Of a stretch of 39,331 nucleotides of DNA, positions 1 through 39,331 are shown one piece after another. The stretch comes from a virus, in IMG/VR virus record IMGVR_UViG_3300030090_002621, positions 1-39,331 of that record; one strand, 5' to 3'. The notes beneath the pieces are model-generated. The model ran no database searches, was not told the origin of the DNA, and was given only the letters and a program-made list of their open reading frames with translations. The position numbers were made by a program, and so were the translations under genes. The stretch's first letter is position 1. Every line of letters starts with the position of its first letter.

Positions 1-102
1 TGGAAGAAATTTTTAAAGAAGGTTCACGGGGTTGATCGGTGGGATTTTCTCGTAGTTCTCCTCGGAGTTTCTTCGCTTGTGTTATACTTCTATTTACTAT
101 TT
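1..102. repeat. Terminal repeat, left copy
   Basis: These 102 bases recur at 39230-39331 with a single mismatch (A at 99, T at 39328). The mismatch is the third base of a leucine codon (CTA/CTT) in the gene that crosses the junction, so it is silent. Either the assembler closed a circle with an overlap containing a strain variant, or the phage has a short terminal redundancy. The reading frame continues perfectly through the junction, which favours a circular or circularly permuted map. Confidence 0.9.
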
Positions 103-156
103 GTTTTCGGAGGGGAAACCTATGAAATTCAAAACGATGGGATTTGGCTCCCATGA
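1..156 (+). CDS. 3' part of a membrane-anchored coiled-coil protein that crosses the window ends
   Basis: This is the C-terminal part of the gene that starts at 39098. If the molecule is closed through the terminal repeat, the frame runs on without interruption to a TGA at 154-156. The part here has a basic-aromatic stretch (WKKFLKKVHGVDRWD), then one strong hydrophobic segment (FLVVLLGVSSLVLYFYLLF), then a short tail ending in GIWLP. With the helical, charged N-terminal part coded at 39098 onward, the whole is a coiled coil followed by a single transmembrane helix. That architecture occurs in spanins, holin partners and small host-takeover proteins, but no family is recognised. It overlaps the next start at 122. 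Confidence 0.7.
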   Translation, partial: WKKFLKKVHGVDRWDFLVVLLGVSSLVLYFYLLFVFGGETYEIQNDGIWLP

Positions 157-328
157 ACAAGCGTGGGATTGGGTGCTTCAAAACTGTGTTATCTTGTTAG
201 GGACAGAAGACAGACAAGAAGAACGCGAGGAGTTGGAATATAGACTAGATGCTGCGCTCGACATGGTTCGTAACGGGTGCGAGTGGGCTGATCGTGGGGG
301 AATCGGAGGGAGCTTATGGAAAAACTAA
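122..328 (+). CDS. Hypothetical protein, 68 aa
   Basis: Small acidic protein beginning MKFKTMGFGSHEQAWDWV. The ATG at 122 is chosen over the in-frame GTG at 77 because a strong ribosome-binding site (GGAGGGG) lies just before it; the longer form would also overlap the preceding gene far more. It shows no membrane segment or metal site. It ends 13 bases inside the next gene, so the two are probably translationally coupled. Function unknown; its place ahead of the replication genes suggests early expression. Confidence 0.7.
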   Translation: MKFKTMGFGSHEQAWDWVLQNCVILLGTEDRQEEREELEYRLDAALDMVRNGCEWADRGGIGGSLWKN

Positions 329-582
329 ACGACGAAGACGAGGTTAATCACCCAAACCATTACAAACTTTTTAAGATCGAGTGTATTGAAGCGATGAAGG
401 CAATGCTAACCGAGGAGGAGTTTCGCGGGTATTTACGCGGAAACATTTTTAAATACATGTGGAGATACCCGCATAAAAAGACTACGGTTAAAGACCTGGA
501 GAAAGCTCAATGGTACTTTGATCGTCTACTGGAGATCGAGAAAAAAGAAGAGGAGAAAAGACGTGAACGCATCCGATATTAG
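316..582 (+). CDS. DUF3310-type protein (phage nucleotide-kinase-like, T7 gp1.7-related family)
   Basis: The protein has the hallmarks of the small phage DUF3310 family: VNHPNHY near the N-terminus, then ECIEAM, then GNIFKYMWRYPHK, then DLEKAQWYFDRLLE. Members are found throughout tailed phages and include T7 gp1.7, a nucleotide kinase, so a role in nucleotide supply is likely but not proven here. Length (88 aa) fits the family core; the lysine/glutamate-rich tail is variable. GGAGGG precedes the ATG by a suitable distance. The start overlaps the previous gene, and the end overlaps the next by 20 bases. Confidence 0.85.
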   Translation: MEKLNDEDEVNHPNHYKLFKIECIEAMKAMLTEEEFRGYLRGNIFKYMWRYPHKKTTVKDLEKAQWYFDRLLEIEKKEEEKRRERIRY

Positions 583-748
583 AGGAGGTGGGGGCGTTTG
601 TCGGGCGTGTGGTGCAGTTATGGAGCCGTGGGAGATCCGGTGGAAAAGAAAGCTCCGCGCCTTTGAAGACCTTTGTACCCTATGCTTGCAAGCAGTAGAG
701 GAGGATCTGAATGACGAGACATTCAATAAACCTAAGAGAATACGTTGA
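563..748 (+). CDS. Small zinc-finger-like protein, 61 aa
   Basis: A GTG start at 563 is preferred because AGGAG sits immediately upstream; an in-frame ATG at 518 would lie well inside the preceding gene. Two Cys pairs (CRACG and CTLC), separated by about 30 residues with basic and aromatic residues between, suggest one structural zinc site (Cys4). The glycine run GGGG before the first pair is probably a linker. It overlaps the primase start by 38 bases. Small Cys4 proteins next to phage primases are often nucleic-acid binding, but no specific function can be assigned. Confidence 0.65.
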   Translation: MNASDIRGGGGVCRACGAVMEPWEIRWKRKLRAFEDLCTLCLQAVEEDLNDETFNKPKRIR

Positions 749-1544
749 TACTTTTCCAGAAGAAGGGGAAACCATTAACACGTACCACTGTAAGAGTGGA
801 GCTAACAACGACAGACTTTATATAACTAGAAAGAGTGGGGGAGTTGTTGTGGGCTTCTGTCATCATTGTGGCGAGAGTGGTTATCTCAACGAGGAGGGAC
901 AAACTACACTGAATACTCTTAGTAAAAAACCCAAGTCAAAAAAAGATACCTTTCAAAAATTTAACATCCCGCCATTGAGCGAGTGGGAAAAAAATACTCG
1001 GTGGGAAACACCCGTATTCGCAAAGCTGCCCGAAAAATTTAGGCGGTGGTGGTTAGAAAACGGGTTGAATGTTGCCGACGTAAAATCCTTCGGAATCAAG
1101 CACCTGGACGGTAATCTTACAGCGATACCTCTGTGCTCCGAACCTGAAAAACTTACGGGGCTTGCGATACGACCCCTCCGCGAAAAATTACCTAAATGGA
1201 TACTCGCGGGAGACAAGTACCAAGCACCCTTTACAACCTGTGGAAAACCTGTTAATAAAATAGTAATAACTGAGGATATTGTTTCAGCTTTTCGAGTGAG
1301 TAGGAGTGCATTTGCTATGCCACTGATGGGAACCCACTTCGGAGATAGACACATAGAATTGCTTTTGAAAGAAAATAGACCTATACTTGTGTGGTTAGAC
1401 AACGACAATATGGAAGTTATCCACAAAGCAAAGGATATATTTGCAAGATTATCTGGTTTAGTTGAGACTAGCATTTTTTTGGAAAATCAAGAACCTAAAC
1501 ATTTTATCCACAACAAAGATCTGGAGGACGTTATACATGGATAA
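711..1544 (+). CDS. DNA primase (zinc-binding and TOPRIM domains)
   Basis: Primase that would make RNA primers for the replication fork. The N-terminal 60 residues carry Cys/His ligands typical of the primase zinc ribbon (His26/Cys27 and a CHHC cluster at about 50-53). The C-terminal half is TOPRIM-like: ITEDIVSAF (catalytic Glu near residue 187) and LVWLDNDN (acidic pair near 230), the DxD-type metal site. The helicase is a separate gene directly downstream, whereas T7 gp4 joins the two. GGAGG precedes the ATG at 711. The gene contains two perfect DnaA-box sequences (1417-1425 and 1503-1511). It overlaps the helicase start by eight bases. Confidence 0.87.
   Translation: MTRHSINLREYVDTFPEEGETINTYHCKSGANNDRLYITRKSGGVVVGFCHHCGESGYLNEEGQTTLNTLSKKPKSKKDTFQKFNIPPLSEWEKNTRWETPVFAKLPEKFRRWWLENGLNVADVKSFGIKHLDGNLTAIPLCSEPEKLTGLAIRPLREKLPKWILAGDKYQAPFTTCGKPVNKIVITEDIVSAFRVSRSAFAMPLMGTHFGDRHIELLLKENRPILVWLDNDNMEVIHKAKDIFARLSGLVETSIFLENQEPKHFIHNKDLEDVIHG
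1417..1511 (+). promoter_or_regulatory. Two DnaA-box sequences inside the primase gene
   Basis: TTATCCACA, the bacterial DnaA-box consensus, occurs exactly at 1417-1425 and again at 1503-1511, both on the + strand and 86 bases apart. They lie in coding sequence, so they may be coincidence of codon use. A perfect nine-base match is expected by chance less than once in a genome this size, and four further perfect copies occur at 34673-35088. They may titrate DnaA or mark a secondary initiation zone. Confidence 0.4.
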
Positions 1545-2796
1545 TGAAATTATTGCTACATTATGTAATATATATAATTATAATAAATTCTCTTCTCTTA
1601 TTAGAGAAGATAGATTACAAGATGATTATAGAGATATTTATAAATCATTAAGTAATTACTATGACCAATCACCTGATGATGAAATAAACTGGGATCGGTT
1701 TAAACAATGGTACACGATCATTGAACACCCAAGCCTACCAGAAGGTAAAGCCGCAGCAATTAGTTCTGCTTGCGAACGCCTCAAGGAAACAGAAGTAGAT
1801 ACGGAGAGTGCTATTTTCCGAACCTTGTCCGAGAGATACTTCGCAAGTTTGATACACGAGAAATCTTTTGAAGTAGTTCAAGGTAAAAAATCTTTAGACG
1901 AGGTGAAAGACATTCTACGTAGATTTAATTTAGAATCGAAGGGTGTAGAACATGACGTAGACTCTATTACCTCAACCGATGAACAAGTCCTCGAACAAGT
2001 AAAGGAACTTCAGACTGAGGTTAGATACAAATGGTCTATCGAAGAACTAAACCTAATGTGTGGAGCTATAGGCCAAGGAGATTTTATCTTGTTAGGTGCG
2101 CGACCTGATGGGGGAAAAACTACCTTCCTACTCAACCAGGCGTGCGCTTTCGCATCTCAACTTGACGATGGAGAGTGTATCTTGTGGTGCAATAACGAGG
2201 AACCTCGGAGGAGAGTCGCCGCTAGACGATTTCAGGCAGGATTGGGGTGGACGAGAGAAGAGATAGACGCAGACCCAGAAACCGCACTGAAACACTTCCA
2301 AGCGAAGTACGGCGAGAACCGCATTGTTTCTCTCGATAAACCGACGCTCACGGTGTATGATATTGAGGCAGCTCTGGAGGAATTTAACCCGAAAGTGATT
2401 ATCATAGACCAACTTCATAAGGTGGGAGGATTCGAGAAAGAAGCGCAAGGTATAGAACGGTATGCAAAGTTGGCGCAATATATCCGAGGACTGTCTCAGT
2501 TGTATGGCCCCGTTATTGGTGCGTCACAACTAGATTGGACGGCTGATAACGTCAAGTTCCCAGAGATGGGTAGTTTGTATGGCTCGAAGACCGCCGTTCA
2601 GGGTGAGAGTGATTGCATCTTACTACTCGGTCAGTGTAGAGAGGAGGGCACAGATGTTAGGTTCTTATCTACACCTAAAAATAAACTACCATACGCAGAC
2701 GAGAATTACCGTTCAATAGGACAACCAGTAAAAATCGACAAAGCAAGAGCACAATTCATCTCTTTGATCGGGGGGAAGTATGCAAACAAAATCTAA
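1537..2796 (+). CDS. Replicative DNA helicase (DnaB/RecA-fold)
   Basis: Hexameric ATP-driven helicase that unwinds DNA at the fork and works with the primase encoded just upstream. The ATG at 1537 is chosen, giving MDNEII, because GGAGG lies nine bases before it; the in-frame ATG at 1462 lies deep in the primase gene. The N-terminal 150 residues are a helical domain. The RecA-like core has Walker A GARPDGGKTT (about 187-196), Walker B VIIIDQLH (about 287), and a later motif SLYGSKTAVQGESDCILLL that fits motif H4 of DnaB/gp4 helicases. Length of 419 aa is normal for a stand-alone phage DnaB-type helicase. It overlaps the polymerase start by 17 bases. Confidence 0.9.
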   Translation: MDNEIIATLCNIYNYNKFSSLIREDRLQDDYRDIYKSLSNYYDQSPDDEINWDRFKQWYTIIEHPSLPEGKAAAISSACERLKETEVDTESAIFRTLSERYFASLIHEKSFEVVQGKKSLDEVKDILRRFNLESKGVEHDVDSITSTDEQVLEQVKELQTEVRYKWSIEELNLMCGAIGQGDFILLGARPDGGKTTFLLNQACAFASQLDDGECILWCNNEEPRRRVAARRFQAGLGWTREEIDADPETALKHFQAKYGENRIVSLDKPTLTVYDIEAALEEFNPKVIIIDQLHKVGGFEKEAQGIERYAKLAQYIRGLSQLYGPVIGASQLDWTADNVKFPEMGSLYGSKTAVQGESDCILLLGQCREEGTDVRFLSTPKNKLPYADENYRSIGQPVKIDKARAQFISLIGGKYANKI

Positions 2797-3958
2797 TATA
2801 ATAGTCTTCGATATAGAGACTACAATTAACGCACCCTCTCCTCATTTTGGGGCGACCCCACACCACCGCGATAACGATATTGTACTGTTGGGATACTTAG
2901 AAGACTTCGGGGAGATTAAAATAACCGAAGACCCCTTAGAATTGAAGGATCGAATAGGTGCGGGAACTCGTTTGGTTGGACATAACATCGCGTTTGATCT
3001 GTCCTATTTAATGAGACACTTTGAAATCTCGCCACAAGTTGAGGTATGGGATACACAGAAGTTTGACTATCTGCTTTGTGGACGCGGTGCGAGAACCCCC
3101 TCTCTAGAGAAGACTGCGGAGAGAATGGAGGTTCCGTTTAAGAAGGACGAAGAAATTAAGGAACGGTTCCGAGTGGGGATTGGCTCAGATAAAATCTGTC
3201 GGAGACTGTTGACAGAGTACCTCGAAGAAGACGTTAGGACAACGGCTGCGGTGTATCTGCACCAACTAAACGCTATACCGGAGGACAGTAATCGCTCGGT
3301 GTACATACAGAAGCTAATGCAGGGGGTGCTAGTAACAACTCAGATGGCGTTCAATGGGCTACCTTTCCAGGTTGGGGGAGCTAGAAAAGAAGTAGAGGAG
3401 ATTATCTTAGAGAAAGAACACAGAGTATCGGAGGCCACCGAGAGATACGCAAGGCACTGGCCTACCCCTCTTGGAGAATTTAATCTATCGTCCCCCTCAC
3501 AGATCAAGCTATTCTTATGGGGTGGAGAGAAAAAGTATATTGTAGACACGCAAGTAACAAACGAACAAGGGGAACCAATACGATATAAGACAGGAGATAG
3601 GGTGGGAGAAATAAAAACAAAAAAAGAAACAAAGGTGTATGTGTCGGACGGGTTATGCTCCGCTAAAATAAAGCGGGAATTTTCTTTGAAAGGGTGGGAG
3701 ACAAACACAGATGATACCGCACTGAAAAGATTAATTGAGTTGGACAAAATCAGTAAGGATGTGCGTGAGTTTTCCAAAGACGTACTGAAGATAAGGAATT
3801 TAGAAAAAACCATATCGACCTACTATAAACCATACATAGAGTATTCTATTGACGGTAGGATACACCCAAACTACAATCACTGTATTACCCAAACAGGGAG
3901 GCTATCTTCATCTAAGCCCAATATGCAAAACATTTCTGGAAAAGGTACAGCACAATGA
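2780..3958 (+). CDS. DNA polymerase, family A, N-terminal part (3'-5' exonuclease and thumb)
   Basis: First of two ORFs that together make a family-A (Pol I/T7 gp5-like) replicative polymerase. The proofreading exonuclease motifs are complete: Exo I FDIETT (10-15), Exo II HNIAFDLSYL (about 67-76), Exo III YLEEDVRTTAAVY (about 147-159). The protein continues through the thumb to the conserved TGRLSSSKPNMQNIS at about 372-386, then stops six codons later. A lysine/threonine-rich insertion around 255-300 lies where some marine phages (HMO-2011 type) carry a DnaJ-like zinc domain, but no CxxCxGxG motif is present. The TGA overlaps the ATG of the second part in an ATGA. GGGGGGAAGT precedes the start at 2780. 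Confidence 0.9.
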   Translation: MQTKSNIIVFDIETTINAPSPHFGATPHHRDNDIVLLGYLEDFGEIKITEDPLELKDRIGAGTRLVGHNIAFDLSYLMRHFEISPQVEVWDTQKFDYLLCGRGARTPSLEKTAERMEVPFKKDEEIKERFRVGIGSDKICRRLLTEYLEEDVRTTAAVYLHQLNAIPEDSNRSVYIQKLMQGVLVTTQMAFNGLPFQVGGARKEVEEIILEKEHRVSEATERYARHWPTPLGEFNLSSPSQIKLFLWGGEKKYIVDTQVTNEQGEPIRYKTGDRVGEIKTKKETKVYVSDGLCSAKIKREFSLKGWETNTDDTALKRLIELDKISKDVREFSKDVLKIRNLEKTISTYYKPYIEYSIDGRIHPNYNHCITQTGRLSSSKPNMQNISGKGTAQ

Positions 3959-4773
3959 TATTGACACACTTCGCCACCGATAAAACATTCGCAGAGTTTG
4001 ATTACGCTCAACTAGAGATTAGAGTGCTGGCCCTAGCGACTAAGTGTAAACAACTCATCCAAGACATAAACGACGGAAGGGATATGCACACAGTCTTTGC
4101 GGCGGAGATTTTCCAAAAACCAGAGAAAGAGATTACACAAAAAGAACGTAGAATTGCTAAAGGTTTTTCTTTTCAGTTGCAATACGGCGCGGGGGCGAAG
4201 GGCATCGCTAAGTTTTGGAACGTGGATATAAATTTAGCAGAAACTTTTATCAATTCGTACTACGAACGGTATCCCGAAGTCAGGGAATGGCAGGAAGGAA
4301 TGTTATCAAAAGCAACGAAGACGCTAGACCACCGAGGAGACAAGAATAAAGAGGGGGAGGGTATACCTAGTTATTTTCTACCCACTATATGGCAATGCCC
4401 CGAAACAAAACAACCGCTTGGATACTTCAGACTGCTCGGAGAGAAACCAGAATGGAAAAACCACTACACAATATCCCCGACTAAAGTTAAGAACTACGCA
4501 ATACAAGGGGGAGCATCAGACATAATGATGTTTATGTTGGTGAAATTACAACGAGCTTTAGAGAGGTATCCGACTAAGGTTTTAAACACGGTACACGATT
4601 CGGTATTGTTGGAGATAGACGATAATTTAGAGGAGGTAGCGACACTAACCAAACAAACTCTGGAAAGTGTGCCGGAAGAATTACAGACGGCGTTTTCTAT
4701 CACTAGTCCGATACCGTTCCCCGTAGATTATAGTTTTGGAAAAACACTAGAGGAGGTGAAAAGAAACAGTTGA
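3955..4773 (+). CDS. DNA polymerase, family A, C-terminal part (palm and fingers)
   Basis: Carries the polymerase active site missing from the preceding ORF. Motif A is FDYAQLEIRVLA (catalytic Asp near 15). The O-helix is RRIAKGFSFQLQYG (about 65-78), with Arg, Lys, Phe and Tyr at the positions equal to E. coli R754, K758, F762 and Y766. Motif C is NTVHDSVLLEID (catalytic HD near 215). Phenylalanine at the 762-like position is common in virulent phages. The start is the ATG of the ATGA overlap. The missing join lies in a loop between TGRLSSS and motif A, and no conserved residues are lost. The two chains could assemble, be joined by -1 frameshifting, or reflect a one-base assembly error. Confidence 0.9.
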   Translation: MILTHFATDKTFAEFDYAQLEIRVLALATKCKQLIQDINDGRDMHTVFAAEIFQKPEKEITQKERRIAKGFSFQLQYGAGAKGIAKFWNVDINLAETFINSYYERYPEVREWQEGMLSKATKTLDHRGDKNKEGEGIPSYFLPTIWQCPETKQPLGYFRLLGEKPEWKNHYTISPTKVKNYAIQGGASDIMMFMLVKLQRALERYPTKVLNTVHDSVLLEIDDNLEEVATLTKQTLESVPEELQTAFSITSPIPFPVDYSFGKTLEEVKRNS

Positions 4774-4798
4774 ATTATTTTTTTAGTTGTGTTAGGAT
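4770..4798 (+). promoter_or_regulatory. Possible sigma-70 promoter before the SSB-like gene
   Basis: TTGAAT (4770-4775) and TAGGAT (4793-4798) are separated by 17 bases, and TGT directly before the -10 matches an extended -10. Each hexamer matches consensus at four of six bases. It lies in the only gap of the left + strand cluster longer than 50 bases (4774-4850), before a gene needed in large amounts. Moderate support only. Confidence 0.4.
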
Positions 4799-4850
4799 AC
4801 TTACCGCATGACAGTAAAAGTGCGAATTATCAATAACTTAGGAGTAAATT

Positions 4851-5390
4851 ATGGTAGCACAAGTAGTTAGTGGCGTAGTAGACAAACTTGCGAAGAATGG
4901 TAAGGCGTTCACCCTCACCACAGATTCGGAAACTTGGTACTCCGCCTTCAATGCGTCTCAGTTACAGGATTGTCTGTCTGGAGACGAGGTTTCTTTTAGC
5001 TATGCTACTAAGGAATCGAATGGCAGAACTTTCTACAATCTTAAAGGGGATTTAAAAGTGGCAACAGGTTCAGCACTTGGGCCACAACAAGCCCCGCAGG
5101 TTGGTACGCCTCGCAAAAGAGGGGAGCCGACTCTACAGAGAGAGAGACTTATCCTAAACCAAAATGCTTTAACCGCTAGTGTTGCGTTCCACGCGATCTT
5201 AGCGAGGCATGATGGGCAAATGCCTGGCGAGGACGATATTTTGGAATCCGCAAAGGCTTTTGTTGGTTGGACGAGTTCCTACTCTGGAGAAGATCTCCCT
5301 CCCACCGAACCCATCAGCAAAGAGGGTGAGTCAGAAGACTCTGCGTGGGAAGCAGCGACAGAATCCTTCAATGGAGTGAAGGTGGCGTAA
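4851..5390 (+). CDS. Probable single-stranded DNA-binding protein (OB-fold-like)
   Basis: The protein sits between polymerase and exonuclease, a common position for phage SSBs. The N-terminal 75 residues look like alternating beta strands of an OB fold (VVSGVVDKLAKNGKAFTLTTD, WYSAFNASQL, GDEVSFSYATK, TFYNLKGDLKV). A basic linker rich in Gln/Pro/Arg follows, then a helical part, and a strongly acidic tail (SKEGESEDSAWEAATES) typical of proteins that mask their own DNA-binding site and recruit partners. TAGGAG precedes the ATG. The TAA overlaps the exonuclease ATG by one base. No close family is recognised with certainty; a recombination mediator is the main alternative. Confidence 0.6.
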   Translation: MVAQVVSGVVDKLAKNGKAFTLTTDSETWYSAFNASQLQDCLSGDEVSFSYATKESNGRTFYNLKGDLKVATGSALGPQQAPQVGTPRKRGEPTLQRERLILNQNALTASVAFHAILARHDGQMPGEDDILESAKAFVGWTSSYSGEDLPPTEPISKEGESEDSAWEAATESFNGVKVA

Positions 5391-6235
5391 TGTCGAAGTA
5401 CACCTTATTGATTGATGGCGATATAGTGGCGTATAGGGCCGGATTCGCCGCCGAGAAGAGGGTGTACTATGACACGAGGACTCCTCCCAAGGACGGGGGG
5501 AGTTCTTTTTCTTATAAGAAGGAGGCGTTAGCAGTAATTCCTAAAGACTATTTAACTTACGAGAGAGAATTGGAACCCCTAGATAACGCACTGTACAACT
5601 GTAAAAGCCTTATCCAGACCGCAATAGATAAAGTTTCTGAGGAGTTTGATACCGAGGACATTATGTACGTCACGTTTATGACAGGCAACACCGAAGAAGA
5701 GAATTTTAGGAATAAGGTTTCTGCTGAGTATAAAGCGAATAGAGATAAACTACACCGCCCGACATATTTGGACGAGATTAAAGATTATCTGGTGAGAAAA
5801 CACAGTGGGTATCTTTCTCAGGGGTGCGAGGCAGATGATTTTTTTGGGCAAGCGAGTACCGACGCGAGGAGACAAAACAGAATCCCCGTCATAGCTTCGA
5901 TAGACAAAGACCTGAAACAGATAGCGGGGTATCATTATAATTTTATGTCGGGTCAAATAGAGGAAGTAAGCGAAGAGTTGGCGAGTGTTGTTTTTTGGAG
6001 ACAGATGTTAGAGGGAGATAGAGTAGATAATATCCAAGGAATAAAAGGTATAGGGGAAGTCAAGGCCAGAAACACATTACCTACAGGTACAACAAATGAA
6101 GAAGCGAAAGAACTCGTCCTCAACTACTACCAAAAAGACTTCACGGAGTGGGAAAAAAAGTTCAACGAAAACGCAGACCTCTTATGGATATGGCGCAAAG
6201 TGCCGGACTCGTGCCCGTACAAAATCGAACATTAG
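5390..6235 (+). CDS. 5'-3' exonuclease (FEN/PIN-fold, T7 gp6-like)
   Basis: Metal-dependent 5' nuclease of the FEN superfamily, probably removing RNA primers and degrading host DNA into nucleotides. Metal-binding acids appear in order: LLIDGDIVAYR (Asp9/Asp11), QGCEADDFFGQ (near 146-150), ASIDKDLKQIAG (near 169-173), and EGDRVDNIQGIKGIGEVKA, which joins an acidic site to a helix-hairpin-helix DNA-binding motif near 205-225. The start at 5390 is set by the TAATG junction with the preceding gene; an upstream ATG at 5345 lies inside that gene. Its last 140 bases also encode, in another frame, the N-terminus of endonuclease I. Confidence 0.87.
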   Translation: MSKYTLLIDGDIVAYRAGFAAEKRVYYDTRTPPKDGGSSFSYKKEALAVIPKDYLTYERELEPLDNALYNCKSLIQTAIDKVSEEFDTEDIMYVTFMTGNTEEENFRNKVSAEYKANRDKLHRPTYLDEIKDYLVRKHSGYLSQGCEADDFFGQASTDARRQNRIPVIASIDKDLKQIAGYHYNFMSGQIEEVSEELASVVFWRQMLEGDRVDNIQGIKGIGEVKARNTLPTGTTNEEAKELVLNYYQKDFTEWEKKFNENADLLWIWRKVPDSCPYKIEH

Positions 6236-6650
6236 TATCGCCCCGTATCGGTCAAAGTTTGAGTACAACATAGCAGATCACTTAGAGAACAGTGGGATTG
6301 AATTTAACTACGAGTTAAAAAAGATACCGTACTTATTTCCGATTGCTAATGCGTACTGCAACGAGTGTGGGAGCAATAACGCAGGGAGAAAAGCGACATA
6401 CACCCCAGACTTCTTTCTGGTTTCTTCTGGTTTGTGGATCGAAGCGAAAGGTAAGTGGGATTCTAAGGGGAGAACAAAGATTTTATCTGTGTTGGAGAGC
6501 GATAACGAATTGACTAGAGATAATTTTAGGATGTTGTTCATGCAAAATAACTGGATAACTTCTAACAAAAAGAAAAAGTACATGGATTGGTGCATTGAAC
6601 ACGGCATCGTAAGTGCTTGTGGGAAAGTAATACCGAAAGAGTGGTTATAA
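6096..6650 (+). CDS. Endonuclease I (T7 gp3-like Holliday junction resolvase)
   Basis: Resolves branched DNA before packaging and helps degrade host DNA. It aligns well by eye with T7 endonuclease I: YGYGAK (29-34) matches the T7 N-terminal YGAK, RSKFEYNIADHL holds the first catalytic Glu (E56), TYTPDF the Asp (D105), WIEAKGKW the Glu/Lys pair (E116, K118), and the end KVIPKEWL matches the T7 KLIPAEWI. A 12-residue insert with CNEC (88-91) is absent from T7. The N-terminus is unusually Lys/Ser/Thr-rich. Because YGYGAK lies upstream of the exonuclease stop, the 140-base out-of-frame overlap is genuine. The upstream RBS is weak, suggesting coupling. Confidence 0.88.
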   Translation: MKKRKNSSSTTTKKTSRSGKKSSTKTQTSYGYGAKCRTRARTKSNISIAPYRSKFEYNIADHLENSGIEFNYELKKIPYLFPIANAYCNECGSNNAGRKATYTPDFFLVSSGLWIEAKGKWDSKGRTKILSVLESDNELTRDNFRMLFMQNNWITSNKKKKYMDWCIEHGIVSACGKVIPKEWL

Positions 6651-7042
6651 TGAAGTATCTATTAACGGGAAAAAATGAGTGTGATTTCGGGCCAGATGCT
6701 CCAGAAGAAGATGTAGGGTTATTTAAAACCGAGGACGCAATAGCCCAATACATAGTAAACACCGCTTGGCTATATAAAGAGTCCTTCGACTCTCTTTACT
6801 TTAAAGACAAAGTTATTCGTCCCGAAGACTGTTGGAAGAAAAATCCACGGGTTGTCAGGAGAGCTAAAGCCAGATCCCTCATAAAAACTATGGAGGACTT
6901 AAAAAACCTCGTCAACTATGATATGATAATCTGGGAGCTTACCTACAAGTGGTATGAAGTCGAAGATGATTATATTTGCACAGGCTGGATTTACGAAACT
7001 CCCAGACGTTGGGAGTGGAATCACTCCGAGGAGATTTTATGA
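6650..7042 (+). CDS. Hypothetical protein, 130 aa
   Basis: The start at 6650 is fixed by a TAATG overlap with endonuclease I; an in-frame upstream ATG at 6617 would lie in that gene. The protein is rich in Trp, Tyr and acidic residues, with a basic helix in the middle (RVVRRAKARSLIKTMEDLK) and a beta-like C-terminus (WELTYKWYEVEDDYICTGWIYE). No catalytic motif or membrane helix is visible. It ends in an ATGA overlap with the phosphoesterase, so it belongs to the replication/nucleotide operon. Function unknown. Confidence 0.75.
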   Translation: MKYLLTGKNECDFGPDAPEEDVGLFKTEDAIAQYIVNTAWLYKESFDSLYFKDKVIRPEDCWKKNPRVVRRAKARSLIKTMEDLKNLVNYDMIIWELTYKWYEVEDDYICTGWIYETPRRWEWNHSEEIL

Positions 7043-7803
7043 AACACGCGATGATACCCGATACCCAGATATTTCCAGATAGCGAAACTACGCACATTGA
7101 TCTGGCGGCCAAGTATTTGAGGAGACATAAACCAGACAAGATAATTATTATAGGGGATTGGTGGGATATGCCCTCTCTATCTAGCTACGATAAACCTGGA
7201 GACAAGGGGTGGGAGACAAAGAACGTACAAGCAGACCTGAAGTGTGGGTGGGAAGCGATGAAGAAATTCCTGAAAGGACTACGTGCCTCTCGCTATGACC
7301 CAGAGATACACTTTTGCGTAGGCAATCACGAGACAAGAATAGAGAGAGCTTCTGCGAGCGCTACAATGCGAAGACTAAACAGCTTCCTCAACATAACAGA
7401 CCTTATTCTAAAGCCGTTAGAATCTCTCGGAGTCATAACCCACCCATTCTTAGAGATAGTAGAGATAGACGGGATATGCTACAGCCATTACTTTGTGAAC
7501 CCGACAAGCCTTTTTTCAAACCCAATAGGGGGCACTATAGAAAGTAAACTAAAGAATCTGGGACACAGTTTCACGATGGGACACCAACAAAAGAAGCAGA
7601 CGGGGGAGATCTATACTTGCACCTCGAAGAGAAGGCGTGGCCTAGTTTGTGGGAGATTCTACCCAGACTACCATGAATATCTCGGCCCACAAAAGAACGA
7701 TCAAAGTTGGTCTGGGATTCTAATGAAGCACGAGGTACATGACGGGGACTACGATCTTATGGAGGTCAGTATGGATTATCTTATTCGGGAATCTTCAAAG
7801 TGA
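7039..7803 (+). CDS. Calcineurin-like metallophosphoesterase
   Basis: Has the ordered signature of binuclear metallophosphoesterases: an early Asp in IPDTQ (D8), IIIIGDWWD (about 36-43), the catalytic GNHET (about 95-99), and a late His in MGHQQ (about 180) where GHxH is usual. It probably hydrolyses phosphodiester or phosphomonoester bonds; the context between nucleases and RNR suggests DNA-end or nucleotide processing. Length (254 aa) is normal. GAGGAG precedes the ATG at 7039 and the start overlaps the preceding stop in ATGA. The stop overlaps a GTG start in GTGA. The late motif departs from GHxH (Gln in place of the second His), which may alter metal preference. Confidence 0.85.
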   Translation: MKHAMIPDTQIFPDSETTHIDLAAKYLRRHKPDKIIIIGDWWDMPSLSSYDKPGDKGWETKNVQADLKCGWEAMKKFLKGLRASRYDPEIHFCVGNHETRIERASASATMRRLNSFLNITDLILKPLESLGVITHPFLEIVEIDGICYSHYFVNPTSLFSNPIGGTIESKLKNLGHSFTMGHQQKKQTGEIYTCTSKRRRGLVCGRFYPDYHEYLGPQKNDQSWSGILMKHEVHDGDYDLMEVSMDYLIRESSK

Positions 7804-7997
7804 CATTAACGCTAACAGAATTATATGATAAGATAGCTGAACGATATGACCCAGATATAGTTCTGGAGCTATTAGATATAAGCACAGAGGAATTGTTATT
7901 TGCGTTTCCAGATAAAGTGGAGAAGTATAGATATAAGTTCGATATGTGTGACGAGGAAAATTATTATGAAGACAATGAACAAGGAGAAGAAGCGTGA
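7800..7997 (+). CDS. Small acidic protein, 65 aa
   Basis: GTG start in a GTGA overlap with the phosphoesterase stop. The sequence opens MTLTLTELYDKIAERYDPD and continues VLELLDISTEELLFAF, two amphipathic helices, then a very acidic tail. Similar short proteins with a TLTELYDKI-type opening are, as I recall, common in marine podoviruses, but they have no established function. It may be a small binding or inhibitor protein. It ends in a GTGA overlap with the next gene. Confidence 0.7.
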   Translation: MTLTLTELYDKIAERYDPDIVLELLDISTEELLFAFPDKVEKYRYKFDMCDEENYYEDNEQGEEA

Positions 7998-8245
7998 CTG
8001 TAAGAAAAAACGAGACAAAAGGCGGTGGGACTCGACAGCCCCCAAAGAAACTTGGCTCTCCAAAAAGTTCATCCCAGAAGAAAAGAAGTACAACCGAAAC
8101 AAATACAAAAGACGTTTTATTTTTGAGTACTATGATGTTGGTAGCGGCTAATCAAATATCGACTAGAGGCTCCGCAGAAATAACCAAAGAAGGTGTACAG
8201 ATAATTTACAATACTTTGTCAGACATATATAAAGGAATAAAGTAA
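7994..8245 (+). CDS. Hypothetical basic protein, 83 aa
   Basis: GTG start in a GTGA overlap; the stop shares one base with the RNR start (TAATG), so both ends fit the tight operon. The first 40 residues are Lys/Ser/Thr/Pro-rich and probably disordered. The rest has a hydrophobic helix (DVLFLSTMMLVAANQIS) and a short amphipathic helix ending in DIYKGIK. Another frame at 7900-8151 also reads open but lacks junctions of this quality. Function unknown; the position suggests a link to RNR or early expression. Confidence 0.6.
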   Translation: MTVRKNETKGGGTRQPPKKLGSPKSSSQKKRSTTETNTKDVLFLSTMMLVAANQISTRGSAEITKEGVQIIYNTLSDIYKGIK

Positions 8246-9900
8246 TGCAGACGCAACAACAATTTAGAACCTCTCTTGGAGAAAATGTATTCCGCACCAA
8301 GTACGCACAAGGGCCAGAGGACACTTGGAAAAACCTCGCAATCCGTTGTGTAGAGGATGTATGCGGAACCATGAGAACAGGACAACACCCGATAATGCAC
8401 AAGGATGAGCGGGAACAACTTATCGAGTACGTGAGCACTATGAAGTTCATTCCAGGTGGCAGGTATCTGTACTATGCAGGTAGAAAACTACACGCTTGGA
8501 ACAACTGCTTCTTGTTAAGAGCAGAAGAAGACACGAGAGAGGAGTGGTCAAACCTCATATGGAGAGCTAACTCGTGTTTAATGTTGGGAGGAGGGATAGG
8601 AGTAGACTACTCTCGCTTACGCCCCGCAGGACGCTCCTTATCGCGCACAGGAGGCGTTTCTAGTGGGCCACTACCCCTTATGTACATGATTAACGAGATC
8701 GGTAGGAATGTTATGCAAGGAGGGAGCCGAAGATCCGCTATCTACGCTTCCCTTGACAGAGAGCATGAGGATGTAGACGGTTTTCTACACGCTAAGAATT
8801 GGCACGAGATGTTAGTTACAGAAGGTGTTACTTTATCCCAAGCCAAGGAGAATAATTTTAACTTCCCTGCACCACTAGACCAGACTAATATCTCCGTAAA
8901 CTATTCAGACGAGTGGTTAAAGTTGGGAGACGATAAGTGGAAAGATGAGGTTTTTCTCACCAACTGTAGGCAAGCACTCACTACGGGAGAACCTGGATTC
9001 AGTTTTAACTTCGGGGATAAGTCTAACGAAACACTAAGAAATGCTTGCACTGAAGTAACTAGCGCAGATGATTCGGATGTTTGTAACTTGGGGAGTGTGA
9101 ACTTAGGGAATATAGAGAGTATAGACGAGTTTAAGGACGTAGTGCGACTAGCTAGTAAGTTTCTTGTTTGTGGTACATACCGCGCAGACTTACCTTACGA
9201 GAAAGTAAAGGAAGTGAGGGAAAAGAATAGACGGCTCGGCCTTGGTCTTATGGGTATACACGAGTGGTTGTTAAAGCGTGGCGGAAAGTACGAGGTTACA
9301 CCAGAATTACACAGATGGTTGAGGGTATATAAACATGAGTCAAAAAAATCTGCTGATGAACATTGTGACAGACTGTATCTTTCAAAGCCTATCGCATACA
9401 GAGCAATCGCGCCTACTGGGACTATTGGTATCCTCGCAGGAACTACGACAGGTATTGAACCAGTATTTGCAGTCGCTTACAAAAGAAGGTATCTCACAGA
9501 AGGAACTAGATGGAAGTATGAATTCTGTGTTGACGGTACTGCCCAAACCCTCATCGACAAACTTGGAATCAACCCTTCCAACATTGACTCGGCTCATTCT
9601 TTATCTAGTAAACCAGAATCTAGAATCAAATTTCAAGCCGACATACAGGACTACGTTGACCACAGTATTTCATCCACAATCAATCTACCAAACGCAAAAG
9701 ACACCGAAGAAAGGGATGTTCAAAGGTTTGCTAGAATCCTTGCGAAATACGCCCCAAGACTCAGAGGATTTACCTGCTATCCTGACGGTAGTAGAGGAGG
9801 GCAGCCAATTACGTCTGTCAACTATGAAGAAGCTATTAAACATAAGGGTGTTGTCTACGAAGAAAATGACCCGTGTGGAGGGGGAGTCTGTGGAGTATAA
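8245..9900 (+). CDS. nrdJ: Ribonucleotide reductase, class II (adenosylcobalamin-dependent)
   Basis: Reduces ribonucleotides to deoxyribonucleotides for phage DNA synthesis using a B12-derived radical, with no second subunit and no need for oxygen. Seen: FIPGGRYLYYAG and the first active-site Cys in NNCFLL (C88); GGGIGVDYSRLRP; NACTEVTS with the thiyl-radical Cys near 268; CNLGSVNLG with the second redox Cys about 12 residues on; APTGTIGILAGTTTGIEP; and the C-terminal Cys pair CGGGVC that passes electrons. The compact 551-aa single chain without an ATP cone, and no NrdB gene nearby, fit the phage class II type. Class I NrdA is the main alternative. The host must make or import cobalamin. Confidence 0.9.
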   Translation: MQTQQQFRTSLGENVFRTKYAQGPEDTWKNLAIRCVEDVCGTMRTGQHPIMHKDEREQLIEYVSTMKFIPGGRYLYYAGRKLHAWNNCFLLRAEEDTREEWSNLIWRANSCLMLGGGIGVDYSRLRPAGRSLSRTGGVSSGPLPLMYMINEIGRNVMQGGSRRSAIYASLDREHEDVDGFLHAKNWHEMLVTEGVTLSQAKENNFNFPAPLDQTNISVNYSDEWLKLGDDKWKDEVFLTNCRQALTTGEPGFSFNFGDKSNETLRNACTEVTSADDSDVCNLGSVNLGNIESIDEFKDVVRLASKFLVCGTYRADLPYEKVKEVREKNRRLGLGLMGIHEWLLKRGGKYEVTPELHRWLRVYKHESKKSADEHCDRLYLSKPIAYRAIAPTGTIGILAGTTTGIEPVFAVAYKRRYLTEGTRWKYEFCVDGTAQTLIDKLGINPSNIDSAHSLSSKPESRIKFQADIQDYVDHSISSTINLPNAKDTEERDVQRFARILAKYAPRLRGFTCYPDGSRGGQPITSVNYEEAIKHKGVVYEENDPCGGGVCGV

Positions 9901-9958
9901 TCGAACAAAGGAACAAGATGAGGAGCTAAAGGCGTGGGTTAAGGATCATGTATCTTGA
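9890..9958 (+). CDS. Possible 22-aa peptide after RNR
   Basis: A short frame, GTG at 9890 to TGA at 9956, has an excellent Shine-Dalgarno (GGAGGGGGAG) just upstream, although this stretch also encodes the glycine-rich RNR tail. The peptide is highly charged (VEYNRTKEQDEELKAWVKDHVS) and could form one helix. It overlaps the next gene. It may be real, or merely a coupling device for the following gene. Confidence 0.3.
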   Translation: MEYNRTKEQDEELKAWVKDHVS

Positions 9959-10169
9959 GGTGGGAGAATGGAGAAGAGAGTTTCCCGATAAATACTATAG
10001 AGAGGAAGATCATATGGGGCGAGGTGTAGGTAACTACGTTATAGACGAGTTAATGAATCAGATAAAGCAGTTGAAAGAAAGGAACGCACAGTTGGAAGAG
10101 GAGAACAGGCGTTTGAAGAAGAAGAAAGAGCCTTCCTCGTTTACTGAGCTTTTAAAGCAGGGAGATTAA
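9948..10169 (+). CDS. Small coiled-coil protein, 73 aa
   Basis: The C-terminal half is a textbook coiled coil (NQIKQLKERNAQLEEENRRLKKKK, with Leu/Ile at heptad spacing), followed by a short tail. A leucine-zipper-like dimer is likely. The start is uncertain: ATG 9948 has AAGGA upstream, while ATG 10014 has a better GAGGAAG and would give 51 residues that still include the whole coiled coil. The N-terminal part from 9948 is Trp/Arg-rich. No DNA-binding basic region of bZIP type is obvious. Function unknown. A minus-strand terminator hairpin begins at its stop codon. Confidence 0.65.
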   Translation: MYLEVGEWRREFPDKYYREEDHMGRGVGNYVIDELMNQIKQLKERNAQLEEENRRLKKKKEPSSFTELLKQGD

Positions 10170-10191
10170 AAAAGACCCCCGATTAAGGGGG
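10168..10191 (-). terminator. Rho-independent terminator for minus-strand transcripts
   Basis: On the minus strand a CCCCC-TTAATC-GGGGG hairpin (10176-10191) is followed by TC and six Ts. In the + direction no U-tract follows. It would stop the long late transcript after it has crossed the oxygenase and run antisense through the adenine methyltransferase gene. Confidence 0.65.
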
Positions 10192-10210
10192 CCAGAGAGG
10201 GACTAATCTT

Positions 10211-10282
10211 ATGTTGTTTGAACCAGTTGATATACTTTTTTGGGGAAGTGTGTTCTACATACTGTGGTTACTTGGGGAGTAG
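10211..10282 (+). CDS. Possible 23-aa single-TM peptide
   Basis: ATG 10211 to TAG 10280-10282 encodes MLFEPVDILFWGSVFYILWL plus a three-residue tail (LGE). It is almost wholly hydrophobic after the first seven residues and could span a membrane. GAGAGGGA lies about eight bases before the start. It fills the gap between the hairpin and the methyltransferase gene, in a different frame from the TTG-extended methyltransferase. The size makes this tentative. Confidence 0.35.
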   Translation: MLFEPVDILFWGSVFYILWLLGE

Positions 10283-10299
10283 ATAAAGTGGTGCATTTT

Positions 10300-10749
10300 A
10301 TGTCTAAGAGATCCGATTGGGCTACCCCACAAGACTTCTTCGATAAGTTAAATGAAAAGTTTAATTTTGATTTGGATGTTTGTGCTGATGCGACTAATGC
10401 AAAATGTAAACGATATTATTCTATTGAAGACGATGCTCTGTCAAAAACGTGGAAAGGGTACTGTTTTATGAATCCCCCCTACGGTAGAGAGATTACAAAG
10501 TGGGTGAAGAAGGCGTACCACTCTGCTGAAACAGGGGAAGCAACCGTAGTTTGTCTACTCCCATCCCGCACAGATACGAAGTGGTGGCATGAGTACATTA
10601 TGAGAGCGGATACAGTATGGTTTGTGAAAGGGCGGTTGAAATTTGACGGACATAAAAATTCAGCCCCTTTCCCAAGCGTGGTCGCGGTTTTTGGCGATTA
10701 TTCCGATTACAAAGAGTGGAGGTTGGGAGGATTCTTTACTTATACGTAA
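10300..10749 (+). CDS. Phage DNA N-6-adenine methyltransferase (Dam-type)
   Basis: Transfers a methyl group from SAM to adenine N6, probably to shield phage DNA from restriction. The protein follows the phage DNA_N-6-adenine-Mtfase family pattern: SDWATPQDFFDKL, FDLDVCADATNAKC, DALSKTWKGYCFMNPPYGREITKW with catalytic NPPY near 58-61, VCLLPSRTDTKWWHEY and GRLKFDG. The ATG at 10300 gives the usual family N-terminus; a TTG at 10240 would add 20 residues with no family likeness. RBS is weak. No restriction endonuclease is nearby. The gene ends two bases before the convergent oxygenase gene. Target sequence not predictable; GATC is only a guess. Confidence 0.88.
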   Translation: MSKRSDWATPQDFFDKLNEKFNFDLDVCADATNAKCKRYYSIEDDALSKTWKGYCFMNPPYGREITKWVKKAYHSAETGEATVVCLLPSRTDTKWWHEYIMRADTVWFVKGRLKFDGHKNSAPFPSVVAVFGDYSDYKEWRLGGFFTYT

Positions 10750-10751
10750 CC

Positions 10752-11303
10752 TCATTCCCGAAAGAACCACCACCCTGTACAGATATACTTCGTTCCTTTT
10801 AGGGGCGGGTTCCCTCTGTGTTGCCAAGGCCAAGCGGCGGGGAAGATAACTAACTTCCCTGCTTCTGGGGGGACTCGTTCCATTTGATTAAGAAACTCTG
10901 TTTCCCCACCCTCTTCTATGTCGTTCATATATAACGTCCAGACGAGTGCTCTAGCAACCCCATCACTTCTACCGCTTTGCTCACAATGCCAAACGTGATA
11001 GCCCCCGCCTGGTTCTGTTTTCTGCATCTTTACGTTGTACCCGACTACGGGTAATTCACTTCCTCCCGCAAACTCCGCTAAGTAGGTCTGTAGGTAGGGC
11101 TGTATGGCTCGGTGTATTTCCCCCGATAGTGGGGAACAATGGTCTTCTAACATAATAGAAGAGTCCTTCCTTCCCAACTTAGTTCCGAACTGTGGTTCCC
11201 CCGAGTGAGAACTTTCTTGTTCTATCTCGTCGAATCTCTTTATTATTTTATCTAATACGTCTTTGCCGAGTACATCCCTGTAAGCCCGAATAAATGAATC
11301 CAT
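10752..11303 (-). CDS. 2-oxoglutarate/Fe(II)-dependent oxygenase (prolyl-4-hydroxylase-like)
   Basis: Last gene of the minus-strand late unit. The double-stranded beta-helix oxygenase signature is readable: GGGYHVWHCE supplies His106 and Glu108 as the metal-binding HxE (HxD is more usual), EGGETEF sits mid-domain, and WPWQHRGNPPLKGTKYICTGWW gives the distal His162 and Lys172 for 2-oxoglutarate. Phages from the ocean commonly carry such genes; proposed roles include hydroxylating a virion or host protein or modifying bases. The substrate here is unknown. It is convergent with the methyltransferase, with only two bases between. 183 aa fits a minimal single-domain member. Confidence 0.82.
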   Translation of the reverse strand: MDSFIRAYRDVLGKDVLDKIIKRFDEIEQESSHSGEPQFGTKLGRKDSSIMLEDHCSPLSGEIHRAIQPYLQTYLAEFAGGSELPVVGYNVKMQKTEPGGGYHVWHCEQSGRSDGVARALVWTLYMNDIEEGGETEFLNQMERVPPEAGKLVIFPAAWPWQHRGNPPLKGTKYICTGWWFFRE

Positions 11304-11312
11304 ATTTATCCC

Positions 11313-14300
11313 TCATAAATCTTGTGATGGTGATTCTAGTAGACTTCTCCCTATATAATCTTTTTGTATTTCGTAAACACCCCTCGTCGCTTCTCTAAGT
11401 AATGTTCGTTTTTCTCTTTTTATATTCTCTGGGAGGTTCCTAATCCCTAAAACAAATTTCTCGTAGTCTTGTTTTGTAAAAAAATCTTTTGGAGGAAGGT
11501 AAACAGGGTTTCTCTCGTCGGGAACTGTCATCATTTTACGGACATCTTCTCGCGGAAGAACTCCTTTTAAATTAGGCCCGAAGAATATCCGACGCACCTT
11601 CCTTTCGTCACCCGCATAAAGTGTTACTGCGTCTTGGTATAAATCCCTAAACGCTTTTTGGTGAGCGAAGTCTACTTGGTACGCATCATCTACCTCCCCA
11701 AACCAGATGTTCATTTGGTCAGATCCAAGCTCTAGGGGGTCTGATATGTCCAGTATTCCTTGTAATAACGTAGACTTTATCTTGGACATACTTTTATCAT
11801 GGTTCGCGTTTATCTCTCTGGCAGCAAACCCAATAGAAGTTCGTTTGTTAATTGTTCTGGTAGTAAATGCCCCAGGATTAAGCCCTTGTTTGTAGAGAAT
11901 ATCCCCTAACTCTCCGATAGTTTGTGGGGGTTTCCTAGCCTCGTTAAAGAATTTCGGATAGAGTGCTCGTTCTATATCATTCGGAGTTAGGTCTAATCCG
12001 AGTACTCTATCTCGCCCCTTCAGTGCTCCCATCTTTTGTGCTGTATCTAACCCGAACTTAACAAATCCTGGCTGGAGTATTTTATAAAAGTTTGCTAGGT
12101 TTGCAGGATTATCGCCCCCCTTAATTAAATAGTTTGCCGCTTGTAGGGTCATAGAGGGGTCTGTGTACGGCGATACAAAACTCTTAGCCGCAGTTAGTAT
12201 CCCGTCTTGTATCGCTGTTTCAGAGTCGTCCCCGTTACCAAGAGCAACTATAAGAGGCATAACGGCTTCTAGAAAAGGTTGGTGGGGGTTAGAATAACTC
12301 AGATTAATGTACTTCAGTTCATCATCTTTGGGGTCACTTTCTAACACTAACGCTCCATTTCTATCCCAAGGAGGTACAAAATCCCTTAACACTTCTAGCA
12401 TAGATTCTGTACCATTTGCCTCTGCTACCATTTGAGCGGTAATGTACGGTGCAGACGCTATTGCAGAAATACCCAGTAATCTAGACACACCACTACGAAC
12501 AAGCGGAGCGTTACCTAAAGCAAACCCCTCCGCCATCTCTTCTCCACCAAGGCGGAAAACATTACTGACATTACGAAAGTTTTCTGAAGGGTACGCTGAG
12601 AAATTACCGATTACAGGAATACTTCTTGTTAGCTTGTGTTCTGTAATTCGCGGCACTCTAGAATAGATTGGCATAACCCGCTTAGTCTTTATAGCCGAGG
12701 CGTGGGCGAAAAGCTGATTGGGGGATAAAGTCCTCCCCAACTCGTTCTGCCAACTATTCAAATATGCGGTACGTTGTTCTGGAGCCATCTCCTTCCAAAT
12801 TTGTCTCTGTTTCCCAAACTCTGCTAAGAAGGTTATCATCTTAAAGAAGTCGTCTGTCCCACCGTAAAAACCCATAAAATTTCTATATAACTTGGGGAAC
12901 GCCCCGACACCGAAAGTACCCACCTTTTCTATAAGACCTGGAGTTTCGTTTATATCTCTCCCCAATCTAGTTAGCATTTGCCCGATGTCTATAGACTGCC
13001 CTGTTACCCCCAGAGTACGCACTAGAGAAGTTAGTTCTCGCCTTTCTGCGGGACTCATTTTAAAAATTGCCTTAGTTACTTCTGGTAGCCACTGATAAGG
13101 GTTCCCAGATAAAACACTACCAATCGCACCGCTAGCGTTTCTAATAATAGCTACAGGAGATAATACCGTCTTACCTACTTTGAGCGTTCCTTGTACTCGT
13201 GCAGATCCTCGCGCAATGCTTTCAGCAACCTCACTATTAAATAAAGGTTGGTACTTATCAAACTCCCTTATTACCGGAGCTAATCTATCTTGTACCTCCT
13301 TAGTAGTGTAATAAGCCTGACTAGCTTTATCTTTAGTGTTTGTAGGAACAAAAAGATTATTGGGTTTATCAAAAGGAATCAATGCGCCCTGATTCTCTGT
13401 TCCAATAACCCTAACTATATCGTCTGTAGTAGGTAGCGGGTCTAGTCCCTGTTCCTTTCTGGTCTTGTTTATAATCGCTCGTGCTTGTAGTGTAGAAGCC
13501 GCTCTAACCGCCTGACCCCTTCCCGCTAAACTCTTCTGTAGATTCTGGGCGAAGTAAGCCTTCTCTACGGAGTTCATTATTCCCGCAACAGACTCGACAA
13601 CACTCTGCGATGCGCTGTAATTTTCTCCCCAGATTTTTCTTTGGACTGCGGGGATAGCCTCTAAACTCTCTGAGACATTTGCACTTAATTTAAAGCGACC
13701 CTTCTGGGGTTGGTACATTCTCTGTGCGAGTATCCTTGCGTTCTCCCGCGCGTTCTTTCCAGTAAAACTTGATCTCGTTAAGCCTTGGGTGTAGTGAGGA
13801 TACTTTTCCTTCAGAGAAGCAAACCATGTTTTCTTTCGATCCCCTTTGGGTTGCCTTACCGCAGAAATTAGCTCGTCTATAACTTCTGGATTCTTGTCTA
13901 AAAATTTATCAAAGGGTACAGCCCGTTTATTAACAGAAAAGACTTCGTAAACTAATCTAGCATAACCGTCTTTAAGCCATGTTGGACTGTCAAATATCTG
14001 GCGAAACCCTGGAGATACATTAGGTAGATTAGCGGCGTGACTTCTAGCATCTTTAATAACTGTACTAGCTGTGTCAGTAGCTTTTTGTATCTCTGGGTGG
14101 AGTTTATTATACACTCCTCTAGGACGATAAAAGGGGTAATGATCTCTGTTAGGGTGGCCTACTTTACGATCTCCTCGCAAAACAGACATAACATCCCGAA
14201 TAACCCCGTCTCTATTATTCTTGGTTGTATTTTTATTAATACTACGTTCTAGATCTCTAGCAGCGACTTGAGCGCGATAATTAAATTCGGAACTAATCCC

Positions 14301-15116
14301 CTGAACTTCCTCTAAAATGTGTGTAGAAGTCTCATCCCTGTAAGATTTAGGTAGAAGATTATTCTTCATCCACTGAGCAGCAGCCGTATCCCCAACACTA
14401 TTATCTATAGAACGAGAAAGTGCCCCTACCGCAGTATTAAAGCTCCCCCCGAAACCGACAGCTAATGGCCCTTCCATTGCTCCAACAAATAAAGCATCCC
14501 CTAGATCTAATTCTTTTTGGAAGTTTAAACCTATTCTGTCTGTCTGTTGGGATAAGGACTTCGCTGTACCGCCAGCACCAGTAATTGCTGACTCGACTGC
14601 AAAGGCTTTTAGTACGGGTTTCTGGAAAGCAAGTTTAGCTCGGTTGGCGATATACTTAGCAACACCTCTTTGTGCCGCTTGCCTAGTCGCAAGAGCCGCC
14701 GCACCGGAAGCCCCCGCCGTCTGGAAGCCCATAAACGCCCCAAGTAAATTAACTGGATCGCTTGCTGCCCCCGCAACGTGCTCCTTAATGTTTTCAAATG
14801 CTGGTGGAGCACCCTCCTCAAAAAGATTAGGTAGCTTTTGTATCTGATTCCCAACATAAAACAAGTGTCGCGCCTGTTCTGGAGTTGCGTCTGAAAAAGC
14901 CCGTCCTTGTCTTAGGACAGAGGTTAGGTTCATACCCGTTGTTTCTGTCGCTAATCCTCCCCACCTTTTTTCCTCTAAGAGTTGGTCAACAACTGCCCTT
15001 CGGTACTCTGGGGTATCTTCCATCTTCATATCTGGAAGACGGTCAAGTAACCTTAATGTTTTAATCCCAGAGTTTATGAACTGGTTATCGTTCTGTAACC
15101 CTTGGTAGGTGGTCAT
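11313..15116 (-). CDS. Large internal virion (DNA ejection) protein, 1267 aa
   Basis: Largest gene in the window, at the end of the structural cluster where podoviruses put the ejection proteins (T7 gp16 position). Sequence features: an N-terminal helical region, Ala/Gly-rich hydrophobic stretches (LLGAFMGFQTAGASGAAAL, near 125-145; LLGISAIASAPYITAQMVA, near 885) able to insert in membranes, and long helical charged segments. No lysozyme or transglycosylase catalytic motif was found, unlike T7 gp16. A role in forming the channel for DNA entry is inferred from size, place and composition. It overlaps the upstream gene by four bases. Confidence 0.6.
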   Translation of the reverse strand: MTTYQGLQNDNQFINSGIKTLRLLDRLPDMKMEDTPEYRRAVVDQLLEEKRWGGLATETTGMNLTSVLRQGRAFSDATPEQARHLFYVGNQIQKLPNLFEEGAPPAFENIKEHVAGAASDPVNLLGAFMGFQTAGASGAAALATRQAAQRGVAKYIANRAKLAFQKPVLKAFAVESAITGAGGTAKSLSQQTDRIGLNFQKELDLGDALFVGAMEGPLAVGFGGSFNTAVGALSRSIDNSVGDTAAAQWMKNNLLPKSYRDETSTHILEEVQGISSEFNYRAQVAARDLERSINKNTTKNNRDGVIRDVMSVLRGDRKVGHPNRDHYPFYRPRGVYNKLHPEIQKATDTASTVIKDARSHAANLPNVSPGFRQIFDSPTWLKDGYARLVYEVFSVNKRAVPFDKFLDKNPEVIDELISAVRQPKGDRKKTWFASLKEKYPHYTQGLTRSSFTGKNARENARILAQRMYQPQKGRFKLSANVSESLEAIPAVQRKIWGENYSASQSVVESVAGIMNSVEKAYFAQNLQKSLAGRGQAVRAASTLQARAIINKTRKEQGLDPLPTTDDIVRVIGTENQGALIPFDKPNNLFVPTNTKDKASQAYYTTKEVQDRLAPVIREFDKYQPLFNSEVAESIARGSARVQGTLKVGKTVLSPVAIIRNASGAIGSVLSGNPYQWLPEVTKAIFKMSPAERRELTSLVRTLGVTGQSIDIGQMLTRLGRDINETPGLIEKVGTFGVGAFPKLYRNFMGFYGGTDDFFKMITFLAEFGKQRQIWKEMAPEQRTAYLNSWQNELGRTLSPNQLFAHASAIKTKRVMPIYSRVPRITEHKLTRSIPVIGNFSAYPSENFRNVSNVFRLGGEEMAEGFALGNAPLVRSGVSRLLGISAIASAPYITAQMVAEANGTESMLEVLRDFVPPWDRNGALVLESDPKDDELKYINLSYSNPHQPFLEAVMPLIVALGNGDDSETAIQDGILTAAKSFVSPYTDPSMTLQAANYLIKGGDNPANLANFYKILQPGFVKFGLDTAQKMGALKGRDRVLGLDLTPNDIERALYPKFFNEARKPPQTIGELGDILYKQGLNPGAFTTRTINKRTSIGFAAREINANHDKSMSKIKSTLLQGILDISDPLELGSDQMNIWFGEVDDAYQVDFAHQKAFRDLYQDAVTLYAGDERKVRRIFFGPNLKGVLPREDVRKMMTVPDERNPVYLPPKDFFTKQDYEKFVLGIRNLPENIKREKRTLLREATRGVYEIQKDYIGRSLLESPSQDL

Positions 15117-16045
15117 TCTGTATCTCCCGAACCCGCCTCCTGAAATGCCGCCTCTACTAAAGCCTTAGTATACACAGAAAAGTTTGAAAACTCTTTTTTA
15201 AGTTCTGGGCTTGTCTCATACTCTTTCCGCAACTCCGCATCTCCTTGAATCTGCGCCGTAAGTTTCCTTTTCTCCGCTAGGATACGCCTATTGTCTTGAA
15301 ATCTCGTCCATAACGACTTCTTTTCTTCTTCTTCGTCTCCTTCCCCTGTTTCTGTAAGCGCCTCATCATCCGTCTTAAACAGTTCATTTTCTCCGGTCTT
15401 CTTCTTCTTCTCCGACGTACCAAACTCGCTTGTTACAGAGTGGGCTTCTGGAATATCAAAACCACCTGTAAAAAATTCGTTGCCCGTTAAAGCCTTATAT
15501 TTGCTGCCTAACTCCTCCAAACTACGTTCTAATACACTGAACCGTTTCCTTAACGCCTCATCTTTTTTATCAAATAGGTCAAGTTCCTTTTTATATTCTG
15601 GCGTTCCTCCGTGTAGCACCATGTTATCTGCTACAAAAGCCCTTCTTGCCTCTTCATTAGCTGTAAGTGCGTTCTCTACCGACAAGTACTGACTATTCGT
15701 AGTATTTAGATTACGTATAATAGCCATTTCTGCACGATCATCTTTATAATCTTTTGATTCTTTTGCCGTCTGTAGGCGACTTTTTGCAAGTTCTGAGGTA
15801 TACAGTTGGTTAGAAAACATTTTTGCTAGTTCTGGGTTAATTATCGAGTACTTAACTACCCGCTCTTGTAAGGCTTCTGGAGAATATAAATTGGGGCCGT
15901 ACCTCTCAGCAAGATCATTCTCTATTACTTTGTGGGTTATTAAATTAAAACCTTCTTTCAGAGCGTTACCGAGTAGCTGTTGATTAGCTAACTCTGTTCG
16001 ATAAAAGTCAGGTAGTTGTGGTTGTGCTAACGGTCGCCATGCCAT
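15113..16045 (-). CDS. Probable internal virion protein, 310 aa
   Basis: Mostly helical, charged protein with predicted coiled coils (for example KKELDLFDKKDEALRKRFSVLERSLEELGSKYKAL) and an acidic, low-complexity middle (TGEGDEEEEKKS). No membrane helix. It sits between the glycine-rich virion protein and the giant ejection-type protein, so an ejection/core role like T7 gp14/gp15 is plausible. The ATG at 16045 opens MAWRPLAQPQLPDFY and lies 38 bases inside the preceding gene, which codes a basic C-terminus there. Confident as a gene, less so for the role. Confidence 0.6.
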   Translation of the reverse strand: MAWRPLAQPQLPDFYRTELANQQLLGNALKEGFNLITHKVIENDLAERYGPNLYSPEALQERVVKYSIINPELAKMFSNQLYTSELAKSRLQTAKESKDYKDDRAEMAIIRNLNTTNSQYLSVENALTANEEARRAFVADNMVLHGGTPEYKKELDLFDKKDEALRKRFSVLERSLEELGSKYKALTGNEFFTGGFDIPEAHSVTSEFGTSEKKKKTGENELFKTDDEALTETGEGDEEEEKKSLWTRFQDNRRILAEKRKLTAQIQGDAELRKEYETSPELKKEFSNFSVYTKALVEAAFQEAGSGDTE

Positions 16046-17384
16046 TTATCATTCTCCTTCGGTTGATTTTGCTACGCATCCAGTTTCTTACGATGCTTTG
16101 CAATTTCGGTTTGTCTTTCATCCACTCCGCAATCGGTTTTGCGTAACGGTTGTACAGCGTTTTAAACCATTTTGGTGCGACTTCTTCTTTCCAGAAGTAA
16201 AACGCTATCCATTCTGGGTTATCTTCTCCAAAAACTAGTCGGGCCACATGGCAAATATATTGTCCCGCGCTAGTAGGAGGGGCCAGACTACCGCCACCAC
16301 CAAAGGGGTTTGAGAAACTTGGCATACCGCCTCCCGCACCGAAGTAAGCCCCTACTGCTGGAGCAACTGCCCCTGCTAATGTACCCAATATCCCAGGACT
16401 ACCTTGAGCTTTTGCTAAAGCGTATGGCAATCCAGCCTCACCCCAAGCCTGAGCCTTACCGACATCAAACCCAGTTAATGCTCCTGCCAAACCTAATGCT
16501 GGTTGTACACCACTACTAGCTAATTGTAGCGGAGCGAATTGAGAAGATCTAATTCCTTGTAAGGCAGCAATATCCCTAAGAGTACGTTGCTGTCCTGATG
16601 TACGGAGCGCATCTGATTGACCCAATAAAGCCGCTAATGCTTGTCTACCTGCTTCGTACTGCCGATTACCTGCGCTTACTGCGCCCGTCCGTAATGCTTG
16701 TCTAGCAAGTAAATCACCTCTCCTCCTAGCACCTAAGATGTTCTCGCTAGCAGTACCGCCCCCCAATCTTCCGAGGAGACTACCACTACTGCTTTCATCT
16801 CTTCCGGCCATCATCGCATCCATATCTCCCAAACCCGCAGTATAAAGTGTTTCGTAATCTTGACGACTTCTGGGATCTTGCTCGTATCCTTCCATAAGTC
16901 TCCTAGCCGCATCATCCCGTTTAAAACCCTGACGGTTAAGATATCGTAATAATTTATCGCCTAAAGTTTGGAATTGTTCTGAAACAGCTAATTGATCTTT
17001 AGAAGGGTCTACGCTAATTCCCCCAGGCCCCACAGTAGTTGTTCCAAATGGCCCTTGATATGTAGTAGTCGCATACTCTAGTGGATCTATCTTGGCTCTA
17101 AAGTCGTCTTGCCAATACCGAAGATACCTCTTCTTACCCGACGACGGAAGAATACCAAACTCTGGTTGTTGTGTGTGTGGGTTTATAGAGTTATTTTCGT
17201 TACCGACTATATACCGTTCTGGATCTAATCCCATAGCTTCCATACGAGCATTAATCTTTTTTGTTAGACTACTATCAAGTATTCCTCTGGGGATAACACG
17301 TTCTCCTGTTGCTACGTGAGCTATCGTATCGTCTCCACCTCTACCAAATTTAGCAAAGTCGCCTAAGTTAAAACTATTTGCCAT
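16008..17384 (-). CDS. Probable virion protein with GGDDTIAHVATGE and SINPHTQQPEFG motifs, 458 aa
   Basis: The start at 17384 (MANSFNLGDFAKFGRGG) is preferred over an ATG at 17423 that overlaps the upstream gene more. GGDDTIAHVATGERVIPRGIL followed by SINPHTQQPEFG resembles a motif pair seen in phage tail/internal virion proteins (for example INPxTGxPEFG). The middle is Gly/Ala/Ser-rich and probably flexible (SSSGSLLGRLGGGTASENILG; AGAVAPAVGAYFGAGGGMPSF). The C-terminus (CHVARLVFGEDNPEWIAFYFWKEEVAPKWFKTLYNRYAKPIAEW) resembles a small domain repeatedly found in phage structural proteins. It is probably packaged in the virion; enzyme motifs are not seen. Confidence 0.55.
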   Translation of the reverse strand: MANSFNLGDFAKFGRGGDDTIAHVATGERVIPRGILDSSLTKKINARMEAMGLDPERYIVGNENNSINPHTQQPEFGILPSSGKKRYLRYWQDDFRAKIDPLEYATTTYQGPFGTTTVGPGGISVDPSKDQLAVSEQFQTLGDKLLRYLNRQGFKRDDAARRLMEGYEQDPRSRQDYETLYTAGLGDMDAMMAGRDESSSGSLLGRLGGGTASENILGARRRGDLLARQALRTGAVSAGNRQYEAGRQALAALLGQSDALRTSGQQRTLRDIAALQGIRSSQFAPLQLASSGVQPALGLAGALTGFDVGKAQAWGEAGLPYALAKAQGSPGILGTLAGAVAPAVGAYFGAGGGMPSFSNPFGGGGSLAPPTSAGQYICHVARLVFGEDNPEWIAFYFWKEEVAPKWFKTLYNRYAKPIAEWMKDKPKLQSIVRNWMRSKINRRRMINGMATVSTTTTT

Positions 17385-17781
17385 CTTTTCTCTCCATACT
17401 AGCGTTGGGATCGTTATATCCATTTCCCAAAATAAATTCCTGTTGGTAATGTCCCCCTACATCTTCTAAGCTAGAGGACATCGCTTTTTGTTTATAAAAC
17501 TCTAAGACAGCAGTAGTTGCTCGTTGAACGCCGTCCTTTATTTCTTCGCGCATTGCACTTATTTCTGCCGCAGGTCTTCGCGCTTCATTTGCCGAAGAAA
17601 CAATTACCGCCTGGGCCATAAAGAAACCACAACCTTTATTTAATGCTTGTTCCCCTGTTGCCTGATCTGTCCACATCTGTTCCCACCAAGCAGGACAACC
17701 CGACTCGTTAGATGTTTGAGGACACCGCTTACAATTAAAGGCGTTCTTATATTTTTTCTCTGTTAGTATATTGGTCTGCAT
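17374..17781 (-). CDS. Hypothetical protein with N-terminal Cys cluster, 135 aa
   Basis: ATG at 17781 in a TAATG junction with the upstream tail gene; a TTG at 17796 is less likely. The N-terminal region has CKRCP, then SGCPAWW, then GCGFF, an arrangement able to bind a zinc ion or an Fe-S centre. This is followed by a helical stretch (EARRPAAEISAMREEIKDGVQRATTAVLEFYKQKA). Its place among virion genes suggests a small structural or assembly protein. It ends 11 bases inside the next gene. Function unknown. Confidence 0.65.
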   Translation of the reverse strand: MQTNILTEKKYKNAFNCKRCPQTSNESGCPAWWEQMWTDQATGEQALNKGCGFFMAQAVIVSSANEARRPAAEISAMREEIKDGVQRATTAVLEFYKQKAMSSSLEDVGGHYQQEFILGNGYNDPNASMERKDGK

Positions 17782-18440
17782 TAGTTCTTTGAACAAATTA
17801 CTGTATTAAGATAAGCTGGTCGCCAATTACCGTCTACCGCATTACCACTAAGGACAACATTACTTGTCGTTGATCCGGTTGTTGCAGAATTTGGATTACT
17901 TGTATTACCGCTTGCGGGGTTGTCTGTATTAGGTAAGTTATTAGGATTACCGGAATTACCACTTACACTAATACTTGCATTGTTACTTCCGTATTGACCC
18001 CCGTCACCAGTATTAATCCCATTAGTTAAAGTAATAGAATAATTACCGTCACTATGGGTATGGTTATTTATTGCGTGAACGTGATTACCTATACCGTGTG
18101 TATGATTATAATTATGTGTGTGAGATGTCGACGCACCTTGAAGAGTTGACGTTCCGATTGTCCAATTACCTCCTGTAGCTATACTAGCGGCATTTTGAAT
18201 AATAGGTACGACATCATCATAAGTAGTAACCAGAGTCCACCCCGTAGGAGCAGAAGAGGTAACAAATAACATTTTTGTTCCTGAAGGAATAACTCCACCA
18301 GTATCTTCTTTTGTTGCAATGGCAGTTGCTATCGCATTAAATTCTGAATCTATATCAGCCCCAGAAATGATCTTCTCTGCATCACCAGATTCGAGACTAT
18401 CTTTGGCTGTAAAATTTTCTACTCTAGTATAATTAGACAT
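17781..18440 (-). CDS. Tail fibre/tip protein with His-x-His metal-binding repeats
   Basis: The N-terminal third (VIPSGTKMLFVTSSAPTGWTLVTTYDD) matches the phage collar/fibre-type module found at tail tips. The middle is packed with HxH pairs (SHTHNYNHTHGIGNHVHAINNHTHSDG), as in the iron-binding needle of the T4 gp37 fibre tip, where such pairs hold metal ions along a trimer axis. The C-terminus is Ser/Asn/Gly-rich and closes with WRPAYLNTVICSKN, a common ending of this type. It probably forms a trimeric receptor-binding or tail-tip structure. It lies directly after the nozzle gene. Confidence 0.75.
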   Translation of the reverse strand: MSNYTRVENFTAKDSLESGDAEKIISGADIDSEFNAIATAIATKEDTGGVIPSGTKMLFVTSSAPTGWTLVTTYDDVVPIIQNAASIATGGNWTIGTSTLQGASTSHTHNYNHTHGIGNHVHAINNHTHSDGNYSITLTNGINTGDGGQYGSNNASISVSGNSGNPNNLPNTDNPASGNTSNPNSATTGSTTSNVVLSGNAVDGNWRPAYLNTVICSKN

Positions 18441-18442
18441 TC

Positions 18443-20827
18443 TTATCTACCTTCTCGCCCTAATTTGACGAACAAAGAAAATTGCTCTATTGCAATTCTA
18501 AACCCATTTGATGTAAAACGACTTCCTAGTTTCAGTGCTCTACCTGAATGTTGAACAGAGGAGCTTAAATTATATACTGTCTCAGACCCCCCACCCCATT
18601 CAGCGACATTCCATTCAGAGGTTCCCCATTTTCCTTGTGCTCCAGATGCGGTATCTCCTGTTCCCCTAGAGTTTCCTCTTTCGTTACCTAAAGTAAAACT
18701 TACTTCTCCAGAACCGCCCTCTGTAAAGGCATACGTGATCGCTACATTATCTGTAGTATTTCCTATCAGTGCCGCAGTTATCTTTTTTAAGACTTTAAGT
18801 TTAGAGGAACCAAAATCTACCGGATTAGACCGCCATATACAAGAATAAGTTCCGCTATCTGTAGGAGCATCATCACTATACCCACTATACTTACCCACCA
18901 TTCCACAAGAACCAATATAAGTCTCCCCTTCGTTATAAGTAAAACTATCCCATAACGTATCTGTGTACTTTGTAATTCTTATTGGGGCTTGTGGGTCAAG
19001 CGAGTGCATATCAAACACCCAAATATCTCCATTAGGAGACTTTAACCAATACTGCCCTTCTTCTGGGTCGTAGTTAGATTTAATCTGAGGTAACGCCGCT
19101 TCTGAAGAGGCTACGTCTACTAAAAAATTTCTGCGAACTAACGTAGAGATGTCCCTTAATTCTGCTTTATTTCCCGCGTAGATACTTTGCCGTAATGACC
19201 GTACTCCAGTGGCAGATAAGAAATAAATATCATTACCTATATTCTGAACACTGTCTCTTGCTATACACCCTACACCCGTAATAATCTGCTCAATAGCTAG
19301 ATTAAAAGGATCGTCTGGGTTGCTATATAAGATGATATTGTTTCTAAGAAAAGCAACAAGATAATTGTCGAAAGAACCAATCGCAACTAGATCATCATAA
19401 CCCCCTGCAATAGCCGCAAAGTTGGCTGTGAGATCTATCTCTCCACCGTAGGTATATCCCCAGTTAGTTTCATCAAGTAGACGAGAGTATGAAATTATAT
19501 TCTTACCTGTCGTACTTGTAGATTTTTGTGCCCAGAGTCTACCAAAAGCAGAGTGTACTACTCCACCAGTAGGGACAGTAGCAACTGCGGTTAATTCTTC
19601 TAGTTTTTGTGAATTATTCCCTGTACCCGTTAAGTCTATCTCTGTCCCATTAACGGCATTGGCGTTTGTTGTCGCTAATTTAATCCGAAATTCATCTACT
19701 TTAATGACGTAATATATAGTATCCGCAGATAAACCTCCAAGAACAGTTCCTCCACTATCCTCGTACTCAACCATATCCCCTGTTTTTAAATCATGTGTCC
19801 CTAGAACAATCGTATTATCTTTTATATTAACTAAGGAGGTAGTGATTGTATAGTCTTTTACTGCCGCAGAGATTGCCGCGAAATTTCCCGCACCAGAAGA
19901 AACTGCCATCGTTTGTCCTGGTATAGCGGCAACACACTTGTTATTAAATGTCACAAACTGTAGTGCAGTTGTAGTAAAACTTAGAGATCCTGTCCTATCT
20001 GTTGGGCTATTAAACGCAGTTCCCGCAGATTCGTAAATTTTATTATTAGCGACAGAAATTAAATAATCATTTCCATCATTCTTTTTAAACATAAATAACT
20101 GGTCGATGGTTGGCTCTAAGAAAGCAATAACACTTGAACCACCGCCAGATGCCGCAGAAGTTGCCTCTCCATCACTGTAGAAAGTATAACTATTTGCGTC
20201 TACTTTTGTTATTTTTTTCCGTATATTTATTTGTGCGGCGGTAATACCTCCGGTAGCGGTTGCCCCACTAAGTGTAACATAATCTCCAGAAGATGCGCCG
20301 TGGGAAGAGTGAGTAATCGTTATTCTAGTGGGTTGATTAGCTCCGATCTGTTGGCTATTATTCCCCGTACCAGTTAAGCTAATAGCAGTACCAGCAGTAG
20401 CATCAGAAGAACTCGCTGCCAAACTAATTGTGTTAGAGTCTACAGAAATAACATAATAAGTTGTTCCATTAACTAGAGGACTAAGAACTGTCCCTCCCTT
20501 ACTATAATAAACAACTGCCGCCGTTGTACTATAACCGTGACTACTAATTGTAATACGGTTAGTACTGGTATTAACTGCACTTGTGGCTACGGTATTATTT
20601 ATAGCCGTTGCTATTGGATCAGAACCAAGAGCCGTTCTTCCTATCCGATTAGCTGTAGTAGTTAAGGCATTAAATCCTTTTCTATTGGTTAATCTTCCTG
20701 AAGAATCGTAAGCGATATTTTCTGCTACTTCAGCAAAAACAGGAGCATCTGCATAAGTCTCTCCTTCCGAGTTTAACCCGTACATCCCTGGAGCGCGTAT
20801 AACAAGCGACTGCAAATTACTCGCCAT
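18443..20827 (-). CDS. Tail tubular protein B (tail nozzle, T7 gp12-like)
   Basis: The start at 20827 (MASNLQSLVIRAPGMYGLNSEGE) is set by a TAATG junction with the tail-adaptor gene; an ATG at 20851 lies upstream in that gene. The N-terminal pattern of a short loop, then NIAYDSSGRLTNRKGFNAL, and the later GCIARDSVQNIGNDIYFLSATGVRSL are typical of phage nozzle proteins forming the distal tail tube. Inserted are two copies of a roughly 70-residue beta domain (about 20575-20345 and 19800-19570), each ending LTGTGNNSQ, with a related third between them (about 20330-20150). Length of 794 aa matches T7 gp12. Confidence 0.78.
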   Translation of the reverse strand: MASNLQSLVIRAPGMYGLNSEGETYADAPVFAEVAENIAYDSSGRLTNRKGFNALTTTANRIGRTALGSDPIATAINNTVATSAVNTSTNRITISSHGYSTTAAVVYYSKGGTVLSPLVNGTTYYVISVDSNTISLAASSSDATAGTAISLTGTGNNSQQIGANQPTRITITHSSHGASSGDYVTLSGATATGGITAAQINIRKKITKVDANSYTFYSDGEATSAASGGGSSVIAFLEPTIDQLFMFKKNDGNDYLISVANNKIYESAGTAFNSPTDRTGSLSFTTTALQFVTFNNKCVAAIPGQTMAVSSGAGNFAAISAAVKDYTITTSLVNIKDNTIVLGTHDLKTGDMVEYEDSGGTVLGGLSADTIYYVIKVDEFRIKLATTNANAVNGTEIDLTGTGNNSQKLEELTAVATVPTGGVVHSAFGRLWAQKSTSTTGKNIISYSRLLDETNWGYTYGGEIDLTANFAAIAGGYDDLVAIGSFDNYLVAFLRNNIILYSNPDDPFNLAIEQIITGVGCIARDSVQNIGNDIYFLSATGVRSLRQSIYAGNKAELRDISTLVRRNFLVDVASSEAALPQIKSNYDPEEGQYWLKSPNGDIWVFDMHSLDPQAPIRITKYTDTLWDSFTYNEGETYIGSCGMVGKYSGYSDDAPTDSGTYSCIWRSNPVDFGSSKLKVLKKITAALIGNTTDNVAITYAFTEGGSGEVSFTLGNERGNSRGTGDTASGAQGKWGTSEWNVAEWGGGSETVYNLSSSVQHSGRALKLGSRFTSNGFRIAIEQFSLFVKLGREGR

Positions 20828-21597
20828 TAATAATCTCCCAACACTACCCAATCTCCTCCGCCTTGTCCTTGATGCTGTTGATCTTGTTCATACGCAATCG
20901 CATCTCCCAATGCTTTTTGATAAGCTCTCTCTATATCGGAGCTAACTTCCCCCTCATCTTCTCCCCGCTCTCGAATACATAAAGATAGTGCCCGTAAATA
21001 AATAGGATACCACGGGGCTGTAAAATAATCTGTTGCTAGAGTTAAGTCTTCTTGAGGAACAACACACTCAATATCTAAAGAATAAGCCGCATCTGGTATC
21101 GGATATAAATAAACTTGTAAAGATTGGTTTGTTGTTGGTGTAGAATCAGAACTACTATATGTTGGTGTTTGTAGCCCTTGTATTGCGTACATCGTAGGTT
21201 CTTGAGAAGGTGGACTAGCCATCTGAATCATTTGTCTCAGATAATTGTACGGTCTTGGGACTAGTCGGACATTTCTCGTTGTATTATACACATCCAATAC
21301 CCTACTACGAGGATTAGAATAAACTGCCGTACTAGTGTTTTCTATAGCATAGGACTTTACCGTATCCGCAGTACTTATTGTGATAGTTTTTTGGAGTGCT
21401 AACCAATTATAGGTGTCTTCTACTTCTCGTTTTGCATCGTTAATCAGTTGGATAACCGTATCTGTATAAGTTGGGCTTCCACTTGTAGTTGCAGGAGAAG
21501 TATTTTTTGTAGATGAGATAGAGGTGACAACCTGATCCCTCAAACGAATCATAATCTTATTTACGACATCAAGTAATGTTGTTCCTACTTTTGCCAT
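20827..21597 (-). CDS. Tail tubular protein A (head-tail adaptor, T7 gp11-like)
   Basis: The 256-residue length, a helical N-terminus (TTLLDVVNKIMIRLRDQVV) followed by INDAKREVEDTYNWLALQKTITI, and a C-terminal region ending in helices (AYQKALGDAIAYEQDQQHQ) fit the gp11-type adaptor that joins portal to tail nozzle. The order tail A then tail B after the capsid is as in T7. A hairpin terminator lies between it and the capsid-side genes. AAAGGAG occurs before the start. Function assigned by pattern and gene order. Confidence 0.75.
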   Translation of the reverse strand: MAKVGTTLLDVVNKIMIRLRDQVVTSISSTKNTSPATTSGSPTYTDTVIQLINDAKREVEDTYNWLALQKTITISTADTVKSYAIENTSTAVYSNPRSRVLDVYNTTRNVRLVPRPYNYLRQMIQMASPPSQEPTMYAIQGLQTPTYSSSDSTPTTNQSLQVYLYPIPDAAYSLDIECVVPQEDLTLATDYFTAPWYPIYLRALSLCIRERGEDEGEVSSDIERAYQKALGDAIAYEQDQQHQGQGGGDWVVLGDY

Positions 21598-21612
21598 AGT
21601 ACACCTCTCTCC

Positions 21613-21641
21613 TTTAAAATTGGGGGAGTGTTACCTCCCCC
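21613..21641 (-). terminator. Terminator-like hairpin after the capsid-side genes
   Basis: On the minus strand GGGGGAG (21641-21635) and CTCCCCC (21628-21622) form a perfect 7-bp stem with a 6-base loop, followed by AATTTT. The U-tract is short, so termination would be partial. It sits where T7 has its main terminator, after the capsid gene, and could lower tail-gene expression relative to capsid. Confidence 0.55.
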
Positions 21642-21647
21642 GTTAGT

Positions 21648-21953
21648 TTAGACTACTTCTCTAGGAATAACCATAACATACAGTGTGCCAGAACCTAAGT
21701 CTATCGCACCACCAGTATTGTTAGCTAAAATTACAGTGACCGTATCAGCCGCCGTAACCGTAGCAGTTAGGGTTATGTCTGTGGTGTCAATGCTCATAGA
21801 AGCTAGAGCAAAGTCGCCAAGTTGTGCGCCAGTTACAGTAACTTCTTCAGCAGCTTCGTCACCATCAGAAACGCTACCCCAATCTTTGGTTTCCGAGGCA
21901 ATCGCGTATTTGGTTACAGATTGCCCGTAGTTTGTACCTGTGGGTAAGGCCAT
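21648..21953 (-). CDS. Small beta-rich virion protein, 101 aa (possible head decoration)
   Basis: The gene directly follows the capsid gene and is Thr/Val/Ala-rich with alternating strands (EVTVTGAQLGDFALASMSIDTTDITLTATVTAADTVTVIL), the look of a small beta-sandwich. Position and composition fit a capsid decoration or head-fibre protein. GGAG precedes the ATG. No family recognised. It is followed by the partial terminator. Confidence 0.6.
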   Translation of the reverse strand: MALPTGTNYGQSVTKYAIASETKDWGSVSDGDEAAEEVTVTGAQLGDFALASMSIDTTDITLTATVTAADTVTVILANNTGGAIDLGSGTLYVMVIPREVV

Positions 21954-21972
21954 TATATATCTCCTTTACAAA

Positions 21973-22893
21973 TTACGTAGTGGTAGCAATCAAGATACCA
22001 GCATCGTCCCGCAACTCGCCCGTACCATAGATCATATCAGCAGTAAACAAATCTCCAAGAAATTCTTGCTTATACTGAGTCTGTGTACGAACCCCCATTT
22101 GCTCAACTAGAACCATTGCCGACTTATGTGCAAGCAAGCAAGCTCTGGAACTATTATTCGTTGGCGAATTAGAAGAGACATAGATGGGTATACCATAAAG
22201 ATCTCCTATTAATCCATTACGAATCGTATTCCCACCACCTGTTTCTCCAACATAAGCCTGTTCGGTAAACCGAGCAACACCAGTAAGATTCTTTTTCTCT
22301 ACTGGAGGAACTACTAGAACGCGATCATCCATAGGCACATCAGCATCGTCAAGAGTCTGAATAACCTTCCGAAGTCCTGCATCTGCAATAGCAACACCCG
22401 CTTGTGAAGAACTGAAAAGCGTTGAACCATCTGAACCAATAACTGCTTGATCGCCATGATAAGCAGCCGCACCATCCCCGCCTTGGAGATTATACGCTTG
22501 AGTCCAGAGATCGCTGTCTACTTGTGTAGCTAACGCATATCCAGCATCATCTGTGTAGAAAGCCCTCATACTAGAAAGAGCTTGTTTTTCTAACAGATCT
22601 TCTATCAAACGAGAATACTCATAGTGCTTATCAATACTGACACTTATCTCAGTATCCGTAGCCGCAATAAGCGTTACCTGTTGTCTAGTTGTTTTTGCGG
22701 AGGCAGACCCGCGAGTGGGTTTTGGTATATGTACCGTATCCCCTTTTTTGCCATTGTGATTCATGGTAGTAACTAAGTTTGCCAAGACTAGGTTACTCTT
22801 GTAAGCCGCAACGACTTCATCGCTCCACAATTCAGGAATAAATTTATCCTGTGTGGTTGTATTCATCGCTGAAGCGGCACTAAAATTTGCCAT
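21973..22893 (-). CDS. Major capsid protein
   Basis: Of 306 residues, with typical capsid features: N-terminal TTTQDKFIPELWSDEVVAAYKSNLVLANLVTTMNH, a beta-rich section (GDTVHIPKPTRG), a middle helix region (EDLLEKQALSSMRAFYTDDAGYALATQVD), DRVLVVPPVEKKNL, and GDLYGIPIYVSSN close to the C-terminus, all familiar from HK97-fold phage capsids. It directly follows the scaffold gene and has a strong AAGGAGAG ribosome site, as expected of the most abundant virion protein. No separate head protease gene is recognised nearby, so maturation may be protease-free as in T7. Confidence 0.85.
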   Translation of the reverse strand: MANFSAASAMNTTTQDKFIPELWSDEVVAAYKSNLVLANLVTTMNHNGKKGDTVHIPKPTRGSASAKTTRQQVTLIAATDTEISVSIDKHYEYSRLIEDLLEKQALSSMRAFYTDDAGYALATQVDSDLWTQAYNLQGGDGAAAYHGDQAVIGSDGSTLFSSSQAGVAIADAGLRKVIQTLDDADVPMDDRVLVVPPVEKKNLTGVARFTEQAYVGETGGGNTIRNGLIGDLYGIPIYVSSNSPTNNSSRACLLAHKSAMVLVEQMGVRTQTQYKQEFLGDLFTADMIYGTGELRDDAGILIATTT

Positions 22894-22932
22894 TATATCT
22901 CTCCTTCAGGCTAATTTAAGTTGTTAAAAGTA

Positions 22933-23760
22933 TTATGACACCCGCCCTTCCGAGTAGGCTTGCATGATTTCATCATGTAGGCTGGCATAACGTGCTGGAT
23001 CATTCATACGTAGACGGATAAGCTCGGCTCGTTTGTATCGAGGTTTCCCTTGCGTAGTTGCGTCCTTGGATGATCCCGAAGAAACTGCTGAAGCCGCCGC
23101 CAGTTCTTCACTTTTGATGGCTTTATTCTCTTCTTGTTTAGCTTGTTGTGGAGCTTTATGTACTGCTTTGTATTGACTGAACAATTCATCTGCATATTCA
23201 TATTCTCCTTGACTTGCCCTAACCCACATATCTTGTCTCGGAGTACTACCCATCACCCAATCTTGGAACTGCATATCATTTACAATTTCCGCAACGTCTG
23301 GGTGTTTTGCCTGTAATTTCTGCATAGTTGTATCTACTTGCGTTTGCGTTAAATTCGCTTTTACAGGTTGTAGTGCCTCTTCAACTACTCGCCTTACCGC
23401 AGTAACGGGATCAGCAAAAAAGTCTTCATCTTTTACTGGTTGGGATGTAGACTCTAGTTGTTGACCATTTGTTTCGGTTAGATTTTTTTGAATCAAAGAA
23501 TCGGCTAGTTTTCGCAACTCACCCAGTTCATTACTTTGTCTACCTGAGTGTTGTTCTAAGTTCTGATAGGACTGTACTATTTCCTCTACAGTTTTTCCTT
23601 GGAACTTAGGAGGTAAGATCGCTTCTTCTTCTTGTGAAGGTTGTTCTTGTTCCGTTGCGTTTTCTTCTACTTGTTCTCGTTCTTGGGTCAAGCGGGACTC
23701 CAAATCTGAGTCGTCAACTGCCTCTGTTTCTAGTGTCTCCGCATCTAATAAATCCGCCAT
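22933..23760 (-). CDS. Capsid assembly (scaffolding) protein
   Basis: Highly acidic, Gln/Glu-rich N-terminus, a short PPKFQGKTVEEIVQSYQNLE segment typical of phage scaffold proteins, then coiled-coil-prone helices (ELGELRKLADSLIQKNLTE) and a basic C-terminus (KPRYKRAELIRLRMNDPARY) that would contact the capsid. It lies just before the capsid gene, as in T7 gp9/gp10. The low-complexity, mostly helical and disordered make-up agrees with a protein that leaves the procapsid. Confidence 0.82.
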   Translation of the reverse strand: MADLLDAETLETEAVDDSDLESRLTQEREQVEENATEQEQPSQEEEAILPPKFQGKTVEEIVQSYQNLEQHSGRQSNELGELRKLADSLIQKNLTETNGQQLESTSQPVKDEDFFADPVTAVRRVVEEALQPVKANLTQTQVDTTMQKLQAKHPDVAEIVNDMQFQDWVMGSTPRQDMWVRASQGEYEYADELFSQYKAVHKAPQQAKQEENKAIKSEELAAASAVSSGSSKDATTQGKPRYKRAELIRLRMNDPARYASLHDEIMQAYSEGRVS

Positions 23761-23792
23761 AACATTTCTCCAATCTTAGCCCTTTCGGGGGA

Positions 23793-24038
23793 TTAACAAG
23801 GAATACCTAATCTTTTCAGATTATGTTTATTCGCTTTCCTATGCCTTTTTGCCCATTTATCTGCGGCTGTAGGAAAGCCCGTATCTATTCCAGGTAATGA
23901 GAATTTCCCGCCTGAAATAATTCTTTCCGAAGTATGGTTTTCACAACAAGGACTTGGTAAAGATTTTCCTTTATTGTTAGACCACAGTTCAGTAACTTCT
24001 CCGCACTTCAAACAACGATAATCATTCAATATCTTCAT
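23793..24038 (-). CDS. FmdB-like zinc-ribbon protein, 81 aa
   Basis: ATG at 24038 gives MKILNDYRCLKCGEVTELW, then PCCENHTSERI: CxxC and CC(xx)H form a zinc ribbon of the FmdB type, followed by SERIISGGKFSLPG as in that family. Phages often place one among their head genes; the role is unknown, perhaps regulatory or in assembly. It overlaps the preceding gene by 17 bases. An in-frame start at 24053 would extend it by five residues. Confidence 0.75.
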   Translation of the reverse strand: MKILNDYRCLKCGEVTELWSNNKGKSLPSPCCENHTSERIISGGKFSLPGIDTGFPTAADKWAKRHRKANKHNLKRLGIPC

Positions 24039-24282
24039 TGTCTTCAGTCTCATCTTTTTCTGCTTGCTCTAGTTCATTCTTAACGATATCTTCTAATTCT
24101 ATAAAGAACTGAAGCATCCCCAGTGAACCGCGAGTTTGCCAAAATGCTTTTTCATCAGAAATTACGAAAAGATTATTGGACGTATTAAACATTTCAATAA
24201 ACCTTTCTCTAAGTAATCTCCACCCTTCTGTATCAAAGGTCACAAACATCTTTTCGTAATTCTGTCGTTCAGTTATATCCAT
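24022..24282 (-). CDS. Hypothetical head-region protein, 86 aa
   Basis: Contains FDTEGWRLLRERFIEMFNTSN and ISDEKAFWQTRGSLGMLQFFIELEDIVKNELEQ, two helical parts with a conserved-looking DE-W-RG core, and an acidic tail. Proteins of this look are, as I recall, a regular component of marine podovirus head modules, but no function is known. The start overlaps the stop of the upstream gene, and the end overlaps the zinc-ribbon gene. Confidence 0.65.
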   Translation of the reverse strand: MDITERQNYEKMFVTFDTEGWRLLRERFIEMFNTSNNLFVISDEKAFWQTRGSLGMLQFFIELEDIVKNELEQAEKDETEDNEDIE

Positions 24283-24494
24283 TAACTTTTCCCTCTCAAC
24301 ATTTGTAAAATCAACATTGCAGCAACTTCTTCATCATCCTTTAATCTGAATTGCTGTCTTTTCATTTTTTTTATTTTTTTTATATCTATCTCTGGTGGCC
24401 CTGCATCTCCCCAACCTCCACTCGTGATTGGTTGACCATACGCACCAATACCATACGGGCCTCGGCCCCAACCCGCTATGTTTCCATAAGCCAT
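24282..24494 (-). CDS. Hypothetical protein, 70 aa, Gly/Tyr-rich N-terminus
   Basis: N-terminal half is Gly/Tyr/Trp-rich and probably disordered (GNIAGWGRGPYGIGAYGQPI); the C-terminal half is a lysine-rich helix (EIDIKKIKKMKRQQF) ending in a hydrophobic helix (EVAAMLILQMLRGKS). The ATG overlaps the upstream stop by one base, and its stop overlaps the next start likewise. Perhaps a small virion component. Function unknown. Confidence 0.6.
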   Translation of the reverse strand: MAYGNIAGWGRGPYGIGAYGQPITSGGWGDAGPPEIDIKKIKKMKRQQFRLKDDEEVAAMLILQMLRGKS

Positions 24495-24706
24495 TAGGAA
24501 TTAAACATTCCTTTACTGGTTGTTAGAACCCCTATAACAGCCGCTATTGCGCCCCCTAACCACATCATAGTTCTCCAACCACCTCTCGCTTCATCTAAAG
24601 TAGAACGAATCTCTTTGAGTTCTGCTAAAACTTGATCCATTTGGTTTTGGAGTTTTTCTATCTCTGCGTCATGGCGACCCGCCGTTTCATGCAACTCCGT
24701 ATTCAT
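24494..24706 (-). CDS. Coiled coil plus single TM protein (XhlA-like, possible holin or spanin partner)
   Basis: A 45-residue N-terminal coiled coil (EIEKLQNQMDQVLAELKEIRSTLDE) is followed by one transmembrane helix (TMMWLGGAIAAVIGVLTTSKG), the architecture of XhlA-type hemolysin/holin helper proteins. It would sit in the inner membrane with the helix bundle in the cytoplasm. A clear 3-TM holin candidate is coded far upstream at 32980-33360, so this may be a second lysis factor or serve head/membrane contact. Lies in the head gene cluster, which is odd for lysis. Confidence 0.6.
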   Translation of the reverse strand: MNTELHETAGRHDAEIEKLQNQMDQVLAELKEIRSTLDEARGGWRTMMWLGGAIAAVIGVLTTSKGMFNS

Positions 24707-24708
24707 TT

Positions 24709-25011
24709 CTATCGAACAAGACTATAATCGAATCTAAATGTGCCTGTAGCACTACTCCCAACAGTAATGTGTATTCCATTCTGTAATTTAAGTCCGTTCT
24801 CAAAATCAAAAGATGTATTAATAGCAGTACTTGCTTTAATGTCTAAGATCATATTGCCACCAGAACCATCTCTGATTTCAAAATCTTCTGTTGCTGTTGC
24901 TGTTACGCAGTGAATCTTATACAAAATAACAGGACTAGTAGTGATTGCGCTAGTACCTGTACCATGTGCGAATAGGCTATACTGCACATCATTATAATTT
25001 ACTTGTCCCAT
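24709..25011 (-). CDS. Small beta-rich virion protein, 100 aa
   Basis: Beta-strand pattern throughout (ILYKIHCVTATATEDFEIRDGSGGNMILDIKA; GIHITVGSSATGTFRFDYSLV), with no cysteine cluster or membrane helix. It resembles in style the 101-residue protein after the capsid gene, and could be a decoration or fibre-associated protein. ATAGGAG-like purines precede the start. No family recognised. Confidence 0.55.
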   Translation of the reverse strand: MGQVNYNDVQYSLFAHGTGTSAITTSPVILYKIHCVTATATEDFEIRDGSGGNMILDIKASTAINTSFDFENGLKLQNGIHITVGSSATGTFRFDYSLVR

Positions 25012-25029
25012 TATATTCTCCTAACTAAG

Positions 25030-25359
25030 TTATACTGCGAATGAACTACCACATCCACATGTAGTTTGTACATTCGGGTTTCGTATTACGAACTGTGAAG
25101 CAAAGTGATTTGTAGAATAGTCAATCTCTGCTCCATCTAAATACTGTAGACTTAACGGATCAACGACTAAGGTAATTCCATCTGTAGTTACAGCCATATC
25201 ATCTTCTTTTCTGTCATCAAACGTAAAACCATATTGGAAGCCAGAACATCCTCCCCCTTCTATAAATACTCGGAGATTAGTCCCTTCCATCGTTTCTTCA
25301 TCTTCTTGCATAATCTCTTTTACTTTCTTTGCGGCACTACTGTGAAAGACTAATGACAT
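25030..25359 (-). CDS. erpA: A-type Fe-S cluster carrier/insertion protein (ErpA-like)
   Basis: Delivers iron-sulfur clusters to apo-proteins. The resemblance to bacterial ErpA is strong by eye: [39 protein letters not shown] and [18 protein letters not shown], with the three cluster-binding cysteines C38, C101 and C103 all present. Length of 109 aa is the normal full length, so the gene is not a remnant. It is co-transcribed with fibre and head genes, so it acts late. As a host-type metabolic gene it may sustain Fe-S enzymes during infection, or add a cluster to a phage protein such as the Cys-rich virion-region protein at 17374-17781. Confidence 0.93.
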
Positions 25360-25377
25360 TAGTTTCTCCGTTTACCT

Positions 25378-27705
25378 TTACCCACAATGCAAGGTGCAAG
25401 GCACCGTGTATGAACCATCACTGTGAGTATCTATTTTCACTGTGCTAGTTACCTTTGCGATTGTGCTGGATTTAAAAAAATCTTTATTTGAGCCTGTCTG
25501 TGGTCTTGCTGTGCCATCTCCAGCACTTTCAAGCAAATCTCCAATGCTAACGTTAACGCCAGAACCGATTAAGATTTCGCCATTTCCAAGTGCTTCGATG
25601 GAAGATTCGCCCCGTTTATAGTGTCCAGCGAAGACGCCATAAACTGCGGTGTCTCCGGCAGTATCACTCACCTTACACATGGGCAATCGTTTTGCGGTTT
25701 TGTGCTCTATCGCTTTGGCACTTGCAGTAACTCCGTCTTCGTCTATTGGGATGGTGTAGGTATTTCCTATAACATAATCGTGACCACCTGCTCTCCATTG
25801 CATCGGCCCCATCTCTGAGTCTTCGTAGGTAAATTCAGTCCATTTCATTAAAGTTGAAACGGATGACATAACAGTTCCTAATTTTATATTAGGTTGAGAA
25901 TGATCTTCAAATTGACTCCAGTGGGCACCTGTGAACGTGTTGTATCTTATTGTGGAATTATTTGTAGTATCAATATCTCCTATCGTACTGCCCTGATAAC
26001 GAAACAAAATATAGTTATGGGTTCCAGCGGAAGCACTACAATCATTAAACCAATACACATTTGTTGCATCACAGGCGTGAACGACAACTCCAGAATTATG
26101 AACTTTCCAGCCTTCAGCAGCTGAACCAGTTGTGGCAGATGTATGATCAGGAGTCGCTATTTGAAGGGCGTAACCAGGCGAAGCGCCCTCCATTTGAATA
26201 CCAATGTTGCCAGATACCGTAAGATTCCCTCCAGAGGACAAAGACATTTTCTCTGTAGCCGCCTCAGATTCACCTGTTTTGAAAACTAGCTTGGTGGCGT
26301 TGCTGGTTGAACTAAAATCACCTTCAGATACTGCACTAACGGAAGCACAAACAGTTTGTGCATCGCCTCCTGTTGCCTCATCTGGTGCTTGAAACTGAAT
26401 TAACCCGATGACATCATCTGCTTCGATATCTGTTTCACCAGTTCTCAACAGCAATCGAACATCACTGCTATCGGCTGTATTATTGTTCTTTAGAATAAGC
26501 CCATTATCAGCATTATGCTGAAGGGTAATCTCTCCGTCCGCCCCAAAATCAATCTTAGCTGAATCACTTGCTAATTTAATGTCGTGGTTAAAAGAAGCTG
26601 TCCCTGCATCACTACCATCAATCGTCAAAAAAGTTGTGTCGGCACCGCCATCTGTGCCTTTCAGAATAATGTCGGTGTCATCGCCTTGAGCATCTATCGT
26701 AATGTTGCCAGCCGTAGTAGTTAAGTTTATGGCAGAATCCCCTGCGGATATATTATCTGCGGCAGGAGCACCAGCAGAAGCATCAACATAGGCTTTAATA
26801 GATTGCTGTGTCGCTAGGTGAGAAGCACTGTCTGTTGACATGTCATCTTCGTCTAATACAGGTACTACAAAATCTATATTACCGTCTGTATCGTCATATG
26901 AAACATCAATAAAGGTTTCTGTACCATCTAACATACCGCCTACATAATCTTCTACTTGCTCTTGACTTAACTGCGTATTTGTGTCTGTAGCTGTTATAGT
27001 AAGCGTATCTCCACTCATAGCCGTAGTAACATTCGTACCACCTGCTATTGTCAGAGTATCCCCAGGAGTAATACCTGTACTTCCAGAGTCTCCTGCAACC
27101 GTAGTATCTGATACCACAAAGTCTAGAGTTCCATCGCCATCTTCGTATGTTACAGAGATTCCTGTCTCCGTATTTCCAGAAACCATTCCTCCTACGAAGT
27201 CTTCCACTTGTTCTTCCGTAAGTTGGGTATTAGTATCTGTAGAAGCTATTGTTACCGAACCATCTGCGTTAGTAATACTTACATTACTTCCTGCGGTTAA
27301 GGTTGCATTTGTCCAGTTACCATTAGTATTATGATAAAGGAGCAACTGACCAGCAGCAAGGGAAGAAATGTTAGTATCGTTAAGTTCAGAGATCGTATCT
27401 TCTGTATCAACTTGTGCATCAACATAGGCTTTTACACTCTGTTGTGAGGGGGGTCTTGTAGCACTATCGGTAGACATATCATCTTCATCAATGAGACTTA
27501 ATGCGTTTGCGTCTACGTATGCCTTAATACTTTGTTGTGTTGCGAGATGACTAGCACTATCACTAGCCATATTATCTTCGTCTTTGATTGCTAACTTTGT
27601 ATCTATAGTGTCGAAGTTATTATTTAACGTAGTGCCCCACTCATTACTTTGATCCCCTGGGGCGGGTTTTTCTAAATTAAGGTTTGAAGTATAACTACTT
27701 GCCAT
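25378..27705 (-). CDS. Tail fibre protein with internal repeats, 775 aa
   Basis: N-terminus SSYTSNLNLEKPAPGDQSNEWGTTLNNNFDTIDTKLA is a classic phage fibre/tail attachment module. It is followed by three copies of a roughly 25-residue repeat, (M)xSDSAxxxxxQQSxKAYVDA (about 27590-27510, 27500-27400 and 26870-26780), and two copies of a longer repeat (TDTNTQLxxEQVEDxVGGM and flanks, about 27260-27100 and 27000-26850). The second half is beta-rich and unlike the repeats, so probably the receptor-binding end; no peptidase-type chaperone domain is visible. Repeats invite recombination, which suits host-range change. Unusually, it is placed between portal and head genes. Confidence 0.82.
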   Translation of the reverse strand: MASSYTSNLNLEKPAPGDQSNEWGTTLNNNFDTIDTKLAIKDEDNMASDSASHLATQQSIKAYVDANALSLIDEDDMSTDSATRPPSQQSVKAYVDAQVDTEDTISELNDTNISSLAAGQLLLYHNTNGNWTNATLTAGSNVSITNADGSVTIASTDTNTQLTEEQVEDFVGGMVSGNTETGISVTYEDGDGTLDFVVSDTTVAGDSGSTGITPGDTLTIAGGTNVTTAMSGDTLTITATDTNTQLSQEQVEDYVGGMLDGTETFIDVSYDDTDGNIDFVVPVLDEDDMSTDSASHLATQQSIKAYVDASAGAPAADNISAGDSAINLTTTAGNITIDAQGDDTDIILKGTDGGADTTFLTIDGSDAGTASFNHDIKLASDSAKIDFGADGEITLQHNADNGLILKNNNTADSSDVRLLLRTGETDIEADDVIGLIQFQAPDEATGGDAQTVCASVSAVSEGDFSSTSNATKLVFKTGESEAATEKMSLSSGGNLTVSGNIGIQMEGASPGYALQIATPDHTSATTGSAAEGWKVHNSGVVVHACDATNVYWFNDCSASAGTHNYILFRYQGSTIGDIDTTNNSTIRYNTFTGAHWSQFEDHSQPNIKLGTVMSSVSTLMKWTEFTYEDSEMGPMQWRAGGHDYVIGNTYTIPIDEDGVTASAKAIEHKTAKRLPMCKVSDTAGDTAVYGVFAGHYKRGESSIEALGNGEILIGSGVNVSIGDLLESAGDGTARPQTGSNKDFFKSSTIAKVTSTVKIDTHSDGSYTVPCTLHCG

Positions 27706-30074
27706 TATTCAACCCCCATAAGACTACCGTCGGGGCCACGCACAACAGGTCTTCCGCCTATGTTAGTTACCATTCCATTATTATCTCTTTCGAGATTTAT
27801 TGCAGGAGGCGGTTGATTCTGTTGCTCTAGTAATGCGTCTAGTTTTGTAGTAATCGGATTCATGTCTAACATAGATTGTTTTTGACTAATTGCCGCTAAA
27901 CTATTATTTACAGATGTGTTTAAATTATTTACCGCAGAGTTAGTAACATCTTTAAAAGACTCTTTTAATGCGTCCACTAATGCCAAATACTCTAAAGGTT
28001 GTGTGCCAGAAGAAGTTTGTGTGGCTGGTTGTCCTGCGAGGGCTTCTGCCGCTTTAGCTTGTTTAAAGACAACTTCTGCCGTACTTCTCTCAGATTCCCC
28101 TTGAGCTTTAGCAAGATTAAGTACTGCCTCACTCTGATTCCAGATAGCTTCTCCACGATCCCTTTCAGCTTCCGCCTCAACTTCGGCATCTTTCCGTATA
28201 TTATCCACCTCAGACTGTTCTGCCTTAAACTGAAACTCTTGTTCTTTGAGTTGTTGTGCCGCAATTTTAACTTGTTGGTCGAAATCTGGTTGTGGCTCTG
28301 GTGGTTGCAATGCTTGTTGAAGGAATTGATCTGCCATCTGAGAGAGTTGTTCTTTCTCTTCGATATTATAATTATTAATAATACCTTTAAGAATAATCCA
28401 ATAAGCTGGCGAACCTTGTGGTATCGTTTGCATTAGCTGTGTTAGTTGAGCAACCTCAAATTCTCTCGCTTGTGCGCCCAAAGCTCCGTGAACTCTAAAC
28501 TTATAGTCTGCTACAGGATACCTTTCCGTATCAAACTGCATATATCTCCAAGCAATTTTATGAATTAATGGAGATAAAAATTGATATTCCATATTACGGA
28601 GCGTTCTTTTTGCTCGTTTAAGAATAGCTCCCATCATCATTGACATACCACCAGCAGTTTCGTTACGAGGATTAACTCCTAACGGCGCGGCAGTATCTAA
28701 CGAACCCGTAGCCATCGTCACCATTCTTTCAAATTCGGCAGACTGTCGATAACTTTGTGGGTCAGGGCCAGGGAATTTAAAGGGAGCTATTGCCTCATTT
28801 ACTGGCCCAGAAACTACTATATTCCGCCCTGGTCTTATACTAAAGTCTCCGTTGCGTGGTATCATCATACCGTTTACGAGAGCAACCGGATAAGTTGCCA
28901 AAGCTAAGGCATCTATACGAGCACGTAGTTCTGCATCGAGAGCTTTTTGAGGATTATACCCTTTCTCTGCAATTCCCCGACCCCAAAAACGATTAGGGAC
29001 GGTATCCCATTGAAATGCTACAAACGACCTATCCTGCATAATAAAAGGATTACGCACTACTTTTAATAGTGTTCCTCTATTTGCAATCCAAACAATCGCC
29101 TCTACCATTTCAGCAGCATCGTCATATTCGATATTGCTATTTTCTTCAGCAAACTCTGCGAGAGGATCAACGACACTCTCTTTCTCTGCTTGCTCAAATA
29201 AATCTTTAGGTACTAAGCCATGATATTCGATAATCTCTACGTGCTCAATTTCGTGATAACTTTCTTCTCGAATATCAAAACGCGGGTGAGCTTCTTCATC
29301 CGTATCGTAACGCCCTATTTCCGATTTATTCCAAATACCTCGATCTTGTTTACGTATAACCTCATGTTGAGGAATAGTGTAGATATGTGCCGCACCTAAT
29401 GCAGACTCAATATCTTTTGCGGCAAGATCTATGACAAATTCATTTGGATCAACGGGAATTAATGAAACATGAATGTCATCAACAAATTCAATGTCGGAAG
29501 TGATTCCTGCTGAACCTGTAATTGGAACTCTACGAGGACGCTGTTCGACAGCAATCTTACCCAATCCTGTACCATATAACGCGGCATTTAATAGTATCTC
29601 CGAAATAGATTTGTTTACATCTCTTGTTTCAAAATCTTCTAGTAATTGAGATGTGATTTGATCTAATCTCGTGTCTACATCTTGTGCTAAAAGTTCTAAT
29701 TGCTCTGGGGGCATTTGTTGTGCAGACGCTTCTAACATCTCCTCAAACACCCTCTCTCTAACATCATCCTCTAAATCAAACCACCGTTCTCTATGAAAGA
29801 TAGTTTCTTCCATTTCAGATACGGCGGCTTCTATTGCTTGTTGTAAAGCTGGAGCAATAATCTTAGACCGCTCATGTTGTCTAATTTTATCTTCTGGCCC
29901 TCCGTGTTGACCTCTCCACAGACGATAGTATTCCTGCCATCTGTTTTGGTGCTGTCTATTACGTGCTTTTTCCCAACTATCTACCTTATAAGTAACCCAC
30001 CCAGTTAATTCAGTATCAACTGATGATTCTTGTTGGGTGCTCGTAAACTGGTCTACACTATTAACTATCGCCAT
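27705..30074 (-). CDS. Portal protein (head-tail connector)
   Basis: Forms the ring through which DNA is packaged. Start at 30074 (MAIVNSVDQF) has AAAAGGAA upstream; an in-frame start at 30119 would overlap the terminase gene. Recognisable parts are an N-terminal helical region (WEKARNRQHQNRWQEYYRLWRG), the wing/stem region with EMEETIFHRERWFDLEDD, the IIEYHGLVPKDL segment, RDFSIRPGRNIVV-like GNFSIRPGRNI, and a Gln/Glu-rich coiled C-terminal barrel (QLKEQEFQFKAEQSEVDN). 789 aa is long, as in marine podoviruses. It shares the fibre start at its stop. Confidence 0.85.
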   Translation of the reverse strand: MAIVNSVDQFTSTQQESSVDTELTGWVTYKVDSWEKARNRQHQNRWQEYYRLWRGQHGGPEDKIRQHERSKIIAPALQQAIEAAVSEMEETIFHRERWFDLEDDVRERVFEEMLEASAQQMPPEQLELLAQDVDTRLDQITSQLLEDFETRDVNKSISEILLNAALYGTGLGKIAVEQRPRRVPITGSAGITSDIEFVDDIHVSLIPVDPNEFVIDLAAKDIESALGAAHIYTIPQHEVIRKQDRGIWNKSEIGRYDTDEEAHPRFDIREESYHEIEHVEIIEYHGLVPKDLFEQAEKESVVDPLAEFAEENSNIEYDDAAEMVEAIVWIANRGTLLKVVRNPFIMQDRSFVAFQWDTVPNRFWGRGIAEKGYNPQKALDAELRARIDALALATYPVALVNGMMIPRNGDFSIRPGRNIVVSGPVNEAIAPFKFPGPDPQSYRQSAEFERMVTMATGSLDTAAPLGVNPRNETAGGMSMMMGAILKRAKRTLRNMEYQFLSPLIHKIAWRYMQFDTERYPVADYKFRVHGALGAQAREFEVAQLTQLMQTIPQGSPAYWIILKGIINNYNIEEKEQLSQMADQFLQQALQPPEPQPDFDQQVKIAAQQLKEQEFQFKAEQSEVDNIRKDAEVEAEAERDRGEAIWNQSEAVLNLAKAQGESERSTAEVVFKQAKAAEALAGQPATQTSSGTQPLEYLALVDALKESFKDVTNSAVNNLNTSVNNSLAAISQKQSMLDMNPITTKLDALLEQQNQPPPAINLERDNNGMVTNIGGRPVVRGPDGSLMGVE

Positions 30075-30085
30075 TATTTTTCCTT

Positions 30086-31375
30086 TTACATACCCGCAAC
30101 AGCATCTAAGGGTTCCCACTCATCTTTTTGACTTATTGCCATATCGTATGGTGTAACCGCAATTTGGTCTATATACGCCAAACTATCTATCATATCATCG
30201 TGCGCTAACGGATTAGGGAAATCTAAAAGTTGATCTGTTACTTTTGGTAAGTAGTCGCCTTCGGAAAAAGTTAATCTACCTTGTTCCATTCGACCCTGTA
30301 ATGCCCAAACAATTCGGTCATACTTTTTTTGATTACCGTGTGTTAGTTCTACAATATAAGGAAAGGTATTTAATCTCCGCATATTGTCATGTAAATAAGG
30401 CATAAGAGCATTTTTTAACGCTCCTCGTTCGATACCCACTACTTTTGGCTTGTATTGTTGGGCCGCTCGTAAAATACGAATAGCGGTTTCCCGAACATTC
30501 CATCGACCAGTAATAATATCGTGTACGTGCCAGCCATCTTCTGAAACCTCTACGATTGAAATAGCAGTTTCATCTAGTCGTTTAGCTTTACCCTGAGAGA
30601 TACCTCGTGCATCTTCGTATCCCGCCGGATCTACTGTCATATAGAGTTCACCAGAAGTCGTTTTTTTATCCACAACCTCTATCATGTCGCTCTTGAAGAT
30701 AGTACCGCCAAATGAAGAAAAACTAGCTTCAAACTCTTGCTTAACAAACTCTAGTGGCATATCCTTTGAAGCAAGAATAACTTCTTCTGGATCTAAAAAC
30801 GGGTTGTCTAGTGATCTATAAGTCCAGGCACCCCACTCGTCAAACGTGTTTTCATCTTTAGCGTTTAAAAATAAATCGTAAAAATGATTTTTACCATTTG
30901 GTGTTCCTATGAAAAGTGCGCCACCTTTAACATCTGCGAGAGTGGGTCGTATAATTGCTGTCCAAACATCCTCTTTCATAAAAGCATATTCGTCCATTAC
31001 GACATACGATAATCCAACTCCTCGAAGTGATTCTGGACGGTCGGAACCTTTAAGATGGATTTGCCGACCATTTACAAGCGTAAGAATACACTCATTTTCT
31101 CGCGCTTTTTCTGTAATAGGGGCCGCCATCTGCTTTAATGACTGCCACATTATGTCTTTTGCTTGATTAAATGTCGGAGCTATGTAATAACACGCTTTAT
31201 CCGAAAGGTCATAATCAAACTCATTCCTAGTTTCTAAGGCTTTTGTAATTAACTTTACCCGCGCAAGATAAGATTTACCAAACCTTCTTCCCGCACCGAC
31301 AACTTTAAAACGCTTATCGGCTACGAAAATCTCTTGTTGAGCGGGGTGTAAAGAAAAATTAAGTTCTATCGCCAT
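30086..31375 (-). CDS. Terminase, large subunit
   Basis: Motor ATPase and nuclease that packages DNA into the head. ATPase domain: Walker A GAGRRFGKS (27-35), Walker B YVVMDEYAF (about 125-132), coupling motif FIGTPNGKNHFYDLF. RNase H-like nuclease domain: MTVDPAG (near 246), VGIERGALKNAL and AHDDMIDSLAY (near 394), which give the acidic triad. 429 aa is a slightly short but complete large subunit. It starts only three bases after the tiny pqqA-like gene, with no clear ribosome site of its own, so its translation may be coupled to that gene. Confidence 0.92.
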   Translation of the reverse strand: MAIELNFSLHPAQQEIFVADKRFKVVGAGRRFGKSYLARVKLITKALETRNEFDYDLSDKACYYIAPTFNQAKDIMWQSLKQMAAPITEKARENECILTLVNGRQIHLKGSDRPESLRGVGLSYVVMDEYAFMKEDVWTAIIRPTLADVKGGALFIGTPNGKNHFYDLFLNAKDENTFDEWGAWTYRSLDNPFLDPEEVILASKDMPLEFVKQEFEASFSSFGGTIFKSDMIEVVDKKTTSGELYMTVDPAGYEDARGISQGKAKRLDETAISIVEVSEDGWHVHDIITGRWNVRETAIRILRAAQQYKPKVVGIERGALKNALMPYLHDNMRRLNTFPYIVELTHGNQKKYDRIVWALQGRMEQGRLTFSEGDYLPKVTDQLLDFPNPLAHDDMIDSLAYIDQIAVTPYDMAISQKDEWEPLDAVAGM

Positions 31376-31378
31376 AGA

Positions 31379-31465
31379 TTAACGATTAAAAATATACATC
31401 GTCACTTCAAACCCAAAACGAATGTTTTCATACTCTGGTTTAGTCCACTGTGTATTAATATCCAC
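31379..31465 (-). CDS. pqqA: PqqA-like peptide, precursor of the redox cofactor PQQ (28 aa)
   Basis: GTG start, 28 codons, ending TAA three bases before the large terminase. The peptide reads VDINTQWTKPEYENIR followed by FGFEVTMYIFNR. Known bacterial PqqA peptides are 22-29 residues with the pattern WTKPxxxxxRxGFEVTxYxxxR; every fixed residue is here. The Glu and Tyr of EVTMY are the two residues that PqqE cross-links and that become the PQQ backbone. RBS: GGGGA, spaced nine bases. No pqqB, C, D, E or F gene is present, so a host pathway would have to process it. It is too short to be seen by usual gene-length cut-offs. It overlaps the preceding small gene by 11 bases. Confidence in the family is high; function in infection is unknown. 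Confidence 0.88.
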   Translation of the reverse strand: MDINTQWTKPEYENIRFGFEVTMYIFNR

Positions 31466-31562
31466 GTTTACTTCCCCTTTTCTTTTTCCTTTCCTTATCT
31501 TTCGTCTTTTTCTTTTTTGGTCTTCCTACCTTTGACCCGTAAGTTCCCTTTCCTCGTGGCAT
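31455..31562 (-). CDS. Tiny basic protein, 35 aa
   Basis: ATG in a TAATG overlap with the preceding tiny gene; it ends 11 bases inside pqqA. The start MPRGKGTYGSKVGRPKK is a recurrent opening of very small phage proteins near the terminase genes, and the rest is almost all Lys/Arg/Glu (KKKTKDKERKKKRGSKRGY). Strong positive charge suggests DNA or RNA contact, perhaps a packaging accessory or virion-DNA condensing peptide. Function unknown. Confidence 0.65.
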   Translation of the reverse strand: MPRGKGTYGSKVGRPKKKKTKDKERKKKRGSKRGY

Positions 31563-31717
31563 TATTTGCCTCCGTTAGAGACACCTTTTGGTGGGATCTT
31601 TGTAGCCGAAGCCGTACTTGCCGCTTGGTGTATTTTAGCGGATACTGTGCCACCTTGGTTATTGACACCACCGGATTTACCCGCATTAGCGTAATCACTA
31701 CATTGATTTTTATTCAT
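31562..31717 (-). CDS. Small protein, 51 aa
   Basis: ATG 31717 follows AAAGAGG at good spacing, one base after the small-terminase stop, and the stop overlaps the next start in TAATG. Sequence: MNKNQCSDYANAGKSGGVNN, then Ala/Ser/Thr/Gly-rich to the end. It has one cysteine and appears largely disordered. Both ends fit the operon exactly, the main reason to accept it over competing frames on either strand. Function unknown. Confidence 0.6.
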   Translation of the reverse strand: MNKNQCSDYANAGKSGGVNNQGGTVSAKIHQAASTASATKIPPKGVSNGGK

Positions 31718-31718
31718 A

Positions 31719-32072
31719 TTAAACCTCTTTAAATTCCGCCTCTACAGGCTCTTTGTTTAGTGCGTCTGCTTCTAGTCCAGATATATTAATAATAATCCCA
31801 CCAGAATCGTTTGCACCATAATGTTCGACAGCCTTACGCGCAGGTATTGCGCGATCTAATAATAATCGGGCTGCTGCCATATCGCCACCTTTGGCTTCCC
31901 GAATAACTGTTTTGATCACCGCCTTAAATTCTTTAGTCATTTCCCCTGCAAAGAGTTCAACTAACTCATTTTGCATTTGGGTCAATTTATTTTTACTACC
32001 TTTAGGTCTTCCTGATGGGTTTAATGATTTTCCTCCCTTAACTAAATTAGGGTTTCCTCGCTTACCTGCCAC
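31719..32072 (-). CDS. Probable terminase small subunit (DUF5681-type N-terminus)
   Basis: GTG start with GAGGGG upstream. The N-terminus GKRGNPNLVKGGKSLNPSGRPKGSKNKL has the GNPxxxKGxSxNPxGRPKGS pattern of a DNA-binding AT-hook-like element found in phage small-terminase/DUF5681 proteins. A helical body (LTQMQNELVELFAGEMTKEFKAVIKTVIREAKGGDMAAARLLLDRAIP) and an acidic tail follow. Placed three small genes ahead of the large terminase, it probably recognises phage DNA for packaging. 117 aa is short but within range. Confidence 0.75.
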   Translation of the reverse strand: MAGKRGNPNLVKGGKSLNPSGRPKGSKNKLTQMQNELVELFAGEMTKEFKAVIKTVIREAKGGDMAAARLLLDRAIPARKAVEHYGANDSGGIIINISGLEADALNKEPVEAEFKEV

Positions 32073-32095
32073 TCTAATGACCCCTCATCTGAAAT

Positions 32096-32299
32096 TTAGA
32101 AGACTTTGGTGGCTTTTGTGACCCACTTTGGTGTGCAGTAGGCTTTGACGTTTCTTTGTCCGATAGGCTGATATCTTTTACCTTGGTGCGTAAGCATCCG
32201 AGAGTAGTGAGTACATTTGCGAAGATCTGCAAAATAAATAGGTTGTGATCTCTGTTCATTCCCATTCACCAAAACAGTTAGTAAAAAGACGAGTTTCAT
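32096..32299 (-). CDS. Small protein with N-terminal signal-like segment, 67 aa
   Basis: ATG 32299 lies in an ATGA overlap with the upstream stop; a longer frame from 32368 is rejected because it would run back inside that gene. It opens MKLVFLLTVLVNGNEQRSQPIYFADLRKC: a hydrophobic start that may act as a signal or anchor, then a Cys/Tyr/Arg-rich basic domain (KCTHYSRMLTHQGKRYQPIGQRNVKAYCTPKW). Two cysteines could form a disulfide in the periplasm. Small exported proteins near phage lysis genes may be spanin-like or envelope factors. Function unknown. Confidence 0.6.
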   Translation of the reverse strand: MKLVFLLTVLVNGNEQRSQPIYFADLRKCTHYSRMLTHQGKRYQPIGQRNVKAYCTPKWVTKATKVF

Positions 32300-32760
32300 A
32301 GGATTAACGATACGCAAAGAGCTATTATTCCTATGCCAAACCCAAGGAGTACTCCTCCTACCAGACACTCCATTATTATTTTCTGTCTTCTTCTGGTAGC
32401 GTAGACTTGCTTCTCTCGCCTTGCCCTAATATCTTTGCGGAGTTGCATCATTTCCCTGTAGGTATCAGGGCCGAATCTGTAGATAAGCAGTTCTCTAAGT
32501 TGAGTTTCCTGCTCTTGCATTTTCTTTTTGGCTATTGTGATATTTAAGGCTTCTGCCTCAATACTACCTTGTGCAGTAATTTTCTTGTAGAACGGCGGGT
32601 TTTCTTGCTCTTTTTGTCTTGCTGAAAGGTCGCTTGCCGCCTCAAACCAGCGTGATAAGTGCCCTACACACTGTTCTAGTTCTGCCCCTCTTGCACATAA
32701 TTTCTGAAAACCATTAAGAGCACTATTGCAGACACTTACAGCCGCCATTATTTCTAACAT
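32296..32760 (-). CDS. Helical protein with C-terminal membrane helix, 154 aa
   Basis: N-terminus (MLEIMAAVSVCNSALNGFQKLC) then a coiled-coil body with the segment SIEAEALNITIAKKKMQEQETQLRELLIYRFGPDTYREMMQLRKDIRARRE and a strong C-terminal transmembrane helix (IIMECLVGGVLLGFGIGIIALCVSLIL). This layout, lying between holin and terminase genes, recurs in marine podoviruses and could be a lysis or membrane-docking factor. In-frame ATG at 32748 is an alternative start. Ends in ATGA with the next gene. No proven function. Confidence 0.65.
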   Translation of the reverse strand: MLEIMAAVSVCNSALNGFQKLCARGAELEQCVGHLSRWFEAASDLSARQKEQENPPFYKKITAQGSIEAEALNITIAKKKMQEQETQLRELLIYRFGPDTYREMMQLRKDIRARREKQVYATRRRQKIIMECLVGGVLLGFGIGIIALCVSLIL

Positions 32761-32774
32761 AAAATAGCACCATT

Positions 32775-32978
32775 TTAACTAGTGTTCTCTAGTTGTACAT
32801 AAACTTCTTGTAGTTTTTCTTTAGCCCCTACTAACTGAGTAATAAGCTCGTCTACGCTATCTGTAGTTCTTGGGTGTTCCGCAACTCCAACGGTACTTGT
32901 AAGGTAAACAGATAAATTAGCTTGACAAACAGCTACATCTGCTTCGTATTTAAGTTTTAAAGCCTCTAACAAAGACAC
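32775..32978 (-). CDS. Small helical protein, 67 aa
   Basis: GTG at 32978, one base after the holin stop, is chosen; an ATG at 33020 would overlap the holin gene by 41 bases. Two amphipathic helices (SLLEALKLKYEADVAVCQANLSVYLTS and VDELITQLVGAKEKLQEVYVQLE) are joined by a short linker, suggesting a helical hairpin or dimer. No motif or membrane helix. Between two membrane-associated genes, so perhaps a lysis-cassette accessory. Function unknown. Confidence 0.6.
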   Translation of the reverse strand: MSLLEALKLKYEADVAVCQANLSVYLTSTVGVAEHPRTTDSVDELITQLVGAKEKLQEVYVQLENTS

Positions 32979-32979
32979 G

Positions 32980-33360
32980 TTATTTTTTACCCATGAACTT
33001 AGCCGCACCGCGAAAGCCAAAACTGGCAGCTACGATAGTTCCTAGCATATATTGATACCACTCTGGACAATTACTCAAGGCTAAAAAGAAATTATTGACT
33101 CTTTCCTCTTGTCCAAATAGTAATAGTATTAAGGGCAACGTGAAGACTACAGTTAGCCACTCGTCTTTCCAAGAACCTTCGCTAGCTTCTGCTTGAGCCA
33201 AGTCCCAATCAATTTCCCCTGTTGCCTTTTTTTCGAGAATTGTCGCTTCAGCTTCCGCTTTAGCAACCTTAACCCTGGTAGTAGCTTTAATCTTTTCATT
33301 ACGTCCTTCCAACCAATTTGAAGCAAGAGAAGCTATAGGCCCGACAATCATTTGTAACAT
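32980..33360 (-). CDS. Holin (GTA-type 3-TM family)
   Basis: Inner-membrane pore former that times lysis. An amphipathic charged N-terminal half (NEKIKATTRVKVAKAEAEATILEKKATGEIDWDLAQAEASEGSWKDEW) leads into two or three hydrophobic segments (LTVVFTLPLILLLFG; WYQYMLGTIVAASFGFRGAAKF). The SWKDEW...LPLILLL and LGTIVAASFGFR patterns match the holin family first described in gene-transfer-agent release. It lies two genes from the endolysin, so the lysis cassette is compact. 126 aa is typical. Confidence 0.78.
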   Translation of the reverse strand: MLQMIVGPIASLASNWLEGRNEKIKATTRVKVAKAEAEATILEKKATGEIDWDLAQAEASEGSWKDEWLTVVFTLPLILLLFGQEERVNNFFLALSNCPEWYQYMLGTIVAASFGFRGAAKFMGKK

Positions 33361-33363
33361 AAG

Positions 33364-33570
33364 TTAAAACTCTGGATGGCGTTTTGTATTTATAAACGTA
33401 CGTAGTGGTGTTTCTGTTCGATCAGGATCAGGTGTTCTATCTTCTCTCCTTATTTTTGAATAAGTAACTCTATCTTTCCCCGCTTTCTTTGCTTTCATCC
33501 TGTTAACGTCTTCTTCCGTAATATCTCTTCTCGTATCGAATCTAAACGCTTTGTTCGCTTTATACGTCAT
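33364..33570 (-). CDS. Small basic protein, 68 aa
   Basis: ATG just after the endolysin stop, with GGAG upstream. Arg/Lys/Asp-rich, no hydrophobic segment (TYKANKAFRFDTRRDITEEDVNRMKAKKAGKDRVTY; EDRTPDPDRTETPLRTFINTKRHPEF). Probably disordered or nucleic-acid binding. Located inside the lysis cassette between endolysin and holin. Function unknown. Confidence 0.6.
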   Translation of the reverse strand: MTYKANKAFRFDTRRDITEEDVNRMKAKKAGKDRVTYSKIRREDRTPDPDRTETPLRTFINTKRHPEF

Positions 33571-33960
33571 TTAATAACTCCAAATTGTAGGTCTGACTCC
33601 ATCTGTAATCGCGTCTAAGTGGATAAATCGTCCTTCTCCTTTCTGGTTAATCCCGACTCCAGTAAAATACCAAGTATCTGAGGGATAGCTACGAAATACC
33701 AGTTCTAACAAACGGTAAGCATCTCCCCTAGAAACCGCAACATCTACGGCTCTACCAGTGCTGTGTGCTCCTGGCCCTAATCGTTTCCCCTTTTCTATGG
33801 GGTGGTCTGGACACCTGTAGGCCGAAGTAATTGTTAATGGCCCAAAGTGTTCTCGAAGGTGGTCTAGTTGGTCTAAAAACCCTTTATCCATAGCCGCTAC
33901 ACCACAATGAGAGCAAGCTAATTCTTCCTCAGAGAAGTATTTACCCGAAGTTACTGTCAC
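33571..33960 (-). CDS. Endolysin: M15-type peptidoglycan peptidase
   Basis: Zinc peptidase that cuts peptide bonds of the cell wall. Motifs of the M15 family (VanY/endolysin type): ITSAYRCPDHP, then HSTGRAVDVAV with zinc ligands His66 and Asp73, and RFIHLD with the third ligand His114. An N-terminal CSHCG (C16/C19) is a frequent extra in phage M15A enzymes. No signal peptide, so the holin must release it. 129 aa is a usual single-domain size. GTG start; overlaps the preceding gene by 20 bases. Confidence 0.9.
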   Translation of the reverse strand: MTVTSGKYFSEEELACSHCGVAAMDKGFLDQLDHLREHFGPLTITSAYRCPDHPIEKGKRLGPGAHSTGRAVDVAVSRGDAYRLLELVFRSYPSDTWYFTGVGINQKGEGRFIHLDAITDGVRPTIWSY

Positions 33961-34552
33961 TTATTTGTTCGTCATATTGTCTTTTTAGTTTCTGCCACAT
34001 ACTAGGATGCCTCATTACTTTAGCTGACGAGACGTTTCGATAGTACCAGTCTGCAAACTCCTTCATTGACCCGCCACTCCAGTTCGTTCTGTCTTTAAAG
34101 GAACTTTGTAATTGCTCTGGTAGACCAGCTATTGCGTCTTGCCAACCCCCTGGCCGCATCCCTGGAAGAGAAGGTTGAAATGGCGACGGTACTGCTGCGG
34201 CTTGTTGTTGGGGTTGAGGTTGTTGCTCTGGGGTTTGGGGTTGATATTGTGAGTTTTGTGCTTGGATTGCCTCCCGAATTAATTGGGGAAACTCTGTTTG
34301 GAAGAACTTATTTAAGTTTTCTCTTACGTACTTAACCAGATACCCATTCTCGTTAATTGTCGGGTTTAGTCTTTCTTCTCTTTTCTTAAACCAATCTGGA
34401 TTTCTTGGATTATCGGATGGCGGCATTGCACCGCCGAAGAATGAGTTAGGCATACCGAACGGCCCCTGAGACTCACCTGGAGCTTTTGACCTATTATCCC
34501 TTCCGTTGGGTACAGAAGGAGACATAAATGAACCATAGTGCGTATCGAGCAT
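33941..34552 (-). CDS. Hypothetical Gln/Pro-rich protein, 203 aa, first gene of the late unit
   Basis: First gene after the consensus late promoter. The middle is strongly Gln/Pro-rich (PQTPEQQPQPQQQAAAVPSPFQP), flanked by an N-terminal Gly/Pro/Ser-rich section and a C-terminal helical domain (GSMKEFADWYYRNVSSAKVMRHPSMWQKLKRQYDEQ). A frame on the opposite strand at 34132-34335 is a shadow. The ATG has AAAGAGATG upstream. It could be a virion or packaging protein; no family is recognised. Confidence 0.65.
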   Translation of the reverse strand: MLDTHYGSFMSPSVPNGRDNRSKAPGESQGPFGMPNSFFGGAMPPSDNPRNPDWFKKREERLNPTINENGYLVKYVRENLNKFFQTEFPQLIREAIQAQNSQYQPQTPEQQPQPQQQAAAVPSPFQPSLPGMRPGGWQDAIAGLPEQLQSSFKDRTNWSGGSMKEFADWYYRNVSSAKVMRHPSMWQKLKRQYDEQISDSNFG

Positions 34553-34578
34553 AAAACATCTCTTTAATTTACAGCTAT

Positions 34579-34607
34579 ATTATACCAATTATTTGCGCTC
34601 TTGTCAA
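34579..34607 (-). promoter_or_regulatory. Consensus sigma-70 promoter of the late (minus-strand) unit
   Basis: On the minus strand TTGACA (34607-34602) and TATAAT (34584-34579) are both exact consensus hexamers, separated by 17 bases, the optimal spacing. The start site would fall near 34572, about 20 bases before the first ATG at 34552. It points to transcription of the structural genes by host RNA polymerase. Confidence 0.92.
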
Positions 34608-34628
34608 GCTATATCTTTCTTGGAGGTT

Positions 34629-35220
34629 GGGCAGCTTCCCCTTGGGAAGTGCATCAGGACGATATCGCTAAGTTATCCACAACTACTATTATATAATTAT
34701 ATTTATTTATAATTACTCTCTCTCTTTAAGGAGAGAGAATAATATAATATAATATATATAATATAATTACCTCCAATTTACCCTCCAAACACTCCGAGTC
34801 CAAGAAGTTATCCACAGGTAAGAAACTAATTCACCTCGGAGATCGACGAAGATCGCTACATTTACCTGTATTTTCATAGAGATAAGCCTAATTGGTTAGT
34901 TTTTGACCACAGGCTTTTATTTAGTTCTTTATATCCGGTTTGATGTACATTTGAGGCTGCATATATATCTTGGTCGCTCGCCAGGGGGGCCGTCCCCTTC
35001 GGGGAAACCGACTAATCCACAGGTTATCCACAATGAGCTGCACTAAAATGGTGCATGAGGGGATTGGTTGGGGATAACTTGTGGATAACTTTCTCTGTCT
35101 GCGTGATGAGAGAATAGCAGTTGCACCCACGTCACACGACTCATTCCCTCACTAACGGCAATGGGGAAAATATAGCTCCATGAATTTTCCGAATGTACCC
35201 ATGAGTTTTCCGAATGTGGC
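34629..35220. other. Putative replication origin: DnaA boxes beside an A+T-rich tract
   Basis: No protein gene. Perfect DnaA boxes (TTATCCACA) occur at 34673-34681, 34808-34816 and 35024-35032 on the + strand, and at 35080-35088 on the minus strand. One-mismatch boxes lie at 35013-35021 (+) and 35069-35077 (-). Between the first two is a nearly pure A/T tract (34682-34772, broken by a CTCTCTC/GAGAGAG hairpin at 34716-34737), a natural unwinding element. GC hairpins (34634-34648 CTTCCC/GGGAAG; 34993-35005 around CCCCTTCGGGG), a repeat at 35178-35217, GATC sites near 34840-34855 and a GAAAATTATTTTC palindrome near 35275 flank the cluster. The design resembles a bacterial oriC. Confidence 0.75.
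35178..35217 (+). repeat. Direct repeat, 19 bases, 21-base period
   Basis: CCATGAATTTTCCGAATGT (35178-35196) and CCATGAGTTTTCCGAATGT (35199-35217) differ at one base. The 21-base period, two helical turns, puts both copies on the same face of DNA, as in iterons or paired operators. It sits between the DnaA boxes and the rightward promoter. Confidence 0.75.
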
Positions 35221-35317
35221 CTGGAATCGACGTGAGAGACAACACCAGATCGAGACAATGCGAAAACACGCGAGAAAATTATTTTCGGTTAAATTAAAAA
35301 AAAATTGCAAAAAGTAC

Positions 35318-35345
35318 TTGACAGGATAAAAAACCTCCCTATTAT
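35318..35345 (+). promoter_or_regulatory. Sigma-70-type promoter for the structured RNA and the right + unit
   Basis: TTGACA (35318-35323, exact) and TATTAT (35340-35345, five of six) are 16 bases apart; read as ATTATG the spacing would be 17. An A-rich stretch lies directly upstream (35291-35313), like an UP element. Start near 35352, just at the edge of the structured region. Confidence 0.8.
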
Positions 35346-35351
35346 GCCTAA

Positions 35352-35730
35352 TAAGTCTCGCGAAATAGCATGCAGCAATGCCCTACCAGTGAGCACCAAC
35401 AATCCTCCGATTAGGGGGAAACGCCCTGAGGTAAGAGCACGTAGGTTGGTATCGGATTACTTGAGCATAGGTAGCAAGTAACCTCCGAACGAGTACCGCC
35501 AACCACCAAAGGAAACGAGACTTTGTTGGAAGTCTAACCGAATCGTTCTGACTGTTTGTTTCAACCTATGCTTGGGACATTTAGAAAGGATACAGTAGGG
35601 AAAGACTGACTACTTGAATCTTTCTGAGACGTAAAACGGTTAAGTCTCATAACGAAGGGTTCACAATCCTAGCATCTACGAAGAATATACGGTCATCTTC
35701 GTTAGGTGCTAACTTGTGCATCTTTTTTTT
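35352..35730 (+). ncRNA. Large structured noncoding RNA or leader, about 380 nt
   Basis: No convincing reading frame, yet dense base pairing. Helices: 35368-35371/35378-35381; ACCAAC/GTTGGT (35395-35400/35445-35450) enclosing CCTC/GAGG (35404-35407/35428-35431) and AGGG/CCCT (35413-35416/35424-35427); TTACTTG/CAAGTAA (35457-35463/35475-35481), whose loop bases 35464-35472 pair over nine bases with ACCTATGCT (35564-35572), a long-range pseudoknot; AGACTT/AAGTCT (35518-35523/35530-35535); AGGAT/ATCCT (35587-35591/35666-35670) enclosing GAAAGA/TCTTTC and GAGAC/GTCTC; and a roughly 14-bp stem 35671-35684/35696-35710. It has its own promoter and a T8 terminator. Not recognised as tmRNA, RNase P or a group I intron. 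The class is unassigned. Confidence 0.75.
35705..35730 (+). terminator. Intrinsic terminator, possible attenuator
   Basis: GGTGC (35705-35709) can pair with GCATC (35718-35722) to form a 5-bp stem with an 8-base loop, followed by eight Ts (35723-35730). The same GGTGC also forms the base of the much longer stem with AGCATC at 35671-35676, so the two folds exclude each other. The next gene starts only 21 bases later. Confidence 0.65.
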
Positions 35731-35750
35731 AGTGATAGGGGGGTTAGTAA

Positions 35751-36188
35751 GTGTCTAAGTATAATCTTAGAAATGATAGTTACTCCGAACTGGCGAAAAT
35801 TGGAACCAAGTATTATAACGATAGCGGTTACTGTGGAGTCATCGCGGTAGCAAAGGCGTGCCGATGCTCTTATGGGAAAGCATTTTCCGAGATGGAACGA
35901 CAAGGTAGAAAACGCGGTAGAGGTTCATCCATCGGAATGATCGAAGAATCTATTAAGAACATAGCCGGAAAGACAACGGTGGTTCGCGGTGGTTGGATAG
36001 GTAAGACTGTCGCGCAAGCTGAACGGGGATTACCCAAAACGGGGACATTCTTGATATATCAAAAAGGACATATAGCTTGTTTAATCGACGGCAAGATCTT
36101 CGATTGGACGGGCAAAGACGAAGGAAACGGAAAAGCATCGAGAAAACGTGTAATGATGATTTCAGAAGTAACGGAGGCAACAGAATGA
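35751..36188 (+). CDS. Probable papain-like cysteine peptidase, 145 aa
   Basis: First gene after the structured RNA. GTG start with AGGGGGG ahead of it. The motif DSGYCGVIAVAKACRCSYGKAFSEMERQGR carries Cys28 at the start of a helix, as in papain/C39-like peptidases. TGTFLIYQKGHIACLIDGKIFDW carries His107 on a strand and Asp118 close by, giving a plausible Cys-His-Asp triad. Similar DxGYCGVxAxA proteins occur in other phages without assigned roles. It could cleave a host protein, process a phage protein, or be a transpeptidase-like domain. Being the first gene of a promoter-proximal unit suggests an early host-takeover role. Confidence 0.68.
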   Translation: MSKYNLRNDSYSELAKIGTKYYNDSGYCGVIAVAKACRCSYGKAFSEMERQGRKRGRGSSIGMIEESIKNIAGKTTVVRGGWIGKTVAQAERGLPKTGTFLIYQKGHIACLIDGKIFDWTGKDEGNGKASRKRVMMISEVTEATE

Positions 36189-36349
36189 AATGCGAAATTG
36201 TAGACGATGGGACACTAGACACAGTGGTCTATATCAGTCATGGTGTTGGGTTTAGAAGTTATTACGAGAGATACTCGAGCGAATATAGGTTTGAGTTTGA
36301 GAGTGATGACGAGTTTTTAGAAGCAGTTAGACAAGAGCATAATCAATAG
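36185..36349 (+). CDS. Hypothetical acidic protein, 54 aa
   Basis: ATG in an ATGA overlap with the peptidase stop. MKCEIVDDGTLDTVVYISHG continues to an aromatic-acidic C-terminus (SYYERYSSEYRFEFESDDEFLEAVRQEH). It looks like a single small alpha/beta domain. No cysteines apart from Cys3. Function unknown; strong negative charge could mean DNA mimicry, but this is a guess. Confidence 0.65.
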   Translation: MKCEIVDDGTLDTVVYISHGVGFRSYYERYSSEYRFEFESDDEFLEAVRQEHNQ

Positions 36350-36360
36350 GAGAATTCAGA

Positions 36361-36672
36361 ATGTCAGACAGAATCACAAATAAAATGCTAGAGGCACGAG
36401 TCAATTCTTTGAATAACATCTTAGGTTATCCTACCGAACGGTGGAAACCTTACCGCGTAGACGGGCGTTTAGTAGCCAACCCCAACCACTATTACATCGG
36501 TAAAGCGTATGGAGGGTATAGACTAGAACAACTTTGCGGTGAAGGTGGTGCTCGCGACATATCCCCGCGAGGGACTAAACGCGAAGTTTGGGACTATACA
36601 ACGGCAATGATTAAAGGTATCGAAGAATTGGAGAAAAGGGTGGGGTTAGTACCAATAAAACAGTCTAACTGA
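36361..36672 (+). CDS. Conserved phage hypothetical protein, 103 aa
   Basis: GGAGAATTCAGA precedes the ATG. The body (LEARVNSLNNILGYPTERWK, YYIGKAYGGYRLEQLCGEGGARDISPRGTKREVWDYTTAMIKGIEEL) resembles a small protein found in many tailed phages, with the NxxLG..., AYGGxxL...GG...R.. pattern, always of unknown role. Its TGA stop is part of the catalytic core of the hammerhead ribozyme at 36663-36716, so the mRNA is expected to be cut 38 bases after the stop. Confidence 0.75.
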   Translation: MSDRITNKMLEARVNSLNNILGYPTERWKPYRVDGRLVANPNHYYIGKAYGGYRLEQLCGEGGARDISPRGTKREVWDYTTAMIKGIEELEKRVGLVPIKQSN

Positions 36673-36716
36673 TGAGGGTTGAGTACCCGAAACACCTCGT
36701 TAGAGGTGTCTTAGAC
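36663..36716 (+). ncRNA. Hammerhead ribozyme, type I
   Basis: All invariant parts are present in order. Stem I GTCTAA (36663-36668) pairs perfectly with TTAGAC (36711-36716); core CTGATGA (36669-36675); stem II GGGT/ACCC (36676-36679/36685-36688); core GAAA (36689-36692); stem III CACCTC/GAGGTG (36693-36698/36703-36708) with a GTTA loop; and GTC (36708-36710), with cleavage expected after C36710. Open ends are in stem I, hence type I. Stem I is a plain 6-bp helix, so the usual loop-loop contact with stem II is not obvious and cleavage may be slow. The element overlaps the preceding gene's last codons and stop. Confidence 0.9.
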
Positions 36717-36734
36717 AAAAAAAGGTAATTAGAA

Positions 36735-37058
36735 ATGGAAACAACGAAACAAGACTTAAAAATCGTCACAATCGAAAACAACACAATAGAGGCTTTCAAA
36801 AAAGAGTGGCCTTGCCACAACTTCCCAGAGGATCTCGACATTATAAATGTTGTGTTCGACGATAAAGGGGATCTGATCGACTACGAACTGCTAGACGAAG
36901 ATGATGACGTAATTGCGACGGGAGAAAGAATAGAAGATCTGCACGATTTCAAAACCATCTCACAAGAAGGATTATCGGCTCTTTTCTTGGACGCATACGA
37001 GAACGCGAAACCGACGCTTTTCGATACCCGTTTTATCACTGACGGCTTACGTTACTAA
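36735..37058 (+). CDS. Hypothetical acidic protein, 107 aa
   Basis: Starts 25 bases after the predicted ribozyme cut, with AAAAAAAGG before the ATG, so the cut would give this gene a new 5' end. Highly acidic (VVFDDKGDLIDYELLDEDDDVIATGERIEDLHDF), few basic residues after the first 30, no cysteine cluster. It may be a DNA-mimic or host-protein inhibitor, a common type in early phage regions, but this is speculation. Followed directly by the cytosine methyltransferase gene. Confidence 0.7.
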   Translation: METTKQDLKIVTIENNTIEAFKKEWPCHNFPEDLDIINVVFDDKGDLIDYELLDEDDDVIATGERIEDLHDFKTISQEGLSALFLDAYENAKPTLFDTRFITDGLRY

Positions 37059-37072
37059 AGGGGAACAGAAAA

Positions 37073-38071
37073 ATGAGAGTTTTATCGCTTTTTGATGGTA
37101 TGTCTTGTGCTCAACTCGCTTTAAAACGCGCAGGAATTAAAGTTGATACTTATTACGCGAGTGAGGTAGACAAATTTGCCATAAAAATCACACAGAAAAA
37201 TTTCCCCAACACAAAACAATTAGGTGATGTCTGCGGAGTAACTGCGCGAGACGTTGGGGAAATAGATCTGTTAATTGGTGGATCACCTTGTCAGGGTTTC
37301 TCATTTGCGGGCAGACAGTTAAATTTCCAGGATCCTCGATCCAAACTGTTTTTCGAGTATGTCAGATTACTTCGGGAGTTGAAACCAAAATACTTTTTGT
37401 TAGAAAATGTACGGATGTCGAAGAAATCGCAAGATGTCATCTCGGAACAGTTGGGAGTTGAGCCGATAAAAATTAATAGCAGTTTAGTATCTGCACAAAA
37501 CCGGAATCGTCTCTATTGGACAAACATCAATTTTAAAGAAATCAAAGAAGATTGTGGTCTTGTTTTACGAGACATTCTTGAAGAAAACACAGCACCGCAT
37601 TTTCTAGCGGGAGAAAAACTGATGCGCGGGTATCAGGGAGGAAACCAGCTGAACCCAACGTATAAATCGCAAGCGAACACCATACACGATTTGGGCAGTA
37701 AATCCCCTACGATTTGTGCTGGAACTCACGGCTATGCTATCGGGTATATCCCTGTCCCGCATATGAAAAAATCTCGCGACGGATTAATTTTGGCGGGCAA
37801 GGCTAATTTGAACGGTCACGATTTAATAAAACGGGTGTATCACCCTGACGGTAAATCCCCTACCCTCAATGCTTGTTTAGGTGGTCATAGAGAACCCAAG
37901 ATCCCTGTGTCCGATGGGGGTTGGAGGAAGTTAACGCCATTGGAGTGCGAGAGACTCCAAACGGTTCCCGATAACTATACTTCGGGAGTCTCCAACACTC
38001 AACGCTATCGGATGCTGGGAAACGGCATGACCGTGGAAGTAATCGCACACATTTTAAAACAAATATGCTAA
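37073..38071 (+). CDS. DNA cytosine-5 methyltransferase
   Basis: Makes 5-methylcytosine using SAM. Ordered motifs: I LFDGMSCAQLAL (6-17), IV GGSPCQGFSF with catalytic Cys73, VI ENV (near 117-119), VIII QNRNRLYW (near 142-149), a target-recognition region holding two SPT(I/L) repeats (SPTICAGTHGYA, SPTLNACLGGHRE), IX RKLTPLECERLQTVPDNYT, X GNGMTVEVIAHI. The full set of motifs and 332 aa fit an active enzyme. No endonuclease gene adjoins it, so protection from host restriction is likely. GGGGAACAG precedes the ATG. Confidence 0.93.
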   Translation: MRVLSLFDGMSCAQLALKRAGIKVDTYYASEVDKFAIKITQKNFPNTKQLGDVCGVTARDVGEIDLLIGGSPCQGFSFAGRQLNFQDPRSKLFFEYVRLLRELKPKYFLLENVRMSKKSQDVISEQLGVEPIKINSSLVSAQNRNRLYWTNINFKEIKEDCGLVLRDILEENTAPHFLAGEKLMRGYQGGNQLNPTYKSQANTIHDLGSKSPTICAGTHGYAIGYIPVPHMKKSRDGLILAGKANLNGHDLIKRVYHPDGKSPTLNACLGGHREPKIPVSDGGWRKLTPLECERLQTVPDNYTSGVSNTQRYRMLGNGMTVEVIAHILKQIC

Positions 38072-38100
38072 AATAATCAGATTAAAACGGGAGTAAAAAA

Positions 38101-38295
38101 ATGAGAAATCGATATAGATGGGAGCGCACACGCTTCGAGATTTTAAAGGAACTATCGGCAGATTGTGCCTATATCCTCGGAGGGATTGCAATCGCTTTGA
38201 CTTCTGCAAGTATTTTTCTTGCGATGGGAATAGCGACATTCTGGGGAGTGCGGGAAACTGCTAAAATTATTTTACAACTTTTAGGGGGAATCTAA
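38101..38295 (+). CDS. Small membrane protein, 64 aa
   Basis: Basic, aromatic N-terminus (MRNRYRWERTRFEILKEL) followed by a hydrophobic region long enough for one or two helices (CAYILGGIAIALTSASIFLAMGIATFW), then an amphipathic end. Positive-inside charge suggests the N-terminus faces the cytoplasm. GGGAG precedes the ATG. The stop shares a base with the next start (TAATG). Possibly a host-membrane or superinfection factor; function unknown. Confidence 0.7.
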   Translation: MRNRYRWERTRFEILKELSADCAYILGGIAIALTSASIFLAMGIATFWGVRETAKIILQLLGGI

Positions 38296-38468
38296 TGCAA
38301 AGACCTAAAGAATGGATGGATGAGAAGTACGAACGAATGGGGGAGTGTTTCGATTGCGGGACAAAAAAGTACAAACGAACGTCGATGGTTTTACACCCTG
38401 ACTCAACTTTATTAAAGGAAAAATTGTGGTGTAAGGAGTGTTTTCTTGCGCGGGGAGAGAGGATATGA
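38295..38468 (+). CDS. Small zinc-ribbon protein, 57 aa
   Basis: Starts in TAATG with the preceding gene and ends in ATGA with the next. CFDCG and WCKECF are two CxxC knuckles about 30 residues apart, a zinc ribbon in a basic background (KYERMGE, KKYKRTSMVLHP). Such tiny proteins often bind nucleic acid or host RNA polymerase. No family named. The perfect junctions at both ends support it as a real gene although very short. Confidence 0.7.
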   Translation: MQRPKEWMDEKYERMGECFDCGTKKYKRTSMVLHPDSTLLKEKLWCKECFLARGERI

Positions 38469-38674
38469 CTTGCAGAACAATGACAAAACCACTACCACCC
38501 CACGGCAGCCCCGAAGATCGTGGTGGTGCTGATGCCTACTACGGACGGCAACCCAGACCCCATAAAATTGTAGAGGGGAGATCGATCTACGACCTGACAA
38601 ACCTAGAACGTCAACAGTACATGCGGGGATTCCAGGAAGTTGACGCAGACCCAAGTTTTAGGAAAATGTTATGA
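38465..38674 (+). CDS. Conserved phage hypothetical protein (DRGGADAYYGR motif), 69 aa
   Basis: ATG at 38465 overlaps the preceding stop in ATGA; an in-frame ATG at 38438 is ignored as it lies inside that gene. SPEDRGGADAYYGRQPRPHKI resembles the SPxDRGSADSYYGRxxxPH pattern that recurs in small proteins of T7-like and other phages, and LTNLERQQYMRGFQEVD fits the rest. Function unknown throughout. It ends in an ATGA overlap with the next gene. Confidence 0.8.
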   Translation: MTCRTMTKPLPPHGSPEDRGGADAYYGRQPRPHKIVEGRSIYDLTNLERQQYMRGFQEVDADPSFRKML

Positions 38675-39021
38675 CCAATACTATTATTTTAACGGGCGCC
38701 GAACTCCATTCCGGAGGTAAGGCGGTTTTCTTATGGGGCTACGTTGCTTCCGATAAGATTGTCGGCAGCGCGAGGGCCTTAGTGCGCCAGTTTTATTTTC
38801 CGCTTTCTCAATGCGAACTCATCGATAACGAGTACCATTGCCCGCTTTGGCTTGCGGAGGCCAAGGCCGCAGAGGGTGTTTACCAGTGGGTCAGCAACCG
38901 CGGTATCAAAGGTATCGACCACTTGGGCGGCGCGGCTTTATCTGCTAGTTTTGCAGATCGTGTATTTTATATAGACAGCTATCGTCTTAACAAAGCGAAA
39001 GACTATAGTGTATTAAAATGA
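38671..39021 (+). CDS. Hypothetical protein, 116 aa
   Basis: ATG in an ATGA overlap. Sequence appears to be a compact alpha/beta domain (IILTGAELHSGGKAVFLWGYV; LVRQFYFPLSQCELIDNEYHCPLWLAEAKAAEGVYQWVSNRG). The base composition looks richer in G+C than its neighbours, which may signal a more recent arrival. Two cysteines, no known motif. A 76-base gap follows before the next gene. Function unknown. Confidence 0.65.
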   Translation: MTNTIILTGAELHSGGKAVFLWGYVASDKIVGSARALVRQFYFPLSQCELIDNEYHCPLWLAEAKAAEGVYQWVSNRGIKGIDHLGGAALSASFADRVFYIDSYRLNKAKDYSVLK

Positions 39022-39097
39022 CCTCGTATACGCCCCTCTAAGCGATTTAAATTGAGTGGGTAAGGGTTTACTATGGCTGAAATTAGGAGAAATTTGG

Positions 39098-39331
39098 ATG
39101 GACGATCACTATATTGACAAGATGGCTAAAGAGTACCAATTAGAAATTAGAAAACTTAAAGAAGAAAATCAAATGTTGCGGAAAGACATTGAACGGTTGC
39201 AGGAGGAAATTATGTTCGAAGATCCTGCTTGGAAGAAATTTTTAAAGAAGGTTCACGGGGTTGATCGGTGGGATTTTCTCGTAGTTCTCCTCGGAGTTTC
39301 TTCGCTTGTGTTATACTTCTATTTACTTTTT
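39098..39331 (+). CDS. 5' part of a membrane-anchored coiled-coil protein that crosses the window ends
   Basis: ATG 39098 has AGGAGA upstream. The encoded protein begins MDDHYIDKMAKEYQLEIRKLKEENQ, then LRKDIERLQEEI, a clear coiled coil, then FEDPAWKKFLKKVHG and a hydrophobic helix. The frame is open to the last base and continues exactly at position 103 of the left end, ending at 156. Total length if joined is 95 residues. An in-frame or nearby ATG at 39074 lacks a good ribosome site. Confidence 0.75.
   Translation, partial: MDDHYIDKMAKEYQLEIRKLKEENQMLRKDIERLQEEIMFEDPAWKKFLKKVHGVDRWDFLVVLLGVSSLVLYFYLLF
39230..39331. repeat. Terminal repeat, right copy
   Basis: Matches positions 1-102 at 101 of 102 bases; T39328 replaces A99, a synonymous change. 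See the left copy. Confidence 0.9.

Follow-up and report, generated by a model that had tools for sequence, protein, structure and literature searches.

Auxiliary metabolic genes of the enzyme type, e.g. psbA, are host metabolic genes that phages keep for infection. In the synthesis of the cofactor PQQ, PqqE together with PqqD makes a carbon-carbon bond from the Glu to the Tyr of the precursor peptide PqqA (PMC5715301). Viral PqqA has already been reported once in detail, in 2020, for the methylotroph phages VP_139 and VP_266 of Lake Baikal, where PqqA is carried by predicted Methylophilaceae phage and a benefit to methanol oxidation was proposed (PMC7678222). Moreover, a 2026 reservoir survey counts pqqA, pqqD and pqqE among viral phosphorus-cycle genes (PMC13188868). 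A recurrent, stand-alone pqqA in cultured methylotroph phages appears to be undescribed; our literature search, which took in few subscription papers and preprints and leaves priority unproven, found no description of one, and the papers on OM43 phages that it returned do not mention pqqA.

The window analysed here is the whole 39,331 nt of IMG/VR virus record IMGVR_UViG_3300030090_002621. It is a phage sequence, encoding a helicase, a family A DNA polymerase, endonuclease I, ribonucleotide reductase, a terminase, a portal-like protein and tail proteins. The polymerase occupies two plus-strand ORFs (2780-3958 and 3955-4773) with a 4-base overlap, and the two halves match separate PHROG families, so the split is known elsewhere. 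A 2OG-Fe(II) oxygenase gene (10752-11303, minus strand, PF13640) adjoins virion genes, and the late region holds an A-type iron-sulphur scaffold gene (25030-25359, minus strand; PF01521, 1.6e-19) with about 60% identity to Methylophagaceae homologues. PqqE belongs to the iron-sulphur enzymes, and a link between pqqA and the scaffold gene was considered and rejected for want of co-occurrence: among viral loci related through the large terminase gene (terL) only one (L145) has the scaffold, and no pqqA was found there. No tRNA genes were found in the window. The gene of interest lies in the following interval:

31379 to 31465, minus strand: pqqA, 28 codons from a GTG start to a TAA stop, peptide VDINTQWTKPEYENIRFGFEVTMYIFNR, identified by PF08042, TIGR02107 and in-frame conservation in relatives
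31394 to 31420, minus strand: invariant core RFGFEVTMY, placed via the translation, with no amino-acid change in terL-anchored relatives
31406 to 31408 and 31394 to 31396, minus strand: the Glu codon and the Tyr codon, the pair joined by PqqE in known PqqA

A sequence-only reading had proposed a phage-encoded PqqA on this GTG-started frame; its coordinates are exact, and the strand, which it left unstated, is minus. The PqqA identity that it claimed was upheld by profile searches, both far above their cut-offs. Pfam PF08042 (PqqA) matches over all 19 model positions (E=3.4e-10, 40.1 bits; gathering cut-off 21.1 bits), and the NCBIfam equivalog TIGR02107 matches over model positions 1-20 of 21 (E=1.2e-11, 44.2 bits; cut-off 20 bits). 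This is the single PqqA match in the 39.3 kb record. Moreover, the PqqA-type spacing of Glu and Tyr is present, with three residues between them (EVTMY). As judged from its sequence, the ORF is a genuine PqqA.

The surroundings of pqqA are compact:

31471 to 31479, minus strand: Shine-Dalgarno-like site of pqqA, AAGGGGAAG, anti-SD duplex -7.8 kcal/mol
30086 to 31375, minus strand: terL, large terminase subunit (PHROG phrog_2, E=3.5e-46)
31455 to 31562, minus strand: small basic ORF of 35 aa, beginning MPRGKGTYGSKVGRPKKK, read from the sequence
31562 to 31717, minus strand: ORF of 51 aa, beginning MNKNQCSDYANAGKSGG, in the same small-gene run before terL, with equivalent ORFs in most relatives
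31719 to 32072, minus strand: ORF of 117 aa, beginning MAGKRGNPNLVKGG, upstream in the same run, with weak PHROG matches and of unknown function

pqqA thus sits within a minus-strand run that holds terL and other virion genes. A good ribosome site and tight packing with the neighbours had both been proposed, and both are seen: a duplex as strong as that of pqqA is reached at 3.8% of random window positions, the last 11 nt of the 35-aa basic ORF overlap the pqqA start, and the terL ATG starts 3 nt past the pqqA stop. Counterparts of the basic ORF occupy the same place in relatives without pqqA beside terL. No ribosome site was seen for terL itself (+1.2 kcal/mol) and, given the strong site of pqqA, its translation probably depends on coupling to that of pqqA. 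The association of pqqA with terminase, suggested earlier, is confined to part of the phage family.

The extent of that link comes from 80 loci fetched from viral contigs by TerL alone, blind to pqqA. An intact pqqA was found in 14 of them (L122, L123, L125-L131, L143, L147, L149, L157 and L159), in at least three positions. It stands directly before terL in the window, L122, L123, L143 and L157, before an ORF of roughly 120 aa in L125-L131, L149 and L159, and more than 2 kb upstream of terL in L147. In three loci (L123 2834-2944, L143 672-785 and L157 2456-2569) PqqA has a basic stretch fused to its N-terminus, replacing the small basic ORF before terL and offering a natural test of the leader length that PqqD and PqqE tolerate. 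The core RFGFEVTMY is unchanged across the terL-relative versions. Between distinct versions the pooled pS was 0.70 and pN 0.15, a rough figure obtained without a formal test from related, non-independent pairs with synonymous sites near saturation, and one that points to purifying selection on the peptide. Given these values, and a frame kept in independently found relatives, the window ORF is not a product of chance. Most relatives whose TerL is about 80% identical have no pqqA in the DNA searched, much of it fragmentary, and a whole-record search of 50 of the records behind these loci found no pqqA beyond the known L147 copy. Some of the records lacking it are 30-42 kb long, so pqqA comes and goes in the phage family of the window, and it is dispensable in part of it.

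We then consider the Glu and Tyr themselves. In the first scan of viral contigs E, V, T and Y were part of the search pattern, and at least 120 loci matched. A second scan fixed M-W-T-K-P....M-R-F-G-F and left the E, V, T, M and Y codons free; its loci were mostly shared with the first scan, with 25 new. All 120 matches of this blind scan (120/120) are intact ORFs in which Glu, Thr and Tyr are all present. Across 108 distinct DNA versions Glu and Tyr are invariant whilst their codons vary synonymously (Tyr: TAT 58, TAC 50; Glu: GAA 103, GAG 5). Thr is likewise invariant with all four codons in use, and within the five EVTMY codons the only amino-acid replacements are Ile for Val and Leu for Met. 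The proposed check, that Glu and Tyr be kept in related phages, was therefore passed in the terL relatives and in the blind scan alike. This invariance argues for a peptide that would work as a PqqE substrate and against a decoy lacking the reactive residues.

A tblastn search of 50,697 annotated phage records recovered the same twelve whether the query was the window peptide or the common viral form. Nine are cultured phages of OM43/LD28 methylotrophs: MEP401, MEP402, four Melnitz phages, Venkman, P19250A and MEP301. A tenth record is the genome of an uncultured phage from Manatee Spring; its peptide is identical to the PqqA of Methylophilus aquaticus (Methylophilaceae type). The remaining two, both 'Acinetobacter phage MD-2021a' (CAKLQF020000010.1 and CAKLQH020000055.1), are mislabelled and apparently not phage; the former carries pqqABCDE and a polyphosphate kinase gene and is apparently host chromosome labelled as phage. 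In most of the ten convincing records pqqA is unannotated, and in the isolates examined it is either unannotated or covered only by a hypothetical ORF on the opposite strand. Gene callers thus miss functional peptides of this size even in well-studied phage genomes. The phages that carry pqqA span Kyanoviridae, Zobellviridae and unclassified groups, and methylotroph phages are absent among the best matches of the window TerL. A further pqqA, MWTKPTAQEMRFGFEITMYVMNR, was observed on a 356 kb viral contig (IMGVR_UViG_3300023174_000036).

The viral pqqA loci hold capsid, portal, terminase, baseplate and recombination genes. Outside the terL setting the gene often looks, from its arrangement, like a free-standing unit. 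A ribosome site precedes it in 122/124 loci of other phages, a terminator hairpin follows it in 33/124 compared with 25/482 for other phage ORFs, and it is antisense to both neighbours in 34 loci. Promoter-like sites upstream of pqqA (111/124 loci) were uninformative against a control rate of 0.88.

The claim that phages supply only the substrate held throughout the 35 phage records with pqqA that were searched for pqqE, which include six named complete genomes: none has pqqE, and the one weak radical-SAM match lies far below the cut-off. Moreover, pqqBCDE was found in none of 200 viral loci, and no PQQ-dependent alcohol dehydrogenase, including methanol dehydrogenase as in the Baikal case, was found in 75 records, many of them fragments. 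It is likely that phages of PQQ-dependent methylotrophs have repeatedly taken up a stand-alone substrate gene, boosting the cofactor by giving host enzymes nothing but the precursor peptide that they consume. This would have happened in at least four phage groups, namely the podovirus-like family of the window, T4-like Kyanoviridae, Zobellviridae and the group of Venkman, P19250A and MEP301, and mostly unnoticed in a gene of 23-28 codons.

The closest PqqA peptides in bacteria come mainly from methylotrophs (Methylophaga, Methylovorus, Methylophilus, Methylomonas and others), and the window PqqA is 82% identical over 22 residues to that of Methylophaga. A check of the host pathway had been proposed; both pqqA and pqqE occur in the bacterial taxa that other phages with pqqA are known to infect. 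Amongst 150 Methylophilaceae genomes, pqqA occurs in 149, commonly in several copies, and pqqE in 141, nearly always once; the pqqBCDE cluster is present in one small genome from these host taxa. Methylophagaceae follow the same pattern of multiple pqqA and mostly single pqqE. Individual Methylophaga and Methylophilaceae genomes (e.g. G055, G056, G094 and G177) reach 9-12 pqqA copies with one or two pqqE. This agrees with a report of 3-12 pqqA copies in Methylophilaceae, with the remaining pqq genes single (PMC4109929). With several pqqA copies per single pqqE, hosts amplify only the gene for the substrate, and this multi-copy state fits a phage that adds a substrate consumed one per PQQ. In acetic acid bacteria, a study of G. 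oxydans is cited as placing pqqA second in a ranking of single genes whose overexpression increases PQQ (PMC7936290), and in A. pasteurianus pqqAB raised PQQ by 29% and the whole operon eightfold (PMC7936290).

The host of the window itself is, we infer, a methylotroph; its 22-residue stretch resembles peptides of marine gammaproteobacterial methylotrophs, a resemblance too short to settle the host. No isolate belongs to its phage family. When 20 kb of the window was compared at the DNA level with 57 Methylophagaceae genomes, neither a prophage nor a clear spacer turned up; the matches fell mainly in the iron-sulphur scaffold gene (25030-25359), which is conserved, and in a repeat within a tail gene. 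A comparison of window TerL with 369 genomes of the class yielded one match, at 50%, and no usable host link.

We consider it quite likely that the phage feeds stoichiometrically consumed PqqA to host PqqB-E and so sustains PQQ-dependent methanol oxidation during infection. The peptide would be translated within the minus-strand run together with terL and virion genes. Host PqqD would bind it, PqqE would join its Glu and Tyr, and host enzymes would complete PQQ, using up one PqqA for each. The contribution of the phage would be substrate rather than catalyst, and the PQQ level may rise. The periplasmic PQQ-dependent methanol dehydrogenase would stay loaded, respiration would continue during infection and phage yield may benefit. 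A gain from extra substrate alone assumes that PqqA limits PQQ in the hosts.

Of three roles offered by the sequence-only reading, substrate supply fits best, whilst competition with host PqqA or occupation of PqqD/PqqE is disfavoured. It is unlikely that the peptide is a decoy that occupies PqqD/PqqE or competes with host PqqA, lowering PQQ or disturbing host metabolism. Small peptides are typical phage takeover factors, and a decoy would bind the same chaperone. However, Glu and Tyr would be dispensable in a dead-end inhibitor, yet all 120 blind-scan copies keep both. Moreover, the phage peptide can equal that of the host, as in the Manatee Spring phage, and hosts themselves make several pqqA copies. 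Less probable again is a block to superinfection, suggested by the finding that PqqU, the outer-membrane PQQ importer, is a phage receptor in E. coli (PMC12124388). Excess PQQ would exit the infected cell and close PqqU to competing phages; against this, there is no sign of PqqU use by methylotroph phages, and methylotroph hosts produce PQQ themselves.

The lack of a ribosome site for terL, 3 nt after the pqqA stop, and the basic ORF that takes this position where relatives lack pqqA could also be read as pointing to a leader ORF, kept since its translation drives terL and resembling PqqA incidentally. We regard this as very improbable: amino-acid conservation goes well beyond the needs of coupling, relatives have pqqA away from terL, and in other phages pqqA is a solitary gene that has a terminator to itself and often runs antisense to the genes on both sides. 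Finally, mislabelling does occur, as the 'Acinetobacter phage MD-2021a' record with pqqA next to pqqBCDE demonstrates, and pqqA contigs could in principle be bacterial DNA or chance gene remnants. For the isolates this is already refuted by complete genomes of cultured phages with pqqA, and elsewhere the virion and recombination genes around pqqA and the 0/200 count for pqqBCDE make it barely conceivable. The terminase, portal, tail, polymerase and endonuclease I genes of the window and the cultured isolates thus both place pqqA in true phage genomes, and substrate supply remains our preferred reading.

In summary, phage pqqA is a metabolic gene that encodes a consumed substrate, not an enzyme, and it suggests that PQQ supply is limiting while methanol oxidisers are being infected; these bacteria matter for the carbon cycle of coasts and lakes. 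Its role can be tested now, since phages that carry it (Venkman, Melnitz, MEP301, MEP401/402 and P19250A) are in culture with their hosts, for instance Venkman with H5P1 and P19250A with IMCC19250; the H5P1 medium contains 1 nM PQQ (PMC9004378). Moreover, pqqA is a simple host marker, true copies in annotated phage records occurring only in methylotroph phages and one uncultured phage with a Methylophilaceae-type PqqA.

Compared with bacterial PqqA of the methylotroph type (MWTKP..MRFGFEVTMY..N[KR]), the window peptide shares the full-length model match, the Glu-x-x-x-Tyr spacing and the flanking W/P, R and NR. It differs in its GTG start and in an N-terminus longer by six residues, with basic N-terminal fusions in relatives L123 and L143, and in being phage-borne without pqqE, related viral loci having no pqqBCDE. 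The Baikal phages VP_139 and VP_266 share a phage-encoded PqqA and the same proposed benefit to methanol oxidation; however, the Baikal phage is T4-like and also encodes methanol dehydrogenase, with pqqA beside it (PMC7678222), whereas here pqqA is stand-alone, occurs in unrelated phages, lies next to terL in the family of the window and has had the conservation of its reactive residues tested. The reservoir survey likewise reports virus-encoded pqqA, but only as a list item under phosphate solubilisation, with no peptide-level analysis in the passages concerned (PMC13188868). Genes of the psbA type and phage pqqA are alike in being retained for infection, and differ in that phage pqqA encodes a substrate peptide that is consumed, not a catalyst.
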